Part shown: positions 1 to 64,000 of the stretch, piece by piece
How the letters are laid out: each line of letters opens with the position of its first letter
Numbering within the stretch: the first letter of the stretch is position 1
NCBI GenBank assembly: GCA_016218715.1
Contig: JACRDG010000112.1
Span: forward strand, 124,001-188,000
From: Desulfomonile tiedjei
GTDB lineage: Bacteria; Desulfobacterota; Desulfomonilia; Desulfomonilales; Desulfomonilaceae
Length of the DNA stretch: 64,000 nucleotides
Direction of reading: 5' to 3'
The notes under the pieces: model-generated
What the model was told of the DNA's origin: nothing
What the model saw: the letters and a program-made list of their open reading frames with translations, nothing else
Database searches by the model: none
Position numbers and translations under genes: made by a program

Positions 1-1
1 G

Positions 2-163
2 GCTGCCGATGCGGGTCACACGGAAGCAGTAAACCTGCTTCTCGAGAAGGGCTCAGATCCGAATGCGAGGACGGGTAAGGGCATGACCGCTCTGAAGTTT
101 GCGCAAGAGAACGGCCGCAAGGAGATCGTGGAACTCCTCAAAGCCCGCGGTGCGAAGGAATAG
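2..163 (+). CDS. Ankyrin repeat protein, C-terminal fragment
   Basis: Only the last 53 residues and the stop are in the window; the gene begins before base 1. The fragment reads as one and a half ankyrin repeats: HTEAVNLLLEKGSDPNAR is followed by MTALKFAQENGRKEIVELLK, with the usual T-A-L-x-x-A helix start and I-V-x-L-L second helix. Ankyrin repeats bind proteins; the partner cannot be told from here. A weak hairpin lies about 30 bases after the stop. Confidence 0.8.
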   Translation, partial: AADAGHTEAVNLLLEKGSDPNARTGKGMTALKFAQENGRKEIVELLKARGAKE

Positions 164-194
164 AACCGATCCGGCCCCGTGGCCCTCACCCCAA

Positions 195-211
195 CTCTCC
201 CGGAAGGAGAG
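195..211 (+). terminator. Weak hairpin after the ankyrin gene
   Basis: CTCTCC (195-200) can pair with GGAGAG (206-211), followed by only three T residues at 217-219. It could be a weak terminator for the ankyrin gene. The sequence CCCTCACCCCAACTCTCCC also looks like a common dispersed spacer motif, so the terminator role is uncertain. Confidence 0.3.
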
Positions 212-275
212 GGAGCTTTGCGCAGCCGCTTCCGACACCTTCCGGTGAGAATTTCAGGGGAATGAAAAAAAGACC

Positions 276-304
276 TTGACCTGTCTCCGGGCACCGGGTA
301 TCAT
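276..304 (+). promoter_or_regulatory. Sigma-70 promoter of the DAHP synthase leader
   Basis: TTGACC (276-281) and TATCAT (299-304) are separated by exactly 17 bases. A transcript from about base 311 would begin 16 bases before the leader-peptide start codon and read through the attenuator into the DAHP synthase gene. Confidence 0.75.
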
Positions 305-326
305 AATTGGTAACGAGGTCTAATCC

Positions 327-410
327 ATGATTCATAGCCAGGCACAAAGCGGGCTTCATTCGATTTCTTGGCAGTATTACTATTATTATTGGCAGCCAAG
401 AGGAGGATGA
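327..410 (+). CDS. Leader peptide with WQYYYYYWQ regulatory codons
   Basis: A 27-codon peptide gene starts with ATG at 327 behind a GAGG site at 315-318 and stops with TGA at 408. Codons 15-23 read W-Q-Y-Y-Y-Y-Y-W-Q, using TAT, TAC and three more TAT codons. Seven of 27 codons are for aromatic amino acids and none is Phe. It lies between a good promoter and an intrinsic terminator just before the DAHP synthase gene, the first enzyme of aromatic amino acid synthesis. The peptide itself is probably inert; its translation would report charged tRNA-Tyr and perhaps tRNA-Trp. Confidence 0.85.
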   Translation: MIHSQAQSGLHSISWQYYYYYWQPRGG

Positions 411-451
411 CGCGCGCTCCTGCGACCTGGTCGGAAAAACATAAAACACGA

Positions 452-484
452 AAATGCGGAGCAAGCGCTCCGCATTTTTTTTTT
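452..484 (+). terminator. Attenuator intrinsic terminator
   Basis: An 11-base perfect stem (452-462 with 467-477) closes a 4-base loop and runs into ten T residues at 475-484. The ribosome binding site of the DAHP synthase gene (GGAGGT, 485-490) begins at the next base, so this terminator sits inside the leader of the gene it controls, not after a gene. Confidence 0.9.
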
Positions 485-495
485 GGAGGTGCACG

Positions 496-1509
496 ATGGT
501 AGTAGTCATGAAGAAAGTCGCAACGGAAAGTGACATATCGAGGGTCCTGGGCAAGATCGAGAACCTCGGGCTCACTTCCCATCTCTCCAGAGGCAAGATC
601 CGGACGATTATCGGGGTCGTGGGCGACAACCAGGGCGTTGAGCCGAGCACGTTCGAATCCTGCCCCGGTGTCGAACGAGTGGTCCCGCTGCTCGGCCCGT
701 TCAAGCTGGCCAGCCGCGACTTCAAGAGCGAGGACACGGTCTTCTCCATCGACGGGGCTCAAATAGGTGGGAAGAAAGTGCTCGTCATGGCCGGCCCCTG
801 CGCGGTGGAGAGCAAGGACCAGATCGTCGAGACCGCTCTGGCCGTGAAGAAAGCCGGCGCAACAGCACTGCGCGGCGGTGCGTTCAAGCCCCGGACCTCT
901 CCGTACAGCTTTCAGGGATTGGGCGAGGAAGGCCTGAAGCTCCTGGCCCTCGCGCGGGATGTGGCGGGCATTCCCATCGTCACCGAGGTCGTCACGCCCG
1001 AACAGGTCCCGCTGGTTGCGCAATATGCAGACATCCTCCAGGTGGGCGCGAGGAACGTGCAGAACTTCGCATTGCTCCACGCGGTGGGAGAGTCTCACAA
1101 ACCGGTGCTGCTCAAGAGAGGCCTCATGAGCACCATCGAAGAGTTCCTCCACGCGGCGGAATACGTCCTGAGCCACAACAACCCCCGCGTCATGCTGTGC
1201 GAACGCGGAATCAGGACCTTCGAGACGTACACGCGCAATACGCTGGACATCAACGCGATCCCGGTGCTGAAATCGCTGAGCCACCTCCCGGTGGTGGTCG
1301 ATCCAAGCCACGCAACCGGCAAACGTGAATACGTCACCGCGGTCAGCCGCGCTGCTATTGCCGCGGGCGCGGACGCATTGCTCGTCGAGGTGCACCCCGA
1401 TCCGGAAAACGCAGTCTCCGACGGAGCACAGAGCATCCCTGTGCAAGACTTCCAGGCCTATATGGACGATATGCGCCGCGTCGCCGAAGCCATGGGCCGC
1501 GAAATCTGA
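496..1509 (+). CDS. aroF: 3-deoxy-7-phosphoheptulonate (DAHP) synthase, type I-beta
   Basis: Condenses phosphoenolpyruvate and erythrose 4-phosphate, the first step of the shikimate pathway, in the cytosol. The 337-residue protein has the N-terminal ferredoxin-like domain (about residues 1-75) typical of the I-beta subgroup, then the TIM-barrel. MAGPCAVES carries the metal-binding Cys, [16 protein letters not shown] binds substrate, and [12 protein letters not shown] carries the metal-binding His. ATG at 496 follows GGAGGT by five bases; an in-frame upstream ATG at 454 lies in the terminator stem and is rejected. The gene stands alone, controlled by its own attenuator leader. The family is sure; the symbol is used in the broad sense. 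Confidence 0.95.
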
Positions 1510-1537
1510 TCCGCCTGCGTCTTCGGACAGAATTATC

Positions 1538-1569
1538 GGGAGGAACCTTTTTTCAACAAGGTTCTCCCC
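1538..1569 (+). terminator. Terminator between convergent genes
   Basis: GGGAGGAACCTT (1538-1549) pairs with AAGGTTCTCCC (1558-1568) around a T-rich loop. It lies between the convergent DAHP synthase and glycosyltransferase genes and could serve both. It shares its sequence closely with the hairpin at 30243-30292. Confidence 0.65.
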
Positions 1570-1597
1570 AGATGATTTCTGCCAAGGCGGATACGGG

Positions 1598-3280
1598 TTA
1601 CAGCAGATTGCGGAGGTATTCGGCCGCGGCCCGGTCCCAGGAAAAGGTGCGTTGGATGTGGGCTATTCCGTCCACGAGCATGCGGAAATAGAGATCGGGG
1701 TCGTTCCGAGAGAGCTGAACGCCGTCTGCAAGGCTGAAGCGGAGTTCCTCGGCCATGGAACGAAAGAGCGGATAGTTCCTTCGTGCCTCGAGCCTGTCGG
1801 GGAAACCGCCGCTCCTGTCGTACTCCGTCCGGTTGATTGCGGACCAATCGGACCAGGCAGATACCATGCCGTCCTTTTCCCGGAAGAGGAGCCCTGTGGG
1901 GGCAGCGGACACGGAGTGCCAGGCGCGCGCCCTCGACTGAACCGCCCGGCTGCACGACGATACGGCCCGCAGGGGGACGATTTGTTCGAGGATACCGCCG
2001 GTCGCGCGGCCGATTCCCACCGTGCCGTTCAAATAGAATTCGTTGGCCATGCCGAATGGTTCGTACAACGATGGCATGATCCCGAATTCTGCCCCCTGCA
2101 GAGCTGAAAAAAAGCCTTCACGCCACAGGAAAGGGAGCGCCAATACCTGTTCGGGAAATCTCTCCGTTAGGTTCTTCAGGAACGACAGGCCTGCCAACCC
2201 CTCGTCGCCGGGGATCGGGAAGAACAGGAATCGCGCATCCCCTCCCCTGTCCAGAAACTCCGTGGCTGCCAGGACCGCGACGTCGTAACCTTTCTGGCGC
2301 GCGTCGTCGCGTCCGGCCATCACAAACCATACGGAATCGTCGCTCCTGAGCCGAGGAACCTTCCCCCATACGGGGGTTTGTTCGGACGACTCCAGGCGGG
2401 AGAGAGCTTGAAGGGCCTCGGTCTTCTTCTTTCGTTTCCACGCCCGAAGCTGGGTGAACGTGCCCCGCATCGCTTTCGCCACGATCGAAGTGTCAAGGGC
2501 GAGCTCCACAAAGGGGCCGTTGTCCACGCCGCAGAGTCTCGGTTCCAGCATTGCCCGCAGATGTGGGGCAATCACGGAGGCCTGGAAGAGGTCCTGGGTG
2601 AGATCCAGAGCGAACTGATCGGATACGGTGAAAACCGGCCACTGAACCACCGCAAGCCCTCTCTCCAGAACTGACGCCTCTCTCCGGCCCGCAGGTCCGG
2701 GGCACGTGGCGGGGTCGATCCCGAAGATCCGGAGCGTGTCGTCGCTCACTGCTCCGCTGTCATAGCTGTTGTGCAGGGTAAGGAACAGCCGGTGCCCACC
2801 ACCGCCTCCTGCCAGAGCCAGCGCAGCCGTAGCCGCCTCCCAGTCTTGCATCGCGAGAATCCAGGTGGAATCCTGGTCGATCACCTCGATGGCCCGAGCC
2901 ACACTCGCGCCGAAAAACAGGGCGTCTCGCGCCAGATTGGCGCCGATATCCCCCGAGGTAATCCCCACGTCATAGGGATGACGCTCTCCGCCGAAGAACT
3001 GGCGATCCTCCGCGTCGAGGAAGTACCAACCGATCGCACTCACATACCGTCGAACGGTTACCTTGACGGTGCGATCGTAGAATGGCACCTCGGTTTCTCC
3101 CACGTGCTCGGTTTCGAGAGAGGCTGTCTTTGCAATCTTGTGGTGGTACGGAGTGATTACGATCGTCTCCACCCCGGAAGCCGTCTGAGTCCGGCTTGGA
3201 AGCTGCCCCATCACCGCGGCTATCCCTCCGCAAGGGGCAAACGGGGTTTCGTACGTGACAAAAGCTATTTTCCGACTCAA
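1598..3280 (-). CDS. Glycogen/starch synthase-like glycosyltransferase (GT5-type)
   Basis: Likely transfers glucose from a nucleotide sugar to a glucan or other acceptor in the cytosol. The 560-residue protein has the two-domain GT-B layout of glycogen synthases. KIAFVTYETPFAPCGGIA at the N-terminus corresponds to the KxGGL loop, MQDWEAATAALAL...LTLHNSYDSG to the HDWxT...HN segment, and PSLYEPFGMANEFY to the C-terminal E-x7-E donor site. The Lys of KxGGL is absent (APCGG), so classic glycogen synthase activity is not assured. TTG at 3280 follows GGGAGG by five bases; the frame stays open to 3421 but the added residues match nothing. Confidence 0.75.
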   Translation of the reverse strand: MSRKIAFVTYETPFAPCGGIAAVMGQLPSRTQTASGVETIVITPYHHKIAKTASLETEHVGETEVPFYDRTVKVTVRRYVSAIGWYFLDAEDRQFFGGERHPYDVGITSGDIGANLARDALFFGASVARAIEVIDQDSTWILAMQDWEAATAALALAGGGGGHRLFLTLHNSYDSGAVSDDTLRIFGIDPATCPGPAGRREASVLERGLAVVQWPVFTVSDQFALDLTQDLFQASVIAPHLRAMLEPRLCGVDNGPFVELALDTSIVAKAMRGTFTQLRAWKRKKKTEALQALSRLESSEQTPVWGKVPRLRSDDSVWFVMAGRDDARQKGYDVAVLAATEFLDRGGDARFLFFPIPGDEGLAGLSFLKNLTERFPEQVLALPFLWREGFFSALQGAEFGIMPSLYEPFGMANEFYLNGTVGIGRATGGILEQIVPLRAVSSCSRAVQSRARAWHSVSAAPTGLLFREKDGMVSAWSDWSAINRTEYDRSGGFPDRLEARRNYPLFRSMAEELRFSLADGVQLSRNDPDLYFRMLVDGIAHIQRTFSWDRAAAEYLRNLL

Positions 3281-3948
3281 CGGCTCCTCCCTGGCAGCGG
3301 ACGCGTCGCGAGAGTCATCGAATTTGCTGTTTGAGGAGGGCTCGGGCCACCTGCTTACCTCCAACTGCCAATCCTGAGGCGAGCTGTTCGGAGAATAGAG
3401 CGGGGCGGTAACCCTCTGCAATAGAAGCGATTTTCCTCAGAATGAAGGATACGTCACGGCCATCGCCGCTGTCAATCACCTTCTTGGATCGCGCTGTCGC
3501 GAGCTTTGGTGCTTCGCTGTCGTTCCCAGCAACAGGAGGTAGCGTGGAGCTGAGGACGAAAAGACGGTCGATCGCAGTTTTTGCTGAACCTGCAAGGACC
3601 TCAAGTGTCTTAGTGTTCAAGGACGGGGCACAACGAACACTGTCAAGCGACAATTGTCCCGCCGGATTTCAAGCTCGTCAAGAGACGTCTCCAGTTCAAT
3701 TGACAAGCTTACCGCCCCGTCCTTTCGGATATACCCTTCGCACGCATTTCGTCCGACCTCCCTTTTCAGGCGAGAAAGTCTCAATCCATACGGCGAACAT
3801 AGGACAATGAATTTATACAAAAGGGCTCGGAGCTATCCGCTTGACGGAGGTCATGCGGTGCGGTATCCCTGCGTCTGCCGTTCGGTCGACACGGTTGAAC
3901 GGTCCGCGGTTCCGACGCTTCCACAGTTGCAAGGTCTCTGGCGACGTT
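3281..3948. other. 667-base region without a clear gene
   Basis: This region lies between the divergent GT5-like gene and the methyltransferase gene. Two minus-strand reading frames (3617-3820 and 3315-3653, in different frames and overlapping) have plausible composition, for example SIELETSLDELEI. They could be a frameshifted remnant of a small protein gene, but neither has a convincing ribosome site or a family I recognise. No terminator or promoter stands out. Confidence 0.3.
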
Positions 3949-5481
3949 ATGATTTCTCCCACGAAAAGCAGACAGGTTCGTGAATTCGGCGACTTTCAGA
4001 CTCCGCCTGCCCTGACGGCTCAAGTCTGTGCTCTCCTGCGTGGGAGCGGCCTCCAGCCTGCTTCCGTCATCGAGCCGACCTGCGGCACGGGTAATTTCCT
4101 GCGAGCTGCGCTGGATTGCTTCCCGACGATCCGCGAGGCGCTCGGGGTGGAGATCGATCCCCGTTACGTGGAGATGAGCCGTGGCGGCCTGAACGAGACC
4201 GACTCCCACCGGCAAGCGGCCATCCGGCAGGCCAACTTTTTCGAGATAGACTGGCCTGCCTTGATGCGGGATTTCCCCGAACCGCTCCTCATCGTCGGCA
4301 ATCCTCCGTGGGTGACCAATGCGGATCTGGGGAGCCTCGGGAGCGACAATTTGCCGGCCAAGACCAATTCACGCAAACTGCGCGGGATCGACGGGATAAC
4401 GGGCAAGAGCAATTTCGACATATCGGAGTGGATGATCCTGCGACTCCTTGAAGCCATGGACGGTCGCGGAGGAACATTGGCCATGCTCTGCAAGACCGCG
4501 GTGGCGCGCAAGGTGCTGCTCCAAGCTTGGCGCAACAACGTCAGTGTCGCAGATTCACAGGTTTACCTCATAGATGCTGCGAAGTCCTTCGGTATATCGG
4601 CAAGCGCCTGCCTGCTTGTCTGCCGTCTCTCGCGTCGATCCCGCCGTCAAGAGGCGCTCGTGTACGAAGCTCTGGGATTACACACCCATCAGACTGCATG
4701 GGGACTGCGCGGTGGCACTATCATCGCGGACCTCGCGGCGTACGAACGCTGGAAACAGCTCCAGGCGCAGGAGACGGCCAAGGGTGTTGCCAACAATAAC
4801 GTTCGCGTGGATGGCAGCTCGTCCCGGGAGGCGATCGACGGATTCGCCAACGGCTGTAGGTGGAGGTCCGGCATCAAGCACGACTGTGCGAAGGTCATGG
4901 AACTCCGCCAGGAAGGGCGAAAATGGCGCAACGGACTCGGCGAGTTGGTCGCGCTGGAGGAAGATTACCTTTACCCAATGTTAAAGGGATCGGAACTGGC
5001 AAGAGGTGGAACGGACAGGCCCGTACGGTGGATGCTCGTCACCCAGCGCTTTATCGGCGAGGACACGAGCCTGATACGGCAGAACGCCCCGAAGACATGG
5101 AACTATCTGCTTGCACACGGCGAACTGCTCGACCGCCGTGCGAGTTCTGTCTACCGCAAGCGTCCTCGCTTTTCCCTCTTTGGAGTCGGCGAGTATTCCT
5201 TTTCGCCCTGGAAGGTCGCAATCCCGGGATTGTACAAGCAGTTGCGTTTCTCCCCGGTCGGCAGCCACGCGGGCATTCCGGTGGTCCTGGACGATACCTC
5301 GTACTTTCTGCCTTGCGAAAGCCGGGAGCAGGCGAGTTACTGGGCAGCCCTGCTCAACTCGGAAACAGCCCGCTGCTTCTTTTCGGCATTCGTTTTCTGG
5401 GATGCCAAGAGGCCTATTACCGTGGATCTGCTCCGGAGGATCGATCTCGCGGCTCTGGCCAACGAGCTGGTTTCGCGATGA
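3949..5481 (+). CDS. N6-adenine DNA methyltransferase with TaqI-like specificity region
   Basis: Transfers methyl from S-adenosylmethionine to adenine in DNA. Residues 41-51 (VIEPTCGTGNF) are the SAM-binding motif I, and NPPW at 118-121 is catalytic motif IV of N6-adenine enzymes. The N-terminal REFGDFQTPPALTAQV is the usual gatekeeper segment. The C-terminal third (residues about 300-510) looks like the target-recognition region of TaqI-type enzymes. At 510 residues it is the size of an orphan or type II methyltransferase. No restriction endonuclease lies on either side. The start at 3949 has a weak ribosome site; an earlier TTG at 3841 is possible but adds residues without family resemblance. 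Confidence 0.8.
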   Translation: MISPTKSRQVREFGDFQTPPALTAQVCALLRGSGLQPASVIEPTCGTGNFLRAALDCFPTIREALGVEIDPRYVEMSRGGLNETDSHRQAAIRQANFFEIDWPALMRDFPEPLLIVGNPPWVTNADLGSLGSDNLPAKTNSRKLRGIDGITGKSNFDISEWMILRLLEAMDGRGGTLAMLCKTAVARKVLLQAWRNNVSVADSQVYLIDAAKSFGISASACLLVCRLSRRSRRQEALVYEALGLHTHQTAWGLRGGTIIADLAAYERWKQLQAQETAKGVANNNVRVDGSSSREAIDGFANGCRWRSGIKHDCAKVMELRQEGRKWRNGLGELVALEEDYLYPMLKGSELARGGTDRPVRWMLVTQRFIGEDTSLIRQNAPKTWNYLLAHGELLDRRASSVYRKRPRFSLFGVGEYSFSPWKVAIPGLYKQLRFSPVGSHAGIPVVLDDTSYFLPCESREQASYWAALLNSETARCFFSAFVFWDAKRPITVDLLRRIDLAALANELVSR

Positions 5482-5629
5482 TGTTACAATTCCGCTTCGG
5501 GCCATACCCTCTCTGATCCATTGCCGATCTACTTGACTCCGCGGCGTCTTTCGTGCACGGTTATCGGGGGCTTTCGGCACCGGACTTAGACGCCGGAAAC
5601 CCTTGAGTATGGAATGGGGGAATCGGAAT

Positions 5630-5998
5630 ATGGCTCGGGTTCTTGTGATAGACGACGAAGACCTCATACGTGAGATGCTGAGAAAAATCTTGGAAATTGA
5701 CGGCCACCAGGTGATCGAAGACGCAAACGGGAAGATCGGAGCGAGCTTGTTCCGGGAGAATCCCACCGATCTGGTAGTCACGGACATCCTCATGCCTGAA
5801 GGAGACGGCGCACTCACCATCAGACAGCTCAAGCGCGACTATCCCGACATCAAGATTATAGCGATCTCAGGCGGCGGCTCCATTGCCGATCCCGACACTT
5901 GCCTCAGTGTGGCCAGGCGATACGGGGCGCTTCGTGTGTTTGCCAAGCCCTTCAGCAAGCAGGAACTGCTGGACGCGGTCAGAGAGCTTATTGGATGA
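5630..5998 (+). CDS. Single-domain response regulator (CheY-like)
   Basis: A 122-residue stand-alone receiver domain. Acidic residues D8 and D9, phospho-acceptor D52 in VVTDILMPEGDG, S80 and K106 in FAKPF are all in place. There is no output domain, so it probably acts by docking on a partner. The partner kinase is not adjacent; the next gene is a PilZ-like protein. Start at 5630 is chosen because the family core begins at ARVLVIDDED; an ATG at 5609 is also in frame. Confidence 0.9.
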   Translation: MARVLVIDDEDLIREMLRKILEIDGHQVIEDANGKIGASLFRENPTDLVVTDILMPEGDGALTIRQLKRDYPDIKIIAISGGGSIADPDTCLSVARRYGALRVFAKPFSKQELLDAVRELIG

Positions 5999-6094
5999 TC
6001 GCACATCAGCATCGACACCTCGTGCTTGCGCGATGAAACGTCGCGATCGCGCCGGACGGGAGATTTGAGGCAATCGGACTTTGAGGAGGTTTGC

Positions 6095-6799
6095 ATGTCC
6101 GACCCAACAGGCCTTGCAGAATCCATCCTTGACGACCTTCGGGCAGGGCTGGAGGATTCAGAGATCGTCGTGAAGTACCAGTTGAGTTCCGAAGGCCTCC
6201 AGGACCTCTTTGACGACCTGGTAACCGCGGGATTGTTGCATCGCGTCGGCGAGCGGTACGTGCTGCCTGCGGTACGAAGAATCGACGCGCAGGACTTCGT
6301 GACCGACGTTCGCGGGGGGATGACCGGCTATCAATTGATGGAGAAATACGAGCTATCTTCCAAGGGGTTCCAGAGCACGCTGCGGAATCTCGTGGCTACC
6401 GCGGCACTCGACCTCAAAGGGATGCCGGAGGAATTGAGCCTGAGACACGATGCAGAGCTTCCCGAGAATATAAGGGGGATCGAGCGATACCACCTCGACT
6501 TTGACCTGCCCATCCTCGAGACGAACAGGCCGGAGAACACCGGCAAGGTCCGCGACATTTCGCAAAACGGCCTCGGCGTCGTTGACCTGCTAGCGACGGC
6601 CGGAGAGATGAAACACCTGCGAATCTTCCACGAGAAGTTCGTGTTGATTAAACCCTTTGAGTTCGAAGCCGAGTGTCGGTGGTCAAGGAACGCTTCCGGT
6701 TCCGCTCCATTCGCTGCTGGGTTCAAGATTACCGGCATCTCCGATGGCGACTCTCAGGAAATGCGGAAACTGATTCGCCTGGTAACCATTTACGGTTGA
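6095..6799 (+). CDS. PilZ-like protein with duplicated N-terminal helical repeat
   Basis: A 234-residue cytosolic protein. The N-terminal half has two copies of a roughly 40-residue unit: LDDLRAGLEDSEIVVKYQLS, and VTDVRGGMTGYQLMEKYELS further on, each followed by a conserved G-[LF]-Q-x-x-[LF] helix. The second half has features of a PilZ fold: RPENTGKVRDISQNGLGV resembles the RxxxR...D-x-S-x-x-G c-di-GMP binding pattern with the first Arg motif weakened. Such repeats occur in many delta-proteobacterial signalling proteins. GGAGG at 6085-6089 supports ATG 6095. It follows the response regulator by about 100 bases. c-di-GMP binding is an inference. Confidence 0.65.
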   Translation: MSDPTGLAESILDDLRAGLEDSEIVVKYQLSSEGLQDLFDDLVTAGLLHRVGERYVLPAVRRIDAQDFVTDVRGGMTGYQLMEKYELSSKGFQSTLRNLVATAALDLKGMPEELSLRHDAELPENIRGIERYHLDFDLPILETNRPENTGKVRDISQNGLGVVDLLATAGEMKHLRIFHEKFVLIKPFEFEAECRWSRNASGSAPFAAGFKITGISDGDSQEMRKLIRLVTIYG

Positions 6800-6898
6800 C
6801 CCCAGCCTGCGCCTCGTGAAAACAAGGGTGTAAGGAATCGATCTTCAACTCCCTCTGGTAGATACAACTGGGATAGATCTGTTGGTGAGGAACGTCAC

Positions 6899-7651
6899 AT
6901 GAACAACGAGCGGGCCAACAAACATCCGTTCAGCACGGTGGGCGATGAGGTGGATATTTCGACCTTGCGCCTCGAGGATCTGTACAAGAGACCGGTTTCC
7001 GATGCGGTCTCTCCCGCAGAGGGCATTTTGATCATGACCAGTAAGATCATCGAGATGACCAGGATGCTGTCGAAATGCCTCTCCGACGCGAGGGAACCGG
7101 AAATGGAGGTATGTCGGGCCCTGGCTGCGGAGATACATCGGCACGAGAAGGTGTTGACCCCGCGACTCGTTTCCGCGGGGTTTGCGGCCGAGACGCTGAG
7201 GAATGTCATCAGGTTTCCTTCTCGTTTGGAGCGAATCGGCGATATGCTGGAGAGCGTCTTGAACTGTTGCAGCATCAAGGCGCGGGACAGTGTAAGGTTC
7301 GACCAGAGGGCTTACAGCGAGCTGGACGAAGTGTTCGAGAAGCTTCTCGGCATACTCTACACCACGAGGGACGCCCTTGTGACGCCGGACGCAGCCATTC
7401 TGACACACATTGCGGCTCGGACACGTGAACTTGACGGAACCCTCCATGACTTCCGGTCGGCTCATTGGGAACGACTGGCTGCGGGGATTTGCCCTCCCGA
7501 ATCCTCTTCTCTTTATCTCGATATTTTCGATTCCATCAGATCGGTCAACGAGTACCTGGAAAAAATGTCGTTGACACTTCTTGGCATGGTGACAGGATCC
7601 GCAGATCCCGCCGGCACAGGAACAGGAAACGCTTCGGAACCACGGGTTTGA
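6899..7651 (+). CDS. PhoU-like helical domain protein
   Basis: A 250-residue, mostly helical protein. Residues about 40-230 form long amphipathic helices with the spacing of PhoU domains (EMTRMLSKCLSDAREPEMEVCRALAAEIHRHEK, then FPSRLERIGDMLESV, the latter close to the PhoU R-x-E-R-I-x-D-x-x motif). PhoU proteins modulate phosphate uptake, but similar domains regulate Na/phosphate cotransporters. No phosphate transporter is adjacent. GAGG eight to nine bases before ATG 6899 supports the start. Confidence 0.6.
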   Translation: MNNERANKHPFSTVGDEVDISTLRLEDLYKRPVSDAVSPAEGILIMTSKIIEMTRMLSKCLSDAREPEMEVCRALAAEIHRHEKVLTPRLVSAGFAAETLRNVIRFPSRLERIGDMLESVLNCCSIKARDSVRFDQRAYSELDEVFEKLLGILYTTRDALVTPDAAILTHIAARTRELDGTLHDFRSAHWERLAAGICPPESSSLYLDIFDSIRSVNEYLEKMSLTLLGMVTGSADPAGTGTGNASEPRV

Positions 7652-7777
7652 CAGGGAAGCGAGCTCACGCGATCATCCGATCGTAGATCCCACAGGTGAG
7701 CGAGAAGTTGCCAGGAATAATGACCGCTCGCTCGGCCGGCGGCCTGGTTAAGCATCGACAAATTCGACTCCCACCGC

Positions 7778-10700
7778 ATGCGGATCGCACCCCCCATGAG
7801 CGAGCACGTTCGAGACAAGAGGCGCTCCTCGGGAGATACGGACTCCAGAATGAAAGCCCTGCGGCAACAGGTAGAATCCCTTCTAGGCCGGATAGAGGAA
7901 CTCCAGTCAGCAAACGTACAGTTGCGGCAAGCAAACCTGGAACTGACGGATTCCAGAGACAAGTACCTCGATCTCTACGACTTTGCCCCCATCGGCTATT
8001 TCCTGCTCGAACCGGACGGGATCATCCTCGACGTGAATCTTGCCGGAACGAACCTTCTCGCCATGCCCAAGTGGTCGTTGATCCGTAAGCCTTTTGCGCT
8101 GTTTGTTCTCGAGGAGGACCGGGAGATTTTTGAGGCCCATTTTCGGCTGGCTTTCGAGACCCTTGCGGTTCAGGAATGCGAAATTCGACTGGTACGTGCA
8201 ATCGCCGGTACGTTTCACGCCCACGTCGAAAGTCGTGCCGTCCAATATGAGAACGGTGCCAAGAAACTCTGCCGCATCGTCGTATCCGATGCCTCCAAAT
8301 TGCAGCGCGCGGCCGAGACCATCGTCGAGAACGAGAAGAGGTTCAGACAGGTCTACGACAACGCACCGGTCATGATGCATTCCATCGATCGACACGGCAT
8401 CCTGCGCAACGTCAACAAGAAATGGCTTACCGAAATGGGGTACGAGCGAAGCGAGGTCATCGGCAAGAGTGTCGAACTCGTCATGACCCCCGATGCGAGG
8501 GTCGCACTGGCCCGGAACCTCTACCAATTCTGGGACAGCGGAAGGATATCGGATCTCGAGTACCAGTACATCAAGAAGGACGGATCGATCATCGACGTCC
8601 TTCTTGACTCGGTAGCGGTGTACGACGCGGTCTGGGGTCAAGTGAGCCTGTCGGTGATGCGCAACGTCACCTACCGGAAACAGGCCGAAGAGTCACTTCG
8701 GCAGAGCGAAGCCCGCTACCGGGCACTGTTCGAGAACATCAGCAACGGCGTCGCCATCTATAGAGCCGTCAATGAGGCGGAAGATTTCGTCCTCCTCGAT
8801 TTCAACCGCGCGGCCGAGAGAATAGACCACATCAGTCGAGAGGATCTCCTGGGGAAGAGTGTCATCAAGGCATTTCCCGGCATCAAGGACTTCGGTCTGT
8901 TCGAGGTGCTCCAGCGCGTGTGGCGCACCGGACAACCGGAACATTTTCCAACTAAACTCTACAAGGAAGGACGCTTGGGCGGCTGGCGCGAGAACTTCGT
9001 ATACAAACTGCCGACCCAGGAGATTGTTACCGTGTACAGTGACGAAACCGACCGCAAACTCGCGGAAGAGGCCTTGCGTCAAAGCGAAGAGCGCTACCGC
9101 AGCATCGGCGAGCTTATCCCGTACGGTGCATGGGTTGCAGGTAGTGACCCCGGTGCCACCTATGTGAGCCAGAGCTTCCTCGATATGGTCGGTCTGACGT
9201 TGGAGGAGTACAAGACCTTTGGCTGGATAGACCGGTTACCGTCCGAAGACGCACACAAGACCATGTCCCTTTGGAAGCATTGTGCCCAAACCGGCGATAT
9301 GTGGGACGTGGAGTACCGCATTCGTGACCGGCACGGCAGGTACCGATGGATCTTGAGCCGTGGCATACCGATTCGTAACGACAGGGGAGACATCGTCTCG
9401 TGGGTCGGGATCAACCTGGACATCAGTGACCGGAAACGATCGGAGCACGAACTGAGGACGAGCGAAGAGCGTTTTCGCGCCATCTTCGAAGGAGCTCGCG
9501 ACTGCATTTATATTCAGGACCGCTCTCTGCGGTACACCCATGTCAATCCCGCCATGGAAAAACTCTTCGGGCTCCCTGCCTCCCAGATCATAGGGCGCAG
9601 CCCGGAAGATCTCTATGGTGAAGAGGCCGGTAGACGTGTCCGTGAAGTGGATCTGCGAGTCCTGGCTGGCGAATCGGTCGAAGAGGAACATACCCGGCCG
9701 ATCAACGGCGTTGAAATCACCTTCCATGACATCAGAGTACCGCTCCGAAACAGCGAAGGGGTGATCATAGGAACATGCGGTTTCGCCCGCAACATCACTG
9801 AACGAAAGAAGGCCGAACCTCACCGGATCGCCTTCCGTGAATGCGCCTCGGAGGCGATGCACGCTACCCTCGCCCAGGCGCGCTATGCCGCGGCCAAGGA
9901 CAGCATCGTCCTCTTACAGGGGGAAAGCGGTAGTGGCAAAGACTATCTCGCTCGGTGGATACACGACCGGTCTAGACGGGCGGACGGTCCTTTCTTTGCG
10001 GTCAATTGTGCCGCAATTCCCCATGACTTGGCCGAGTCCGAGCTGTTCGGTCATGAACGAGGAGCCTTCACCGGAGCGCTCGGGCGAAAGAGAGGCCTTC
10101 TGGAACTTGCCGAAGGCGGAACGCTGCTGCTCAACGAAATCGGCGAACTCTCCCTCGCCCTGCAATCAAAGCTGCTGGCATTCCTCGATACACGGTCGTT
10201 TCTCAGGGTTGGGGGTGAGAAGCAGATTCGAGTGAACGCGCGCCTCATTGCAGCGACCCATAGGGATCTCGAAGGCGAAGTAGGCAAGGGGCGTTTTCTG
10301 GAAGCGCTCTTCTATCGCCTGAACGTCTTTTCCATTTCAGTACCACCCCTGCGCGAACGACGGGAAGACATCCCGCTTCTCGTCGAAGAGATCTTGTCCC
10401 AGCTCTCCTCTGAGATGCAACTCTCCTACATCCCCAAGCCGGACCAAGAATCTTTGGACGCGCTCCTGAGCTACCACTGGCCTGGGAACGTGCGGGAATT
10501 GCGCAACGTCCTCGAGCGATCCCTGATGCTCTCTGGGGGCGGACGCCTGAACGTGGTCCTCCCTCTCGCACCCGGGATCAGGGAAAGCTGGTCGCACAGG
10601 GTGTTGTTTCCAGATGAGCGCAGCCTTCACGACGTAACCGACGAAGTGATTCGGTCGCTTTGTGAAGAGGCGCTGCGCCGGTCAAACGGGGTCCGAAACG

Positions 10701-10786
10701 GTGCTGCGCGGATGTTGCGAATATCGCGCGATTCCCTGTACCGCTACATGAAACGGTTTGGTCTTGAGCGCGAAGATGAGTCATGA
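7778..10786 (+). CDS. Sigma-54-dependent activator with five PAS domains
   Basis: A 1002-residue bacterial enhancer-binding protein. A coiled coil (about 25-60) leads to five PAS domains starting near residues 62, 186, 310, 437 and 562, spaced about 124 residues, which probably sense small ligands or redox state. The AAA+ domain follows (about 690-930) with Walker A GESGSGKD near 715, the sigma-54 contact loop GAFTGA near 761 and a Walker B of [10 protein letters not shown], where the first acid is Asn. A Fis-type helix-turn-helix ends it ([25 protein letters not shown]). ATG 7796 is an alternative start; neither has a strong ribosome site. A sigma-54 promoter lies 200 bases downstream. Confidence 0.92.
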
Positions 10787-10987
10787 GGGGTGAGACATGC
10801 GCGCTTTTCGGATACCCCCGTTCATCGTAAGTACCTGACAATACTACTATCGGTCTGGCGACTGCACGTTTCTCAGTCACCCGACCCCCATTCCGCCTGA
10901 GACGGTGTCCCCGTTCTAAACCGGCCCTGGATGGTTAACCCGCGAGTATTGCAGCGCTATCTCGGGAGCCGACGATTCAAGAAGCCA

Positions 10988-11003
10988 TGGCATACATTTT
11001 GCT
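10988..11003 (+). promoter_or_regulatory. Sigma-54 (-24/-12) promoter
   Basis: TGGCAT, five bases, then TTGCT matches the TGGCAC-N5-TTGCW consensus at all but one position. It sits 200 bases after the stop of the sigma-54 activator gene and points toward the small gene at 11316, about 300 bases further on. The 10787-11315 region has no other recognisable gene; a reading frame at 10931-11383 has no family resemblance. Confidence 0.65.
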
Positions 11004-11315
11004 TCGCATATTTCGGCGGGTTATATAAATTCGCGCTTAAACGACAGCCTTTGTTGCCACCGCTTCCAGCGAGTTTTCGGAGTGAAATTCGTCACGCCAG
11101 CGGCGTGAGGTTCGGGGGGAGGAGAACCGCAGGAAGAGGAATCGAGAACTGGAGTTGGAACTATTATCTGAAGGCGCAGTCTTACATTGAGGAGGTAGTC
11201 TGGTTCACCACGCTCACGATTTTTCCACAAACACTGACCGGCGATGGGGTCCGAGTAAGAGGGTTCGTTGTGTGCATTGTTGCCATGGCTGGTTCATTGA
11301 TGAAAGGAGTGAGTG

Positions 11316-11594
11316 ATGCGAGCGGAGAAGCAGATAGACGACCTGATCGAGGCCGGCTGGCACGTTCTTCTGAGCGATTTTGATTCCACGGCGTTTCAGA
11401 ACTGGAGGAAACAGGCGTTTGATTGCCTCAATGCTCTGTGCGGTCCTGATCATACGTACACGCAATACTTCAAGCATTATGTCCAGGAGCAGCGCGAAGC
11501 AAACCTCTTGACGGGAAAAGGGATCCTGATTGCGGCCAAGGAGTCTATGAGAGGAAGCCCGACTCCGCAGGAATCCATTATCTTGGACAGCTAG
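11316..11594 (+). CDS. Conserved small hypothetical protein
   Basis: A 92-residue protein with a good ribosome site (AGGAG, six bases before ATG 11316). The segment FDSTAFQNWRKQAFDCLNAL followed by GPDHTYTQYF looks like a short helical module that recurs in hypothetical proteins of related bacteria, sometimes in phage or accessory contexts; this is from memory. No function can be named. It is the first gene after the sigma-54 promoter, so it may be a target of the activator gene upstream. Confidence 0.6.
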   Translation: MRAEKQIDDLIEAGWHVLLSDFDSTAFQNWRKQAFDCLNALCGPDHTYTQYFKHYVQEQREANLLTGKGILIAAKESMRGSPTPQESIILDS

Positions 11595-11694
11595 ATTCCG
11601 TACAGAATTCGAACCGCAAACAGGGTGACTTTGGGCAGAGCGCGGGATGAGCCCCCGTGGGCGCGCGGTCGTGTGGCTCGCGTGAGGAGTTGTC

Positions 11695-12069
11695 ATGCGA
11701 ATCGCGGTCACAGCAACAGGTACCAAGCTCGATTCCGAAGTGGACCCGCGGTTCGCCCGTGCCTGCTACATCCTCATTTTTGATTCAGAAGGAATGCTCG
11801 TCGAAGCGGTGGACAACCGGAGGAACGTGGCCACGGTTCACTCTCCGAGCGCCTATGTGTGCAAGCTTCTCGTGGAAAAGAAAGTCGATCTGCTCCTCAC
11901 CGGGACGTGCGGAACCGCTGCTTTGAAGAGCCTGAGCACCGCGGGGATCAGAGTTGCGTTCGAAACGTGGGGCACGACGGTTCGCGGCGCGCTCGAACAG
12001 CTCAGGGTCGATGCGAAGCCGTCGGAGAGCCCCGCTGCCGTATCGCACTTCACCTCTCGCCCCGGCTGA
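11695..12069 (+). CDS. NifX/NifB-family (dinitrogenase cofactor biosynthesis-like) protein
   Basis: A 124-residue single-domain protein of the family that binds iron-molybdenum cofactor or its precursors. The N-terminal MRIAVTATGTKLDSEVDPRFARA and LLLTGTCGTAALKSLSTAGI are family hallmarks, with VRGALEQL near the end. Members occur widely in anaerobes without nitrogenase, often beside P-loop ATPases; no nif gene is present here. The His residues common in the central loop of other members are not obvious. GAGGAG before ATG 11695 supports the start. It may be cotranscribed with the small gene 100 bases upstream. Confidence 0.8.
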   Translation: MRIAVTATGTKLDSEVDPRFARACYILIFDSEGMLVEAVDNRRNVATVHSPSAYVCKLLVEKKVDLLLTGTCGTAALKSLSTAGIRVAFETWGTTVRGALEQLRVDAKPSESPAAVSHFTSRPG

Positions 12070-12098
12070 GCATTCCCGGGATCCGGAATGCCGACAGA

Positions 12099-12959
12099 CT
12101 ATCCTTTGTCCTCGAGATCAAAATCCGGATAGAGCTTCTTGGCACATTCAGGGCATATTCCGTGGCTGAAATCCGCCTCCGAGTGGTCGCTAATGTATGC
12201 CTCAATTTGTCGCCAGTATCCCCGATCGTCACGTATCCGTTTGCAGGACGCACAAATCGGCAGGAGACCGCTGAGCCGCTTCACTTCCGCCAGCGCGCGC
12301 TGAAGCTCCTGAATGAGTCGTTCTCTTTCTTCCTCCGCACGCTTGCGCTCTGCTATTTCGAGCGTGAGGCGGTCATTGACCGCTCTCAGCTCCTTGTTGG
12401 CGTTCTCGAACTCACATTTGTTCATCACAGCCGTTTCGAACGATGACAGGAGCAGATCCACAATTTGCATTCGTTCGGGGGTGAGGAAATGCTTTCGCCC
12501 CGCGAAGAAGATTTCCATGACCAGTCCGGCCGCTGACTGCTTTCTGAGGTCGGTATTGATGAGCAAGTACTGGATCCGCGACAGCAGTTCTTTTTCTTGA
12601 TACGGTTTGGTTATGAAATTGTCTGCGCCGCATTGAAGCCCGCGCAGAATGTCGACGGGGTCGGTGAGCGCGGTAACGAGGATGACGGGTACCCCTCGGA
12701 GCCGTTCGTCGTTCTTGATCAGGCGACAGAGTTCGTACCCGTCGAAACCCGGCATCATGATGTCGCTGACGACGAGGGTGGGAGTGTGTCCTTCGAGGTA
12801 GTCCATGGCCTGCCGGCCGTCATGGGCGATGGAAACATGGTACCCGGCCAGTTCGAGAGTTCTTTGCAGGCAGAGGGCCTGGGTCGGACTGTCCTCCACG
12901 ACGAGAACTTCGACCTGGGAACTATCGATAGATGGGGGGTACCCCGCGCCGAGTGCCAT
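12099..12959 (-). CDS. Response regulator with coiled coil and C-terminal Cys-rich tail
   Basis: A 286-residue protein. A receiver domain fills about residues 15-135 (LVVEDSPTQ, phospho-acceptor Asp in VVSDIMMPGFDG, K in FITKPY). A helical GAF-like or coiled-coil stretch follows (ERKRAEEERERLIQELQRAL). The tail SGLLPICASCKRIRDDRGYW...HSEADFSHGICPECAKKLYP has C-x2-C and C-x2-C pairs and occurs at the end of many histidine kinases and REC proteins of this group; it may bind metal. There is no kinase or DNA-binding domain. ATG 12959 has GAGG seven bases upstream; GTG 12965 is also in frame. Confidence 0.85.
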   Translation of the reverse strand: MALGAGYPPSIDSSQVEVLVVEDSPTQALCLQRTLELAGYHVSIAHDGRQAMDYLEGHTPTLVVSDIMMPGFDGYELCRLIKNDERLRGVPVILVTALTDPVDILRGLQCGADNFITKPYQEKELLSRIQYLLINTDLRKQSAAGLVMEIFFAGRKHFLTPERMQIVDLLLSSFETAVMNKCEFENANKELRAVNDRLTLEIAERKRAEEERERLIQELQRALAEVKRLSGLLPICASCKRIRDDRGYWRQIEAYISDHSEADFSHGICPECAKKLYPDFDLEDKG

Positions 12960-13571
12960 ATCCACGCCTCGTTCCTTTTCTGGGCAGCACCGGTCCGGCA
13001 GATTCGCCTCAGCCGTTGGCCGTGCGACAACCGCACTCCACCTGCCCGCGACCGGCCCGTAACGTACATGGGGCCTTTGTCACGCTCGCGGAATTTTCAT
13101 GTGCCGAGGATTCCCGCAGTACGCATCCTGCGCGGTACGGTATCGTTTCAGCCAATGACAATCAATATAATTCTTTTACCATATACAGCACGGATTGTCA
13201 CCGGCACTCATGCATTCTTAACAAATCAGCGGCGCATGGTCCTGCCTCTCGCCGGGGTTTCATCCAATGCGGAGCGGGAATCGCACTCGCCCGATGCGGC
13301 GGCATTGCCGCGAGCGATTCTCTTGTCAGATCGTGGGCGACCCTGCGAATAGAACAGGTGGACGAACCCTCGCGCATACCCGGCCGGCTCTTGTTGAACA
13401 CCCTGATTGCCGAGACCCTGGTGCGGGAAAGGGCCTGCGGGTGTATACTGAACAGCCGCAGGAACATGAACTTCAAGGATGCGGTACGGAGCAGGTGGGG
13501 AGCCACCGGGAACAGCGAGTTGGCAGGCAGTGTCAGTACAGGTAGTGGGCCCCACAGGAAGGAGCGATGCT
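12960..13571. other. Divergent intergenic region without a gene
   Basis: Six hundred bases separate the REC gene from the secreted FecR-domain gene. The middle (about 13150-13200) is AT-rich (CAATCAATATAATTC), unlike its surroundings, and may hold promoters for either side, but no well-spaced -35/-10 pair is convincing. Short reading frames here match nothing. Confidence 0.4.
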
Positions 13572-16424
13572 ATGAATAGGCAGACCTCAAGGCTGCGGTT
13601 CAGGAGACTCATGGTTGTTATTGTCGCGTTCGGGCTTGTCTCCTGGTCATGGCCCGATCAATCATATTCTCAAGGTTCTTCTGCTGGTGGCGCCGTTGTG
13701 GAAGCCGTGGAGGGTCAGGCCGCGATTACCCGGGATGATGGCCAAGACGAGAAGAACCTCGGACGAGGAAGCTCGGTCAACCCTTGGGAATTGGTTACGA
13801 CCAGAGAAAAAAGCAAACTGCTCCTCGGCCTGGAGAGAGGTCCGCTCGTATCCATGGGCGAGTTCTCCAGCGTGACGATCGCTCCCGAACAGGACGCTAC
13901 CCGCGGCGGTGAAATCCCCTCCATTCAGGTTGTAGAAGGTGTCGTGCGCGCCACCAGGAGGACCGACACCGGCGCTCAGCCCCATCCATTTTCTATTGCG
14001 ACCCCTGTCGTTTCCATCCGGCCCGAATCGGACGATCAGCCGGTGGATGTGGTGGTCGAGGTATACGACCCTGCTACGACGGTGGTGACCGTGGTTTCCG
14101 GTAACGTCAAGATCCGGAATCTCACTACCGGGGATCAAACTGAACGAACCCTTACCCCGTGCAGTACCGTCTACGTGGATCGGGAAAAGACAGGCTTCGA
14201 ACCCATCAGGGGAACCTCCTCCAACGTGAACCGCCTGATCGAACAAAGTACCATCACAGGCACCGTTTACGCGGACGCGAGCGCGTGCGAGCGCCCTGCG
14301 GTTGCAACGCAGCCGCCTCCCGAGCCCCTTCCTGAGGCGCCTCCACTCGGCGTCTCGCCAGGCGTGGGCTATCCGGGCGAATCGTATTGGTACGTGCAGA
14401 ATTGGGACTTCCTGGACTCCTATCTCGATGAGCCGATCGATGTGAGGCCTATAGCAGGCGGATTCTACTTCATCATCCCCGAGATTGGGGAGTGTTTCGT
14501 GCCGTACCCGGTCGGCGTGACCTGGGTTGTCGATCCGGTAGTCGTGGTCCCGTACATCAGGTACGTCTGTCTCGGGCGAGCCATCCATCACTACCGCCAC
14601 TGGGTTGGGGACCTTGGATATCGCGAGCGGGAGCTTCTCTATCTGGCCTCGATGTACCGCCGGACCCATCATTGGGATCGTTGGTGGGAAGTACGCCGAG
14701 ATTTGGATCACCTACGTTTCAGGCGACACTGGGCTGAGTCACGGATCGCCAGCTTCGAAAAGAAAGGCAAAGCCTTCGAGAGCGACCAACGGCGGTTCGC
14801 CAATCGTGTGCCCCGCGGCCTCAACCTCGCAGACACGGTCGCGAACTCGTTCAACAACCCTCGGAACATTCATGCCGTCCAGAATTTCACCAAGCAGATG
14901 ACACACCAGGAGAATGTAGTCAAAGAGTTGGCCGGCGTATCCCAACGGAACTTGCAGCAAATGCGGTCTAAGCTTGTCGCACAGCGTGACCCTGCGGCCC
15001 GGTTGGCCATGCGGACAGAGCTTGCCAAGCTCCGGACCGATCTTGACCGAGGCAAGCTCCCGATTTCAAATCATCAAACCCAACTGAAGGGCCTCGTGAC
15101 CAAACTTGAAGCCGAACGAGACCCCGCTGCCCAGAAGCGACTCAACGCGGAGCTTTCGGGAGAGCTGAAGAAGTTCCAGCCCGCGACCAGAGAAGACGTG
15201 CTGAACCCGAATCAGCTCACCTCCCTGAAACAGGCGGTGGCGGCCGCGCCGGATCCTGCCAACCGGCAGCGTCTCCAAAGCCATTTTGCCGAACTGGAGA
15301 AGCTTGTTGAAACCAGGAAACACGACGATGCCACAAAAGGGAAGATCCAGGAGCTGAATGCAACGGCGGCCGCGGAGAAAGACCTCCGAAAACGGACCTC
15401 CATCCTGAACGACGCAGCGGACCTCTCCAAGCGTCTCCTGCCCCGAGAGCCGGGCAAAGCCGGCCTCCCCGCTGGGCCGAGCGCGCTTGTACCGCCGACC
15501 GTGATACCGAAACCCGGCGAGCGCGGTCCGGCGGTTCAGCAGCCACAGGAGGAGCAGAAGAAACAGACCGACCTCATGCGACAACAGCAGGAAGAAAAGG
15601 CCCGAAGTGCGTTGCAGCAGCAACGCCTTGACAAGGAGCGACAGCAGCAGCTCCAACTCCAGGAAGAGCAGAAGAAACAGACTGACCTCATGCGACAACA
15701 GCAGGAAGATAAAGCCCGAAGTGCGTTGCAGCAGCAACGGCTTGACAAGGAGCGACAGCAGCAGCTCCATCGCCAGGAAGAGCAGAAGAAACAAACCGAC
15801 CTCATGCGACAACAGCAGGAAGACAAAGCCCGAAGTGCGTTGCAGAAGCAACGGCTTGACAAGGAGCGACAGCAGCAGCTCCAACTCCAGGAAGAGCAGA
15901 AGAAACAGACCGACCTCATGCGACAACAGCAGGAAGATAAAAGCCGGAAGGCGTTGCAGCAGCAACGGCTCAACCAGGAGAGTCAACTCCAACAACAGCG
16001 ACAAGAAGAAGTCCGACAACGGGCAGAAAAGATGAAGCGAGAGCAGGAGGAACGCAAGTGGCAGGCAGACCGTCTGCAACAGCAGGAGCAAACCCGACGC
16101 CAGGAACAGATACGTCTGCAGCAACAGCAGCAACAACAACTGCAACGCCAGCAACAGCTACGATTGCAGGAACAACAGCAACAACAGGAGCGGATACGTC
16201 AGCAGCAACTCCAGCGACAGCAGTTCACGCCGCAACCGCAGCCGCAGCGTGCCCCATCGCCGGGATTCGACGTTCGCCAGCAGCAGATCCCTCAGCAGAC
16301 GTACAAGCCGCCTTCACCGCAACCGCAGCCGCAGCCTCGCGTAGTGCCCCAGCAGAAGCCGAGCCCGCCAAAGCCTGCCGGACCACAGGGTCAGCAAGGC
16401 ATGGATCAGCAAGGGCCCAAGTGA
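13572..16424 (+). CDS. Secreted FecR-domain protein with Gln-rich tandem-repeat tail
   Basis: A 950-residue exported protein. An N-terminal signal peptide (LMVVIVAFGLVSWSW) precedes a FecR-like beta domain: VEAVEGQAAITRDDG, LGRGSSVNPWELVTTREKSKLLLGLERG, then a second strand set near TVVTVVSGNVKIRN. A Pro-rich and aromatic segment follows, then a long charged coiled-coil region (about 390-650). Next comes a 38-residue unit repeated four times in a Gln/Lys/Arg-rich coil, and a Gln/Pro-rich tail. Similar proteins are found in delta-proteobacteria; the role, perhaps envelope binding, is unknown. GGAAGGAG before ATG 13572 sets the start. The opposite-strand Leu-rich frame is a shadow. Confidence 0.75.
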   Translation: MNRQTSRLRFRRLMVVIVAFGLVSWSWPDQSYSQGSSAGGAVVEAVEGQAAITRDDGQDEKNLGRGSSVNPWELVTTREKSKLLLGLERGPLVSMGEFSSVTIAPEQDATRGGEIPSIQVVEGVVRATRRTDTGAQPHPFSIATPVVSIRPESDDQPVDVVVEVYDPATTVVTVVSGNVKIRNLTTGDQTERTLTPCSTVYVDREKTGFEPIRGTSSNVNRLIEQSTITGTVYADASACERPAVATQPPPEPLPEAPPLGVSPGVGYPGESYWYVQNWDFLDSYLDEPIDVRPIAGGFYFIIPEIGECFVPYPVGVTWVVDPVVVVPYIRYVCLGRAIHHYRHWVGDLGYRERELLYLASMYRRTHHWDRWWEVRRDLDHLRFRRHWAESRIASFEKKGKAFESDQRRFANRVPRGLNLADTVANSFNNPRNIHAVQNFTKQMTHQENVVKELAGVSQRNLQQMRSKLVAQRDPAARLAMRTELAKLRTDLDRGKLPISNHQTQLKGLVTKLEAERDPAAQKRLNAELSGELKKFQPATREDVLNPNQLTSLKQAVAAAPDPANRQRLQSHFAELEKLVETRKHDDATKGKIQELNATAAAEKDLRKRTSILNDAADLSKRLLPREPGKAGLPAGPSALVPPTVIPKPGERGPAVQQPQEEQKKQTDLMRQQQEEKARSALQQQRLDKERQQQLQLQEEQKKQTDLMRQQQEDKARSALQQQRLDKERQQQLHRQEEQKKQTDLMRQQQEDKARSALQKQRLDKERQQQLQLQEEQKKQTDLMRQQQEDKSRKALQQQRLNQESQLQQQRQEEVRQRAEKMKREQEERKWQADRLQQQEQTRRQEQIRLQQQQQQQLQRQQQLRLQEQQQQQERIRQQQLQRQQFTPQPQPQRAPSPGFDVRQQQIPQQTYKPPSPQPQPQPRVVPQQKPSPPKPAGPQGQQGMDQQGPK
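15549..16004 (+). repeat. Four in-frame 114-bp tandem repeats
   Basis: Units begin at 15549, 15663, 15777 and 15891, exactly 114 bases apart, each encoding EEQKKQTDLMRQQQE-type sequence of 38 residues. The first three units are nearly identical at the DNA level and the fourth decays toward its end. This suggests recent expansion by recombination or slippage. Confidence 0.95.
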
Positions 16425-16667
16425 GGTATGGGGAACGCGTTGAACATTTCGGGGGATTCATAGGAGTTGCCGGAACTTCCGACCGATTGTGCTGAGGGAA
16501 CGCCCGCGGGTCGGCGATTTTCCGTAGGCAATCCGAATAGCCGCCTTTCAATGGGTGCCATTGCTGAGTAAGCCCGCAGTGGCTCCCGAACCAGCATCTC
16601 CAGATCCTGAAGGCCAACTCGAGAAAGACAGGATCTCTCGTGGCTGCCATCAGTAAAGGACGACCGT

Positions 16668-17258
16668 TCAGAGTTCCTTCCGATTCTCCAGGGCACGGCT
16701 CAAAGTGAGCGGGTCCGTGTACTCCAACGAACCGCCGATGGGGATACCGTAGGCGATCCGAGAAACCTTCACGGACTGCTCCTTCAAGCGCTCGCCGATG
16801 TACGTGGCAGTTGCCTCCCCTTCGACAGTAGGGTTGAGCGCGAGGACTACTTCCGTGATGGTTCCGGCTTTGACACGCTCCAGGAGTTCAGCCAGCCGGA
16901 TGTCCTCGGGACCGATCGCGTCGAGCGGGGAGAGCACTCCATGGAGAACATGATAGACCCCTCTGAAACTGCCGGTCTTCTCCACCGCCATCAGGTCCAG
17001 AGGGGTCTCCACGACGAGAAGTCGTGTTACGTCGCGGCGTTCATCCGCGCATATCGCGCAGGGGTCCGCATCCGTGAGGTGAAAGCAGGCGGAACAGAGA
17101 CGGAGCGTCTGCTTCACATCTTTAATGGCTCGGATCAGTTCCTGGGTTTCGTCTGGGCTCGCGTTGAGCAGATAGAACGCGTACCGGGTCGCGGTCTTCT
17201 CCCCCACACCGGGGAGGTGCTTCAGGGCCTGAATGAGCTTCTCGAGTGGTCCGATCAT
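16668..17258 (-). CDS. recR: Recombination protein RecR
   Basis: Part of the RecFOR complex that loads RecA on gapped DNA. The 196-residue protein has the family length and layout: N-terminal helix-hairpin-helix (LPGVGEKTATRYAFYLL), four zinc-binding Cys at 55, 58, 67 and 70, then the Toprim domain (LLVVETPLDLMAVEKTG, ALNPTVEGEATATYI) and the YGIPIGGSLEYTDPLTL tail. ATG 17258 follows GAGG. It lies 21 bases after ebfC, the usual pairing. Confidence 0.97.
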   Translation of the reverse strand: MIGPLEKLIQALKHLPGVGEKTATRYAFYLLNASPDETQELIRAIKDVKQTLRLCSACFHLTDADPCAICADERRDVTRLLVVETPLDLMAVEKTGSFRGVYHVLHGVLSPLDAIGPEDIRLAELLERVKAGTITEVVLALNPTVEGEATATYIGERLKEQSVKVSRIAYGIPIGGSLEYTDPLTLSRALENRKEL

Positions 17259-17279
17259 GGAAGCGACCTCAAAGCCTTT

Positions 17280-17591
17280 TCACATCATTCCGGGGATGCG
17301 GACTCCGCCGGTGACTTTGCTCATTTCTCCGGACACGAGCTCCCGCACCTTGCTCAATGCGTCATTGACTGCACCCACGATGAGGCCTTCCAGGAGTTCT
17401 TGGTCGCCGGAATCGAGCAATTCCTTTTCAATTCTTATGGAAACCATCTCCTGAGCACCGGTGAACTCCACCCTCACCATGTCTCCTCCGGCCGCGCCGG
17501 TCACGGTTTTTCCGGCCAGCTCATCCTGAAGGTCCCTGATCTTGGTCTGGAGTCCCTGGGCTTGCTGCAATAGGTCTTTGAAATTGAACAC
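17280..17591 (-). CDS. ebfC: YbaB/EbfC-family nucleoid-associated protein
   Basis: A small DNA-binding protein that forms a tweezer-like dimer. The 103 residues match the family: N-terminal FNFKDLLQQAQGLQTKI helix, central MVRVEFTGAQEMVSIRIEKELL strands and a C-terminal helix ending in the Met/Gly tail. GTG 17591 is chosen because GGAGG lies seven bases upstream and the protein then begins MFNFKDL like its relatives; an ATG at 17606 would put the ribosome site inside the gene. It is transcribed with recR. The dnaX gene that usually precedes this pair is not here. Confidence 0.93.
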   Translation of the reverse strand: MFNFKDLLQQAQGLQTKIRDLQDELAGKTVTGAAGGDMVRVEFTGAQEMVSIRIEKELLDSGDQELLEGLIVGAVNDALSKVRELVSGEMSKVTGGVRIPGMM

Positions 17592-17632
17592 CTGATCAAC
17601 CTCCATGAGGCCCGAAGAGGCCTCCCTCCAAC

Positions 17633-17662
17633 TTTACTTCTTTAGCCGCGCATTGGTATAAG
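17633..17662 (+). promoter_or_regulatory. Possible sigma-70 promoter of the radical SAM gene
   Basis: TTTACT (17633-17638) and TATAAG (17657-17662) are 18 bases apart in the divergent gap before the radical SAM gene. The boxes are fair, not strong. Confidence 0.35.
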
Positions 17663-17739
17663 ATATCGCGCCGGACATTCGGTTCCCTGGTTCCGTCAGG
17701 GCAAGACTATCAAAACAGTTGCTCCCAGGCAAACAAAGG

Positions 17740-19089
17740 ATGACGAGACCCCATATTCTGCTGGTGAATCCATGGATCCACGATTTCGCGGCATACGACC
17801 TGTGGGCGCGGCCGGTAGGCCTTTTGGTACTGGCCTCGTGGCTGCGGGACGCCGGGTGGGAACCTTCTTTTGTCGACTGCCTGGACCCCGATCATCCCAA
17901 GGCGCCTCCCGTCAAAGTGAGAAGGCATTCCCACGGTCATTTTCACCGGACCTCGATTCCCGTGCCGGAACCGCTCAAGGGAACACCCAGGAAGTTCAGC
18001 CGATACGGACTCGATCCCGAGATCGTACGGGAAGACCTCCGTCATGTCCACCGGCCGGCCGCTATCCTGGTCACCAGCCTCATGACGTACTGGTATCCTG
18101 GCGTCAGGGAAACCATAGAGCAATTACGTGAGGCTTTCCCTCAGACGCCGCTGTTACTTGGTGGCATCTATGCATCTCTTCTCCCCGAGCACGCCGCGGC
18201 CCACTGCCGGCCGGACGAGGTGATCGCCGGGCCCGGCGAAAAGGCTCTGGCTCACGCGCTTTTCCGGCACACCGGCATCCGGGCCAACGGGAACCCTACG
18301 TCGCCGGAACTCCGCTTCAAACCGGCACTGGATCTTATGCGGCAGGTGAGGTTCCTCCCGTTGATCACTTCGAGAGGCTGCCCGTTTCGATGCGTGTACT
18401 GTGCATCGGCCCGGCTTGTTCCGCGCTTCGTCCGGAGGCCGGCATCCGACGTGATCCGTGATATCGAACACGCTGTGGGCCGGTATGATATCGAAGACGT
18501 GGCACTGTACGACGATGCGTTTCTTGTTGACTCCGGCCGACACGCTCTCCCCATCCTGGAAGCCGCGGGCCGGAGCTTTCCCGGCCTGCGCTGGCACTCC
18601 CCGAACGGGCTGCACGCGTCCGAGATCACCCCGCGCGTTGCGGAAGCGATGAAGCATGCGGGGTTCGAGACAATCCGCATAGGCCTGGAGAGTTCTTCTG
18701 ACCAGTTTCACGCAGAAACCGGCGGGAAAACAGACTTGCGGAGTTTCCTGTCGGCGCTCGCCTATCTCAAGGACGCGGGTTTTACGAGGAGGCAGATCGG
18801 AGTGTACCTCCTCGTCGGGCTCCCCGGCCAGACTCGCGACTGCATCGAGGACGACGTGGAGGTAGTCTTGCAAGCCGGTGCCCTCCCCAAGCTCGCGGAA
18901 TACTCTCCCATTCCTCAAACGGCCTTGTGGGAGCGCGCGGTTCAGGCAGCCAGGATTCCCATTGCCGAGGAGCCGCTCTTCCAGAATTGTACGCTCCTCC
19001 CCACCGCCCCAGAGGGGGTCGACTCTCAGTTCTTGCAGACGCTGCGGAAGCGCATAGAAGAGGTCACCAATTCACCCCGCTCCGCGTGA
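17740..19089 (+). CDS. B12-binding-type radical SAM protein
   Basis: A 449-residue protein of the class with an N-terminal cobalamin-binding-like Rossmann domain (HILLVNPWIHDFAAYD, then LLLGGIYASLLPEH) and a radical SAM barrel. The iron-sulfur ligands are C214, C218 and C221 in RGCPFRCVYC. The substrate is not evident; relatives modify lipids, tetrapyrroles or natural products. No maturation or substrate gene is adjacent. ATG 17740 is preferred; an in-frame TTG at 17719 is possible. The cobalamin His motif (DxHxxG) is not visible, so B12 may not bind. Confidence 0.85.
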   Translation: MTRPHILLVNPWIHDFAAYDLWARPVGLLVLASWLRDAGWEPSFVDCLDPDHPKAPPVKVRRHSHGHFHRTSIPVPEPLKGTPRKFSRYGLDPEIVREDLRHVHRPAAILVTSLMTYWYPGVRETIEQLREAFPQTPLLLGGIYASLLPEHAAAHCRPDEVIAGPGEKALAHALFRHTGIRANGNPTSPELRFKPALDLMRQVRFLPLITSRGCPFRCVYCASARLVPRFVRRPASDVIRDIEHAVGRYDIEDVALYDDAFLVDSGRHALPILEAAGRSFPGLRWHSPNGLHASEITPRVAEAMKHAGFETIRIGLESSSDQFHAETGGKTDLRSFLSALAYLKDAGFTRRQIGVYLLVGLPGQTRDCIEDDVEVVLQAGALPKLAEYSPIPQTALWERAVQAARIPIAEEPLFQNCTLLPTAPEGVDSQFLQTLRKRIEEVTNSPRSA

Positions 19090-19306
19090 CCCCGTTCACG
19101 TCGGAGTGCAGATCGCGTATGCCGGCGAGCGATGAATGGATAGGCCTCACAGGAATAAGGGCGACACGTCCTTTCTGTGTGTATGGTATTTTTCGGCGGA
19201 AGAGGATAGAATGGCGTCGAATTTCTTTCACGAGGGTCTCCCACAGAGGTTGCATGCAGGAGGGGGCGGGCTCGCTCTTCGTTGAAAGGCTGCGGAGCAG
19301 TAGGCT

Positions 19307-20491
19307 GTGAAACTGTACGATCTTTTCTCCATGTGCTGGCGCCTGGTCTTGCGCAACCGCAGACGCTACAAGGCGGTTCTCGCGGGAATCGCCGTGGGCA
19401 CCGCGGGATTCATCGTGATCCAGACCATGGGCCAGTCAGTGGAAAAGAAGATGGGGGAGCACCTCGACATTCTCGGGGAAGCCACCGTCATGAAGGCCTA
19501 CTGGGATTTGGAAGAGAATTACCACCCCGGCCAGTTCTACAAGCGTGATGTCGCACGACTGAAACAGATTCCTCACATGATGGCGGTTGCGCCGGTCGTC
19601 AGCCTTCCTGCGGTCGACGCACAGTTTCACACTACGGAGTGGAGCCCGGGCCTTTTCGGCGTGGATCACTCGTACTGGCTCACCCAGACCCCGCACGTTC
19701 TCAAGGGACGTCTCATCGGCCCGTCCGACGTGGTGGGGCGGAAATACGTCTGTGTTCTGGGAAAAGATGTGGTTGGATATTTGTTCGGGGGAAAGGACCC
19801 GGTCGGACAGGTGATCAGGGTCGGAAATTTGAGTTTCACCGTCATCGGCACCCTGGGCGGGGTGCAGCATACCGACATCAAGCGCTCGATATTTATCCCG
19901 ATCACCACTGCCCAGAATCTGTTTCAGGGGCTCTACTGGATTCGGGAAATCTATATGCGCGTCGATAACTGGGACCGGGTGGATTGGGCCCGCGAGCAGG
20001 TGCTCAAAACACTGAGGGCCTCGCACACGGGATACGAAGACGGAATCCGGGTCATGCATTATCCGAAGCGTATCCAAAAGGTCCAGGCTACTGCCTACCT
20101 GGTCAAGTTATTCATCGTGGCCGCGCTCGCGGTGACCATCATCCTTGGGGGCCTCGGCATCAGCAATGTCATGCTTGCAGCGATTCAGGACCGAACGAGA
20201 GAGATCGGCCTCAGGAAAGCTCTCGGGGCCCGGGAGGAGGTCATCATGCTCCAGTTCCTGACTGAGAGCACCCTGATCAGCTTCGTTGCCGGGGCTGTGG
20301 GCGTGCTGGCGGGAGTGCTGACCGTAGAGATCCTCAAGAATCAGCTCGAGGTGCATGTGTCTGCCGCTTCATTGCTGATGAGCGTGGTAATAGGTCTCCT
20401 GTTTACGGCGATTCTGGGAATTGTGTCCGGACTTTACCCGTCAATCAAGGCCAGTCGCATGGATTCCGTCACAGCCATGCGGTTCGAGTGA
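19307..20491 (+). CDS. MacB/FtsX-type ABC transporter permease
   Basis: A 394-residue inner-membrane protein with four membrane segments: one near residues 20-40, then a periplasmic MacB-like core domain (about 45-260), then three near 265-295, 315-345 and 360-385. The C-terminal FtsX domain shows NVMLAAIQDRTREIGLRKALGA, the usual cytoplasmic coupling segment. Such permeases act with a LolD/MacB ATPase. None is adjacent; the nearest ATPase (30313-31029) belongs to another operon. GTG 19307 has GGAG upstream. Confidence 0.9.
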   Translation: MKLYDLFSMCWRLVLRNRRRYKAVLAGIAVGTAGFIVIQTMGQSVEKKMGEHLDILGEATVMKAYWDLEENYHPGQFYKRDVARLKQIPHMMAVAPVVSLPAVDAQFHTTEWSPGLFGVDHSYWLTQTPHVLKGRLIGPSDVVGRKYVCVLGKDVVGYLFGGKDPVGQVIRVGNLSFTVIGTLGGVQHTDIKRSIFIPITTAQNLFQGLYWIREIYMRVDNWDRVDWAREQVLKTLRASHTGYEDGIRVMHYPKRIQKVQATAYLVKLFIVAALAVTIILGGLGISNVMLAAIQDRTREIGLRKALGAREEVIMLQFLTESTLISFVAGAVGVLAGVLTVEILKNQLEVHVSAASLLMSVVIGLLFTAILGIVSGLYPSIKASRMDSVTAMRFE

Positions 20492-20750
20492 TCCGTTGCA
20501 CCTCGATTCGCCGCCGCAGTGCGGCTGTCCTGTACGAGCCGCTCCTCTTTCTTGTTGACGTCTTCGCCCGTATTTCCTATGTGTAACAGCAACGATGCTT
20601 GCGCAGCATGCTGACGCTGCGTTGGATGGTGGTCGCGACCCCTATGCAACAGGCGTCTCGCCAAAGCCATCTCCCTTATCGGACACTTCTTTCTGCATTG
20701 CGGCGACCGTCGCCGAAGACTGCCACATCACGGCACCAAGGAGGGGTACT

Positions 20751-21293
20751 ATGGAGTACATGCATATCGCCGGTCATGTGTATTCCCGAAATGCGTTGAC
20801 ACCTCCCGTCATCAACTCCGACATTGCGTTGAAGTTCGGCATTCAAGTCGCGTGCAATGTGGCGCCCGGCCAGTACGCGGGCCCAAACGTGGGGAGTAAC
20901 GTCAAACTCAGGCTGTTGGTCGATGGCGGAACGCGGAGGATGACCTGTCACGCGAAAGTCGACTGGGTCCGCGAAGACCCTGACGCCGAGGAATGCCTCG
21001 TCGGCTTCGGGAGCCTCTCCCTCACGGACGAGGAGTTCTGGATCCTGGAAAGAAATTTTTCAGACCGACCGCGACAGCCTCTCGAATTCGGCACAAGCGT
21101 CCGAGACAAGGCAACAGCGGCCGAGACGGTCCGGGTGAGTTCGCAGGCACGGGAGATCATGAGACTCAAGGCAGTCAATTTTCCCGTGAGCATAATCGAG
21201 GCCATCGACGAAAGCAGGGGACCGGTTTCGTTCTCCGAGTTCGTGACCAACGCAGTACGGGCATACCTCAAGAGGCCTCAGGCGGACTCTTGA
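20751..21293 (+). CDS. PilZ-like protein with C-terminal ribbon-helix-helix-like region
   Basis: A 180-residue protein with a very strong ribosome site (AAGGAGGGG before ATG 20751). Residues about 15-110 look like a PilZ beta-barrel without a clear c-di-GMP binding motif: VGSNVKLRLLVDGGTRRMTCHAKVDWV and ECLVGFGSLSLTDEEFWILE are typical strands. The last 45 residues (MRLKAVNFPVSIIEAIDES...FSEFVTNAVRAYLK) resemble a CopG/Arc ribbon-helix-helix DNA-binding unit. The combination is unusual; the RHH call rests on pattern alone. A repeat copy begins just after the stop. Confidence 0.55.
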   Translation: MEYMHIAGHVYSRNALTPPVINSDIALKFGIQVACNVAPGQYAGPNVGSNVKLRLLVDGGTRRMTCHAKVDWVREDPDAEECLVGFGSLSLTDEEFWILERNFSDRPRQPLEFGTSVRDKATAAETVRVSSQAREIMRLKAVNFPVSIIEAIDESRGPVSFSEFVTNAVRAYLKRPQADS

Positions 21294-21297
21294 TATG

Positions 21298-21405
21298 GAG
21301 TGCATTGCTGCACTAATGCGATCGCGTATTCGCGGAACCCTTGGTAGGCTGTGGTGAGCGAAGCGAACCGCACCATTCGAGGTATTGGCCGCAGGCAATT
21401 CAACC
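21298..21405 (+). repeat. Dispersed repeat family B, copy 1
   Basis: The stretch starts with GTGCATTGCTGCACTAATGC and contains GGTGAGCGAAGCGAACC at 21353-21369. It aligns along its length with the reverse complement of 59660-59760. The core forms a hairpin with its flanks. It sits directly after a gene. Confidence 0.7.
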
Positions 21406-21501
21406 AGGAACCATTAAGCGATGAGGTCCGCACGTCGCTGCCGTGCATACCGGCACTCTACGCGTGCCTTCTTCGGCTCGCGAGATCTATCCTTGAAGGC
21501 A

Positions 21502-22746
21502 TCAAACCCCACCCGTGTCGCCCGGAAGGGGCACCAGCCTTTCATAGAGATCCAACACCTTCCGATGGCAGCGTTCCGGGTCGAACGTCTCCCGGACCCG
21601 AGCACGGCCTCGCTCGGCCATTGCCAGGGCACGATCCCGGTCTGCCACCATCGTCAGCACCGCGTCTGCAATCGCTTCCGGGTCTTTCTCGGGGATGAGG
21701 AGTCCGGTTCGTTCGTTTTCGATCACCTCAGGAATGCCCGAAACATCGGTGGCTATGACCGGAACGCGATGCATGAGCGACTCCATGATCACGGTGGGTA
21801 TTCCGTCTCGGTCGCCTGACGCATGAACCACGCTCGGCACGATCAGGACATCCGAAGAGCAGAACAACGCGGAAACGCTGTCGTAGAGGACGAACCCGGG
21901 GAACCTAATCCGCCCGCCGAGCCCCAGCCTCTTGGCAAGGGCTTTGAGCTGAACTCCTCTCGGGCCGTCTCCTGCCAATGTAAGCCGGAAATCGATTCCC
22001 CGATCCGCCAGTATGCTACACCCGCGAAGTAGGTAGTCGTACCCCTTCTTCCCAACGAACCTGCCGATCGCGAGCAGTTGAACGGGACGCCGCATCGTGA
22101 CCGGGGCCTCGCACTGCTCGATAAGCGGGACGCCGTTGTACGTCAGATGGATCTTGGATTCCGCCTCCGGACAGATGCCCGCGAGATAGGGAATGTTGGT
22201 TCCGGTCTCGCTCCTCACGAACGCCGCGTCCCGCATCTTCTCACCGAGGGCACCATCCGCGGGATAGATATCCCACGCCCGAGCGGTAAAGCTGAAGGGT
22301 TTGCCGGTAAGCCGCGAAGCAATCCAGGCGGCCGTCGCAGGACCGCTCGCCCAGGGAGCGTGAATGTGTTGGATATGCTCCTCCTCGAACCGCCGGGCGA
22401 GGTGAAAAGCGCAGAGAAACGCCCAGAAATTTTCAGCACCCTTCTCGATGCCGTTCCAGCGCCGGAAGGGAACGGTGCGGAGGAGTTCGCCCACCAGCTT
22501 CGGGTTGCGCCGTCGCCAGAATCGGAGATCTCCTGCGACGGTTGTCAGAAGCGGGATCCCGAGCCTTTCGACCTCCGAGGAGGCCGCCCGCATCTCCGCG
22601 GAAAGGCCAGCGGTCAGTTCCCCGTACAAGGTAAAGACCTGGAGCGGGAGCCCCATCCTGCGAAGATTGACTGCTTCTCGAAAAATGAAGGTCTCCGAGG
22701 GCTTGGGAAACCACAACAAGACGTATGCGGTGCGAGGGAGGGTCAA
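21502..22746 (-). CDS. Group 1 (GT4) glycosyltransferase
   Basis: A 414-residue GT-B enzyme that probably adds a sugar to a surface polysaccharide. The N-terminal domain begins AYVLLWFPKPSETFIFREA; the C-terminal donor domain has LLAIGRFVGKKGYDYLL, the GDGP turn and the E-x7-E site in VIMESLMHRVPVIATDVSGIPEVI. The frame stays open to 22959, but that extension is encoded by a dispersed repeat and matches nothing, so TTG 22746 is taken as start; its ribosome site is weak. Codon use and neighbours fit the polysaccharide region up to 30.2 kb. Confidence 0.85.
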   Translation of the reverse strand: MTLPRTAYVLLWFPKPSETFIFREAVNLRRMGLPLQVFTLYGELTAGLSAEMRAASSEVERLGIPLLTTVAGDLRFWRRRNPKLVGELLRTVPFRRWNGIEKGAENFWAFLCAFHLARRFEEEHIQHIHAPWASGPATAAWIASRLTGKPFSFTARAWDIYPADGALGEKMRDAAFVRSETGTNIPYLAGICPEAESKIHLTYNGVPLIEQCEAPVTMRRPVQLLAIGRFVGKKGYDYLLRGCSILADRGIDFRLTLAGDGPRGVQLKALAKRLGLGGRIRFPGFVLYDSVSALFCSSDVLIVPSVVHASGDRDGIPTVIMESLMHRVPVIATDVSGIPEVIENERTGLLIPEKDPEAIADAVLTMVADRDRALAMAERGRARVRETFDPERCHRKVLDLYERLVPLPGDTGGV

Positions 22747-22794
22747 TGCTTGGCAGTTCCCGGCTTCGAGACTGGAGGATTGGCACTCGGTTTC

Positions 22795-22945
22795 ATATAT
22801 ACGGTATCTCCGTTGGAGTCCCTGCTCTTGGCTGTTTAGTGGGACCGGCATCTTGCGGGTCACTCTTCCGAAGCGAGTCCCTTCCATCGGCGCTATTCCG
22901 GTGGCCGAATCCTGGCTGCTCGCATGGGTGCCTCTGCTGGCTTGC
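22795..22945 (+). repeat. Dispersed repeat family A, copy 1
   Basis: The copy runs from ATACGGTATCTCCGTTGG through GGACCGGCATCTTGCGGGTC to CGCATGGGTGCC and GGCTTGC. The whole stretch aligns with the reverse complement of 59440-59582, and its first half with 41532-41590. Confidence 0.8.
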
Positions 22946-23000
22946 AAAAGAAAGGACAACTACTCGACCGTATTCAGGAAATGGTGTAATTACTACGCCT

Positions 23001-23140
23001 TTTCACAAGTTCGGTCGCGCATTTCGGGGGCCTTGGTGGGACAGGCATCTTGCCTGTCGTTTCTGAATGGGCCGGCAAGATGCCGGCCCCACTGAACAAC
23101 CAAGAACCGGCCCAGGAGCGACACCGTATTTACGAAATCC
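23001..23140 (-). repeat. Dispersed repeat family A, copy 2
   Basis: It starts with CACAAGTTCGGTCGCGC, carries two palindromes (ACAGGCATCTTGCCTGT and GCCGGCAAGATGCCGGC) and ends with GACACCGTATTTACG. It is the most complete copy with both ends and aligns to the reverse complement of 41532-41672. Together with copy 1 it fills most of the gap between the glycosyltransferase and SGNH genes (22747-23158), which has no gene. Confidence 0.85.
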
Positions 23141-23158
23141 TGTGCTTGGTCAGCCCAG

Positions 23159-24208
23159 TCATTTGGGCAACCGCTCCAAGACTGCCTTTGCCATTTTCTG
23201 TGCCACCATCTCGTTGCCGGCATCTGTTGTGTGAACTCCGTCGGGTTCGTACGCGGCCACCGTTCTGTCGCAGAGGGCCTCCTGAAAGTCGATGAAGTAA
23301 GGTTTCGCGTGCAGCCGTTCTTTTATTGCCATGTACGGCAGCGTGAGGTTCCGGCGCACCGTGGCAAAGCGTTCCGAGTTCATGATCACCCCTTTCTCCT
23401 GTGCTCGAACCGATTCCGGGACATTGCATTGCTCGATCCACAGGGCCGGTTGCCAAAACAGGAGGAAGTCCGTGCCGTAACAGACGGCAAGCTTGTTCAC
23501 ATGGTCGTAACGCTCTTCGGTGAGCCGTGCAAGTTGGTTCAAGCCGGCCGAGTCAGGCTGTATTGGGATCAGCATTTGGTGGATCTTGTCGTAAAGCTCC
23601 TTGGTGAACGAACAGTAGATCGCTGCATTGAGGGGCTTGAGCAGGCCGAACCAGCTCTGGCGATAGCTCTCGATGATGGCGCGCACGCGACGGTACCCGT
23701 GATGACCGTACGGGGTGCCGTGTTCCGCGAAGTACTTGGCATCGTTCGTACCGTCGTAGAAAACGATCAGGTTCGGCTTCTCGGGACTTTCTATGAGGAG
23801 CTTCTGGAGGTATTTCGTCTCCAGGAGCGAGTTGAAAGAGAGCATACCGTAGTTGGTTACCGTGAAGTGCCGGCCGTCTCCGCTCGCGTTGAGTGCCTTT
23901 GCCAACTGGCTGGCAATGGTCTTATCGTCGGGCGAGGTCGATCCCCGCATGGTGGACCCGCCCAGCATCCAAATGGTGACATTCTTCTTGGCATCGTCCG
24001 ATTTGGAGTTGAACGCGGTCTTGCGAATCCCTTCCGATTGCAGGAAGACAGCGTACCCGTCGTATACCGCACGGCCTCCCTCCCGGATCTCTCCGTACAG
24101 GACAAAATTGCCGATCGAAATGACGACGAAGCTCAAGACTTCCACGCACAACGCGAGCACGACTATCCCTTTGATTGCCAACCAAAGGACCCGGAGAATC
24201 TTCCTCAT
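23159..24208 (-). CDS. Membrane-anchored SGNH/GDSL-type hydrolase
   Basis: A 349-residue protein with one N-terminal membrane segment (about residues 8-35) and a periplasmic SGNH hydrolase domain. Block I is LGGSTMRGS with the nucleophile Ser, block III YDGTNDAKY holds the Asn, and DGVHTTDAGNEMVA near the end carries the catalytic Asp/His pair. Such anchored enzymes often remove or add acyl groups on exported polysaccharides, which fits neighbours on both sides. AGAGGAG five bases before ATG 24208 supports the start. Confidence 0.85.
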   Translation of the reverse strand: MRKILRVLWLAIKGIVVLALCVEVLSFVVISIGNFVLYGEIREGGRAVYDGYAVFLQSEGIRKTAFNSKSDDAKKNVTIWMLGGSTMRGSTSPDDKTIASQLAKALNASGDGRHFTVTNYGMLSFNSLLETKYLQKLLIESPEKPNLIVFYDGTNDAKYFAEHGTPYGHHGYRRVRAIIESYRQSWFGLLKPLNAAIYCSFTKELYDKIHQMLIPIQPDSAGLNQLARLTEERYDHVNKLAVCYGTDFLLFWQPALWIEQCNVPESVRAQEKGVIMNSERFATVRRNLTLPYMAIKERLHAKPYFIDFQEALCDRTVAAYEPDGVHTTDAGNEMVAQKMAKAVLERLPK

Positions 24209-24303
24209 GAACTCCTCTTCTCCTGCTCTGACGGTGCAGTGGGCACCAGTCGTTCAGAATGCTGCGTTATACGCCACAATGATTGCCGTTGTGAAGCCTC
24301 ATG

Positions 24304-26247
24304 TCAATGGATGGAACGGAGGCTCTTTCCGTAGAAGTTTTCTCGCGGCGATCCCCATACGTGCGACGCGCCGGAGTTGAGCTTTATGCCCGACAGATGC
24401 AAGGTAGAGATGAGTCCGCTGGACCACGGATCCTTGACCGGACGCCTCGATCGGCCGTTCAGTGCTGTCCATCCAGTGACGCGGTCGGGATTGGAGCGTA
24501 GCGACGACGCGCCCTGCCATTTGATGCCCGAGCGGACGACCGGCCCGCCCGCTGCGATCTGGTCGAGCACGGCCATGGAGGAATCCTTGCGGCCGAGGAT
24601 GAGGAGCCGGTCGTAAGGTATCGGTCGGTCCATCGGCACCCCTCTCGTAACAAACCCATCCGTACAAGCGACTGCCTGATGGAACAACCGGTTGGGCGGC
24701 GTCGAGGCATCGGGATAGAGATACCACGCGGCAAGATCCCGCTGCGAGTAGAGCATCCGCATCAGTTCTCTCAGGCCGTTCCAGCCGCGGAAGATTGCCG
24801 CCCGGCCCGCCGAAGATTCAAGGTCGAGGAAGACGAAGTTGGTCCCGGGTCTTGCTGAGGGGACCTGGCTGATGAGGCTCCGTACCAGGGCGTTCCGCAC
24901 TTCCGCGGCCTGCTGCCAATCGTTGGCGAGGCCGACATGGAAGAGGGCCATGGCAGCCACCGCGACGATTGCGGCCACGCGTGCGGCAGCACGCACTCGC
25001 GGGTGTTTCCATCCCGTCACGAGCGACGCGAGCAGCATGGCGAGCCCGAAGGAGCCGGAACTGTAAATGCGGCTGGACCAGTTGAAATTGAACCACGCGG
25101 TATAACCTTCCGGGATCGAGCCCCATTGTATCGAGGCTGATTCGGCAATTTTAGGCGTAACAGACCCATATCCCGCAAGTTGATAGGGGAGCAGCCCCAA
25201 CACGAGAACCACCCCCGCGACCAGCATCAGGTACGCGCGGCTGTCCAGAAATCCATGTTTGCGCTGAGGCTCTTCGCGCGTCGAGCGGACAGCGAACAGG
25301 ACCATCGCGGTCCATCCTGCCACCGCGGCCGCAAGCAGCCAGGCCCGGACATCTCCGGAAGCGATCGCCGCAAACGGTTCGGCCACATAGAAAGGAAGGA
25401 GAGCCAGGTAAGCCCAGATCAACTCCCATTGCGGCAGCACGGAGCTGTGGCTCACCGCCCCGCCGCTCAAGAGGAGGAATCTGAGGGAGACCGCCAGGAC
25501 AAACCCGACTACCACTGCACCGCCGAGCTTCGCGAGGAACGCCCTATCATCTCGGGCGCACACCGCGCGCAAGTCTTCAGTGGGGCCGGTATCTTGCCGG
25601 TCCTTCTTCCGATCTTCGCCGGCGCGCAGCCGCGCGGGTATCGTCAGAAGCGGGACCGCAAATATGAGGAAACTGGGCGCTTCGTACGTGAGGAAGGACA
25701 GGATGTAGGCTGTAATAGGCGGAAACAGGCCCTGCACGGTCGCTGCGCCTTGCGCCCACCGCTGAAACAGCAACGCGCTCGCCCAAAAAAAGAGCAGGCT
25801 CAAACGGGAATTGTCCGTGGTCACGACGTAGGTCAATGACGAGACCGTGGGGAGGAAGAAAGCGAACGAGACCGCTGCTGCCACGAACGCCCCGCGTGCG
25901 GGGAACGCCCTTGCGAGACAGAGCCCCATGAGCAGGCTGGCGCCTGCCAGGAGCAGGAGCGAAAACAGATGGAAGGCAATCTTGTTGAATCCGAAAAACT
26001 CGAACAGGCAGATCCAGTAAACCCCTTCCACCGGCCGCAGGCAATCTCGTGCGTATGCCCAAATTGAATGCGGAAACGCGTGCCAGTAAGGCCAGCTAAA
26101 GATCCACCAGTCGTCGCCCTCGAAACCGATGTCGCCGGTGATGGCGGTCAAGGCCATGGCGTAGCAGACCAGTCCCGCGAAAACGAGGTACGGAACCGAT
26201 CCTATACCGGCCGTTTCGCCGGTCCGGCAACCGACACTGCTCTCCAT
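24304..26247 (-). CDS. Polytopic membrane protein, GT-C glycosyltransferase-like
   Basis: A 647-residue protein with about ten predicted membrane helices in the first two thirds and a soluble C-terminal part (about 450-647). The first outer loop has GDIGFEGDDWWIFSWPYW, and an acidic pair at this place is usual in GT-C enzymes that use lipid-linked sugars. It would act in the inner membrane on polysaccharide or glycolipid. Residues encoded by 25574-25620 (KKDRQDTGPTEDL) derive from a dispersed repeat inserted in frame. Both neighbours on this strand and the cluster after it fit surface-sugar work. No conserved motif proves the activity. Confidence 0.65.
   Translation of the reverse strand: MESSVGCRTGETAGIGSVPYLVFAGLVCYAMALTAITGDIGFEGDDWWIFSWPYWHAFPHSIWAYARDCLRPVEGVYWICLFEFFGFNKIAFHLFSLLLLAGASLLMGLCLARAFPARGAFVAAAVSFAFFLPTVSSLTYVVTTDNSRLSLLFFWASALLFQRWAQGAATVQGLFPPITAYILSFLTYEAPSFLIFAVPLLTIPARLRAGEDRKKDRQDTGPTEDLRAVCARDDRAFLAKLGGAVVVGFVLAVSLRFLLLSGGAVSHSSVLPQWELIWAYLALLPFYVAEPFAAIASGDVRAWLLAAAVAGWTAMVLFAVRSTREEPQRKHGFLDSRAYLMLVAGVVLVLGLLPYQLAGYGSVTPKIAESASIQWGSIPEGYTAWFNFNWSSRIYSSGSFGLAMLLASLVTGWKHPRVRAAARVAAIVAVAAMALFHVGLANDWQQAAEVRNALVRSLISQVPSARPGTNFVFLDLESSAGRAAIFRGWNGLRELMRMLYSQRDLAAWYLYPDASTPPNRLFHQAVACTDGFVTRGVPMDRPIPYDRLLILGRKDSSMAVLDQIAAGGPVVRSGIKWQGASSLRSNPDRVTGWTALNGRSRRPVKDPWSSGLISTLHLSGIKLNSGASHVWGSPRENFYGKSLRSIH
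25574..25620 (-). repeat. Family A repeat fragment inside a coding sequence
   Basis: The plus strand reads GTCTTCAGTGGGGCCGGTAT then CTTGCCGGTCCTTCTTCCGA, matching the centre of family A copies at 22835-22870 and 41573-41600. It is read through in frame in the membrane-protein gene and encodes an extra hydrophilic loop. Confidence 0.75.
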
Positions 26248-26635
26248 ACGAAAACGCGTCCTCCAAAAGGTCTTTCAGGAAACCTCAGCCGGCGACAATG
26301 TCAGGCCGGGAGCCCCTCGCGAGGTCGTTCATGCCTCGGAACCCGCCGAGCCTGAACTCACCTGCAACGTGGGATGCATCATGGTGGATTTCTGTCGCTC
26401 CGTCAATTTTTCGCAGACCTGTGGGTGGATGGTACACGATGTTCTTGACCTGCGACGCATGCAGGTGTATGGGGTAAAAGTTTGGGGAACGACCCCGCTG
26501 CCGTGGACATCTGTCCGCTGGGTCACGCAGTTCCGGGGCATGTTGGCCGGAAATCGTTCGGGCGGCGATTTCGGGTCCTTTGCAGCCGGAGAGCTTCCTG
26601 AGCGTCTATTGCGATTCTTCAGTAAAGGATGAGCT
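26248..26635. other. Divergent gap without a gene
   Basis: Nearly 390 bases separate the membrane-protein gene from the aminotransferase gene. Short frames here (for example 26369-26632) have no family resemblance. Promoters for both directions are expected, but no convincing boxes were found. Confidence 0.4.
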
Positions 26636-27748
26636 ATGATACCTGTGTGTGAGCCGGTGCTTGACGGCCGGGAGATGGAATACGTCATGGATTGTTTGGC
26701 GACAAACTGGATCTCTTCGGCCGGTAGGTACATCCGCCTCTTTGAAGAGAAGTTCAGCCAATACTGCGGCATGCCCTGGGGCGTAGCCTGCAGCAACTGC
26801 ACCACCGGTCTGCATATGTCGATGCTGGCTCTCGGCATCGGACCAGGCGACGAGGTCATCATTCCGGACTTCACCCTGATCGTCTCCGCCAACACCGTAA
26901 TCCAAACCGGAGCCCGGCCGGTGCTGGTCGATGTGGACCCCAGGACGTGGTGTATCGACGCCAACCTCATCGAAGCCAAAATTACCCCGCGGACCAAGGC
27001 GATCATGGTCGTTCACATGTACGGCCACCCTTGCGACATGGAAGCGATCTGCGCGATCGCGAAGAAGCATCGCCTCGCCGTGATCGAAGACTGCGCCCAG
27101 GCCCACGGCGCGGAAGTCAACGGCAAGAAAGCGGGCAGCCTTGGGGACGTAGCCTGCTTCAGCTTCTACGGCAACAAGATCCTCACCACGGGCGAGGGGG
27201 GAATGGTCCTGTGCCGGGACGAGAAACTGGCAGCGAAGATGCGGACGCTCCGGGACCAGGGTTTTCAGGAACCACGGTTCGTGCACGAGGTGATGGGCTT
27301 CAACTACCGTCTTACGAACGTCCAAGCTGCCATCGGGGTCGCACAGGTCGAGCGAATCGACGAGAAGATCACGGCAAAAAGGCGCATCGGTCAAACATAC
27401 AACGAATTACTGGCCGGCAATTCGGATTTTTCCCTCCCGTACGAGGAACCGTGGGCCAAGAACGTCTACTGGATGTACGGCATTCTCGTGGAAGAGAGCT
27501 TCGGTCTCTCCAAGGACGACCTCATGGCCAAGCTCAAGACCAAGGGTGTCGATACCCGCTCCTTTTTCTGTCCGATGAACATGCAACCCGTGTACGCGCA
27601 GAGCGATCCCAGATTCCCCGACATTTCAGGTGATTACCCGGTCTCGAAAGACCTGTGGAATCGGGGTCTCTATCTCCCGTCGGGCCTCGGTCTGACAAAG
27701 CCTCAGATGACGGAAGTGGTCGAGAAACTCGTCGAGTGCCACCCATGA
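26636..27748 (+). CDS. DegT/DnrJ/EryC1-type sugar aminotransferase
   Basis: A PLP enzyme that transfers an amino group to a keto sugar nucleotide, cytosolic. The 370 residues match the family length. K181 in SFYGNKILTTGEGG is the PLP lysine; VACSNCTTGLHMSMLALGI and IEDCAQAHGAE are family motifs; MGFNYRLTNVQAAIGVAQ is the usual substrate-side segment. Closest in style to perosamine or PglE-type enzymes. AAAGGA before ATG 26636. It opens a tight five-gene run with overlapping or closely spaced starts: GT2, cupin and two methyltransferases. Confidence 0.93.
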   Translation: MIPVCEPVLDGREMEYVMDCLATNWISSAGRYIRLFEEKFSQYCGMPWGVACSNCTTGLHMSMLALGIGPGDEVIIPDFTLIVSANTVIQTGARPVLVDVDPRTWCIDANLIEAKITPRTKAIMVVHMYGHPCDMEAICAIAKKHRLAVIEDCAQAHGAEVNGKKAGSLGDVACFSFYGNKILTTGEGGMVLCRDEKLAAKMRTLRDQGFQEPRFVHEVMGFNYRLTNVQAAIGVAQVERIDEKITAKRRIGQTYNELLAGNSDFSLPYEEPWAKNVYWMYGILVEESFGLSKDDLMAKLKTKGVDTRSFFCPMNMQPVYAQSDPRFPDISGDYPVSKDLWNRGLYLPSGLGLTKPQMTEVVEKLVECHP

Positions 27749-27768
27749 TGGCAGGTGGAGGTGATACT

Positions 27769-28482
27769 GTGGAAGGGGATCCCCGGGTCTCTATCGTGCT
27801 TGCAACGTATAACGAGCGCGAGAACATTCTGGATACGATCGACAGCATCTTTGAACACGTCAAGGACCCTGTCGAAGTGATCGTGGTAGACGACGACTCC
27901 GAGGACGGCACGTGGAAACTCGTCGAGGCACTGGAAGACCGTCGCGTGACCTTGATCCGGCGAGTTGACACGAGAGGTCTCGCATCGGCGTTCAATCGCG
28001 GCATCATCGAATCCCGCGGTGAGGTGGTCGGATGGATGGACGCGGACATGTGCATGCCTCCCTCCATGCTCCCCGACATGATAGACGGGCTCAAGGATTA
28101 CGACATCGTCGTCGGTTCGCGGTACGCGGATGGAGGGATAGACGACCGCGAGTGGCTGCGGGTTCTGTCCAGCAGATTGATCAACGGGCTGGCCACGCTG
28201 GTCCTGGGATATGGTATAAGGGACTACGACAGCGGTTTCGTGGTGCTGCGTCGCTCGGTGTTCGACAAGGTGTCGATCGTGCCCACCGGCTACGGAGCGT
28301 ATTTCATGGAGTTCCTGTACACCTGTCGCAAGAAGGGTCTGTCCGTCCACGAGATGCCCTACGTCTTCCGCGACCGGGCCAAAGGAGTTTCCAAGTCCGC
28401 GCCGAGTCTGTACCGGTTTTTCCGTACCGGCATGCAGTACGTGATCCGCATCTTCGTGGCCAGACTCAGAAAGATTGACTGA
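27769..28482 (+). CDS. GT2 glycosyltransferase, dolichyl-phosphate mannosyltransferase-like
   Basis: A 237-residue cytosolic GT-A enzyme. VSIVLATYNERENI binds the nucleotide, VDDDSEDGT follows, and D-A-D near residue 90 is the metal-binding DXD motif. The layout is that of DPM1-like enzymes that make polyprenyl-phosphate sugars; no C-terminal membrane segment is present. GTG 27769 is preferred because GGAGGTGAT lies just upstream; an ATG at 27745 overlaps the aminotransferase stop but has no such site. Such a lipid-linked sugar could feed the GT-C-like protein at 24304-26247. Confidence 0.88.
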   Translation: MEGDPRVSIVLATYNERENILDTIDSIFEHVKDPVEVIVVDDDSEDGTWKLVEALEDRRVTLIRRVDTRGLASAFNRGIIESRGEVVGWMDADMCMPPSMLPDMIDGLKDYDIVVGSRYADGGIDDREWLRVLSSRLINGLATLVLGYGIRDYDSGFVVLRRSVFDKVSIVPTGYGAYFMEFLYTCRKKGLSVHEMPYVFRDRAKGVSKSAPSLYRFFRTGMQYVIRIFVARLRKID

Positions 28483-28856
28483 TGTCGCATACGATCGTTT
28501 GTCTTTCCTTCGAGCGAGTTGACGATCGCGGGACCTTTCAGGAGATCCTCAACGACGGACACTGGGAGGCGCTCATCCGCGGCCGCATGAAACCGAACGC
28601 GGTGATGGGGAACCACTATCACAAAAAGACCGTGATATTCTTCCATATGACGTCCGGAGCCGTGAATATCAGGACGGTCCATGTGGAGTCCGGGGCCCGC
28701 GATGAGTTCCAGCTCGGTGCCGGACAGGGAGTGATGCTCGGCACCGACGAATCGCATGCCATACGTTTCCTGGAAGAGTCCGAGTTTATCATGCTCAAAT
28801 CCCTCCGTTACGACCCCAGCGATCCTGATACGTTCAGTTTCCCCGTAGAGGATTGA
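28482..28856 (+). CDS. Cupin-fold protein, WxcM/FdtA-like
   Basis: A 124-residue single cupin. MGNHYHKKT supplies two metal-binding His, and LGTDESHAIRFLEES the later His. Small cupins of this style in sugar clusters act as ketoisomerases (FdtA) or epimerases. The key residues of FdtA are not clearly matched, so the reaction is open. ATG overlaps the last base of the upstream stop (TGATG), indicating translational coupling. Confidence 0.75.
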   Translation: MSHTIVCLSFERVDDRGTFQEILNDGHWEALIRGRMKPNAVMGNHYHKKTVIFFHMTSGAVNIRTVHVESGARDEFQLGAGQGVMLGTDESHAIRFLEESEFIMLKSLRYDPSDPDTFSFPVED

Positions 28857-28860
28857 CCGC

Positions 28861-29616
28861 TTGCAACCTCACGAATACCAGACCCTTTATGAATTCGAGA
28901 CGTTTTACTGGTGGTACCAGGGAATTCACGGGATGCTGCTCGACGCGCTGCGGTCACTGGAAATCGGCCCTGAGGCAAGATTTCTGGACGCGGGGTGCGG
29001 AACTGGCCAGAACCTGGTCAACGTGAAGCAGCACGTCACCGCGGATGTGTACGGTTTCGACTTTTCGATCCACGCTGCGACGTTCTGGGATAAACGCGGC
29101 CTGGAGACGGTTTGTGTCGCTTCCATCAACGAGATCCCCTTCCCTGCCGAAACCTTCGACGTGGTGATGTCGGTGGACGTCTTGGAATGCGGGGCAGTTG
29201 ACGAAGAAACAGCGTACGGGCAATTGTGGAGTGCGCTCAAGCCCGGAGGTCACCTTGTCCTCGTGGTGCCGGCCTATGACTGGCTCCTGAATCCGGAACA
29301 CCACGACGCGGTCGGGGCAGTAAGGCGGTACACCCGGCCAAGGCTGGCCGCGCTGGTCGGCAAGCGCCCGGTGAAGGTGCTCAGGATCACGCATCTTTTT
29401 GCCTCCGTGTTCCCCCTCGTGGCAACCTATCGGATTATCGACCGCTGGGTGCCCCGCAGGTCCGACGGCCCTCCGCGATCGGATTTGGAGGCCCTGCATC
29501 CAGCGGTCAATCGGCTTCTGTTCGGTGTCGTCAACGCGGAACGGAAGGTCCTCCGGCACTGGGACATGCCGTTCGGCAGTTCGATCATGGCGGTGGTGCG
29601 CAAAGAGGAAACGTGA
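28861..29616 (+). CDS. Class I SAM-dependent methyltransferase
   Basis: A 251-residue protein. LDAGCGTGQNLVNV is motif I, FDVVMSVDVLECG the post-motif, and LKPGGHLVLVVPAYDWLLN the motif III region. The N-terminal HEYQTLYEFETFYWWYQGIH is typical of methyltransferases in polysaccharide gene clusters. TTG 28861 is the start, four bases after the cupin stop; there is no ATG nearby. Substrate probably a sugar or lipid carrier. Confidence 0.85.
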   Translation: MQPHEYQTLYEFETFYWWYQGIHGMLLDALRSLEIGPEARFLDAGCGTGQNLVNVKQHVTADVYGFDFSIHAATFWDKRGLETVCVASINEIPFPAETFDVVMSVDVLECGAVDEETAYGQLWSALKPGGHLVLVVPAYDWLLNPEHHDAVGAVRRYTRPRLAALVGKRPVKVLRITHLFASVFPLVATYRIIDRWVPRRSDGPPRSDLEALHPAVNRLLFGVVNAERKVLRHWDMPFGSSIMAVVRKEET

Positions 29617-30224
29617 TGGGAACGAAAGCCTGGCAACTCGGAGCACCCGGCACCGTCGTCTATCGATTCTACGATGGGCTCAGGAAGCGGCTCAATCTGA
29701 AGCTCGTGGAATATCTCCTGTCCGCGGGGACAGGCAGCGAGCCGAGCAAGGTGCTGGAAGCCGGCTCGGGACCCGCGTTCGCCTCATCCATCCTCGCGAG
29801 GGACCGCCGAGTGGCAATGAGCATCGCGGTCGATATCGACCTGGAAGCCCTCCGGGAGGCCCGGCGGCGAGATCCGCTCCTCCCTGCGGTGGTTGCGGAT
29901 CTGATGAACCTCCCCTTCCGCGGAGAGAGCATCGATCTGACGTGGAATTCCAGCACATTGGAGCATCTGGACGCACCCGAGGTCGCGCTGGCTGAAATGA
30001 CCCGCGTGACTCGGCGAGGCGGCAAGCTCTTTGTGGGCGTGCCGAACCTGTACGGCCCGCTCGGTTTCCAGCGCTGGATTGCGAACAGCTCTGCAGGAGT
30101 CTGGATCGGTACGGTCTTCCATCGAGGCGAATTGACCGACCTGCTCCGAAATGCCGGACTCAACCCCCTGGATTCGGTCTTCTACTTCTTCCGCTTCTTC
30201 GTCGGCGTACTGGCCCAGAAATAA
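29616..30224 (+). CDS. Class I SAM-dependent methyltransferase
   Basis: A 202-residue protein. VLEAGSGPAFASSILA is a degenerate motif I (GSGP in place of GCGT), DLTWNSSTLEHLD marks the post-motif and VTRRGGKLFVGVPNLYGPLGF motif III. ATG overlaps the upstream stop (TGATG) with GAGG before it. It ends the polysaccharide operon ahead of a strong terminator. The two neighbouring methyltransferases differ enough that they are not a recent duplication. Confidence 0.83.
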   Translation: MGTKAWQLGAPGTVVYRFYDGLRKRLNLKLVEYLLSAGTGSEPSKVLEAGSGPAFASSILARDRRVAMSIAVDIDLEALREARRRDPLLPAVVADLMNLPFRGESIDLTWNSSTLEHLDAPEVALAEMTRVTRRGGKLFVGVPNLYGPLGFQRWIANSSAGVWIGTVFHRGELTDLLRNAGLNPLDSVFYFFRFFVGVLAQK

Positions 30225-30242
30225 TCCCCTTGCCAGCCAAGA

Positions 30243-30292
30243 AGTAATCTGGGGAGAAACCTCTTTTCAAAGAGGTTCTCCCCAAAATTACT
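30243..30292. terminator. Long bidirectional terminator hairpin
   Basis: AGTAAT (30243-30248) pairs with ATTACT (30287-30292) and GGGGAGAAACCTCTTT (30251-30266) with AAAGAGGTTCTCCCC (30269-30283), with one bulge. It lies between the convergent methyltransferase and devA genes. Its sequence is closely related to the hairpin at 1538-1569. Confidence 0.85.
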
Positions 30293-30312
30293 CTTTGGCT
30301 TGCGACTTCGTA

Positions 30313-31029
30313 TCAGCCAGCCTTTTCCGAGTTCCGGTGGTCGGATTGGAGCACGCCGTCTTCCATTTCGAGGATGCGGTCGAATACGTCTAGGGCTCTG
30401 TGGTCGTGGGTGGCAACGAGGACGGTGGTGCCGTGCTCGTGAGCCACGGAGCGAAAGAGTTCCATGACCTGACGACCGCGGACGCTGTCCAGCGCTGCAG
30501 TCGGCTCGTCCGCGAGCACCAGGCGCGGGCGGTTGGCGAGGGCCCGGGCCACCGCAACTCGCTGTTGCTCTCCGCCGGAAAGCATATGCGGCAAATTGTC
30601 CACCCGATGGTCGACGCCCAGATATTGCAGCAGTTCCAGGGCCCTTGCGCGAGCCGTTCGTGCCGGAACGTCGTTGATCTCCAGCGCCAACTGCACGTTT
30701 TCCAGCGCAGTGAGAAAGGGGATCAGATTCGCCTTTTGGAGAACGTAGCCGATGAATCTCCGGCGATACGACCGCAGGTCCACCTTTGCAATCGGACCGT
30801 CCGTGACCAGATCGTTTCCTATGGTAAGCTTTCCCGAGGTAAGGGTGTTGATAAGCCCGACTACGGTGAGCAGCGTGGACTTCCCCGCGCCGCTCGGCCC
30901 CAGGAGGGCGACAACCTCCCCACTGGACAGGGTGAACGATACATCCCGCATCGCCACCACTTCGGCGTTGCCGCTGCCATAGACTTTGGTGAGCCCCAGA
31001 GCGTCAATCGTAATCGTTGAGCCGCTCAT
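30313..31029 (-). CDS. devA: ABC transporter ATP-binding protein, DevA/LolD/MacB-type
   Basis: A 238-residue ATPase. Walker A is GPSGAGKST, the Q-loop YVLQKANLI, the signature LSGGEQQR and Walker B LVLADEPTAALD, with a final His in VATHDHRAL. It powers the adaptor/permease pair encoded just upstream, with four-base overlap (ATGA) with devC. The symbol follows the cyanobacterial glycolipid exporter DevBCA, the closest named architecture; the cargo here is unknown. Confidence 0.9.
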   Translation of the reverse strand: MSGSTITIDALGLTKVYGSGNAEVVAMRDVSFTLSSGEVVALLGPSGAGKSTLLTVVGLINTLTSGKLTIGNDLVTDGPIAKVDLRSYRRRFIGYVLQKANLIPFLTALENVQLALEINDVPARTARARALELLQYLGVDHRVDNLPHMLSGGEQQRVAVARALANRPRLVLADEPTAALDSVRGRQVMELFRSVAHEHGTTVLVATHDHRALDVFDRILEMEDGVLQSDHRNSEKAG

Positions 31030-32237
31030 GACACCACCTCGTTCGGCTCCACGCGCATGGCCTTCCAGATCCCGAGAGCGGAAGAGAGAACCGAGATGGC
31101 CGCCACGATCAGGGCCAGAAAGAGCAAGTCATCCTGCATGATGACGACCCGCCTGGGGAAACGGGGAAAGACCCATTGCCCAAGGTAGAATGCGAACAGA
31201 TACCCGAGCAGTCCCAGCAGAAGCGCCTGCTGAAGGATCAGACTCAAGATCACTGAATTGCGCGCCCCGATCAGCTTGAGCATTGCGATGTCATGGAGTT
31301 TCTCGAGCGTGAGCGTGTACAGGATGAGCGCCATGATGACCGCTGAAATAATGATGAGCAGCGCGCGAAAAAGGCCGAGCTGGCGTCGCGCCCGGTCTAC
31401 GACCCCCTTGAGAAGCAATTCCTTCTGCCCATCTCGGGTGAACACCGAGACATCGGTCCACCCGGAAAGGGTTGCCAATACAGCGTCCCGATCTGCTCCA
31501 GGCTCCAATTGCACGAGCACCGCGCTCACGGGAGGGCGGGCGATGGCCGGGAGGCTTGCAGACGGAAGTTCAGTTCTCTCCAGAAATGTTGGCAGGGTGT
31601 TGCCGATGTCGATGCGGGCCAGTCTCGAACGTCTCGCCTTGCGCTCCAGTCGAACGGCTTCCCCCGAGTAATCGTACTGAATTTCCAGAGCGTCGAGCAG
31701 CGTGAAAAACGCCAGCCCGTCGCCCGCCATGCTGGACATACCGCTGGTTATACCGACCACCGTGAAATGATTTTTTCCGAGCGTCAGTCTGTCACCGAGC
31801 TGGAGTCCCAGGATCTTGTCCGCGATCATTTCGTAATGAGCGGCCCCCAGCCGACGCCCGGCAATAAGCGGCAGCCACTCCCCCTTGTCGTCCGGCCAGG
31901 AGAGCCCTTGGACCTGCATCCGCAGGGGCTTGTCCCGGAATTCCCGTTGAACGGCGTATGTGGCGAAGGCACGAGCTTGGCGGACTCCGGGCACGGCTCG
32001 CAAGCGATCTTCAAGATTTCTCGGTATTCGGGAGATTTCCGCAAAGGGACCTCTCGTTCCATATTGAACCACCCACAGATCGGCCCCGATCTTGTCCACG
32101 AGGAGCGTAGCCTCCTCAATCAGACCTCGATAGATGCCTCCCATGCCCATGACGATCATGAGGAGCATACCGATCCCCACGGCTGTCAACGAAAACCTTG
32201 AAAGGTTGTGGCGGATGTCCCTGACCGCGAGATTCAT
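31026..32237 (-). CDS. devC: ABC exporter permease, DevC-type
   Basis: A 403-residue inner-membrane protein with an N-terminal membrane segment (about 15-38), a periplasmic domain (about 40-270) and three C-terminal segments carrying the FtsX domain (LYTLTLEKLHDIAMLKLIGARNSVILSLIL). Its start codon overlaps the devB stop (ATGA), so the three genes form one operon. Together with devA and devB it would export a lipid or other envelope compound, probably via a TolC-like outer-membrane channel that is not in the window. Confidence 0.9.
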   Translation of the reverse strand: MNLAVRDIRHNLSRFSLTAVGIGMLLMIVMGMGGIYRGLIEEATLLVDKIGADLWVVQYGTRGPFAEISRIPRNLEDRLRAVPGVRQARAFATYAVQREFRDKPLRMQVQGLSWPDDKGEWLPLIAGRRLGAAHYEMIADKILGLQLGDRLTLGKNHFTVVGITSGMSSMAGDGLAFFTLLDALEIQYDYSGEAVRLERKARRSRLARIDIGNTLPTFLERTELPSASLPAIARPPVSAVLVQLEPGADRDAVLATLSGWTDVSVFTRDGQKELLLKGVVDRARRQLGLFRALLIIISAVIMALILYTLTLEKLHDIAMLKLIGARNSVILSLILQQALLLGLLGYLFAFYLGQWVFPRFPRRVVIMQDDLLFLALIVAAISVLSSALGIWKAMRVEPNEVVS

Positions 32238-33391
32238 TGACTGTACACCCTCGTTCCATCTACCAATTGCGACGTCTGAGGGCCTGTGATCACCGCGTCT
32301 CCTTTGGTGAGCCCTTGCGTGACCTCAACCTTGTCGATTCCTCGCAAGCCAAGTGCGAGGTCCTTCCATCGCGCGCGTCCGTCGGCTATCACGTACGCGC
32401 CGGCCTTCCCCTTTCTCCAGACGATTGCCTTGAGCGGGATGGTGGTTGTTTCGGCTTTCCTTCCGGTCTCTATATAAACCTCCGCGCGTTGGCCGACCGC
32501 CCAATTGGTGGGGAGCGACTCCACACCGACATCGACACGAAATTCCCGCGTCTCGCGGTCCACCTCATTGCCCAGGCGGGTCACTTTGCCGGGAAATGTC
32601 TTACCCGGTTCCGAACGAAAGACAACGCGGGCCGGCTGCCCCGGCGCCAATCCTGCCATGGAAGACTCGTCAACCCATGCTGAAATCCACAGTTCTCGCT
32701 TGGACACCAGGAGAAAGATTGAGGCTCCCGGTACTACGATGTCTCCAAGCTCTCGATCCCGCCGGACAATCAACCCGTCAAAGGGACTGGTGATACGCGT
32801 GTGCGCCAGCCGGGCCTGCTGAAAGTGGAGCCTCTCTTCTGAAGCAACTAGCTGGCGACGGGCCTCGGCAATAGCCGCCGACGCGCGGGCTAGCTCTGCG
32901 TCCGCGATAGCCAAATTCTGTACGGTCTTATCCATCTGCTCCTGAGAAATGGTTTTGGCCGTCAAGAGGCCCGAGTAGCGATCGTAGTCCAAACGGGCTT
33001 GCTGGCGTACCGCCTTCGCTCTCGCTTCATCCGCGACGGCACGTTCGATTGTCGCCGCGGCAGCATTCAGCACTGCTTCCTGGCCGCTCACTTCCCTCTT
33101 GAGGTCCGAGTCGTCGAGCCGTGCCAGCAACTGGCCGCTCTTGACCCAATCGTTCTGATCGACCAGCAACTCGACAACAGGTCCCTGGATCTGAGCGCTC
33201 ACCGTTGCCTGGTAGTGCGCTTCCAGCGTTCCGGTTCCCATCACCTCGGCCACAACTTCGCCCGTTCCTACCGGCACAGTGCTGACGGGTATCGGACCTA
33301 AGCTGACCTTGTAGACGATCAGCGCGGCCACCACAGCGAGGGCGAGCCACTTCCAACTCTTGCGAAAAACCTGAACCAGTCTCGGATTCAC
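32234..33391 (-). CDS. devB: Periplasmic adaptor (HlyD/DevB-type membrane fusion protein)
   Basis: A 385-residue protein with one N-terminal membrane anchor (WLALAVVAALIVYKVSL), a lipoyl-like domain split around a long alpha-hairpin (AAAATIERAVADEARAKAVRQQARLDY...AQLVASEERLHFQQARLAHTRI), and a beta-barrel ending in GDAVITGPQTSQLVDG. TRITSPFDGLIVRRDRELGDIV is the classical adaptor motif. It connects the devCA pump to an outer-membrane channel. GTG 33391 follows AAAGGTAGG. Confidence 0.92.
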   Translation of the reverse strand: MNPRLVQVFRKSWKWLALAVVAALIVYKVSLGPIPVSTVPVGTGEVVAEVMGTGTLEAHYQATVSAQIQGPVVELLVDQNDWVKSGQLLARLDDSDLKREVSGQEAVLNAAAATIERAVADEARAKAVRQQARLDYDRYSGLLTAKTISQEQMDKTVQNLAIADAELARASAAIAEARRQLVASEERLHFQQARLAHTRITSPFDGLIVRRDRELGDIVVPGASIFLLVSKRELWISAWVDESSMAGLAPGQPARVVFRSEPGKTFPGKVTRLGNEVDRETREFRVDVGVESLPTNWAVGQRAEVYIETGRKAETTTIPLKAIVWRKGKAGAYVIADGRARWKDLALGLRGIDKVEVTQGLTKGDAVITGPQTSQLVDGTRVYSQ

Positions 33392-33764
33392 GAGCCTACC
33401 TTTCTTCGTAATCGCCGCCGCACACGGTTCCTCTGGTTGTGCCTGATCGGACCATGGACACGCGATTACCGCGCATCCCCACTATGCGTAAGTTAACTCA
33501 AGAATTGCAGCAAGTCACCCGATCGAGTTCCACCGTTCGCGGGGGCTACCGGCATGAAAGACTGGACAAGGAGCGGCTCACAAGAGAGACTGATCGCATG
33601 GTCGTCAGCAAGTGACTTGAGTCATCTTCTACTCGGAGGTGCAGCTCGATCGGGACGCCTGACAATCAATACTGCCCGCGGAATCATTTCTCGCGCGGAG
33701 CTGTAACCTTTTCGTCGCCTCGCCCGTCTTACGGACAGTAAAACCAAAGGAGGTTCCCTTCACC
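33392..33764. other. Divergent gap with nested inverted repeats
   Basis: Between devB and the CMD-family gene. Three arm pairs nest with each other: ACTCAAG (33496-33502) with CTTGAGT (33616-33622), CAAGTCAC (33511-33518) with GTGACTTG (33612-33619), and CCCGATCGAG (33518-33527) with CTCGATCGGG (33645-33654). They could mark a regulator site or a degraded mobile repeat. No gene is present. Confidence 0.45.
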
Positions 33765-34025
33765 ATGGACGAGCGAACCAAGGTCTTAATCAGCCTCGGA
33801 TCCGCGGCAGCAGCCAACTGTGTTCCCTGCTTCGAGCACTTTTTCAAGAAGGCGCTTGCCGCGAATTTCACCCTTGACGACATCCAGGAAGCAGCGGAAA
33901 TAGGAGATCAGGTGAAACGCGGTGCCGGCACGACGGTCAAAACCCGTATCAACGAAATGATCGGTCGGACGGATCCGCGGCGTTCAACCTCTGCAACGGC
34001 GGCCGATCGGCCATGTTGCGGCTGA
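33765..34025 (+). CDS. Carboxymuconolactone decarboxylase/AhpD-like small protein
   Basis: An 86-residue protein with the CMD-family core: NCVPCFEHFFKKALAA has C19, C22 and H25, the C-x2-C-x2-H site of AhpD-like thiol peroxidases or reductases; DDIQEAAEIGDQVKRGA is the second helix. The tail ends in CCG. AAAGGAGG before ATG 33765. It lies 18 bases before an ECF sigma factor gene, so they are probably cotranscribed; CMD proteins are known neighbours of some ECF families. Role in thiol redox is an inference. Confidence 0.85.
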   Translation: MDERTKVLISLGSAAAANCVPCFEHFFKKALAANFTLDDIQEAAEIGDQVKRGAGTTVKTRINEMIGRTDPRRSTSATAADRPCCG

Positions 34026-34043
34026 AGCACGGAGCATTTGGTC

Positions 34044-34598
34044 ATGGATTTCTGGGACCTCCACGAACAACATTACTCGCAGGTCAGGAAATTCATCGTC
34101 TCCCTCGTCCGGGACGAGTGGGTAGCTGACGACCTGACGCAGGAGACGTTCACCCGGCTTCACGAGCACCTCGGCACGCTCAGGGACCCGTCGAAGGCTT
34201 CTTCCTGGATCTTCGGCGTGGCGCACAATTTGTGCGTGGATCATTTCCGTAAGGTGCGCACGTCTCCAACGCCTGATGCCGAGAACTGGAGCCAGGAAGA
34301 TATCGACGACGAGCCCGGCGTTCAGAAACAGATGGAACGCCGGCAGATGAGCGACTGCGTTCGGGCCCAGATCGACCTGCTCCCCGAGTCGCTGCGGACG
34401 GTCATTCTCCTCATGGACATCATGAATTTCAGCCAACAGGAGGCTGCGGAAATTCTCGGAACGACCGTCGGGAACGTCAAGGTACGGCTTCACCGTGCAA
34501 GAAAGAAGCTCAAGGATCTCCTCGACGTGCGCTGCACCTTCCAGGTGGACGAGGGGAGCGTCCTGATCTGCCAGCCAAAAGAAGATGTCGAGGGGTGA
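34044..34598 (+). CDS. ECF-type RNA polymerase sigma factor
   Basis: A 184-residue group IV sigma factor. Region 2 spans about residues 8-75 (DEWVADDLTQETFTRLHEHL, SSWIFGVAHNLCVDHFRK) and region 4 about 105-160 (LPESLRTVILLMDIMNFSQQEAAEILGTTVGNVKVRLHRARKKL). A short tail (VRCTFQVDEGSVLICQPKE) adds two Cys, perhaps a redox switch. No anti-sigma gene follows; the partner may be the CMD-like protein. ATG 34044 has GGAG upstream. The SnoaL-like extension of ECF41 is absent. Confidence 0.92.
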   Translation: MDFWDLHEQHYSQVRKFIVSLVRDEWVADDLTQETFTRLHEHLGTLRDPSKASSWIFGVAHNLCVDHFRKVRTSPTPDAENWSQEDIDDEPGVQKQMERRQMSDCVRAQIDLLPESLRTVILLMDIMNFSQQEAAEILGTTVGNVKVRLHRARKKLKDLLDVRCTFQVDEGSVLICQPKEDVEG

Positions 34599-34796
34599 AG
34601 CGAAGCTCACCTTGTCAACGGAGGTCTCTCCTGCTTTGCAAATTCCACCTGCTCTCCCTTTACTAAGGGGGTTGGGCGCATAGGCGCCAGTTTAAGTATG
34701 AGCTGTTCCGCGGGCCGTCGGTGCGCCAAGCCGAGTCGGAAAAGGCTGGACTCTTGGCACCTACCATAGGCTGTTCGGGCGCTTCTCGCTTCACTG

Positions 34797-35240
34797 CTAA
34801 AACCTCTTGATAATGACTACTCCTGCGACCAGGAGGATCGCTCCCAGCATTCTCCACTCGTTCATAGGGCGCAATTCGTACCCGATGAGCCCGTAGTGAT
34901 CGAGGACAAGGCCCGCCAACATCTGCCCTGCGATCATGAACCCCATCATCGTGGCTGCGCCAAGCTTGGGTACGAGCATGATCGTCACCGCGACGAGAAA
35001 TGCCCCGAGACAGCCACCGGTCCACAGCCACCACGGAAGATCGCCCGCGGTCCTCACTTGCGGCCAGGGGGTCCGCAGGACCAGAGCGTACACGAAGAGC
35101 GACATCGTCCCCACCGCGAAAGAGATCATGGCAGCCAGGACCGCGTCACCGGTCCAGAGTCGCAACTGCGCGTTTATCCCCGCCTGCGTCGGAGCGCATG
35201 CGCCTGCAATCAGAGCGAGCAAAAGAAACAACAGCTCCAT
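34797..35240 (-). CDS. DMT-superfamily small membrane transporter (DUF606/YdcZ-like)
   Basis: A 147-residue protein of five membrane helices. GACAPTQAGINAQLRLW and MISFAVGTMSLFVYAL at the N-terminus and the closing LGAILLVAGVVIIKRF fit the DUF606 family of half-size drug/metabolite transporters. Half-size members act as dimers. The substrate is unknown. It stands between the sigma factor and comEC without operon partners. Confidence 0.85.
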   Translation of the reverse strand: MELLFLLLALIAGACAPTQAGINAQLRLWTGDAVLAAMISFAVGTMSLFVYALVLRTPWPQVRTAGDLPWWLWTGGCLGAFLVAVTIMLVPKLGAATMMGFMIAGQMLAGLVLDHYGLIGYELRPMNEWRMLGAILLVAGVVIIKRF

Positions 35241-35385
35241 GTCATACCGCTCCCCAATTGAAAGGCCTCATTAATCGTTATTTCGAGGGACTGCATCTGT
35301 CCCGGTCGCCGGTTACAGCTTTTTCGTGCGAATTCGCGTTCGAAGAAGGTCCCCTCGCTCTTACTCGCTTGAATGCGACATCGTG

Positions 35386-37968
35386 TCAAGGTTCCTCATC
35401 CGCGGTGGCGGAACCGCCCTGTCGCTCAGCAGTTCGCCCACACTTCACCACCAATGTTTTCCCGTTGGTTTCCATGGTCACCGCACCATCTCGACCGGTC
35501 CAGTAAATGGTCGTACCGGCGGATTGGAGACGTTCGAGGACCTCGAGTGACGGGAATCCCTTCACGCGGGGATAGTCGCATGAAATAACGGCTACTTCAG
35601 GCTGCACAGCCTCGAGGAAACCCCTCGATGTGGACGTCCTCGAGCCGTGGTGGCCCACCTTCAGTACCCGCGCGCGCAGAGGAATCCCTGTTGCGATGAG
35701 TTCTTCTTCCGCTCCGCGAGTCATGTCACCGGTGAAGAGGAACGAAACCTCGCCGCATTGGATCCTGCACACAACCGACGCGTCGTTCATCTCGTTCGAG
35801 GAACCGGCATGCAACTCCTGGTCTCGCCGCGGATTCAGGAATCGCATCGTCGCGGTTCCGAGGGTGACGGGTTCGCAGGCCCGGTCGGCGCGAGCGATCG
35901 ACGCTCCCGCTCTCGCGGCTTCGGCCAGAATGTGTTCCACATAAGGCGGGGATGGCTCCACCGGATTCCACCAGATTTGACGTGGAAGAACTTCAGGAAT
36001 TACGGAGAGGAGGCCGCCCATATGATCCATATCGGGGTGTGAGATCATCATCCCGGCCAGACCCCGTGTCCCGTTCCATCTGAGGAAAGGCAGGATGACA
36101 CTCCGGCCCGTGTCGAAATAGTCATTAGCGAGACCGCCGTCGACAAGGACCCCCTGTGAGCCGCGAGGCTGCACCAAAGCAGCATCCGCTTTGCCCACAT
36201 TCAGGAAGGTTACCTTGAGAGCGGCGTCTTTGGCCCAGGAGCCTGGTGAGAAGAACACCACCCCCACACACGATACAGCGGCCAGAGAAAGCCCGAGCAA
36301 AGAGCGCCGAGACGGGTTCCCGACGAACCAGAAAAAACTCACCACGATACCCCAAACGAAAAGCCATTCCAGTCGGTCGAGGCTTCCTGTCTGAAAGGTG
36401 CTCCAGGGGAGTCGCGTAAAGAATTCGGCCACTTTGATCATTCCGTAGACGAGCGCATCTGCCGCAAACAGCACCAACGACCCCAGGGACGGCCAGACAA
36501 ACCCTATAATGCCGCTCAGCAGTCCGAAACCCAGCGCAGGAGCCATGAGAGAGCACCCTGCAAGATTCGCGGGAAGCGTGTACACCGGGAGGTAGCGGAA
36601 ATGGTCCAACAGAATGGGGGCAAGCGCCACTGTGGACATGAGCGAGGTCAGCAGCGTCGCAGCAATGGCATAGCCGGTCTTGTGTAAGAATCTCTGCGGC
36701 CGAGTCAGGTCGCCTTCGATGTGCCACGCGTTGAGCCTTTCGGCCTGCCCCTTCTGGAGGAGGCGCATCGCGGGCACAACCCCGAGAAAGATTCCTGCTA
36801 CTGCGCCGAATGAGAGTTGAAAGGACGCGGTGAACAATGACAGGGGATAAATAAGCAAGGTAATAAGGCCAGCCAGAGCGAGGTTGTTGAACGAGGCCCA
36901 CCTCTTCTCGAATATCATTCCAGCAGCGATGACGCTCCCCATGATAGTGGCCCGAATGATAGGGACCCGCGCTCCCACCAGCATGCAATAAGCCGCGACG
37001 ACCGGCAGGGAAACAAGCGCCAGGAGCTTTGTCTGCGGTAGACGAAGCAGGATCTCGGGCATGCAGCGACAGAGGAGCCTCACCAGCGTCAGGACCAAGA
37101 GGACGACGATGCCGACGTTGAGTCCGGAGGCTGCCAGCGTGTGAGCCAAACCGGAATCGGCAAAATCCTTCCTCACCTGATAGCTTACTTCCGCGAGGTC
37201 CCCCAGGACGACACCCTTCACGATGGCCCGCACATCAGCGAGGCTTTCCTCAGGGACAAAGTGTCTTAAGTAGAGCCCTGAATGGGCGTCTATGAACTGA
37301 GACATGGACTGACGTGCCTCAAAGAGCACGGCGTGGGGGTTTAACCGCGATCCTCGCTTCACTAACAGAACAGAATCCGGCCCGGCAACGGATGCCAACC
37401 ACGATGTCCCGTCTTGCTTGCAGTAGATTTCCCAATCGAATTCCCCGGGATTCATCCGGTTGGTCGGTTTGCGCACACGAGTGCGGAACGCGATGCGATC
37501 ACCCGCGCTGAGCGTTATAGGGTTTTGTCTGAGAAAAAGCCTCCCATATCCTGGTAAGGGACTCCGTTCCGTGTCGTTGTATCCGTCTGACACGAGGAGG
37601 ATTCGGAACTCCGGGCCAGTTCCGATAGTGCTGGACACCGTGGCGTACACCGAGCACTTGGAGGCGGGTGGAGCAAAATCCGATCCGAAGTTCAGGTCCT
37701 GGGCACACAGACGGATACCCAAGAAAAAGAAGAACATAGCGACGGAACACCAGAGGAGCAGGACCCGGCGGCGATTCAAGGCAGGCAGCAGGATAACCAA
37801 CGCCAATCCCAGCCCATATAGGGGCCACGGCCCATCCGAGAGCGCCGACTCTTTGGCCGCGTAGATGCCGCCGGAAAGGCAGACAACGGCTACAGTAGAA
37901 GGGTAGCTCCCTGCGATCCGACTGGTCGCGGCGATGAGAGATTGCCATCGATCTTCGGAAATAAACAC
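35386..37968 (-). CDS. comEC: ComEC/Rec2 DNA internalisation protein
   Basis: The inner-membrane channel for single-stranded DNA in natural transformation. At 860 residues it has the full layout: N-terminal membrane and DUF4131 region (1-230), the competence domain (about 240-540; SGLAHTLAASGLNVGIVVLL, ARVPIIRATIMGSVIAAG) and a C-terminal metallo-beta-lactamase domain (about 600-850; FLNVGKADAALV, SHPDMDHMGGLL, KVGHHGSRTSTS). All metal-binding motifs are intact, so it should be functional. GTG 37968 follows AGGA. The rest of the competence set is absent, but a DprA-like gene and a prepilin peptidase lie 2-4 kb away. Confidence 0.95.
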   Translation of the reverse strand: MFISEDRWQSLIAATSRIAGSYPSTVAVVCLSGGIYAAKESALSDGPWPLYGLGLALVILLPALNRRRVLLLWCSVAMFFFFLGIRLCAQDLNFGSDFAPPASKCSVYATVSSTIGTGPEFRILLVSDGYNDTERSPLPGYGRLFLRQNPITLSAGDRIAFRTRVRKPTNRMNPGEFDWEIYCKQDGTSWLASVAGPDSVLLVKRGSRLNPHAVLFEARQSMSQFIDAHSGLYLRHFVPEESLADVRAIVKGVVLGDLAEVSYQVRKDFADSGLAHTLAASGLNVGIVVLLVLTLVRLLCRCMPEILLRLPQTKLLALVSLPVVAAYCMLVGARVPIIRATIMGSVIAAGMIFEKRWASFNNLALAGLITLLIYPLSLFTASFQLSFGAVAGIFLGVVPAMRLLQKGQAERLNAWHIEGDLTRPQRFLHKTGYAIAATLLTSLMSTVALAPILLDHFRYLPVYTLPANLAGCSLMAPALGFGLLSGIIGFVWPSLGSLVLFAADALVYGMIKVAEFFTRLPWSTFQTGSLDRLEWLFVWGIVVSFFWFVGNPSRRSLLGLSLAAVSCVGVVFFSPGSWAKDAALKVTFLNVGKADAALVQPRGSQGVLVDGGLANDYFDTGRSVILPFLRWNGTRGLAGMMISHPDMDHMGGLLSVIPEVLPRQIWWNPVEPSPPYVEHILAEAARAGASIARADRACEPVTLGTATMRFLNPRRDQELHAGSSNEMNDASVVCRIQCGEVSFLFTGDMTRGAEEELIATGIPLRARVLKVGHHGSRTSTSRGFLEAVQPEVAVISCDYPRVKGFPSLEVLERLQSAGTTIYWTGRDGAVTMETNGKTLVVKCGRTAERQGGSATADEEP

Positions 37969-38137
37969 TTGATCATCCTGGCTCGGAATGATAATCGAAG
38001 TCGAGGGTTCGTGCGGGAACCGGCCGTTGGAATTCGGACCCGTTTGTCGCGGTGAACGGCTCGGGTCGGCCGCGATAGCCGAACAACCGGAATTTCACAC
38101 AGATTCGGTCGGGGAACAAGGGGATTCTCAGTCACGA

Positions 38138-38935
38138 ATGACAGGTAATGCAGGTTTGACCACGGTCATGGAATCTTTTGGTGCATATCTCAAAGGCCTT
38201 CGCGAAGAAAAGGGCAAACCCATCGAGGAGATCTCGGACAGCACCAAAATAGCGGTCTCGAATCTCCAACTCTTGGAGACGGATCGGTACGACCTGCTCC
38301 CGCCACGCGTGTTCGTGAAAGGTTTTATCCGATCGTACGTGCAGGATCTCGGTTTGGACCCCGACGAGGCCCTCGCGCGTTTCGACGAATTCACCAAAGA
38401 CGGAGAACTCCCCGATTATGCGGGTGAGGAGCACCCGGTGTTCTATCAACAGTCCGCGCCGCTGTCGTTCGTGCGAAGCCCGTGGTTCACACTGGGGCTG
38501 ACTGTGGCCGGATTGATGTCATTGAGCATTCTACTCGTCACAGGAGCCAGTCGATTGTTTTTCCCCGCGCATGGTACAGCGACAAGCTCGGTCACGGTAA
38601 CCACAGTGGAACCGTCCAAGCCCACTTCCCCCGGTGCCCGGGTGGAATCGGAGGAACAATCGCTGTCCGGGGCGCTCCCGGAAACGGCCTCCAATCATGC
38701 GGGAAAAAAGATTCTCGAAATCAAGGCCGTGGCCAATGCTTGGGTCAGGGTGGAACCTGACAACGGGCCCGCAGAAGAACTGATGATGGCGCCCGGAGAG
38801 GTGCAAATTTTTACGGCCCGATCGACATTCAATTTGCAAACCGGCAACGCGGGCGGATTGCGCCTTCGCTTTGACGGCAAGGAACTGCAGACCCTGGGAA
38901 AGACCAATCAGACGCTCTCGTTGACCTTGCCGTGA
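38138..38935 (+). CDS. RodZ-like membrane protein with HTH domain
   Basis: A 265-residue protein. A cytosolic helix-turn-helix (SFGAYLKGLREEKGKPIEEISDSTKIAVSNLQLLE, then LPPRVFVKGFIRSYVQDLGL) is followed by one membrane segment (FTLGLTVAGLMSLSILLVTGA) and a periplasmic DUF4115-type beta domain (LEIKAVANAWVRVEPDNG ... LRLRFDGKELQTLGK). This is the RodZ layout; RodZ ties MreB to the membrane in rod-shaped cells. No mre genes are adjacent. ATG 38138 has a weak site; ATG 38168 is also possible. Confidence 0.85.
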   Translation: MTGNAGLTTVMESFGAYLKGLREEKGKPIEEISDSTKIAVSNLQLLETDRYDLLPPRVFVKGFIRSYVQDLGLDPDEALARFDEFTKDGELPDYAGEEHPVFYQQSAPLSFVRSPWFTLGLTVAGLMSLSILLVTGASRLFFPAHGTATSSVTVTTVEPSKPTSPGARVESEEQSLSGALPETASNHAGKKILEIKAVANAWVRVEPDNGPAEELMMAPGEVQIFTARSTFNLQTGNAGGLRLRFDGKELQTLGKTNQTLSLTLP

Positions 38936-39026
38936 ATCGAGAGCAGACCTGACCGACGACTTGGGAGGCGGTTCCTCCGACTTCGTGGCCGTAAAGTATC
39001 GACACCAACTTGGAACTGGAACTCTG

Positions 39027-39368
39027 ATGAATGCATTCTTTAAGAAGCTTCTCCTTGTCATTCCGATTCGCGACCAGGAAGACCTCATGTCGGTGGTGAA
39101 TTCGGAAGGATGGTACACGCTCGCAGATTTGTTCAAAAAAACGTCCACTTCATACAACAGCCATTGGAACGGTAACTACGCTCTGGATCAAGACGAGATT
39201 CCGTGGAAAGTGACGCAGGAAGAACTGACCTCCCTTCAAGAATCTTCAGGCCAAGTCGTTGCGATCATAGACGCCAAGTACTGCCGTTCCGAACGGATAC
39301 CGCTGTACACGGACAGGGATGGGTCCGTTTACGTGCTGGAAGAGCATGTGGCGCACTTCTTCGCCTGA
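39027..39368 (+). CDS. Hypothetical protein
   Basis: A 113-residue protein I do not recognise. It is well composed (MNAFFKKLLLVIPIRDQEDLMSVVNSEGWYTLADLFKK), with an ordered mix of helices and strands and no low complexity, and no membrane segment or signal. The start at 39027 is in frame; the ribosome site is weak. It lies 90 bases after the RodZ-like gene and just ahead of another small gene. Confidence 0.5.
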   Translation: MNAFFKKLLLVIPIRDQEDLMSVVNSEGWYTLADLFKKTSTSYNSHWNGNYALDQDEIPWKVTQEELTSLQESSGQVVAIIDAKYCRSERIPLYTDRDGSVYVLEEHVAHFFA

Positions 39369-39392
39369 ACGACCGTGGAGAGGAGCCTGATC

Positions 39393-39596
39393 GTGCGACA
39401 TACCAGACCGAGATTCCGAATTCGAGCCAGATTGTCGGCGGTCCAGCGCAGGCGGAAAGCCGTGGAGTTCATGGTGAGTCTCGCATCGTCCGAACCCAAC
39501 GGGTTCTTCCTGTTCAGAAAGCGGAATCCGTTCGCCAACCGGGTGCGCGACCGGGAACGGGCTCTTCTGGAGGAGACCGAAGAACAGAAGCCCTGA
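39393..39596 (+). CDS. Small basic hypothetical protein
   Basis: A 67-residue protein rich in Arg (RHTRPRFRIRARLSAVQRRRK), ending in a charged helix. AGGAG lies seven bases before GTG 39393, a good spacing; GTG 39375 is also in frame. It could bind nucleic acid, but there is no recognised motif. Confidence rests on the ribosome site and close spacing to its neighbour. Confidence 0.45.
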   Translation: MRHTRPRFRIRARLSAVQRRRKAVEFMVSLASSEPNGFFLFRKRNPFANRVRDRERALLEETEEQKP

Positions 39597-39676
39597 CCCG
39601 CATTGTCACCTGATGAGCATTGCCAGCCAGCGCGTGCCCCCTGCCGTTCCGGGACTCGCCGGGAGCGCCATGGGCA

Positions 39677-39862
39677 ATGATCGTCTCTTCTCCTGAACGT
39701 CGTTGCGAACGACCCAATCACCGAAGTGCCATCGGCCCGGGTTTCTCAGACGACATCTGGTTGTACTCGCAACTTTTGGTCGATCGATGCGAAAGGGCAT
39801 TGAGCACGAACCTCATGCTCGATGCGCTCCAGTATGCCGTGAACTGGTATCAGGCGCGTTGA
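39677..39862 (+). CDS. Possible small protein
   Basis: A 61-codon frame whose second half (DDIWLYSQLLVDRCERALSTNLMLDALQYAVNWYQAR) reads like real protein helices. The ribosome site is poor. It may be a short accessory gene ahead of the DprA-like fusion gene or chance. Confidence 0.3.
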   Translation: MIVSSPERRCERPNHRSAIGPGFSDDIWLYSQLLVDRCERALSTNLMLDALQYAVNWYQAR

Positions 39863-39895
39863 TACCCTTCCCAAGACACATCCGACCGAGAAACG

Positions 39896-41521
39896 GTGAC
39901 CGCGGATCGAACATCGACACATCTGTTTACTGCAGCCCTCCTCTCCGTGCGCGAGGATCTCTCTCACCATTCACGCTCGTTGGTCATTTCCCGTACACAC
40001 CCATTCGACATTCATTCGCGCGACGAGACGATCAGCGGGTTAGCAGAGGCCTTCGGCGAATCCGACCTTGATTTCTCTCCGACGCGGCATGCGCGACCGC
40101 AGACCCTGTACAAGGCCGGAGAAATTTCCACCCACTGGCTCGCTCAGGGAGTTTCTGTGCTGACGCTGGAGGACCTGCACGCCCCACAGGTCTCCATGCA
40201 CCCGGTTCCTCCTGTGGTCTTCGCTCACGGAAACCGCTCGATCCTGAATCTGCCCGCAGCCATGGTGCTCAACTCGCGAACTCGTCGGCTGGTGACCGCG
40301 CAGGACCCATGGATTCTCGCAACCAGGCAGATGGTCGAGTTCGCGTTCCAACAGGGATTCGCTCTGGCATCGAGCTACGGCACCATCCCTTATTCCGTTG
40401 CGACCCGGTTGGCAAAAAACCGGCCGGTGCTCATCGCGTGTGATGACGTTCTCCCATTCATGAAAGGGAAGGAGGAGGAGGAACGTTTTCTGCACCGGTA
40501 TGGCGATCTCTTCGACATAAAGAACACGCTGTTTCTGTCCACGTTTCCTCCCGGCCGCGTACCAGCAGCAAAGTACAGACGAACCGAACGGGATCACCTG
40601 GTCGCCGCGACGTCGTCTCTGCTCCTGCCCGCGGGCGTGAGGCCTGGTGGAAACATGGCGTCGATCTTGGAAATCGGCCAGCGACGCGGGGTGCACATTG
40701 CTTGTGCCTCAGCCAAGGATCAAGAGAACAACTCGGCAACAGCGTGTCCGCCTGAGCAGAACAACTCTAGGAGGCGGAAGCGGCCCGAACAGAAGCCCGC
40801 CACTCGTCAAGGGACCCCGGTAGAGGACCGCGATGCGTCCTCAAGAGGATCGGCATCTTCCTGGCCACTAGCACACGAGGGGACGCAACGAGAGAATTCC
40901 CAGGCTTTATTGCAGCCCCCAAGCCCCGAAATCCTGCGGGAAGCCGACACACTGGCCCGCACAAGAAGGTACCTCGTCCACTATACTCGATCGTGCCCCG
41001 GCCCATGGCCCGGACAGACTCTCGCAGATTACTGCGACGGCCTCATCGAAGACCGGCTTCTTGCCAATCACACGGCGTTCGACACGCTCGGGAGGATACT
41101 CGAACGAGGCGTGATCCACGGCGCGGGCCGGTTCACCCGCGGCGGTTTGCCCGTTGTATGCCTCACGGAGCTGTTTCCCGAGGAACTCCGGGAAGTAACG
41201 CGCTGGCGCCCCGGTTTGTTGCGTTGGTCCTTTGAACCGTACGGCATAGCCTTACCGAAGAGCTGCCTGTTCGCGATGGGTGCTCGACCGGTCATCTACG
41301 GAGTTGAGAAGGCCTTCGAGGACCTCGGACCGGACCTCATCCACCTCTTCCAGGTCCAGCGAACCGGAGGAGCCAACTGGGCAGTCGAGAAAGAATGGCG
41401 GATCGCAGGCGACCTGCGGCTCGCCGGACCGGTTCTGGACGAGATGTTTGTTCTTGTCCCGTCGCGGGCCGAAGCGCGCGTGGTGGCAGATCGGTTCGGC
41501 TGTCGCGTGGTTGTGGCTTAG
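39896..41521 (+). CDS. DprA/SLOG-like domain fused to an AbiG-like C-terminal domain
   Basis: A 541-residue protein with two domains joined by a Gln/Arg/Pro-rich linker (about residues 285-340). The first part (about 60-275) resembles the Rossmann-type SLOG fold of DprA-like proteins: VVFAHGNRSILN, FALASSYGTIPYSVATRLAKNRPVLIACDDV, and ATSSLLLPAGVRPGGNMASILEIGQRRGVHIA. The second (about 350-541) resembles the AbiGi/DUF2971-like abortive-infection family: FTRGGLPVVCLTELFPEELREVTRWRPG and YGIALPKSCLFAMGARPVIYG. Both calls come from pattern memory. The best comparison is to nucleotide-sensing defence proteins. The GTG start at 39896 has no strong ribosome site. Confidence 0.6.
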   Translation: MTADRTSTHLFTAALLSVREDLSHHSRSLVISRTHPFDIHSRDETISGLAEAFGESDLDFSPTRHARPQTLYKAGEISTHWLAQGVSVLTLEDLHAPQVSMHPVPPVVFAHGNRSILNLPAAMVLNSRTRRLVTAQDPWILATRQMVEFAFQQGFALASSYGTIPYSVATRLAKNRPVLIACDDVLPFMKGKEEEERFLHRYGDLFDIKNTLFLSTFPPGRVPAAKYRRTERDHLVAATSSLLLPAGVRPGGNMASILEIGQRRGVHIACASAKDQENNSATACPPEQNNSRRRKRPEQKPATRQGTPVEDRDASSRGSASSWPLAHEGTQRENSQALLQPPSPEILREADTLARTRRYLVHYTRSCPGPWPGQTLADYCDGLIEDRLLANHTAFDTLGRILERGVIHGAGRFTRGGLPVVCLTELFPEELREVTRWRPGLLRWSFEPYGIALPKSCLFAMGARPVIYGVEKAFEDLGPDLIHLFQVQRTGGANWAVEKEWRIAGDLRLAGPVLDEMFVLVPSRAEARVVADRFGCRVVVA

Positions 41522-41531
41522 TACACTTTTT

Positions 41532-41672
41532 TGCAAATACGGTGTCTCCATTGGGGTCCCCGTCTTTGGCTGTTCAGTGGGGCCGGATCTTGCCGGTCCA
41601 TGAGGAAATGACGGGTAAGATGCCTGTCGCACCATGCTCCCTGAAATGCTTGACCGAACTTGCGAAACCGAG
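41532..41672 (+). repeat. Dispersed repeat family A, copy 4
   Basis: The stretch starts AATACGGTGTCTCCATTGG, passes GTGGGGCCGGATCTTGCCGG and ACGGGTAAGATGCCTGTCGC and ends with TTGACCGAACTTGCGAAACC. It aligns with the reverse complement of 23001-23140 over its length. The rest of the gap to 41986 holds no gene I can support. Confidence 0.85.
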
Positions 41673-41986
41673 CACTCGGTACTCCGAAGCGAAGATGCGG
41701 TGGAAGGATTTCAACTGTTCCAGCCCAGGACATAATGCTATAGTGAAGCGTCCCGAGGATCGGGGATGGGTTGCATAAGGGATAGGGACTCGGTTCGGCC
41801 GTGCTTCCCCCAATCTCTGGGCGCTAGCCTTCCGAGCCGCTCGCGACCGGAGTTGAGCGAACATGAAGGAAGGCACGATTAGGACGTTGAATAAACTTGA
41901 ACGGTAACGGTTCTCCGCGAAAAAAGCACTCCCTCGAACTGACTATGGGGGATGGTGCCTGAACGGATGGCATTTCGGCTACGTTG

Positions 41987-42826
41987 ATGGAAACTCATCT
42001 ACATCTATTTATCGCAATATCGTGCTTCTGGTTCGGAGCAATCGTGGGTAGTTTTCTGAACGTGGTCATTCTTCGCCTCCCGCGGGAAGAATCGCTGGTA
42101 CACCCGCCGTCCCGGTGCCCTCATTGCGGGCATCCGATACGAGGGTACGACAACATTCCGATCGTCAGTTATCTGTTTCTCTTGGGAAAATGTCGTGACT
42201 GTGGGGGCCGGATTTCTGTACGGTATCCCCTGATAGAAGCCGTCACGGCAATGCTGGCAACGGCCTTGTATCTGAAGGGCGGAATTACCCCGGCTTCGGG
42301 AGTCTTCTTTCTCTTCTGTGCGGCCATGGTCGTAGTCTTCTGGATCGACTACTACCACATGATCATTCCGGACGTCATTTCCTTGAACGGCCTAGCCATT
42401 GGGGTCATCGTATCCACAGTCCAGTGGATTCCGGGCATGACATGGAGCATTTCTCTGCTCGGCGCACTGACCGGAGCCCTCATCCTCTACGTGCCAGCCG
42501 TGATCTACGAGAAGGTGCGCGGGGCGGAGGGATTAGGCCTCGGTGATGTCAAGCTTCTGGCCATGATGGGGTCTTTCCTTGGCCCAGTCGGTGTCGTATT
42601 CGTCCTGTTCTTCTCGTCCTTGACGGGCTGCCTTGCCGCGCTCATCGGCCTCCTCCGGGGCGCGCATTCGGCGACCCCCATTCCTTTCGGGCCCTTTCTC
42701 ACCGGCTCGGCAGTGCTTTACGTTTTCGTAGGATCCGACGTCATCGACTATGCAGCGGAACTCTCATTCCGATTTTGGGCCATGTTCGTTACGACCGCGG
42801 GATGCCCCATCTCTCTTCCTCTGTAA
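41987..42826 (+). CDS. pilD: Type IV prepilin peptidase / N-methyltransferase
   Basis: Cleaves the leader of type IV prepilins or pseudopilins and methylates the new N-terminus, in the inner membrane. The 279-residue protein keeps the cytosolic zinc-type pairs C44-x2-C47 and C69-x2-C72 needed for methylation. The aspartyl protease acids are D121 or D129 (DYYHMIIPD) and D187 (GLGDVKL). It has eight membrane segments. No pilin operon is adjacent. ATG 41987 is chosen; TTG 41984 is also open. It may serve pili used by ComEC-dependent DNA uptake. Confidence 0.93.
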   Translation: METHLHLFIAISCFWFGAIVGSFLNVVILRLPREESLVHPPSRCPHCGHPIRGYDNIPIVSYLFLLGKCRDCGGRISVRYPLIEAVTAMLATALYLKGGITPASGVFFLFCAAMVVVFWIDYYHMIIPDVISLNGLAIGVIVSTVQWIPGMTWSISLLGALTGALILYVPAVIYEKVRGAEGLGLGDVKLLAMMGSFLGPVGVVFVLFFSSLTGCLAALIGLLRGAHSATPIPFGPFLTGSAVLYVFVGSDVIDYAAELSFRFWAMFVTTAGCPISLPL

Positions 42827-42879
42827 CGCGGATTTCGATCCTTCTGGTGAGACTGACCGGAGGCACGGCGGCCATCCTC

Positions 42880-43314
42880 TCACGTTGCCGTCAAGGCGGC
42901 CAGCGCGGTCAGGAGATCGGGCAACTCCACCGGCTTGGTCAAAATGAGGTCGACCCCTGCTTCGGATATCCGAGGGTCGTCTTCGTCCAACTCGGAACCC
43001 CATCCGGTCAGAATGATACACGGGGTCTTGGGCCGGTTTGCTTTCTCGCAGATTGAACGGATGGTCCGGCATACTTCCAATCCATCAAGCCCGTCTTCCA
43101 TGGCAAGATCGCTGATCACCAGGTCGTACGAGCCCGATCTGTACAGATCTAGACCTTCCTGACCGGAAAAAGCAGTGGCAACAAGGTGGCCGGCGCTCTT
43201 CAGACCTAGTTCCAGGAGGACGGCGAGCCGCTCCATGTCGTCTATGACAAGAATGTTGAGCGTGGCAGCGTCATGGCTCAAGCGAACAACCCCTCTCTCG
43301 ACCTCACGACCCAC
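42880..43314 (-). CDS. Single-domain response regulator
   Basis: A 144-residue stand-alone receiver domain. NILVIDDMERLAVLL holds the acid pair; the phospho-acceptor Asp is in YDLVISDLAMEDG; ILTGWG gives the Thr; LTKPVELPDLL gives the Lys. The start is uncertain: GTG 43314 has no ribosome site, while TTG 43281 has AGAGGGG eight bases upstream. There is no output domain or adjacent kinase. Confidence 0.88.
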   Translation of the reverse strand: MGREVERGVVRLSHDAATLNILVIDDMERLAVLLELGLKSAGHLVATAFSGQEGLDLYRSGSYDLVISDLAMEDGLDGLEVCRTIRSICEKANRPKTPCIILTGWGSELDEDDPRISEAGVDLILTKPVELPDLLTALAALTAT

Positions 43315-43569
43315 GGAGCTGTCATCCGCGAACCTGGGACTGGTTGTCTAACTGAATTGAGGTCGGTCGCGGTGCCCAGACAGTGTGACGGGTGATGCGC
43401 TCGCGATCGAACAGTGGATAGAGCGGAAGACTACCTGGGCAGTGCGCGTTCCCGTGGATGCAGATTGTAACACGTTTTCCTTGAGGGAACGTGATCTCGG
43501 GAAATCTTTCTCCCAGAACGCGCGCAGCCTTGTAGTCTGTCTGTGGTTGGAGTAACGTGGCTCCGGAAC

Positions 43570-45660
43570 ATGATGAAAGCTCTTTACGACAAAAAAGCAA
43601 CGACTCGACGGAAGACTCCGTCTCATGGAACGAGAACCGAGAGACTCCGACGGGAGCGCGTAACCGGCAAAGAACCGCGGCCGCATCGGGCAGCTCAACG
43701 GCTCCTCGCGGACATTGGAACACCCGAACCCGCCCCCTTTGTACCTGATCCGTTTCAGCTTGAAGCCGTCACCCGGATTATGCACGAAGATGTGCTAGTG
43801 GTGGCGCCCACCGGTTCCGGCAAAACGTGGATCGCGCTGGAAGCGACGAAAAAGTACCTCGCCGCTGCAGCCAAGGTCTGGTACGCGACTCCGCTCAAGG
43901 CGCTCTCCAATGCCAAATATGAAGAGTTCGGTGAAGCGCTGGGACCGGAACGCGTCGGCATCTTGACCGGCGATCGGAAGGAAAACCCGGACGCGGAGTT
44001 CATTGTCGGCACGACCGAGATCCTTCGCAATCAACTCTACGATGCTATGCAGAGTGGCGAGGATCTCGACTTGCACCTCGTGGTCCTGGATGAGGCTCAC
44101 TACCTGGGAGACCCGGAAAGAGGGGTCGTCTGGGAAGAGGTGATGATCTATCTCCCCGCGAGGGTGCACATCCTCCTCCTGTCAGCGACCGTCTCGAACG
44201 CAAACGAGGTGGTCCAGTGGCTCCGCCATATCCGCGGTCGCAAGTGCTCGGTGGTGCAGGCCACAGGCCGGCCGGTTCCTCTCCACGCGCTCTTCAGGAT
44301 GCCAAACGGCGAGATTACGCCCCTTCTGGACGGGCAAAAGCTGTTTCCCAAAGTGGCGCCTTTCGCTCAGGTCCAGCGAAAAGCAAGACGCTCACGGGAA
44401 TTCCCGGCCCCGGACATGAACGAGATTATCGCGACGCTTCGGGAGTGTCACCTCCTCCCCGCGATCATCTTCATGAAAGCGAGGGCCGAGTGTGACCGAG
44501 CCATTGAAAGGCTCGCGCCTTCGTCTGTGGCTCCTCACGAAGACGGTTTTGAGGCCGCGGTCAGGACGTACGTGGAACCGTACCCCGAACTGAGCAACCA
44601 CCGAGGCCTGGAAGATCTGCTCGTGACGCGGGCCGGTTCCCATCATGCAGGACAACTCCCCGGATGGCGGCTCCTGATCGAGAAGATGATGGTGCTCGGC
44701 TATCTGGACGTCATCTTTTCCACATCAACCGTGGCCGCAGGGGTCAACTTTCCTGCCAGGACGGTGGTGCTGCTGCAGAGCGACCGCTTCAACGGGACGT
44801 CTTTCGTTGACATGTCCGCCACGGACCTGCACCAGATGACCGGCCGGGCCGGCCGCCGCGGCAAAGACAATACCGGTTTCATCCTGGTCATTCCCGGCAA
44901 GTTCATGGATACCGGGCTGGCCAAGAAGCTGTTGCTCTCTCCCCCGGAGCCGCTGCAGTCGCGGATCACCGTCAACTTCTCGATGGTGCTGAACTTGCTG
45001 CTGTCCCACGATCCTGCCGGGGTTAAAGAGCTGCTCGGTCATTCATTTGCCTCGTTTCACAAGAACCCACGAGTCTCTGAGAAAGTAAATCGGCGCCTTG
45101 TCAGGGAATTTCAGGCACATCTCGACGTGCTGCAAGAACTCGGCTATGTGGACGAACATGGGGTACCGACTTATGACGGCAGGTGGGCTGCCAGGTTGCG
45201 GCTCGACCATCCGCTGCTCATCGCGGAACTCATCCGACAGGGTGAATTCCGAAACTGCGGTCCTCGGGAACTGGCCGCACTCATCGCCCCCTTTGTGACC
45301 GACAAAGACAAAGAAGTTCACATGACCAGGGAGTTGTGGCAAGACACCAGGTCGCTCTGGAAGTCGTTCCGCCGGATGGCCGGCCGGTTGCGGCCGATCA
45401 TGCAGTTCCTCGATTCACGTGGCTTTGCCATACCGCCCATCATGTTTTGGCCCGCGGCATCGGCGTTTCTCTGGGCGACGGAAGTGGAATGGAGTGAACT
45501 TACCAGCCACATGACTGCCGATGAAGGGGACCTTGCCATGCTGATGTTGCGAGATGCGGATCACCTCCGCCAGTTGCTCTCCCTCGAAGATGAAGAGCCG
45601 CAACTCGCCGCGACTGCAAGAAGGGCGCTTCAGCTCCTCATGAGAAGCCCTCTCATCTGA
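43570..45660 (+). CDS. Ski2-like superfamily 2 DEAD/DEAH helicase
   Basis: A 696-residue nucleic-acid helicase. Walker A is APTGSGKT near residue 80, DEAH in VVLDEAHYLG near 175, LLSATVSN is motif III and QMTGRAGRRGKD motif VI. After the two RecA domains comes a Ski2/Hel308-style helical region (about 480-696). Bacterial members of this group act in RNA turnover or DNA repair; the exact role is open. ATG 43570 is chosen since the upstream codons show no family resemblance. No partner gene is adjacent. Confidence 0.88.
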   Translation: MMKALYDKKATTRRKTPSHGTRTERLRRERVTGKEPRPHRAAQRLLADIGTPEPAPFVPDPFQLEAVTRIMHEDVLVVAPTGSGKTWIALEATKKYLAAAAKVWYATPLKALSNAKYEEFGEALGPERVGILTGDRKENPDAEFIVGTTEILRNQLYDAMQSGEDLDLHLVVLDEAHYLGDPERGVVWEEVMIYLPARVHILLLSATVSNANEVVQWLRHIRGRKCSVVQATGRPVPLHALFRMPNGEITPLLDGQKLFPKVAPFAQVQRKARRSREFPAPDMNEIIATLRECHLLPAIIFMKARAECDRAIERLAPSSVAPHEDGFEAAVRTYVEPYPELSNHRGLEDLLVTRAGSHHAGQLPGWRLLIEKMMVLGYLDVIFSTSTVAAGVNFPARTVVLLQSDRFNGTSFVDMSATDLHQMTGRAGRRGKDNTGFILVIPGKFMDTGLAKKLLLSPPEPLQSRITVNFSMVLNLLLSHDPAGVKELLGHSFASFHKNPRVSEKVNRRLVREFQAHLDVLQELGYVDEHGVPTYDGRWAARLRLDHPLLIAELIRQGEFRNCGPRELAALIAPFVTDKDKEVHMTRELWQDTRSLWKSFRRMAGRLRPIMQFLDSRGFAIPPIMFWPAASAFLWATEVEWSELTSHMTADEGDLAMLMLRDADHLRQLLSLEDEEPQLAATARRALQLLMRSPLI

Positions 45661-45723
45661 TACGAATCAGCATGTTACTTTGAAAGTGCGTCGCTGTTAC
45701 GGATCTTGGCCCGTGACTGACCG

Positions 45724-47799
45724 TCACTGACCGGCGGGCTCGGGCGGCACCACAATTCGTATGGCCCCGCCGTTCCAGAGCAGGGTCACCTGAGGACCCA
45801 CAGCCAGGTACTCGCCGACCCCGGGGATTTCTTTGAGCAGTGCGAAGTACTCGTCTCCGAGAAACTTCACGGTCTTCGTGGGGATGGAGGCACGGTATCG
45901 AATATCGATCCACGCACCCTTGTCTGAGCGGAATACCTTGTCCCCGACGCTCCGGTACCGATCTGCCTCCACCTCGGAGACCACGTTGGACGTCTTGAAC
46001 ATCCACAAGAGGGCGGAGGCGTCTTTCTGACCCAAACCGGGAAAGGGGACATCGCTACCGGAAACCACCTGGAACGGCGCCTTGAATCCAAACACTTCCG
46101 CCATACGAGCAATCTGGTGCCTGCCTTCAGGTTCCGGCCCTTTGAGCCAGTCCCGTTCCAGCAGGCGAGCCACCCGGCGCATGGCCCAGAGCGCGGGAAT
46201 GTACGGATGGCGCTCCTCTTTTTCGGGGAATCTGACGTTCCGTGTCACGGTCGTCACCTTACCTCGAACCCGCGCCTTGAGCACGACCGTTGCCTGGACA
46301 TCCCCCTTCCCTTCGTACCGTCCAAAGACCACGAGCCCCTCAGATCCCGACATGTCCGGTATCGGTTCGGGGCTGAGGTCCTCTGCGGAAAGGCCTCGAA
46401 AGCCCAGAGACACACCGGACGCTCGGGGTGGGGATACTGCGGCAAAGAGTCGGCGCATGATCTTGCCGAAATCTTCTTTGTTCGAGAAATGCAAACAGAT
46501 ACCTTTGTTGGATACGGCGATCCTGTCGAGAAGCGCCACGTCGGCCGAGACGCCGATGGCCAGCGTATAGACCCGCGCTCGCACTCTGTTTCGGCGCGTC
46601 ACGTCGTCTATAATATTCTCGCGGTTGGTTACACCCACGGTTCCCCGGCCGTCCCCAGCCACAATGACTACGCACGACCTTTTTCGTGACGAGAACTGCT
46701 CTAGAGCGCTCATGAGCCCGTTGTAAAAGTCAGTCCCGCCTTCGCTGGATGCAGTATTCACAAACTCGACCGCCTCGCGCACATTCTCCAGCGTGGCAGG
46801 AACCAGCCTGTGCGCGAATCTCGCGATTTTCGCTCTCACGACGAGCACGTTGAACCTGTCGGCCGGGCGCAATTTCTCCAGACTGAGCGTCAGCGCTCTC
46901 TTGCCCAGTTCGACATTCGTTTTTCCGAGGCTTTCCGACGCGTCGAGGACCAGCACCACATCCTTTTCCGGTTCGTTCTCCTTGGGCTGCAGGACCGGCG
47001 GTTCCAGAAACGCCATGAAAGCCCCCTTTTCTCCAGGTGAGCGGTGGGTCAGAACCCTTAAATCCAAGTCACGGCCGGCCAGCAGGGCGATGAGGGTGAA
47101 GTCGGTCCGTGCCGGCTTCTTGGCGGTCAAGGCGGTGACGAGGCATCTATGGGGAGCCTCTCTCTCCACGGAGATGTGGTGGGTCGGAGAGAACACGCTC
47201 CTCACCGACCGGGACATCTTGAAACGAACCATAATGTCCACGAGCCCCACCGGTCCCAGGGAGTAACGTTCTCCGGCCAAAGGAAGCGACAGCTCCAGCA
47301 GATCGCTCTGGATGGTGAGGGGCCTTTTGAACTCCACGCGAACCGAACACTGCTTCCGGATTCCCACGCTCACGCCGCGAACCAGCAGGATGTTTTTGCC
47401 CGCCAGACCCAGGAGTGCCGGATCTTTCATTCCTTCGGTGAACGCTCGCAACTCCGGGAAAAAGGCTTCGGCAGGGACCATCTGGAATGGGATGGCATGG
47501 CCGTTTACTTTCACCTCCACGTCCGACAAAGCTCCGTCACCGTTCAGAGGCATCATGAAAGAGCCTTCCAGAGGGAAATCGTTATCGTTGTGAAAGGTCT
47601 GGTCGATGCGGTACTCGACGGAGGAGTCGGAAACCGTGATCAATGTCTTGGACAGGAGGACGCTCAGTCGGGCAATCGCGAAGGTCTCGTTCTGAAACGT
47701 GGGGGGAAAGACGTGCAGGATTCCGCCACCGACAGCTTGTCTCGGCAAGACGCTCAGGAGGAAGAGGATGATCGGCAGGACGGGGATTCTGTAGGTCAT
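45724..47799 (-). CDS. Secreted VIT and von Willebrand A domain protein
   Basis: A 691-residue exported protein. A signal peptide (VLPIILFLLSVLPRQAVG) is followed by a VIT domain (about 30-160; SVEYRIDQTFHNDNDFPLEGSFMMPLNGD) and a VWA domain (about 265-450) with the metal site DASES in VVLVLDASESLGK. The C-terminal part resembles inter-alpha-trypsin-inhibitor-like proteins. It probably binds surface or matrix partners. ATG 47799 is the only start that gives a signal peptide; the frame stays open to 48087. Confidence 0.87.
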   Translation of the reverse strand: MTYRIPVLPIILFLLSVLPRQAVGGGILHVFPPTFQNETFAIARLSVLLSKTLITVSDSSVEYRIDQTFHNDNDFPLEGSFMMPLNGDGALSDVEVKVNGHAIPFQMVPAEAFFPELRAFTEGMKDPALLGLAGKNILLVRGVSVGIRKQCSVRVEFKRPLTIQSDLLELSLPLAGERYSLGPVGLVDIMVRFKMSRSVRSVFSPTHHISVEREAPHRCLVTALTAKKPARTDFTLIALLAGRDLDLRVLTHRSPGEKGAFMAFLEPPVLQPKENEPEKDVVLVLDASESLGKTNVELGKRALTLSLEKLRPADRFNVLVVRAKIARFAHRLVPATLENVREAVEFVNTASSEGGTDFYNGLMSALEQFSSRKRSCVVIVAGDGRGTVGVTNRENIIDDVTRRNRVRARVYTLAIGVSADVALLDRIAVSNKGICLHFSNKEDFGKIMRRLFAAVSPPRASGVSLGFRGLSAEDLSPEPIPDMSGSEGLVVFGRYEGKGDVQATVVLKARVRGKVTTVTRNVRFPEKEERHPYIPALWAMRRVARLLERDWLKGPEPEGRHQIARMAEVFGFKAPFQVVSGSDVPFPGLGQKDASALLWMFKTSNVVSEVEADRYRSVGDKVFRSDKGAWIDIRYRASIPTKTVKFLGDEYFALLKEIPGVGEYLAVGPQVTLLWNGGAIRIVVPPEPAGQ

Positions 47800-48096
47800 A
47801 TACCGCAAAGGCCTATAGTGGATCGCATTGTGAATGATCCGATCCGCAGGGACGCTCCAGCATGAGTCGACCAGGAAACTGCCAGCAGCACAATGCCTCG
47901 GATGCAGGACGGATCGGCTCGATGTCGCAGCATTTGTCCGAATGTCCGCGAGGTCCGGTATACCGCTAGAGGATTCGCTGCGAAGAAGATCGTCCTCTTC
48001 CTCGCGGCCGAGTGAGGGGTCACCCTGCACGTCGACCGGTCTGTGCCAGGCCGGAATGCTGCAACAGCACTGCCTGTTTCGGAGCATGAGGCCGCG

Positions 48097-48825
48097 TCAG
48101 GCCGGTTCGTCGCCTCCGCGGCCCAGTTCTCTGTCCCAATAGGCGTTGGCAGTAGCGACGAGCTCCTCGGTAGAGCAGATGTCTGCGGCAACAGCTTCCA
48201 GTACCCCCGGCGTCACGCTTCCCTTCAGCACTAGCTCCTGGCCGGCACTCCGTGCGGCATCCAGGACTGCCTTGACCTTCTCCGGATACCTGCTTCTCAT
48301 CAAGACGGAAAAGACCGCAGGCCGCAACAGGGCCCCACAGAATTCTGTGTGTAGGTTTCGCGCGACCCTTTTCATGTGGAGAACCAGGGGGTCAAAATTG
48401 TGGAGGCCGGGAAAGCCGCACACTGAAACGAGAAACAGCTTCTCGGGAAACTTCCAACGCAGCGGATGACGCACCCCTTCCTCATCGGAGATGAAGTGCG
48501 GGTCCATGAAGACCACCAGCCGATCGACGAAACACTTGGCCAGGGACGTCATCCCATCCAGATAAACCGGAGTGGCCACTACCAGCATGTCCGCGCTGCG
48601 AATCCGATCGATCAGACCCGACATATCGTCGGAATGAATGCAGATCCCCGGCGACTGGGCGTAACAGGTGAAGCAGCCCGTACACCGCTTGATGTTCTTA
48701 CGCTGCAGGAGAGCAATGTCAACCTCAACCCCTTCGTGACGGATTCCCACCAAAAAGGGATTCAATATCATCTGCGTGTTGCCGGCCTCCATGCGCGGAG
48801 CGGCATTAACAACGAGAATTCTCAT
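48097..48825 (-). CDS. Flavodoxin-like FMN reductase with C-x2-C-x2-C motif
   Basis: A 242-residue flavoprotein of the NADPH-dependent FMN reductase/iron-sulfur flavoprotein type. MRILVVNAAPRMEAGNTQMIL is the phosphate-binding loop; RCTGCFTCYAQSPGIC has the compact Cys motif that binds an iron-sulfur cluster in anaerobe members; VVATPVYLDGMTSLAKCFVDR is the flavin segment. It is cytosolic and typical of strict anaerobes. It stands between the kinase and VWA genes and may be in the same transcript. Confidence 0.88.
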   Translation of the reverse strand: MRILVVNAAPRMEAGNTQMILNPFLVGIRHEGVEVDIALLQRKNIKRCTGCFTCYAQSPGICIHSDDMSGLIDRIRSADMLVVATPVYLDGMTSLAKCFVDRLVVFMDPHFISDEEGVRHPLRWKFPEKLFLVSVCGFPGLHNFDPLVLHMKRVARNLHTEFCGALLRPAVFSVLMRSRYPEKVKAVLDAARSAGQELVLKGSVTPGVLEAVAADICSTEELVATANAYWDRELGRGGDEPA

Positions 48826-48902
48826 ACGTTACCTTCTCAAACGTCAACGGTCCTTGCGGAAAGCCGATCCTCGCGGCCAGCCTCGGAGTCCCGGTCAGCA
48901 AA

Positions 48903-50681
48903 TCAAAGCTTCAGGCGCAGCTTGCCTGGCTTCGTCAGCAGGCTTAGCAGATTATCCAGTCGCTCCATGTCACGGACGCGCACGTCGTCTTCGCCCGTCT
49001 TGACAATTTCAAGCTCTTCCAGCTTGCTCAGATACTTTCTGACCCGGTCTTCGTCCTCCAGCCCGAAGGCACCCGTCAAGCGTGCTATGGGTATGGCGTC
49101 GTCGTTGCCTGCCAGAGCTGTCCGATGGCACGTAATGAGCGCGTGGATCAAGCGAGAGAGCATGTCTTGAAACAACGAGCCCTCGATGAGGATTTCTGCC
49201 GAAGCAAGCTTCTCCACGAGGCTGATGACAACCTTGCCTGCGATATCGGGGCCGACCAACTGGGTGAAGGACTCCCGATCCAGGGCGATCACGTGCGTGT
49301 CTTCCTCGGCGATAGCCGATTCGATGCGAGATGTGCCGGCCAGCAACGCGGTTTCACCGAAGAGCGCTCCTTGGCCGATAAAGTCAAGTGTCTGCCGCTT
49401 ATCCCCCGCGGCCAGGAACGTCCTGATCTTCCCTTTCTGAATCACGTACACACGGTCCGCGGGATCGCCACACTCGTAAATGGTCTTCCCCGCGGGGAAG
49501 CACACGATCTGCTCGGTCGCACCATGGTCCTGGCCGGTTTCCGAACGGGAAACGCTCGGCGACGCCTGAACCGCGGCAGTCACCAGGTCAAGTGTGCGCC
49601 ATGCCTCGACACTCTCGTTCCCGGCGCCGACATCCTGGGTCCGAGTGATGTCCGTCAGCCCCTCTGCCAGCAGTTTGCGCATTCGTTGCCTGTCCAGCAG
49701 GATCTCTCGTCGGAACTGCTCTTTCATGTACTTGGAGAACGCGGTGGAATCCATGTCCAGTGACAGATTCTTGATGAGGGCGCGGAGATCTGCGATCATC
49801 CCTTCCATCCACGGATAGCGATCCTCCGGGTCCAGGGCCATCGCCTTGATGAGGACTGGGTGCAATGCTTTGGGTATCTTGGGATTCGACTCAACTTTTT
49901 GCCGAATATCCATTTCGAGGATCGATTTTACCGTGGCCTTTACCGTTTCCTGGTGATCGACCAGACGCTCTCCCGTAACCAGTTCGTAAAGGAGGACCCC
50001 CACACCGTAAATATCGACCCTGCGATCCACTGTTTTCCGCTGGAGTTGCTCCGGCGAAAAATAGAGAAGCTTCCCTGCCACGGGGAGGCCTTCTACTGGC
50101 TCACTCTCCAGGAACATCCTCGCAATACCGAAATCGATGATCTTTACCTCAGCCTCATACGACACCATGACATTGAACGAGTTGATATCCTGATGCACCA
50201 AGAGGAGAGGCTCTCCTGCAGGGCTCTTTCTGCGGTGGGAATACGCCAAGCCTTTTGCCACTTCCAGAGTCACATACATCGCAAAATCGAGGGAGATGTG
50301 ACGCCCCGTCCGGGCAGATTTGGCCAGAATGTAGGCTGCGTTGCGCCCTTCGATATATTCGAGCGCGATATAGTACTCCCCGCTGATCATCCCCATGTCG
50401 AGAATTTGGACGATGTTTGCGTGGTTCAGCCGGGAGAGGGTCCTCCCCTCGTTGACGAACCTGCGCACATAGCGAGGTTTGCTGACGTATCTCGGCAGCA
50501 GCTTCTTTATGACGACCGGTTTGTGGAACCCATCCACACCAACGCTCTTGGCCAAATAGATATCGCACATTCCTCCCTGAGATATGCGATCTATAAGCCA
50601 GTGACGTCCGAACCGCACCGGTTGGAAGGTCTGCTTCCGACCAGCAGAAGCTGACTGGACTGTAGCTTTTGGTTCTGCCAT
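48903..50681 (-). CDS. Ser/Thr protein kinase with C-terminal cyclic-nucleotide-binding domain
   Basis: A 592-residue Hanks-type kinase. The Gly-rich loop SQGGMCDIYLA, K59 in VVIKK, and DFG at 183-185 are intact; the catalytic loop reads HQDINSFN (H163, D165, N170) with Gln in place of Arg, as in some RD-less kinases. A cNMP-type beta-roll spans about 390-490 (IYECGDPADRVYVIQKGKI, FGETALLAGTSRIESA), and a winged-helix-like tail follows (about 495-575). It may respond to c-di-AMP, cAMP or another nucleotide. It is last but two in the block driven from DUF4388/MglB, 20 bases after the CheW-like gene. Confidence 0.9.
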   Translation of the reverse strand: MAEPKATVQSASAGRKQTFQPVRFGRHWLIDRISQGGMCDIYLAKSVGVDGFHKPVVIKKLLPRYVSKPRYVRRFVNEGRTLSRLNHANIVQILDMGMISGEYYIALEYIEGRNAAYILAKSARTGRHISLDFAMYVTLEVAKGLAYSHRRKSPAGEPLLLVHQDINSFNVMVSYEAEVKIIDFGIARMFLESEPVEGLPVAGKLLYFSPEQLQRKTVDRRVDIYGVGVLLYELVTGERLVDHQETVKATVKSILEMDIRQKVESNPKIPKALHPVLIKAMALDPEDRYPWMEGMIADLRALIKNLSLDMDSTAFSKYMKEQFRREILLDRQRMRKLLAEGLTDITRTQDVGAGNESVEAWRTLDLVTAAVQASPSVSRSETGQDHGATEQIVCFPAGKTIYECGDPADRVYVIQKGKIRTFLAAGDKRQTLDFIGQGALFGETALLAGTSRIESAIAEEDTHVIALDRESFTQLVGPDIAGKVVISLVEKLASAEILIEGSLFQDMLSRLIHALITCHRTALAGNDDAIPIARLTGAFGLEDEDRVRKYLSKLEELEIVKTGEDDVRVRDMERLDNLLSLLTKPGKLRLKL

Positions 50682-50701
50682 GCCTCGCTGGTTTCAGATG
50701 A

Positions 50702-52444
50702 TTATGGAATCGATGCCGAGTTTAATATCGCAAATGACGTGGCACCAAAATTGACTCGCGTCTGCCGGGTCAGATCAACCCCCTCGGGTGCGGTGCGATA
50801 GCCCAGTGACCTGTCCACGAGCAGAAAATATTCCTTGCCGCCTACGGTGAGATGCAGCAGCCACGCGGGGACCGGCGTGCCGTGCTGCTGCGACGCCGGC
50901 GGTTTCCTGAGCGGCAGACGCTGAACGGACTGTCCGCCGAGAATGATGGAGTTCTTGTCCCCGAACTGTTCTCCCTGAGCCTTGGTGATGGGGAAAAGAG
51001 CTGCAACCAGGGAAGACGGGATCGCCAGGGGAGTCCCCGCCCAAATCATGGTCAACAGTCCCTCGCCGGCAGGCTTCGCATCGAGAGCGCCCCCTTCACC
51101 ACCCCTCGATGTTGCCGGAACTGCCGCCGCGGACAATTCTTTGTGAAGGAAGGCAAGCTGACCGAGTCTTTCCGAAAAGAGTTGTTCCAGCATCCCCAGC
51201 CGGCGAATGATCTCCTCGCCCGACATGTCTCCGCCTTGGCGAAAAACCCCGAGTATTCGGGAAAAACGCTGGCTGACTTCCTCCAGAGAATGGATGGTAA
51301 TCTCCGCCTTCTTGATCAGAGTGGCGAAACGTTCCTGGGCTTCCTGGTCCCCGATAGCTCTGGAAACGGCTGCTGCCCCGGTCAAAACCTGCTCGAGAAC
51401 CTGGGTGCTGACCTCTTCTCCGGCCAGCTCTCCCTCTTGTCTCAACTCTGCTACGATTTTGGCCAGGCTCTGGCTCAGACCTTCGAGAGAGCGCACTGCT
51501 GAACCCACTCGCGACGGAAGCCCGGCTGAGCGTCCACGACCGGGCGGGGCTTCCGGAGCCTGGGTCTGGAGAGCAGCGGCAGGGCGAACAGGCTTGGCGG
51601 GTATCGGTGGTGGAGTCGGAGCAGACGGAACTGGGCGGAGTTTCGGCGCTGGCGGTCTCGGAGGTGCGGGTGGCGGAGCCGCGGGTTGCTGAGGGACTTC
51701 GGCGGGTTTTGGCGCCGCTGTCTCGCTGTCCGCCGAAATCACCTTAAAAAGATTGTTTACGCTGGAGGCCAGGTCATCAATGGTTTGCTTACTTTCCGGA
51801 GACTTCCGCATCAACTTCAGGACCGTCAGGCTCTCCTGAAGCATCTTCACGAGGGATGGATGGGAAGCGCCGCCTGGAGGCCGCTTGAAGCGCTGCAGAA
51901 CCCGATAGTTCATGGCCAGGATTTTTCGGGCCTGCTCGTTCTTGGAGAAATACGAGTCCAACTCCTTGAACCGGTCGGCGACCTCTTCGATCACTTCGGG
52001 AGTAACTTCCCATTCCAGGTTCAGGATCAGAGCTTCGATAAGTTCCGCGACATCGTCGAACGGCTGGCCGTCTTCCGCCGCAGAAAAGGCCACAGGGACA
52101 GGGGCCGGTTTGAGCGCCGGTTTGGGAACAGGTGCCGGTTTCGCGGCAGCCGGCTTGGCCGCGGGGGCTGACAGGACGGCATGAGGTTTAGCCGCGGGTG
52201 CCGGCTCGCCCGGTTTCTGCTGGAACGGCGGTGGGATCTCGATGGTGTCGCTGGTTCGAGCTTCTTGTGGCGCTACGGCAGGGCCTGCGTGAGTCGTCCC
52301 GCTTTGCTCGCGAAACGTCGCAAGAACGTCCAGTTCTTGAGTGGTCTCCTCGCTCAGGAAAGTACCCTGGAAGAGGGCTTCAATCTTCTTCCCGACAGCC
52401 TCTCCCAGTTCCTCGGGGCTCTTGGTTTTCTGCTCGTTAGCCAC
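50702..52444 (-). CDS. Pro-rich scaffold with helical and CheW-like C-terminal regions
   Basis: A 580-residue cytosolic protein. An N-terminal helix precedes a Pro/Ala linker (about 65-130), a helical domain (about 130-245; DDVAELIEALILNLEWEVTPEVIEEVADRF), a second Pro-rich linker (about 255-310), and a long coiled-coil region (about 325-450). The last 110 residues (LTMIWAGTPLAIPSSLVAALFP ... WLLHLTVGGKEYFLLVDRSLGY) look like a CheW-type SH3-like module. It lies between mglA and the kinase gene, so it may join the GTPase to the kinase. No family name is certain. Confidence 0.6.
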   Translation of the reverse strand: MANEQKTKSPEELGEAVGKKIEALFQGTFLSEETTQELDVLATFREQSGTTHAGPAVAPQEARTSDTIEIPPPFQQKPGEPAPAAKPHAVLSAPAAKPAAAKPAPVPKPALKPAPVPVAFSAAEDGQPFDDVAELIEALILNLEWEVTPEVIEEVADRFKELDSYFSKNEQARKILAMNYRVLQRFKRPPGGASHPSLVKMLQESLTVLKLMRKSPESKQTIDDLASSVNNLFKVISADSETAAPKPAEVPQQPAAPPPAPPRPPAPKLRPVPSAPTPPPIPAKPVRPAAALQTQAPEAPPGRGRSAGLPSRVGSAVRSLEGLSQSLAKIVAELRQEGELAGEEVSTQVLEQVLTGAAAVSRAIGDQEAQERFATLIKKAEITIHSLEEVSQRFSRILGVFRQGGDMSGEEIIRRLGMLEQLFSERLGQLAFLHKELSAAAVPATSRGGEGGALDAKPAGEGLLTMIWAGTPLAIPSSLVAALFPITKAQGEQFGDKNSIILGGQSVQRLPLRKPPASQQHGTPVPAWLLHLTVGGKEYFLLVDRSLGYRTAPEGVDLTRQTRVNFGATSFAILNSASIP

Positions 52445-52475
52445 AGTGTGTCTCCGAAGGGCTGAGTCGGCCTCG

Positions 52476-53108
52476 CTAACGGGTCGCTGTCAAACCCTTG
52501 TTCTTGAGAAGCCTGGTACTCACATCCACAACCGTCAATATGCAGATCTTCTTGAAGGTCTCTTTCACGCCATCCCCTCGCAAGGCACTGGCCGCGAACG
52601 ACGGGTACGCCCCTTGTGGATTCAGGTCCTTCTCCATCTCCTCCAGTGGGATCACCGCCACCTTGCTCCCCGCGAGATCCCGCTTGTTATATTGCAGCAC
52701 GATTGGCATAGATGAGATACTCTTGCCTTGCTCACGCAGATTGTCTTCCAGATTCTGAAGGCTCTCGATGTTATTGTTTCTCCTGGCTTCCAGCGAATCG
52801 GAAACGAACACAATTCCGTCGACACCTTTGAGCACCAGTTTTCTGGTATCGTTGTACCGAACCTGGCCCGGAACAGTGTACAGCGAGATTTTGATCCTGA
52901 ACTTGCCAATCTTCCCCAAATCCATGGGAAGAAAGTCAAAGAAGAGCGTACGGTCCCCGGCGGTATCTATCGAGAGAAGCTCGCCACGAACGTGCTCGCC
53001 CAGAGCTTTGTGGATCGTCATCAGGTTCGTCGTCTTTCCACCTCTTCCAGGGCCGTAATAAACAATCTTGCAATGAATTTCATCGGATCTGAAACTTATT
53101 ATGGCCAT
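52476..53108 (-). CDS. mglA: MglA-type Ras-like polarity GTPase
   Basis: A 210-residue small GTPase that sets cell polarity or motility in relatives. G1 is GPGRGGKT (residues 19-26), G3 is TVPGQ (residues 78-82) as in MglA rather than DxxG, and G4 is NKRD (141-144). The switch region SLYTVPGQVRYNDTRKLV is typical. ATG 53108 is chosen; the frame stays open to 53267 but the family begins at AIISFRSDEIHCKIVYYG. It is 32 bases after mglB, the usual pairing of GTPase and its GAP. Confidence 0.93.
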   Translation of the reverse strand: MAIISFRSDEIHCKIVYYGPGRGGKTTNLMTIHKALGEHVRGELLSIDTAGDRTLFFDFLPMDLGKIGKFRIKISLYTVPGQVRYNDTRKLVLKGVDGIVFVSDSLEARRNNNIESLQNLEDNLREQGKSISSMPIVLQYNKRDLAGSKVAVIPLEEMEKDLNPQGAYPSFAASALRGDGVKETFKKICILTVVDVSTRLLKNKGLTATR

Positions 53109-53140
53109 CAAGTCATCCTGTCGTGACTGCGATTTACCGA

Positions 53141-53557
53141 TTACGTGTTGAACCACTGCCTCAAGTTCTCGGCGAACATGGCTTCTATTTCTTCGAGGCT
53201 CTTCTTGACCTCCAGACGAACCAGCCCCAGGTGTGTGTTGTTGTTGAAGACGGTGATCATGAGGCATTCATCCCCGACGTTGGAAAAGTGAATGTTCTCG
53301 TCTCTTCCTTTGTGGAACAGCAAGGTGAACTCTTCCTCGCCAAAGAGACGGGCCATGGCCGTAGTCGCGCCGTAGCTGGCCGCGGTCAAAGCTGCCAGGG
53401 AGGCCACCTTCTCTTCGCTCATCTGTCCCTGGAAACCGATAAGTTGTCCCGCCTTGTCAATCAGCAGAACGGAATGAGCGCCGCTTCGTTTCAGCAAGTT
53501 CGCCAAAATCTGGTCGATGCGGTCAAGGGATTGCTTTGTAAGAATTAGATCTGCCAT
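53141..53557 (-). CDS. mglB: MglB-type roadblock/LC7 domain protein
   Basis: A 138-residue roadblock/LC7 protein, the GTPase-activating partner of MglA. RSGAHSVLLIDKAGQLIGFQG is the first strand pair, VASLAALTAASYGATTAMARLFGE the main helix and HLGLVRLEVKKSLEEIEAMF the closing segment. Length and pairing with mglA fit. A promoter with a perfect TATAAT box lies about 140 bases upstream. Confidence 0.93.
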   Translation of the reverse strand: MADLILTKQSLDRIDQILANLLKRSGAHSVLLIDKAGQLIGFQGQMSEEKVASLAALTAASYGATTAMARLFGEEEFTLLFHKGRDENIHFSNVGDECLMITVFNNNTHLGLVRLEVKKSLEEIEAMFAENLRQWFNT

Positions 53558-53692
53558 CTCTCGTGCGTAGCCGGCTTATCGCTTCACCGTTCCGGATCTT
53601 GCAGGATCACGGCTAACAAGTCTCAAATACAGGGAAAAACCACGCCGGCATCCCCCTTCCTCCAAATATGTTGCTTGAGCGTCCGCGACGGG

Positions 53693-53722
53693 ATTATAGC
53701 ATCCTGCCCACTCTTGGAGCAA
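53693..53722 (-). promoter_or_regulatory. Sigma-70 promoter of mglB-mglA
   Basis: On the minus strand TTGCTC and a consensus TATAAT are 18 bases apart. It lies in the 292-base gap between DUF4388 and mglB and would drive mglB, mglA and the genes after them. Nothing else is seen in that gap. Confidence 0.7.
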
Positions 53723-53849
53723 GATTTTTGACAGCGCAAGCCTTCGGAGTCGCTCTTCAAGGGAGTCGCGGTGGAGGGGTCGCACCGACCCTTCCAACCT
53801 GGAACAACGGTTCGTTGACCTGGTCGGCTTGCCGCCGCCGCACTGCTTA

Positions 53850-54191
53850 TTAGGGCGGGGCTGGAGTCTCGATACGGCGCATGCTCTCCATGAGCAGGAA
53901 GTCCCAACTCTCGTGGATTGTCTCCGTTTCGACCGGAACGTTGTCGCATTCAAACACTCCCAGTTCCCAGGAGATGATTTCGTAAAACGCTTCCTCCCCT
54001 TTGAGCGCTCCCGTTTCGGCGTGGGTTATCTCGCCCTCTTTCACCACGATAAACCCAGACCGGGCACCACTTCTCACGTGCATCCGGCAACTATTTCGGC
54101 CTATACAGACGAGCTGTATTACATCCGGGAGGCTCGTGTTGGTCACCGTCCCGCTGAATCCCGGGGATTTCACGTGGGCGTCATCCTGCAT
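53850..54191 (-). CDS. DUF4388 domain protein
   Basis: A 113-residue DUF4388 protein: FSGTVTNTSLPDVIQLVCIGRNSCRMHVRSG then GFIVVKEGEITHAETGALKGEEAFYEIISWELGVFE is the full domain. These proteins occur with two-component, c-di-GMP and MglA genes in delta-proteobacteria, with scaffold roles that are not well defined. ATG 54191 is preferred; a TTG at 54227 is in frame. It opens the minus-strand signalling block, with its own promoter at 54371-54399. Confidence 0.85.
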   Translation of the reverse strand: MQDDAHVKSPGFSGTVTNTSLPDVIQLVCIGRNSCRMHVRSGARSGFIVVKEGEITHAETGALKGEEAFYEIISWELGVFECDNVPVETETIHESWDFLLMESMRRIETPAPP

Positions 54192-54602
54192 GCTCGTCAC
54201 ACGCCCTGCGCAGATGTTCGGTGGCAACCTTCATGGGGTCCGTACATACCTCTTCACCGAAGACATCGATCCAGCACGAGAGTCGCCGTCCGACCAACAG
54301 GCCTCAGAAAACCGCAATTCTCTTGTACCAACGAAGACACGACTGGGTCGGACAAATTTTCACGCGGTTCACTATACCAGTGTTGTAAAATAAAATCAAT
54401 AAATTCGCTGCGGCTGAACGTAGCTGCTCCCCCTCGGGAACCCTTCCGGGAGACGCGTATTCTCAGCTATCTGGCTTCGCGAGCGGGAAATACCTGGAGA
54501 CGCGACCGGCTGCCGCGACAGTGGTTTCGCAAGAGATTGCGGTAACAAACCAATATCCCTCCTGATTCACCGTCAGTGAGTGGCACCACCAAGGAGAACC
54601 GA
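54192..54602. other. Divergent gap, promoter only
   Basis: This gap between DUF4388 and the small membrane protein gene holds one good minus-strand promoter (54371-54399). The segment 54360-54420 is AT-rich. No gene is supported. Confidence 0.5.
54371..54399 (-). promoter_or_regulatory. Sigma-70 promoter of the DUF4388 gene
   Basis: On the minus strand TTGATT and TATAGT are exactly 17 bases apart, in an AT-rich stretch, about 170 bases before the DUF4388 start. Confidence 0.72.
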
Positions 54603-54809
54603 ATGGCCGGCGCCAAGTTCCTGAAACCGACCTCCAAGATCGTCCTCTGCATTCTCGGAATGATGATCATGGCATACTTCATCTACCCCGACCTTACTGC
54701 GGGCACCCTCAGCGATCGTTTGACCATCCTGCGGATAGCCGTCTTCATCGGTTTTGCCTATCTTCTGGTTCAGAGCGTGCGCGAACGGGAAAAGTCATCC
54801 GGCCGGTGA
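54603..54809 (+). CDS. Small membrane protein
   Basis: A 68-residue protein with two membrane segments (about residues 11-30 and 42-58) separated by a short loop (PDLTAGTLSDRLTI). AAGGAG before ATG 54603 is a good ribosome site. I recognise no family; the neighbours give no hint of function. Confidence 0.6.
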   Translation: MAGAKFLKPTSKIVLCILGMMIMAYFIYPDLTAGTLSDRLTILRIAVFIGFAYLLVQSVREREKSSGR

Positions 54810-54967
54810 AGATCGCGCCTTGACGCCATCGGCCACGGGAGTCGTTCGCCGGACTTCCGTACGGCTGCGAGCCGAGCCCGGTGAGGTCTCTCCTGTCGCG
54901 ATTAAAGCTCCTGGAACAACGGGGGGGTTGCGCCCAACTCTTAGCGCGCCGGCGTCGACCAGGCGCG

Positions 54968-55017
54968 GTGGGTCACGGTGTCCCATTCGCGACGAGTACG
55001 CGACCGAACTTGTGAGA
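54968..55017 (+). repeat. Family A repeat remnant
   Basis: ACGGTGTCCCATTCG then ACGCGACCGAACTTGTGAGA carries the two outer ends of family A without the palindromic centre. It may be a deletion product of a full copy. The region 54810-55286 around it holds no gene; the promoter at 55201-55229 is its other feature. Confidence 0.5.
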
Positions 55018-55200
55018 TGGAGCACTTGAGCGGCGAGGCCCGGAATCTGCAGAGCGGTCGTTCATCCAACATTCCCATTGATTCAAGCCTATTGGCTTTC
55101 ATGGAAGGAGCGCGGAGCAACTCCCAGAGCCTGTCCGATTTAATTATTACGTAAAGAACAAGAAAAGCGTATTGATATGGTTTTTTCTTCACTTAGTCTC

Positions 55201-55229
55201 TTGAGATTTCTTTACCAATGTGATATGAT
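55201..55229 (+). promoter_or_regulatory. Sigma-70 promoter of the Cys-rich protein gene
   Basis: TTGAGA and TATGAT are exactly 17 bases apart in an AT-rich stretch. The transcript would start near 55236, about 50 bases before the start codon at 55287. Confidence 0.78.
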
Positions 55230-55286
55230 CAACTCACTAAGTGTCTTACAGAACGGCACATATCTCTACACAAGGTGAGGTCCATT

Positions 55287-55730
55287 ATGGCAAGGGTTGT
55301 GGTTGTCATCGTGGGGTCGTTGATTTTCATGTCAGGGTTGTTCCAGAGCCCTGCCGAGTCTTACAACTGCTGTCCACCGCCGCCGCCTCCGTGCATCCAG
55401 CAGTGTCTCATAACCAAGATGATTCCCTGTGTGCGCACCGAAATGGTGGCAGAAGTTCAGCCGTGCACACGGTCCGTTCCGGTAACCAAGGTAGGGTACC
55501 GGACACAGAAGATTATGCTGAAGGGATGCCCGGTCGGCCAACCGTGTGGGATCGATCCGTGTACCAAGTGCTGCCCGCAGCCGTTTTGCCAGGTGGTCAG
55601 CCAGAAGGTACCTTATTACTATTGTGAGTACAGGAAGGTTCCCTCATATAACATCGTGTACAAGCCAGTGTGTCGTACGGTCATGATGCCTCAGCTGTAT
55701 AACGTGCAGGCCATACCTCTGTGCAAGTAG
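55287..55730 (+). CDS. Cys-rich secreted protein
   Basis: A 147-residue exported protein: signal peptide VVVVIVGSLIFMSGLF, then about 120 residues with 15 Cys and many Pro and Tyr. Motifs such as PVTKVGYRTQKIML and PSYNIVYKPVCRTVMMPQLYNV recall the YTV-type Cys/Tyr-rich surface proteins known from Planctomycetes, but the match is loose. The many Cys suggest a cross-linked coat or surface component. GAGG six bases before ATG 55287 and a strong promoter support real expression. Confidence 0.7.
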   Translation: MARVVVVIVGSLIFMSGLFQSPAESYNCCPPPPPPCIQQCLITKMIPCVRTEMVAEVQPCTRSVPVTKVGYRTQKIMLKGCPVGQPCGIDPCTKCCPQPFCQVVSQKVPYYYCEYRKVPSYNIVYKPVCRTVMMPQLYNVQAIPLCK

Positions 55731-55753
55731 GCCGCCGCTGATTCGGATAGGAG

Positions 55754-55773
55754 CGGGCACGGTTCCCGTGCCC
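55754..55773 (+). terminator. Hairpin after the Cys-rich gene
   Basis: GGGCACGG (55755-55762) pairs with CCGTGCCC (55766-55773) around a three-base loop. There is no T-run, so it may be a weak or factor-aided terminator. Confidence 0.45.
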
Positions 55774-55903
55774 CGAACTCCGATCTTACGACTGCGTTCT
55801 GTCACCTCGCCTTGGGAACGCCCGGAAGGGCGCATGGGTTCCTGCGCATTCCTGCGCCATTCCAATGCCGCGGCGGGTTGTCGGTCTTCCGCGATTATGG
55901 TGA

Positions 55904-55932
55904 TTGACATATACCTTCGCGTGTCGGATACT
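55904..55932 (+). promoter_or_regulatory. Sigma-70 promoter of the UDP-sugar gene
   Basis: A consensus TTGACA and GATACT are exactly 17 bases apart. Transcription would begin near 55939, 28 bases before the start codon at 55967. Confidence 0.75.
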
Positions 55933-55966
55933 GGGCGGGCAGAATTTTGGCAGGAGCGCAAACTGG

Positions 55967-56914
55967 ATGAGAAGCGTCCTTGTGACGGGCGGCGCGGGTT
56001 TTATCGGCAGCCACCTTGTGGAAACCTTGCTTGCCCGCGATGTGGAAGTCCTGTGCCTCGATAACTTCTTTACCGGAAGCAAAGAAAACGTCCTCCCCTT
56101 TGTCGGCCACCCGCATTTCGAGCTGATCCGCCACGACGTGGTCGAGCCGATCCTTCTGGAAGTGGACCAGATCTACCATCTGGCCTGTCCGGCATCTCCG
56201 ATCCATTACCAGAATAACCCCATCAAGACGCTCAAGACTTCGGTGCTCGGAACCCTCAACATGCTCGGGCTGGCCAAGCGGGTGAAGGCGCGGATTCTTC
56301 TGGCTTCCACTTCGGAGGTCTATGGTGACCCCGAACTGCATCCACAGCCGGAAACCTACTTCGGGAACGTCAACCCTGTGGGTCCCAGAGCTTGCTACGA
56401 TGAGGGGAAGCGAGCCGCCGAAACCCTTATGGTCGGTTACCGCGATTACAACGGGGTGAACGTGGCCATCGCCAGGATCTTCAACACCTATGGGCCGAGA
56501 ATGCTCCCCAACGACGGCCGCGTGGTCAGCAATTTCATCTGCCAGGCGTTGCGCGGCGAGGATCTGACCATCTACGGTACAGGCTCCCAGACCCGCTCGT
56601 TCTGTTACGTCTCCGACCTGGTAGACGGGCTCGTACGCCTCATGGAAAGCTCGGAGTCCGGTCCGGTGAACTTGGGCAATCCTCATGAGGTGACCGTCGA
56701 GGAACTGGCTCACATGGTTCTCCGCATGATCCCCGAGACGAAATCCGGGTTGGCCTACCGGCCGCTGCCGATGGACGACCCTACCCGCCGAAGACCGGAC
56801 ATATCCCGCGCACGAAACCTGCTGGGCTGGGGCCCGACAGTTCCGCTGGAAACGGGTCTTGAAGCCACCGTAGTCTATTTTCGCAAGCAGCTCGGTTCAC
56901 AGCGTGGGGCGTAA
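55967..56914 (+). CDS. UDP-glucuronate decarboxylase (UDP-xylose synthase)-like
   Basis: A 315-residue NAD-dependent SDR enzyme that probably converts UDP-glucuronate to UDP-xylose. [11 protein letters not shown] binds [22 protein letters not shown] and [14 protein letters not shown] are typical of this subfamily, and YDEGKRAAE holds the catalytic Y-x3-K. The PxSP...P pattern is that of UXS enzymes. AGGAG ten bases before ATG 55967. The product would feed surface polysaccharide, as may the gene cluster at 21.5-30.2 kb. It begins an operon with the flippase-like gene. Confidence 0.9.
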
Positions 56915-56921
56915 CGTTGTC

Positions 56922-58001
56922 ATGAGTGCCGGCAAGAAGCGTACACTGCTGATCGTGGCTGGGACCGCGTTCGGCGCATTCTTTCTCTATCTGGCTTTCA
57001 GAGATATTTCCTGGACGGAGCTTGTCCACGGTATGGGGCAGATGCGACTCGTGTATCTGATCCCGTGTACGGTGGTCATGGTGATGATTCAATTGGCGAG
57101 GGCGGTGAGATTCGGCCTGATCCTGAAACCCTTCTGTTCGCTCACGACGAAACAGCTCTGGGACCTCCTCAACATATGGGCCGCGTCCACGATGTTTCTG
57201 CCCGCCCGGCTGGGTGAACTGACGCGACCGTACCTGCTGAAGCGCCGAGGTGTATCGTTTTCCAGCGCATTCGGCGCGGTGATCGTGGAGCGATTCTTCG
57301 ATCTGTCCGGACTTCTCCTGCTGGCCGCTCTCGTGTTGTGGTATTCTCCCGAGGTTCCGGCGTCGTACGCGATGGCGGGGAAGTTGCTCCTGGCCGCGTT
57401 GGTCGTCGGTTACGCTGCGGTGCTGCTCATACTCTCCAACCGGGAGAGGGTCCATGCCCTGTCCGAGCGGATCGTGGCCCGATTCCCCGGCCGCGCGACG
57501 GTCTTTGTGACCGGCACGGCCTTGCGCCTCATCGACGGCCTCGGGATCATGGCGAGCCTGCGGCAGGCGATCATTATTTTTCTCTGTTCCGTGGCCATTT
57601 GGGGATTGTTTTCGCTCTTGACCTATTTCTTCCTGGTCGCGTTTTCGGTGCAAGAGGCCTCTTTCCTCGTCGCGGTGACGATCCAGGTGTTCCTCTGCCT
57701 TGGTGTAGCCTTACCCTCCGCTCCCGGGTTTGTCGGGACGTTTCACGCGGCCGGGCGCTATGCCCTGGCTCTGTTCGGCATTCAGTCCGTGGTGGCCGTA
57801 TCGTTTGCCACGGCTTACCATCTTTTCAGTCTCGCAGGATGTCTGGTGCTGGGCTTCACCTCATATTTCACCAGCGATTTTCGCCTGGACCAGGCCATGC
57901 TTGCCGAGGACGACTCGTCGGATGAGGCGTCAGTCCCGGATGCGGCGGCCGCGAGTAATCCAGGCAGCGAAAGCGACGCGGGCAAGGAAATACCCCGGTA
58001 A
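56922..58001 (+). CDS. Lysylphosphatidylglycerol-synthase-TM-like membrane protein (UPF0104/YbhN)
   Basis: A 359-residue inner-membrane protein with eight or more helices. RFGLILKPFCSLTTKQLWDLLNIW and FLPARLGELTRPYLLKRR followed by VIVERFFDLSGLLLLAALV are the conserved segments of the AglD2/YbhN/LPG-synthase-TM family, probably moving lipids or lipid-linked sugars across the membrane. The pairing with a UDP-sugar enzyme fits a glycolipid role. ATG 56922 starts seven bases after the previous stop. Confidence 0.85.
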   Translation: MSAGKKRTLLIVAGTAFGAFFLYLAFRDISWTELVHGMGQMRLVYLIPCTVVMVMIQLARAVRFGLILKPFCSLTTKQLWDLLNIWAASTMFLPARLGELTRPYLLKRRGVSFSSAFGAVIVERFFDLSGLLLLAALVLWYSPEVPASYAMAGKLLLAALVVGYAAVLLILSNRERVHALSERIVARFPGRATVFVTGTALRLIDGLGIMASLRQAIIIFLCSVAIWGLFSLLTYFFLVAFSVQEASFLVAVTIQVFLCLGVALPSAPGFVGTFHAAGRYALALFGIQSVVAVSFATAYHLFSLAGCLVLGFTSYFTSDFRLDQAMLAEDDSSDEASVPDAAAASNPGSESDAGKEIPR

Positions 58002-58055
58002 TACGAATCCTTATTTCTTGTGACAGCGGCCGCGAACCAATTTGGGGAGGACGCG

Positions 58056-59399
58056 TTGAAGAGCTGGGCTGAGCTGGACAGAGAGTACATCTGGCACCCC
58101 TTTACGCAGATGCAGGAATGGCAGGGTTCAGAGCCCCTGGTGATCGAACGGGCCGAAGGGAACTATCTCATTGATGCGGAAGGGCGCCGTTACCTGGACG
58201 GCGTGTCCTCGCTCTGGGTAAACGTTCACGGGCACCGCAAGCGAGAAATCGACGAAGCCGTCACGCGGCAACTGGGTCAGGTCGCACATTCGACGCTGCT
58301 GGGACTGGCCAACACCGCGTCCATCGAGCTGGCGGGCAAGCTTGTCGCCGTCGCGCCGGAGGGCTTGAGCAAAGTCTTTTACTCGGATTCGGGCTCGACC
58401 GCAGTGGAAGTCGCCCTCAAGATCGCTTTCCAGTACTGGCGCAACCGCGGATACGAACACAAAACGCTCTTTGCCACCCTTTCCCAGGCGTACCACGGCG
58501 ACACCATAGGATCGGTCAGTCTCGGCGGCATCGACGTGTTTCACGCGATTTTTCAGCCGCTCCTCTTTCAGACGATCAGCATTCCAACCCCTTTCCCTTA
58601 CCACTATCCGAGCCTGAGCCCTGAAGAGTGCCGGGACCGGTCGCTCGACCACTTCAGGGCCGTGGCCGAAGACCGGGCGCATCAGATCGCCGCGCTGATC
58701 GTGGAGCCGTTGGTTCAAGGCGCGGCCGGTATGATAATCCACCCGCCGGGATTCTTGAAGGGGCTGGAGAAGATTTGCCGAGACCACGACATTCTGCTCA
58801 TCTGCGACGAGGTCGCCACCGGATTCGGCCGTACGGGCCGCATGTTCGCGTGCCAGCATGAAGATGTCCGCCCGGACATGATGGCGCTGGCCAAAGGTCT
58901 GACCGGCGGATACCTCCCGTTGGCTGCCACGCTGGCGACCGACGAGATCTATCGAGCGTTTCTGGGAGAACACAAGGACCTGCGGACGTTCTTCCACGGG
59001 CATAGCTACACGGGGAATGCATTGGCCTGCGCAGCGGCTTGTGCGTCCCTCGACCTCTTCGAGGCGGAGCACGTGCTCGAGAGGTCCCAGGAAAAGATCG
59101 GGCTCCTTGCGGAGCTGCTTGCGGCTGAAATCCAACCGTTGCCCCATGTGGGTGATGTCCGTCAGTGCGGTTTCATGGTCGGGATCGAGCTTATGGAGAA
59201 TGTGTCTCTCAGAAAGAGCTACCCCATGGACCTTCGGATGGGCGCGCGAGTGACTCAGACCGTGCGACGCCATGGAGTCATTTTGAGACCCCTGGGGGAC
59301 GTGGTCGTATTGATGCCGCCTCTTTCCATTACGCCGGACGAGATGCGGACGCTGATCTCCGCGACCGCCCGATCCATCAAGGAAACCTGTGGTGAGTAA
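58056..59399 (+). CDS. bioA: Adenosylmethionine-8-amino-7-oxononanoate aminotransferase
   Basis: Makes diaminopelargonate in biotin synthesis; cytosolic PLP enzyme. The 447 residues fit the family: [11 protein letters not shown] at the N-terminus, [42 protein letters not shown], and PLP lysine K280 in [15 protein letters not shown] 58056 is chosen because GGGGAGG lies five bases upstream; the frame stays open to GTG 58020. It is separated from the upstream membrane gene by about 55 bases and from bioD by a 386-base gap filled with repeats. bioB and bioF are not in the window. Confidence 0.95.
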
Positions 59400-59439
59400 C
59401 GAGGAAGAATCTGAGAATCTGACGAGATTCTGAGGTGTT

Positions 59440-59582
59440 GCCGGGTAAGCCGGCAGCGGCTCCCATGCAAGCAACATGGATTCGGCCGCCGGAGTGGTGC
59501 CAATGGAGGAGAGTGGCCGGCAAGATGCCGGCCCCACCCAACGGCCAAGAGCAGGAAGGTCAAGGGAGACACGGTATTGCGA
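59440..59582 (-). repeat. Dispersed repeat family A, copy 5
   Basis: On the minus strand it reads GGGCCGGCATCTTGCCGGCC, then GGCCGAATCC and GCATGGGAGCC, in the same order as copy 1 at 22795-22945. The plus strand starts CCGGGTAAGCCGGCAGCGGC and ends GGGAGACACGGTATTGC. It lies between bioA and bioD. Confidence 0.85.
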
Positions 59583-59659
59583 GCCAACTGGGCTCCATTC
59601 GTCGGGTTCCGGTGAGCACGGCAGTGGCATGCGAACGGCCCCGCTCGCTGTTTTCCGGC

Positions 59660-59760
59660 TGAGTCTCGCGACGAATACCTTGCAGGGTGCGGTTCGCGTC
59701 GCTCACCGCACCCTGCAAGGCTTCCGCGCATACGCCATCGTCATTGTGCAATAATGCACT
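59660..59760 (-). repeat. Dispersed repeat family B, copy 2
   Basis: A 13-base perfect inverted repeat (TTGCAGGGTGCGG with CCGCACCCTGCAA) surrounds a core of GAGCGACGCGAA type. The reverse complement aligns with 21298-21405. It ends about 25 bases before the bioD start, so it may form an RNA hairpin in the bioD leader. Confidence 0.8.
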
Positions 59761-59785
59761 AAGTCCACCACCACAGCGGGGGAAC

Positions 59786-60538
59786 TTGTCACGTACCTGT
59801 ATCACGAAAGGATTGTTCGTCACCGGCACTGACACGGGGGTTGGCAAGACTCTCGTCGCAGCGGGACTGGTGAGACTTGCCCGCATGCACGGTGTGGCTG
59901 CGGTTGCCGTGAAACCGTTGGAAACCGGGTGTTCTCTGCAAGAAGGCATTCTCTACCCCGAAGACGGCGCGTTTCTTCGGGACGCGGCGGAAAGGGCACT
60001 CACCCTCGATGAGTGTGCGCCATACCGGTTCTCGCTCCCCGCGGCGCCTGCGAGAGCCGCAGAGGCCGAGGGTCGGGTACTCGACCTTGCGCTCATCGAA
60101 CAACATATCCGGCTGTTGGAAGGCCGCTGGGACCTGGTTGTGGTGGAAGGAGCCGGAGGCCTTATGGTGCCCATTGACGGGAAGCTCATGATGATCGACC
60201 TGATTCAGCGCCTTGGGTACCCTACGCTGCTGGTGGCGAGATCGAGGCTCGGCACGATCAACCACACCCTCCTCAGCGTGGCAGCTCTTCACCAACGATC
60301 GCTCGCGGTCGCGGGGATCGTCCTCTCCGTCTCCGCAGGCGAGGCAGGCCCGGAAGAGGAGCACACCCCGGCGGATATTGCCCGCATGGTCGACGAGATT
60401 CCCGTGGTAATGGTGCCGTACCTTACGGCTGAGGAAAGAAGCGACCCTTCCCGAATCGCCGCGATCCTGGAGCGAAACTGGAAGCGAGAAGTGTGGAGCC
60501 GATGGATCGGCGGCGGCGAATCGCATGTCCCTGGATAG
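59786..60538 (+). CDS. bioD: Dethiobiotin synthetase
   Basis: Closes the ureido ring of dethiobiotin with ATP and CO2. The 250 residues begin near TKGLFVTGTDTGVGKT, the P-loop with K21; VAVKPLETGC and VVVEGAGGLMVPIDG are further active-site segments. TTG 59786 is chosen, four bases after a run of five G; the upstream open frame runs into a dispersed repeat. The C-terminal part is full length. It is followed closely by the cupin and HDAC-like genes. Confidence 0.93.
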   Translation: MSRTCITKGLFVTGTDTGVGKTLVAAGLVRLARMHGVAAVAVKPLETGCSLQEGILYPEDGAFLRDAAERALTLDECAPYRFSLPAAPARAAEAEGRVLDLALIEQHIRLLEGRWDLVVVEGAGGLMVPIDGKLMMIDLIQRLGYPTLLVARSRLGTINHTLLSVAALHQRSLAVAGIVLSVSAGEAGPEEEHTPADIARMVDEIPVVMVPYLTAEERSDPSRIAAILERNWKREVWSRWIGGGESHVPG

Positions 60539-60581
60539 GACTGACGACCTGTTTATCGCGAGCAACCGAGAGGAGCGATCG

Positions 60582-60893
60582 ATGGCTTTCTGGAACCTGG
60601 CCACAGTGGAATTGGCGGCTTTTCGTCCCGGTGTCATGAGCAAAGCCGAATTGGGAGACAGTCTCATCATGGTTTGCATGGAAATCGGCCCGGGATTGGC
60701 AGATAACGGTCACGCCCATCCGTTCGACCAGTGCGGCGTGGTCCTGGAAGGCCGCATAGAGATGTTCGTGGGGACTGAACGGCGGGTGCTGAACCCCAAT
60801 GAGACCTACTTCATCCCTGCAGGCCAGCAACACGGCTGGAAAACCTTCGACGAGCCTGTCCGGGTTCTCGACGTATCGGCCCGCAAGGAATAG
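60582..60893 (+). CDS. Single-domain cupin
   Basis: A 103-residue cupin. GHAHPFDQCGVVLEGRIEM gives the first motif with two His, and FIPAGQQHGW the second. The metal site is complete. Function unknown; such cupins bind or sense small molecules. AGAGGAG before ATG 60582 supports the start; an in-frame ATG at 60525 overlaps bioD and lacks a site. It lies between bioD and the HDAC-like gene, probably in one transcript. Confidence 0.82.
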   Translation: MAFWNLATVELAAFRPGVMSKAELGDSLIMVCMEIGPGLADNGHAHPFDQCGVVLEGRIEMFVGTERRVLNPNETYFIPAGQQHGWKTFDEPVRVLDVSARKE

Positions 60894-61021
60894 GTTTTCC
60901 GAAAGCGGAGACATCCGCAACGGAAAGATACCCTCTCCGGTCGCTCGGTTCCCCGAATCGCCGCGTGGAAGCGGGAAAGACCGGGATCCCGAGAAGCCGC
61001 GCGGGCACGGAGGCGATCGCC

Positions 61022-61795
61022 ATGTCTGGAGCATCCTTGAAGGTCATCTACCACGATCTGTACCTCACCGATTATCCCACTGCCTCCTGCGAGACACCGT
61101 CGAGGGTCGAATCGATTATGAGGGTGTTGGGAAAGGACTACCCGATCCTGGAGCCGTCTCCTGCCGACGAAGAAGACATCCTCCTCGTGCATACCCCGTC
61201 AATCCTGGAATCGGTGAAACGAGAGCCGGACCTCTATTCCGCTGCCTTGATGGCTGCCGGAGGGGCCGTCATGGCCGCTGAACTCGCCTGCGAAGGACAG
61301 GTCAGCTTCGCGGCCGTGCGCCCTCCCGGGCATCATGCCAGTCCGGACGGTCACTGGGGATTCTGCTTCTTCAACAATGTGGCCATCTCTCTGGAAAAGC
61401 TGATTTACAACGGCAAGATCGCGCAGGCCCTCGTCCTGGACATCGACCTCCACTTCGGTGACGGAACCGACCGATTCTTCGCAGGCCGCAAGGATGTGGA
61501 GGTCGCCAACATCCAGGACAACCACCGGGAGGCGTTTCTCAGAAACGTCGATCGCGCCCTCAGCTCCCATGAATACGACATCATCGCGATCAGCGCGGGG
61601 TTCGACCGCCATGTCCACGACTGGGGCGGAACGCTCACCACGGACGACTATTTCACCTTCGGTCGCAGCGTGCGTGATTTCGCCGCGGACCGTTGCGAAG
61701 GAAGATGCTACGCGGTGCTGGAAGGCGGGTACAACATCGACGTGCTGGGTGAGAACGCACTCGCGCTCTGCAGGGGGCTCGAACCTACTCCGTGA
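61022..61795 (+). CDS. Histone-deacetylase-family amidohydrolase
   Basis: A 257-residue zinc hydrolase of the HDAC/acetoin-utilisation/polyamine-deacetylase family. RPPGHHASPD gives the catalytic His pair (104, 105), DIDLHFGDGT the zinc Asp/His (142, 144), and ISAGFD the third zinc Asp. The family C-terminal Tyr may be in LEGGYN. The bacterial substrate is unknown; polyamines or acyl-lysines are candidates. GGAGG eight bases before ATG 61022. It ends the bioD-cupin run. Confidence 0.9.
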   Translation: MSGASLKVIYHDLYLTDYPTASCETPSRVESIMRVLGKDYPILEPSPADEEDILLVHTPSILESVKREPDLYSAALMAAGGAVMAAELACEGQVSFAAVRPPGHHASPDGHWGFCFFNNVAISLEKLIYNGKIAQALVLDIDLHFGDGTDRFFAGRKDVEVANIQDNHREAFLRNVDRALSSHEYDIIAISAGFDRHVHDWGGTLTTDDYFTFGRSVRDFAADRCEGRCYAVLEGGYNIDVLGENALALCRGLEPTP

Positions 61796-62065
61796 AATCC
61801 TGCCGCAGGATCTCCGTTGGCAACCCCTTCCAAATGATGCTGCGGGTGCCACTGCTGGCTTGTCCAGCAGTGCGATTTCATTCGGAAAGAACTTCCTAGA
61901 ATGACGATAGGCAGACCATCAAAAAAGGGGCAGGCACTATCTTCTTGACAAAGCTGGCAATGATTTCCGCTAGTGCTGAATGAGAGTCTCTGTCTTTCGC
62001 ACAACGGCTGGAACAGGTTTATGAGCACGCAAGCGGTGCTCCGTTTGATGAGGAAGGTGCGAATC

Positions 62066-62446
62066 ATGTTGCCGATCATAAAGTTCTTGCCGTGGCAGGT
62101 TGTTTCGGCCGTAGCACTGGGATTGCTGATCGGTTCAATGGCTGGCTGCGCTTACAGAGATGAAGGAGTCGATTTCGACAAAGAGTTGACTATGAAAGAA
62201 GACGGGCTGGTTTATACAATTAGGGAGGACAAACCTTTCACAGGGAAAGCCTACTTAACCGTGTGTGGTCGGGAGTGTATGCCCTTCTTACATTGGGAAG
62301 GTGAATTTAAGGACGGGAAGAAGCACGGTACGTTTGTGTTTCCGGAATCTCGCAAATCCAATGACATCTTTCGTCCCGGTGGCAAGCACGTCGTACGGGT
62401 GAAGTTTAAGGATGGGATTGAAGTAGAACAAGCAAAGGTCCCGTAG
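62066..62446 (+). CDS. Lipoprotein with MORN-like motif
   Basis: A 126-residue lipoprotein: signal peptide with lipobox GSMAGC (Cys near residue 28), then a mature part with FTGKAYLTVCGRECMPFLHW and EGEFKDGKKHGTF, which is the YEGxxxxGKxHG pattern of MORN repeats as in YwqK-like proteins. It probably sits on the inner face of the outer membrane. ATG 62066 has GAGGAAGG at good spacing; ATG 62048 is also in frame and adds two basic residues to the signal. No partner is evident. Confidence 0.7.
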   Translation: MLPIIKFLPWQVVSAVALGLLIGSMAGCAYRDEGVDFDKELTMKEDGLVYTIREDKPFTGKAYLTVCGRECMPFLHWEGEFKDGKKHGTFVFPESRKSNDIFRPGGKHVVRVKFKDGIEVEQAKVP

Positions 62447-62473
62447 GATGCGGTGAGCGAAGCGAACCGCATC
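62447..62473 (+). repeat. Dispersed repeat family B, copy 3
   Basis: GATGCGGT and ACCGCATC form a perfect eight-base stem around GAGCGAAGCGA. It starts at the base after the lipoprotein stop and could also act as a terminator-like hairpin. Related sequence (GATGCGGTTCCCG) follows at about 62495. Confidence 0.7.
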
Positions 62474-62563
62474 TGTCGAGAAAACACCGCGAACGATGCG
62501 GTTCCCGTTTGTCACCGCCTCTTTGCACCTGCTGCATCCGACGGATTTCAGGCAAATACCCCA

Positions 62564-63286
62564 CTAGGCGGAATAGCCACGAGGGCACGGAGGGAGTTCT
62601 TCTGTCAACCGTGTTGCGATTTGAGGCGCATCCGGATACAGCTTCGGTAGCGTGACAAGCCCTTGCACGAAGTCCTGGAAAACACCGGCCTCGGCTTCGG
62701 TCGGTTCGACCTGATCAATGACTTTCTTCACGGCGCTGCAGACCAATGGCGCGCGTCTCATTAACCCGGTTAAGGATTCTTCTCCGATGTAGAAGCAGCG
62801 ATACCATTGGCGCCTCTGTCGTATTACATAATCGTCTGCTCCTAGGCGGAGCTTGTCCACAGTAAATTGAGCGCGCTCCCGATGCGCTTCTGGGATCTGG
62901 TCGGTCATCATGAGCTGCCACGATCCAAGTTGCACTTCGAACCAACCGTTTTGAACCTCAAAAGGATCGAGTATCTTCGCTCCGTGTGCCGCCTTTCTGC
63001 TATTGATCCTGTCTGACGCGTACCGATAGTTGGTCCACTCGTACGCGAACTCTGGGTGATCGGACTTACTGAGGTAGTGTTCCACCGCCCCTTCGAGGCC
63101 GATGTGCATGGCCGAGTAGCCGCACAGAAAGTTGAAAGCCTCTGCCAGCTGGTCTTTGCAGCTTGTCCAGCAGTTCGGAGGCTTTGCCGGTCGAGTGGTT
63201 GGGTCAGCGTCGAGCCACTGGCGGCCCGGGCGCCGCACCTTCTCATCAAAGTCGGTGGGCTCGGGGGAAGGATCAAAGTGAATCAT
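62564..63286 (-). CDS. HNH-like nuclease, PtuB-like (Septu/retron type), zinc ligands altered
   Basis: A 240-residue protein. Residues 55-107 trace the HNH core of PtuB-like enzymes: CGYS (55-58) stands where C-x-x-C is usual, EHYLSKS (E69, H70, K74) holds the general-base His, and EWTNYRYASDRINSRK ends with N95 and K98, with ILDP next. Three of four zinc-type Cys positions are replaced, but His, Asn and Lys of the active site remain. The start overlaps the ATPase stop by 14 bases (translational coupling). PtuB assignment is an inference; the same scaffold occurs in other defence systems. Confidence 0.6.
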   Translation of the reverse strand: MIHFDPSPEPTDFDEKVRRPGRQWLDADPTTRPAKPPNCWTSCKDQLAEAFNFLCGYSAMHIGLEGAVEHYLSKSDHPEFAYEWTNYRYASDRINSRKAAHGAKILDPFEVQNGWFEVQLGSWQLMMTDQIPEAHRERAQFTVDKLRLGADDYVIRQRRQWYRCFYIGEESLTGLMRRAPLVCSAVKKVIDQVEPTEAEAGVFQDFVQGLVTLPKLYPDAPQIATRLTEELPPCPRGYSA

Positions 63287-64000
63287 GAGCCTCTGGCCTT
63301 TGCTTTTCCCGCTTCACAAAGTAATCCCATTCCACAAGGAACGGATCATCTTCGGGCAACAATCGCATCAGGTCCCTCTGGATTTCTTTCTGGACTTCCT
63401 CTCTGTTTTCCCTGCTTGAGAACGCTTTCATGTCGTCATGCCGCATATAAGCATATGCAGCTTCGAGCACGCGGTCAGCCTCCTTGGAAGTGGCTCGGCG
63501 CAGTCCGAAGACCGGCGAGGTCAGCCAGTCGCTGCTGTCGCCGTACTTAGCCCACTGAAAGGGCGAAATGGTTATCTTGCCGTCTTCCTCGTCGAAGACA
63601 ATTACTCGGTCCTTTGCTTCGTCGAATTCCGGTTCAAGAGATGCCAATAGGAGAGGAGAATGGGTCGTGGCGACTATCTGGACGTTCATCTTCTCGCTAA
63701 GTACCTTGGTCACCGAGAGAATGGCCGGGAGGATCGACCGTTGCCACTTCGGATGGAGATGAGCCTCCACTTCGTCTATCAGGATCACTAAGTCATTGGC
63801 CGGTTCTTGCTTGAGGATGCGGCAGGCCTGCTGATGTTCGTACCAGCACCAGACCAGAACGTAAGCCAGACTCAGGATGCGTTTCATTCCAGCAGAGGCG
63901 TAAATGACCGGCACGGGGTAAGCGTAGTAAGGAAGTCTAATAGTGGGCACATCCCTCACGTCGCTAACGGATACCCGAATAGGATGATCAGGCTTAATCG
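63273..64000 (-). CDS. AAA-family ATPase, PtuA-like, 5'-truncated by the window
   Basis: The C-terminal 242 codons of an ATPase; the start lies beyond base 64000. YASAGMKRILSLAYVLVW is the ABC-type signature region, LVILIDEVEAHLHPKWQRSILPAIL the Walker B with catalytic Glu, and VATTHSPLLLASLEP the H-switch. This is the AAA_21/OLD-like style of PtuA, RecF-like and retron ATPases. The Walker A part is not visible. With the overlapping HNH-like gene it forms a probable two-gene anti-phage unit; a third component (reverse transcriptase and ncRNA of an Ec78-type retron) could lie further out. Confidence 0.65.
   Translation of the reverse strand, partial: IKPDHPIRVSVSDVRDVPTIRLPYYAYPVPVIYASAGMKRILSLAYVLVWCWYEHQQACRILKQEPANDLVILIDEVEAHLHPKWQRSILPAILSVTKVLSEKMNVQIVATTHSPLLLASLEPEFDEAKDRVIVFDEEDGKITISPFQWAKYGDSSDWLTSPVFGLRRATSKEADRVLEAAYAYMRHDDMKAFSSRENREEVQKEIQRDLMRLLPEDDPFLVEWDYFVKREKQRPEAHDSL

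Follow-up and report, generated by a model that had tools for sequence, protein, structure and literature searches.

The type I-beta DAHP synthase gene near the start of the analysed stretch of Desulfomonile tiedjei DNA (64,000 nucleotides, hereafter the window) is, with high probability, controlled by a ribosome-mediated transcription attenuator, a conclusion based on sequence, in silico folding and comparison with relatives. The locus was found in silico to combine a leader ORF containing codons for products of the pathway, a terminator before the gene, an antiterminator that excludes this terminator, and a layout that is kept in relatives. An earlier reading of the sequence alone had linked attenuation to charged aromatic tRNA, and the sequence, folding and comparative evidence all support that link. 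We infer that the element responds to amino acids in vivo, with Tyr as its main signal and a contribution from the Trp codons.

Within positions 1-500 of the window lie a promoter-like site, a 27-codon ORF, a hairpin followed by a U-run, a GGAGG and the start of the DAHP synthase gene. The features are:

276-304, + strand: sigma-70-like promoter, TTGACC / 17 / TATCAT, 10 of 12 consensus matches
316-319, + strand: ribosome-binding site of the leader, GAGG (by eye)
327-410, + strand: leader peptide ORF of 27 codons, MIHSQAQSGLHSISWQYYYYYWQPRGG (ORF translation; presumably translated in the cell)
369-392, + strand: control codons W-Q-Y5-W, with five Tyr, two Trp and zero Phe
335-428, + strand: 1:2 hairpin, predicted to hide the antiterminator arm without a ribosome; -34.0 kcal/mol, z -3.48, computed for the window only
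412-424, + strand: 5' arm of the antiterminator, starting right after the leader stop (folding)
455-468, + strand: 3' arm of the antiterminator, overlapping the terminator 5' arm and loop (folding)
450-484, + strand: intrinsic terminator with a 13-pair stem (450-479), a loop of 4 and a T-run to 484 (consensus and folding)
485-489, + strand: ribosome-binding site of the DAHP synthase gene, GGAGG, abutting the U-run (by eye)
496-1509, + strand: type I-beta DAHP synthase, 337 aa (profile matches and structure match)

The promoter-like site is the only one within 1-2000, where shuffles gave an expectation of 0.4, and a TTGACA-like box occurs at a comparable distance in relatives (by eye). The GAGG of the leader is found at the matching place in eight of nine relatives and is absent in L006 (by eye, from the alignment). 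Within the leader, the Trp codons occupy 369-371 and 390-392, the Tyr codons 375-389 and the stop 408-410. The terminator has a folding energy of -19.6 kcal/mol (z -5.7). The promoter, 27-codon leader, terminator and adjoining ribosome site proposed in the sequence-only reading were all recovered, although the promoter lies just outside the span of 311-495 assigned there to the element.

The encoded enzyme scores above the curated cut-offs of NF006421 (494.2 vs 335 bits) and TIGR01361 (399.2 vs 267.75 bits), and its residues 1-335 match Thermotoga maritima 1rzm/3pg9. The ATG at 496 was chosen by homology; the mechanical ORF start is 454. The next family-matching ORF (1598-3421), glycogen synthase-like and under the cut-offs of those families, is on the opposite strand, and the DAHP synthase gene is therefore apparently transcribed alone. 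Upstream of the leader, an ankyrin-repeat ORF on the same strand ends at 163.

Ribosome states were folded with the front edge of the ribosome placed 12 bases beyond the first base of the A-site codon, and one base more at the stop. With the ribosome stalled at W15, Y17, Y19, Y21 or W22 (five of the seven aromatic codons; front edges 381-402), the antiterminator was the main fold in every case, at -15.9 to -17.2 kcal/mol (RNA to base 467). It engages the terminator 5' arm, and folding of 409-470 gave 12 pairs and -18.0 kcal/mol. A ribosome at the stop covers the RNA to 420, which abolishes the antiterminator in silico and leaves the terminator alone; the fold without a ribosome consists of the 1:2 hairpin and the terminator. 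The mutually exclusive hairpins of the sequence-only reading were thus borne out, in that the antiterminator excludes both the 1:2 hairpin and the terminator, which are compatible with each other. For a ribosome at the last Trp and RNA extending to base 484, the terminator already gives the lowest energy. Because the terminator (-19.6) is slightly more stable than the antiterminator (-18.0), readthrough would need co-transcriptional, kinetic folding. The antiterminator stretch by itself was no more stable than its shuffles (z -0.72).

We propose a working model in which RNA polymerase would initiate at about 311, with a ribosome trailing through the leader. Under shortage of charged tRNA-Tyr (or of tRNA-Trp, at the ends of the run), the ribosome would stall inside 369-392 with its front edge short of 412, and 412-424 could pair with 455-468 once the latter is synthesised. 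The terminator 5' arm would then be sequestered and transcription would continue into the DAHP synthase gene. When the aromatic tRNAs are charged, the ribosome would reach the stop at 408-410 and mask most of the antiterminator arm, allowing the terminator at 450-479 to form and the transcript to finish at the U-run. In the absence of leader translation, the long 1:2 hairpin would conceal the antiterminator arm, leading again to termination.

The background frequency of such an arrangement was assessed in the window and at 80 named loci (the 80 top-ranking of at least 592 matches in a genome-collection scan, 79 of them long enough). When both strands of the whole 64 kb were screened for ORFs of 8-50 codons, the window leader proved to have the densest aromatic run, with 7 in 9 codons against 6 for the runner-up. 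The ORF criterion alone was positive in 11 of 80 named upstreams and in 46 of 1580 shuffles; because of this background of about 3%, we used a joint test that required five or more F/Y/W within 8 codons together with a terminator at or below -10 kcal/mol. One of 566 window tiles was positive, namely the leader's own, and the other 565 were negative. Moreover, 54 of 144 testable upstream stretches were positive, a count that takes in the Y5W locus of G266, compared with 7 of 1934 other tiles (from the 80 named loci), in a non-random sample whose rates are therefore not phylum-wide estimates. Five of the seven positive control tiles lie ahead of a gene whose immediate downstream neighbour is the DAHP synthase gene (by eye). 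No Rfam 15 family reached its gathering score in the window, and there was none at E <= 1 for 250-520. Two known classes did not fit the window element: a T-box riboswitch, for which no Rfam family matched, and a C. glutamicum aroR-type Phe-Tyr-Phe leader, since the window leader has no Phe.

Genome tallies were obtained by collating the DAHP synthase scan with the leader-plus-terminator test. The I-beta enzyme is present in 17 of 18 genomes of the same family (own genome included), G009 having a weak, distant match only. In all 17, one or more copies have an aromatic leader with a terminator upstream, which amounts to 23 positive loci; the leaderless copies among those tested are L002, which lies inside the putative trp operon of the own genome, and L125 in G006. 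Direct orthologs were fetched from nine other same-family genomes (73-82% identity), and each has an aromatic leader of 23-29 codons and a near-identical terminator upstream, as exemplified by MINSWQFSAFSQFFGWYYFTSLGG, MISSDMHSVAFRYFWWYYFGPPRRCLRVL, MDRTYQLSAFGFYFGWYYFPPYEVARSG and MINGFQISAVNRFFRFYYFVPPGG. The 10-sequence alignment revealed a nearly invariant terminator stem core, and relatives retain, beside the leader stop, a GCGCGCTCC-like element that is complementary to the terminator. The nine orthologous leaders have mixed Phe/Tyr runs, five of them with Trp; within this family the aromatic run is shared and the Tyr5 run is private to the window. By its own terms the sequence-only reading would have fallen if close relatives lacked the Tyr run or the hairpins: the check on the hairpins did not refute it, and the Tyr run is indeed not kept, other aromatic codons taking its place. 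Since the orthologs carry mixed runs, the older leader signal was probably "aromatic", and Tyr/Trp would be the setting of the window lineage.

A tyrA-like gene follows the ortholog of the window gene in five relatives. In longer fetches, aroA-, aroE- and aroC-like genes come next in four of these five (by eye), and an aroK-like gene is found in the three whose stretch extends far enough (by eye). Each of the five tyrA-linked leaders has F, Y and W, although L013 carries its Trp at codon 2 and not within the cluster; the leaders of loci lacking tyrA (the window, and L007, L008, L009 and L011 of one genus) have only two of the three. This association reflects two events at most, and thus is a lead rather than a law.

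Arm pairing was examined across lineages by a duplex test, in which the stretch from -39 to +21 around the leader stop was paired with the terminator 5' arm and compared with its own shuffles (p <= 0.05). It was positive in 31 of the 54 loci, with a median z of -2.45, compared with 1 of 54 for a control taken from upstream of the leader; for 26 hand-chosen lineage representatives the counts were 17 and 1. Pairing is strong in most sister-family loci and also at several second, short DAHP synthase loci, such as L003 (z -5.5). In the closest group the window alone passes (p 0.025), the nine orthologs giving p values of 0.095-0.29. The 23 failures are these nine orthologs together with L021, L127, L131, L138, L141, L144, L145, L146, L042, L045, L046, L065, L070 and L157.

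Which amino acids are encoded was judged from the best 12-residue cluster of each of the 54 leaders: 40 have Phe+Tyr+Trp, 11 Phe+Tyr, 2 Tyr+Trp (the window and G266) and 1 Phe+Trp. Because 40 of 54 mix all three, the Tyr/Trp set of the window looks like a local re-tuning. In 10 aligned sister-family leaders the Y-F-W codons occupy one column each, while the flanks swap Phe and Tyr, and the triplet is found in 15 of 18 sister-family leaders (exceptions L019, L021 and L120). A fixed Y-F-W with neighbouring Phe/Tyr swaps is expected if "aromatic", not one residue, is selected. Among five close sister-family leaders, 21 codon changes are silent and 28 are not; as most are not silent, the leader peptide as such appears to be under weak constraint. 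Whole leaders contain all three residues in 9 of 10 single-copy genomes, and in multi-copy genomes 5 of 13 leaders do so (7 of 10 and 5 of 13 for the 12-residue cluster). In this comparison, completeness is 81-86% for six of the ten single-copy genomes, and a single genus supplies four of the six other multi-copy genomes. That single-copy genomes retain all three residues is therefore only a lead.

The Tyr run could instead be a general brake within the attenuator, acting by slow decoding and constant pausing, with Trp or overall translation speed as the true signal. The Trp codons at both ends of the run would fit this, as would C. glutamicum aroR, whose leader has Tyr yet is reportedly unaffected by Tyr availability in the account given in PMC11802643. 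We nevertheless consider a brake improbable, because Tyr (208) and Phe (214) far outnumber Trp (56) across the 54 leaders and because G266, from a different family, has its own Tyr5-Trp leader (VYYYYYWLTYR) at a DAHP synthase locus. The Y5W pattern occurs in 4 of 395 genomes, one of which, G419, is a plain TAC repeat; the G266 leader showed no arm pairing in the duplex test.

We also weighed arrest by the nascent peptide, as in TnaC, where aromatics rather than empty tRNA would be sensed and the aromatic content would be a peptide signal. TnaC-type control activates genes at high amino acid, a logic that fits breakdown and not synthesis. The aligned sister-family leaders do share a fixed PPVG ending in addition to the Y-F-W core, but the PPVG codons pair with the terminator arm, so that antiterminator pairing explains the shared ending, and own-family leaders diverge widely in peptide yet stay aromatic. 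We therefore regard peptide arrest as quite unlikely. Finally, it is hardly credible that the hairpin is a constitutive terminator, or that of the upstream gene, with an aromatic ORF by chance: the ankyrin-repeat ORF ending at 163 lies on the same strand, but a promoter-like site separates that gene from the terminator, all 17 same-family genomes that have the I-beta enzyme show an aromatic ORF with a terminator, and none of the other 565 window tiles passes the joint test, so this reading is disfavoured.

Attenuation through aromatic codons, the reading we prefer, is suggested beyond the family. Of 20 testable sister-family genomes, 18 are positive, the misses being L124 (a leader is present, but its U-run breaks the rule) and L032 (no leader); second copies without a leader occur in four sister-family genomes (L119, L121, L123 and L129). 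Two of nine genomes from other families of the phylum are positive, L132 and L127, the latter weak and without arm pairing. L149 has a leader, and its hairpins fail the rule. Of the 79 named loci that were long enough, taken from the capped list described above, 10 are positive: L042 (Syntrophaceae), L046 (Geomonas propionica), L049 (Geobacteraceae), L079 (Syntrophobacterales), L081 (Desulfuromusa), L045, L062 and L054 (delta-proteobacteria), L065 (Calditrichota) and L070 (Chloroflexi). Five more loci (L038, L040, L059, L064 and L067) have the leader farther upstream; there it stands ahead of another gene, either chorismate-mutase-like, prephenate-dehydratase-like or of some other type, with the DAHP synthase gene after it in presumed operons (by eye). 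These five are among the seven positive control tiles.

Two further observations concern leader placement. In the Chloroflexota-type records L040, L067, L038 and L064, the leader precedes a pheA-like or chorismate-mutase-like gene, and then DAHP synthase. In L037 (genome G258), a frame ending in ESYYYYYWRGSP and a terminator-like hairpin stand before an ADP-forming acyl-CoA synthetase-like gene (by eye), which suggests that Tyr/Trp leaders may extend beyond DAHP synthases.

The own genome encodes three I-beta DAHP synthases. Copy 1 is that of the window, with the Tyr/Trp leader; copy 2 is followed by pheA and has a Phe/Tyr leader, MNARYFSYYYFYFASACAPEEDQA, upstream; copy 3 is located behind trpE, D, C, B, A and G and is followed by aroA, aroE, aroKB and aroC. 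The latter region and a further gene considered below are placed as follows:

Contig C60, L118:3062-15385, - strand: trp-aro gene row with a fused shikimate kinase/dehydroquinate synthase (profile matches; those of trpE and aroE fall under curated cut-offs)
Contig C34, L174:4081-5676, - strand: gene for a 531-residue protein (leader in L166 and L176)

An ORF upstream of trpE contains GWWWWYD (Trp4) and is followed by a hairpin and T-run (by eye). If the trp stretch is one operon, three differently coded leaders would cover the three isozymes, as read from sequence, and this three-way split could be an RNA-level counterpart of the AroF/AroG/AroH split of E. coli. The only PDH_N (TyrA) match of the own genome, at L158 on contig C19, is divergent and separately placed, in contrast to the aroF-tyrA order of the five relatives; it is near the contig end, where at most 137 bases upstream of the frame were readable in the search for a tyrA leader. 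At L118:2285-2375 (- strand) and at L149, two successive hairpins lie between an aromatic leader and a short DAHP synthase gene (by eye), perhaps forming a double terminator.

The gene for the 531-residue protein is preceded by a second putative aromatic attenuator, comprising the leader MRTQSSAAYYYYFSTRSGTLLRFG and a terminator. The protein has no confident Pfam or NCBIfam family. Orthologs were found in 10 of the 11 other same-family genomes searched and in none of six sister-family genomes, and all ten are preceded by a leader rich in Phe and Tyr, identified by script in nine and by eye in L182. The predicted model (mean pLDDT 73) contains a GNAT-like domain at residues 66-201, with a best structural match of Z 10.4 and rmsd 4.4 over 134 residues in a comparison that barely covered residues outside this domain. 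The leader predicts a role for this protein tied to Phe/Tyr supply.

The trpL and pheL attenuators of E. coli respond to a single amino acid each and control terminal-branch genes. The window element has the same logic of leader, antiterminator and terminator, but precedes the gene for the first common step, and its related leaders are mixed. Neshat et al. (2014) reportedly described the aroR leader before aroF in C. glutamicum. As presented in PMC11802643 and PMC4046766, this is a Phe-Tyr-Phe leader; PMC11802643, which also names the trpL and pheL attenuators, reports ribosome-stalling attenuation that responds to limitation of Phe and not of Tyr, while PMC7356990 refers to regulation by both phenylalanine and tyrosine. 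What aroR and the window have in common is leader-peptide control, through aromatic codons, of a DAHP synthase gene, but aroR is actinobacterial and lacks Trp, whereas the window has five Tyr and two Trp and no Phe. Most leaders related to that of the window hold Phe, Tyr and Trp, unlike aroR as described in these sources. The predicted uORFC-13-1 motif of Acholeplasma likewise places a uORF and terminator ahead of aroF, with at least one Phe codon; the relevant section of PMC8632094 gives 24 representatives from one genus and environmental sequences and names Phe alone. The ilvB-II uORF motif of Corynebacterium, multivalent according to the part of PMC11109978 devoted to it, also has codons for several end products of a branched pathway in one leader, but these are branched-chain and not aromatic. 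The passages on leaders in PMC1262725, PMC2965389 and PMC11109978 contain no DAHP synthase leader. Among the matches listed in a search of open-access literature, subscription papers being outside its scope, we found neither a Phe/Tyr/Trp leader nor such leaders in the phylum of the window. In the sequence-only reading, a Tyr5 leader for a type I-beta DAHP synthase was not known to have been described, a claim now narrowed, since DAHP synthase leaders as such have precedents in aroR and Acholeplasma aroF. By analogy, the window element would act as a leader-peptide attenuator in the manner of trpL and aroR, a likeness of mode for which no homology is claimed.

Control of the first aromatic step is known mainly from enterobacterial repressors and feedback inhibition. 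Among attenuators controlling this step, the account in PMC11802643 provides one actinobacterial case. We hypothesize, with about even confidence, that a pan-aromatic OR-gate attenuator is the usual control of shikimate entry over much of the phylum of the window and in some Chloroflexota and Calditrichota, that leaders were re-coded to different subsets when a lineage acquired several DAHP synthases or its aro operon broke up, and that the isozymes of the own genome are split accordingly, as are AroF, AroG and AroH of E. coli. The same leader logic would tie the conserved 531-residue protein to Phe/Tyr supply. If true, a multi-aromatic leader would explain how one enzyme feeding three products responds to a shortage of any of them, and leader re-coding would be a sequence-readable record of the division of labour among isozymes.

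Follow-up and report, generated by a model that had tools for sequence, protein, structure and literature searches.

Can a DprA-like regulator and the enzyme it controls be carried on one polypeptide? To our knowledge, every DprA-like antitoxin described so far sits next to a separate toxin. The question is raised by a gene of Desulfomonile tiedjei, a member of the Desulfomonilaceae in the phylum Desulfobacterota, in a 64,000-nucleotide stretch of a 203-kb contig (the window, that is, the whole stretch of DNA analysed). A sequence-only reading had placed an open reading frame at 39896-41521 and proposed that its product joins a sensor to an effector. The frame exists as described (plus strand, GTG start, 541 amino acids), and on the fold and profile evidence gathered for both domains, a sensor-effector fusion is still its best reading. 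Both domain calls were right although no Pfam or NCBIfam model matched the window protein and PADLOC gave a weak PsyrA match alone (E 0.04).

The gene is a single copy in the 5.55-Mb genome. Of the 18 Desulfomonilales genomes, 17 (all 11 genera and 8 of 8 good-quality genomes) encode homologues that have the two halves, at 28-45% identity, and dN/dS is 0.18-0.35 in eight close pairs, so the frame is beyond chance, and it is under purifying selection. The full-length AlphaFold model, built with 17 sequences, has a mean pLDDT of 80.8, with most of the N-terminal half above 90 and residues 2-272 confident. No description of a DprA-like plus ADP-ribosyltransferase (ART) architecture was found in the searchable literature, including that on DarT with DprA, AbiG with ART and DUF2971, most subscription journals and preprints lying outside the search, which leaves this negative result weak. 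The fusion looks like a self-contained DNA-stress or anti-phage switch of an undescribed kind and not like a mobile defence gene. The features of the gene and its neighbourhood are collected in the table.

Features of the fusion gene and of its neighbourhood, in window coordinates; residues are those of the fusion protein
Feature	Position	Strand	Basis
DprA-like/ART fusion gene, 541 aa, GTG start	39896..41521	+	ORF; homologues in two orders; AlphaFold model pLDDT 80.8
DprA-like domain, residues 2-281, helical N-terminus and Rossmann/SLOG core	39899..40738	+	ShosA 8zva Z 19.4; Foldseek; hhalign; residue census
Predicted disordered, variable linker, residues 273-342	40712..40921	+	pLDDT <50; gapped in alignment
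ART-fold domain, DarT/AbiGi-like, residues 350-541	40943..41518	+	pLDDT 87.8; DarT Z 7.3-7.7; AbiGi E 2.5e-12
H362-Y363-T364, candidate NAD+-binding strand motif (cf. DarT1 H17-F18-T19)	40979..40987	+	invariant 36/36
GPWPGQ motif, inside ART-domain insertion	41000..41017	+	in almost all fused forms, in no stand-alone relative
R415, candidate counterpart of DarT1 R52 / DarT2 R51	41138..41140	+	invariant 36/36; by sequence order, not superposition
E498-x-E500, candidate catalytic glutamate motif (cf. DarT1 Q150-x-E152)	41387..41395	+	invariant 36/36
comEC	35386..37968	-	Pfam Competence; conserved neighbour in Desulfomonilaceae only
rodZ-like gene	37988..38935	+	Pfam HTH_25 and RodZ_C; conserved neighbour by synteny
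h135, 135 aa, between rodZ and small ORF	38961..39368	+	48-66% identity in every covering family locus
Small basic ORF, 73 aa or ~67 aa from GTG 39393, directly upstream of fusion	39375..39596	+	synteny
Prepilin peptidase, pilD/comC type	41984..42826	+	Pfam A24_N_bact and Peptidase_A24; synteny

The N-terminal part, likened to DprA/SLOG Rossmann domains from the sequence alone, has a full-length DprA-like fold. Among solved structures, its best match is the antitoxin ShosA (8zva; Z 19.4, 253 residues, rmsd 3.6). DprA structures come next at Z 15-17 (the first of them at 17.4), then the LOG, YpsA and ThsA SLOG proteins, and Foldseek gives E 6e-10 for the fold. In an hhalign alignment with the genuine DprA proteins of the same genomes (E 2.8e-7, residues 77-256), the NSR loop (126-128) falls on the GSR-type loop of DprA, and RD (232-233) falls on the RNR site. 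In the residue census, S127, D233 and R249 do not vary among 34 sequences, and R128 and R232 are among the conserved residues. Pfam DprA (PF02481) matches 8 of the 34 homologues, the best at 1e-6, and TIGR00732 matches 7; the window protein lies below the curated PF02481 cut-off and two homologues (G009 and G002) lie above it. Several homologues are matched by PADLOC models (PsyrA best 1.6e-7, ShosA best 2e-3), and a profile HMM search of the PDB gives weak matches to chains of ShosA and DprA (E 0.014-0.026).

Nearly every genome, that of D. tiedjei studied here among them, has a genuine dprA at another site, which makes the fusion a DprA paralogue. The fusion shares the fold and N-terminal layout of canonical DprA (PF02481/TIGR00732) but has altered GSR and RNR loops and lacks the winged-helix C-terminus. 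Since the DNA-contact loops are altered (NSR for GSR and RD for RNR), the sequence suggests that the ligand may be a nucleotide in place of ssDNA. The DprA-like half can also be much smaller. In Hydrogenedentota (L095:3617-4600) and Lindowbacteria (L099:5407-6534), it is shrunk to a short SLOG core, with the ART fusion kept.

The C-terminal domain was modelled alone with 36 sequences (pLDDT 87.8). After realignment, the top seven PDB structures are all DarT (Z 7.3-7.7, 126-139 residues); Tpt1/KptA, Rhs ART toxins and PARPs come below, and all the high-ranking structures have the ADP-ribosyltransferase fold. The DarT scores of 7-8, obtained with a predicted model, should be read as moderate. 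Foldseek alone is weak for this domain (best E 0.028, to DarT1), and a BFVD fold search gave weak matches to viral proteins. Fold comparison, which the sequence-only reading had put forward for residues 60-275 and 350-541, found both domains, one DprA-like and one ART. An identity with Tpt1/KptA was set aside because its Z is lower than that of DarT. We know of no E-x-E motif in Tpt1.

By sequence profile, the nearest family is AbiGi (PF10899; hhalign probability 97.7, E 2.5e-12), in agreement with the AbiGi-type end named at the outset. The two are homologous and have the motifs HFT, PMVCF, YG-YGIG, NPV-Y and E-[RK]-EWR in common, but AbiGi is a stand-alone protein of ~250 aa, and the fusion misses its Pfam cut-off of 22.4, as do even the stand-alone relatives, which score ~16. 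These relatives, just under the cut-off, bridge both, which suggests that AbiGi is an ART-fold family. The homology offers AbiGi, an abortive-infection family, a testable activity. The profile also meets DUF2971 (PF11185) faintly: the motifs HYT, FSxS/T and WxxE-x-EWR are common to both, at an E of 1e-4 that is not a significant family match. There is no sequence-profile link between the C-terminal domain and DarT (hhalign probability 0.2), the DarT profile PF14487 has no match in the fusion's own genome, and a C-terminal profile search of PDB sequences gave no match.

The candidate active site is constant. In 36 homologues from several phyla, the invariant residues are H362, Y363, T364, G369-P372, R415, Q486, E498, E500 and R502, and E500 is the first residue of a predicted strand. 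In DarT1 of E. coli C7, H17-F18-T19 contact NAD+, alanine mutants of R52 and E152 are inactive, and Q150 lies two residues before E152 (PMC11543638). Judged from the order of the motifs and their secondary-structure context, and not from a superposition, H362, R415 and E500 are candidate counterparts of DarT1 H17, R52 and E152. The fusion and DarT (as in DarTG and DarT-NADAR) have in common the ART fold and the H-[F/Y]-T and Q/E-x-E catalytic-type motifs in the same order, but there is no detectable profile similarity, and the fusion adds an insertion that contains GPWPGQ. This insertion follows HYTR and is degenerate in three loci (L164, L166 and L167). Its limitation to fused forms is as expected if it touches the partner domain. 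GPWPGQ served as the pattern of one collection scan, and the profile searches were run without it.

What could such a protein do? The reading we prefer, which we consider to have about an even chance of being right, is a regulated ART on a single chain, either a cis-fused toxin-antitoxin or a DNA-stress switch. The DprA-like domain, of the ShosA/PsyrA SLOG type, would bind ssDNA or a nucleotide and keep the C-terminal ART domain inactive. The ART domain would take NAD+ via H362-Y363-T364 and R415 and transfer ADP-ribose with E500 as the catalytic glutamate, the target most likely being nucleic acid. When the sensor meets abnormal ssDNA, as from replication collapse, phage replication or incoming DNA, the inhibition would be lifted and DNA metabolism arrested.

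A single-chain switch is suggested by the behaviour of DprA-type antitoxins and sensors together with that of DarT. In shosTA, psyrTA and rqlHI, a DprA homologue acts as antitoxin or sensor and the effector is a separate protein (PMC9122126). Protection from phage is conferred by a pair of DprA and a PRTase, for which the same authors suggest that phage DNA is sensed by DprA, which then activates the effector (PMC9122126). DarT modifies ssDNA (PMC11543638). The fusion resembles ShosTA, PsyrTA and RqlHI in its full DprA-like antitoxin fold and, as proposed here, in its logic of sensor or antitoxin plus effector. In those systems, however, the effector is separate (ShosT is a phosphoribosyltransferase and PsyrT a RecQ-like helicase), whereas in the fusion it is an ART in cis; they are also genes of phage hotspots, and the fusion is a core chromosomal gene. 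That the ART stays fused even to a DprA part pared down to a short SLOG core also counts for the switch, as do the low dN/dS, the invariant catalytic-type residues and the confinement of the GPWPGQ insertion to fused forms. A more specific form can be offered only tentatively: the DprA-like half would detect ssDNA and directly free the DarT-like half onto that DNA, in a core gene of two orders, and by the same homology AbiGi would be an ADP-ribosyltransferase. With the ART fused in cis, sensing, inhibition and effector activity become testable in one polypeptide.

The distribution of the gene is harder to reconcile with a switch of this kind. Within the order, the relatives are in Desulfomonile and Desulfomonilaceae MAGs. 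A first sample of 42 genomes outside Desulfomonilales held no fusion. In the scan of genome contigs, a single-protein query gave no match and an alignment query gave homologues: the fusion is in the Syntrophobacteraceae Desulfacinum hydrothermale DSM 13146, D. infernum DSM 9756 and Desulfoferrobacter suflitae, and also in single MAGs of Schekmanbacteria, Hydrogenedentota and Lindowbacteria. Across Syntrophobacterales, it is in 35 of 39 genomes, nearly always as one copy, in frames mostly of ~480-590 aa. The maximum-likelihood tree sets the Syntrophobacterales (100/99) apart from Desulfomonilaceae and the three other phyla. The fusion is a vertically inherited chromosomal gene, near-universal in two orders of sulphate reducers.

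This near-universal vertical conservation is atypical for a toxin-antitoxin or defence gene and counts against the switch. The moderate DarT scores with no profile link to DarT, the altered DNA-contact loops and the want of an adjacent antitoxin or ADP-ribosyl hydrolase weigh against it too. The conservation gives rise to the competing view, and the main uncertainty, that the fusion is ordinary DNA-processing machinery: the ART would modify nucleic acid, tRNA or protein as a normal step in processing or repairing DNA, and the DprA-like part would only recruit it to ssDNA, with no toxicity or defence. The single copy in two orders, the vertical tree, the housekeeping genes around it (rodZ, pilD and comEC in Desulfomonilaceae; ychF, obg and others in Syntrophobacterales) and the second structural neighbours, Tpt1/KptA, which are housekeeping-type RNA enzymes, all point that way. 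Even so, we regard it as rather unlikely. For each half, the nearest relative of solved structure belongs to a toxin-antitoxin system, the sequence diverges fast (~30-45% identity within one family), and, as in toxin ARTs, the E-x-E motif does not vary. For the regulated ART, its occurrence in almost every species of the two orders suggests that apparent toxin-antitoxin modules can turn into core cell biology.

Stand-alone relatives of the C-terminal domain are found as well. Its profile matches 28 of 385 genomes of the phylum; the matches are the fusions and roughly 12 stand-alone relatives, most of them 186-311 aa long. Loci L151-L161 (e.g., L159:4252-4809) encode stand-alone HFTR...E-x-EWR proteins in other families of the phylum, bridging the ART domain of the fusion and AbiGi. 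In another locus (L162:3721-4989), a protein of 423 aa has an N-terminal relative of the ART-like domain joined to DUF4427 (Pfam E 8.5e-26).

In Desulfomonilaceae, the gene order is fixed in the loci long enough to tell: comEC on the opposite strand, then rodZ, h135, the small ORF, the fusion and pilD, with one exception (L031) in which the prepilin peptidase is elsewhere on the locus. The sequence-only reading had put comEC 2 kb away, and it lies 1.9 kb upstream. One could consider that the fusion is an accessory of competence, a divergent DprA that handles ssDNA imported by ComEC, with the ART marking or rejecting foreign ssDNA. It is fixed beside comEC and pilD in this family, very near pilD in some loci, it has the DprA fold, and DarT-type ARTs act on ssDNA (PMC11543638). 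Yet no comEC or pilD was seen near the fusion in the loci of Syntrophobacterales or the other phyla, and a genuine DprA is elsewhere in nearly all the genomes, so we hold this to be quite improbable. The competence-locus neighbourhood belongs to one lineage only. Homologues always in housekeeping positions with competence genes had been named beforehand as the finding that would speak against a defence candidate; such a position is found in Desulfomonilaceae, and since the Syntrophobacterales copies are not beside competence genes, the fusion is not simply a competence gene. As a regulated ART, it bears on why non-competent bacteria keep DprA paralogues.

The sequence-only reading had also proposed to survey homologues for a conserved fusion and a defence-island context; the fusion is conserved, and the defence-island reading is not supported. 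The gene is near-universal, vertical and single-copy among housekeeping neighbours, and no clear defence genes were found beside it, contrary to the idea of an accessory gene. When 111 neighbours were scanned with PADLOC, the matches were scattered (mad3, mad8, AriA, RtcR and PDC-S10), and none of the matched genes is a neighbour conserved alongside the fusion. The matches traced to their genes, those of RtcR, are to a generic sigma-54-type AAA regulator. No PRTase or RecQ-like toxin gene adjoins the fusion, whose neighbours are rodZ, h135, the small ORF and pilD, and there is no macrodomain (DarG), ADP-ribosyl hydrolase or antitoxin partner beside it; the only macrodomain of its own genome is remote, on another contig. 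This sets it apart from DarT, whose partner is DarG or NADAR, whereas the fusion, with neither adjacent, has a DprA-like regulator. Viral contigs scanned with the C-terminal domain and tblastn against phages and plasmids gave no fusion, and the plasmid search found weak matches to stand-alone Streptomyces plasmid proteins only.

A vertically fixed form of the single-gene defence put forward in the sequence-only reading, in which phage ssDNA or SSB complexes would trigger the ART and bring about abortive infection, is for these reasons improbable: mobile context, defence island, phage copies and full-length plasmid copies are all missing, and presence in nearly every species is unlike the usual defence gene. 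In its favour are the relationship to AbiGi and the ShosTA-like systems of DprA plus effector, which guard against phage (PMC9122126).

The immediate flanks hold some smaller features. The small genes and the repeat copy noted beside the fusion are real, but the view of them as accessory cargo does not hold for h135 and the small ORF, because their gene order is conserved across the family. No Pfam model matches h135. The small basic ORF has the motif NKPRFRL..RL...KRRRK, is 48-73 aa long and has an equivalent in 13 of 14 Desulfomonilaceae loci; we know of nothing similar. Between the fusion and pilD lies a dispersed repeat (41529-41667) that is a 79% match to 23001-23137, with shorter pieces in the window at 22799-22861, 25576-25603 and 59517-59578. 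The translation of this repeat includes TGKMPV.

Follow-up and report, generated by a model that had tools for sequence, protein, structure and literature searches.

A Septu type I gene pair with a zinc-ligand-poor PtuB in Desulfomonile tiedjei

When the predicted nuclease of a two-gene defence system has parted with nearly all of its zinc-binding cysteines, does it herald a new kind of system or merely an unconventional member of a familiar one? The question is raised by two overlapping genes at the edge of a 64,000-nucleotide stretch of Desulfomonile tiedjei DNA (hereafter the window), in which an initial annotation, made from the letters alone, had recognised a PtuAB-like pair and proposed that its zinc-free HNH protein, possibly with different partner components beyond the window edge, could represent a new subtype. 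The pair is real and intact, and belongs to Septu type I through a zinc-ligand-poor branch of PtuB; it is a member rather than a new kind, because a solved Septu nuclease from E. coli is without the same cysteines.

An intact PtuAB pair at the end of a housekeeping operon

Both genes lie on the minus strand. The window contains the C-terminal 241 residues of the PtuA-like ATPase (63273..64000), with Walker B (ILIDEVEAHLHPKWQ) and the H-loop (THSPLL), and reading on past 64000 completes the protein on the contig at 460 residues (G000:C78; L009:5273-6655, minus strand; window coordinate = L009 coordinate + 58000), 655 nt beyond the window edge and with Walker A (GDNGLGKT, residues 29-36) as intact as the other two motifs. 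Residues 1-451 match the PADLOC PtuA model PDLC00307 (E=2.2e-147), and a Pfam scan returned AAA_21 (E=2e-18) and AAA_15 (E=3e-16), in keeping with the AAA_21/OLD-type C-terminus first described. The 3' end of the ATPase gene shares 14 nt with the start of the small gene (63273..63286, minus strand), suggesting that the two are translationally coupled.

The small gene (62564..63286, minus strand) has an intact reading frame encoding a PtuB-like HNH protein of 240 aa, residues 1-189 of which match the PADLOC PtuB model PDLC00348 (E=8.7e-65), while a C-terminal tail of ~50 aa (190-240; 62564-62720) extends beyond the family model and is without counterpart in most relatives. The first zinc pair of PtuB is reduced to C55-x-x-S58 (C55-G-Y-S58) and the second is gone, as the initial annotation had seen, with S91 and I94 in its place; the annotation's list of core residues, H70, N95 and K98, also stands, except that it omitted the catalytic N86. 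This is the equivalent of the Asn tested in Septu, separated from H70 by the same spacing of 16 as H75 and N91 of EcB88 (PMC13096335), with N95 occupying the third HNH position just ahead of K98. No meaningful Pfam match was obtained for the small protein. Since AlphaFold2 left the HNH core (residues 50-101) mostly below a pLDDT of 50, in two models that were built on shallow, seven-row alignments and reached 65 and 60 overall, the predicted HNH assignment is carried by evidence from sequence profiles; in Foldseek searches of the PDB with these low-confidence-core models PtuB chains filled the top 9 and 12 places, though with no E better than 0.035.

The nearest upstream gene lies 62 nt from the pair, on the same strand, and is the first of a series that we take, from translations without database matches, to comprise a Yip1-like gene, a PP-loop gene, AMMECR1, argC, guaB and sppA. 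The order sppA, guaB, argC, AMMECR1, Yip1 is kept in the five family relatives examined, which are without the pair, and the PP-loop gene in four of them. Because the upstream operon order is thus conserved and the PtuB model is absent from all 17 other genomes of the family, the pair is an accessory element inserted where a housekeeping operon ends; its patchy distribution (0/17 in the family, yet present on plasmids and viral contigs) fits transfer. The ORFs called within 9.5 kb upstream belong to housekeeping genes, with no reverse transcriptase, third gene or other defence gene among them, and the different partners suspected beyond the edge accordingly find no support. The pair lies outside any defence island in this genome. 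An Rfam scan around it returned one sub-threshold microRNA match, which was disregarded. Just past the 3' end of the small gene lies a palindromic repeat of roughly 85-98 bp (window 62435-62533), possibly a REP/MITE-like element, which has more than 20 further genomic copies at 79-93% identity and folds more stably than its shuffles (z -2.7).

With a PtuA-family ATPase carrying Walker A and B, an adjacent PtuB-family HNH protein retaining the catalytic His and Asn, and two genes without a reverse transcriptase, the pair very probably makes up, on its own, a two-gene defence system of Septu type I as PADLOC defines that type (PMC8565338; PADLOC-DB 2.0, whose Septu models date from 2023). The original recognition of a PtuA/PtuB pair is thereby upheld by near-full-length matches of both proteins, which are much stronger than chance would give. 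Among solved structures, sequence searches matched PtuA and PtuB of retrons Ec78 and Ec83 and of the E. coli Septu. A retron type I-A or Septu type II identity was rejected: no reverse transcriptase is among the genes called upstream, and the retron-specific NCBIfam models for PtuA (NF041760) and PtuB (NF041761) score far under their cut-offs. PARIS (AriAB) was rejected likewise, the partner being PtuB-like and not a TOPRIM nuclease, and AriA models reaching 82 bits against 489 for PtuA.

Relatives in BREX operons and a natural chimera

Relatives were gathered from genomes, plasmids and viral contigs and 21 PtuB sequences aligned; all 21 match PDLC00348, and nearly all have an ATPase of the same type directly upstream. 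BREX operons, representing at least two distinct settings, house ten loci of this branch, the usual position being between pglX and pglZ. In eight, all Chromatiaceae copies (L013, L014, L015, L063-L067), the pair adjoins pglX or pglZ or is flanked by both, and brxL comes next where the contig extends far enough; in Aeromonas caviae (L019) a different BREX carries a copy between the same two genes, and a further copy (L068) comes after brxC-pglZ. Elsewhere, a copy (L012) adjoins a type I specificity subunit. HNH/OLD-ABC dyads have been reported in BREX in general (PMC12839542), and PARIS has been located within Salmonella BREX (PMC11341690). Such company lends some weight to the idea that the branch serves, like PARIS, as a backup effector guarding BREX or restriction systems, from which the window copy would have become detached. 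However, BREX or restriction genes adjoin neither the window copy nor about half of the other loci, and we regard this reading as a serious if unlikely contender.

Within the Chromatiaceae, one pair (L063:8826-13425; G876:C153) is chimeric when compared with L014, L064, L066, L067 and L013. Up to position 10009, at about residue 331 of the ATPase and so throughout its core, it is 82-85% identical to the common Chromatiaceae type, and from ~10009 to pglZ it matches L064 at 83%; in the four other copies compared, the match to L063 ends exactly at 10009 and resumes at pglZ (10906). Since the block exchanged comprises the PtuA C-terminus together with the whole of PtuB, this one natural recombinant suggests that the C-terminus is the part of PtuA that pairs with PtuB, and hints at where that part starts. 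By extension, the branch could be a mobile effector module that has specialised in guarding BREX (perhaps also type I restriction): each host system would retain its ATPase core and trade the PtuA C-terminus and zinc-free PtuB as a unit, thereby acquiring other nuclease targets, and the window copy would again be a detached member. We consider this decidedly improbable.

Querying phage records with the small protein gave zero matches and searches of viral contigs with single proteins none, whereas searches with alignments found four contigs. PtuAB of the branch occurs on contigs classed as viral (L030, a 187 kb IMG/VR contig; L031; and L071, a 197 kb contig), the small gene of L071 being shortened by a frame break. 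Two PtuA relatives on viral contigs (L029:2965-4836 and L071:907-2859) are longer, at 623 and 650 aa, with ~200 extra N-terminal residues.

Zinc ligands across the PtuB branch

The missing zinc cysteines are not peculiar to the window, and the initial observation holds for the whole 21-sequence branch. Position 58 is occupied by S, L, M, W or T, neither it nor position 94 is Cys in any sequence, and position 91 is Cys in five; a zinc-ribbon HNH of the CxxC...CxxC type was rejected on positions 58 and 94. Invariant in all 21 are C55, H70, W84, N86, R88, N95, K98, D107 and P108. A profile-profile comparison with eight PtuBs, most of them bearing CxYC and a second Cys pair, matched the branch to these zinc-type proteins (probability 99.6, E=5e-24), with H70 aligned to the HNH His, N86 to the Asn, and N95 falling beside the last zinc Cys.

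That these sequences form one clade (tree support 100/98), have their own PADLOC model and are frequently resident in BREX might be taken to mark a new zinc-free Septu subtype, working differently from known Septu. Yet the branch keeps the catalytic residues and the customary two-gene architecture, and the solved PtuB of E. coli Septu (8ee7/8eea), which falls outside the branch, is without the same three ligands. Its sequence, read from the target line alone (the query having been spliced from parts of its chain and of a relative), runs LCCYSEIR...HIEHVENKSQHPERTFDYQNLAASALDSGENGG: CCYS stands at 54-57 and AASALDSGENGG in place of the second pair, so that the first Cys is retained and the three other zinc positions are lost. 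As a structurally characterised Septu nuclease shares the loss, and PADLOC Septu models already cover the window pair, a new Septu subtype cannot be founded on the lost zinc knuckle, and we give such a subtype little credence. The proposal was plausible, but missing zinc cysteines are no marker of one, and on this point the question is settled.

Because 8ee7 instead groups with retron-type PtuBs (91/99), its ligands and those of the window branch were likely lost separately, a reading of the tree that falls short of proof given the very long branch of 8ee7. The zinc site of PtuB HNH fingers has thus probably been lost more than once, and appears to be dispensable. That three of four structural cysteines are gone from the window PtuB could also betray a degenerate, inactive nuclease with its metal site lost, but this is scarcely credible: the ORF is intact, none of the 21 diverse sequences departs from H70, N86, N95, K98 or C55, and activity has been reported for E. 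coli Septu despite the same loss (PMC11555353, PMC13096335).

Proposed mechanism and comparison with known systems

The locus presents a gene pair of known family, with conserved residues and no third gene; its complex, trigger, nuclease target and role in defence can be sketched from homologues. By analogy with these, PtuA, an ABC-type ATPase of the OLD/AAA_21 kind, most likely keeps PtuB inactive within a complex and detects infection, upon which the triggered PtuB HNH nuclease would cut nucleic acid, whether host tRNA or DNA, and so stop phage growth. In Septu EcB88, Walker and H/N mutants abolish defence and tRNA-Tyr is cleaved (PMC13096335); PtuAB of retron-Eco7 depletes tRNA-Tyr, and the Septu of E. 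coli ATCC 25922 has DNA as its reported target (PMC11555353). The predicted HNH finger of the branch keeps its catalytic residues and not its structural zinc site. Its stabilisation would therefore have to come from PtuA, or from packing about C55, LDPF (106-109) and the Y82-x-W84-x-N86-Y-R motif.

Among known systems, the PADLOC Septu type I defined by PDLC00307 and PDLC00348 is the closest likeness, with near-full-length matches, overlapping genes, the ATPase first and no reverse transcriptase; the window PtuB differs in its ~50 extra C-terminal residues. Septu of E. coli ATCC 25922 (PDB 8ee4, 8ee7, 8eea) is likewise a stand-alone pair with CCYS, no second Cys pair and an H-to-N spacing of 16, but is distant in sequence (phmmer E=0.0025 to PtuB). 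The PtuAB of retron type I-A (Ec78/Eco7) shares the ATPase/HNH pairing and a TIGR02646-like HNH; unlike the window pair, it is accompanied by a reverse transcriptase, and its PtuB retains zinc-type cysteines. Finally, the HNH/OLD-ABC dyads of BREX (PMC12839542) are pairs of the same type, and close relatives of the window pair lie between pglX and pglZ, whereas no BREX genes adjoin the window copy itself.
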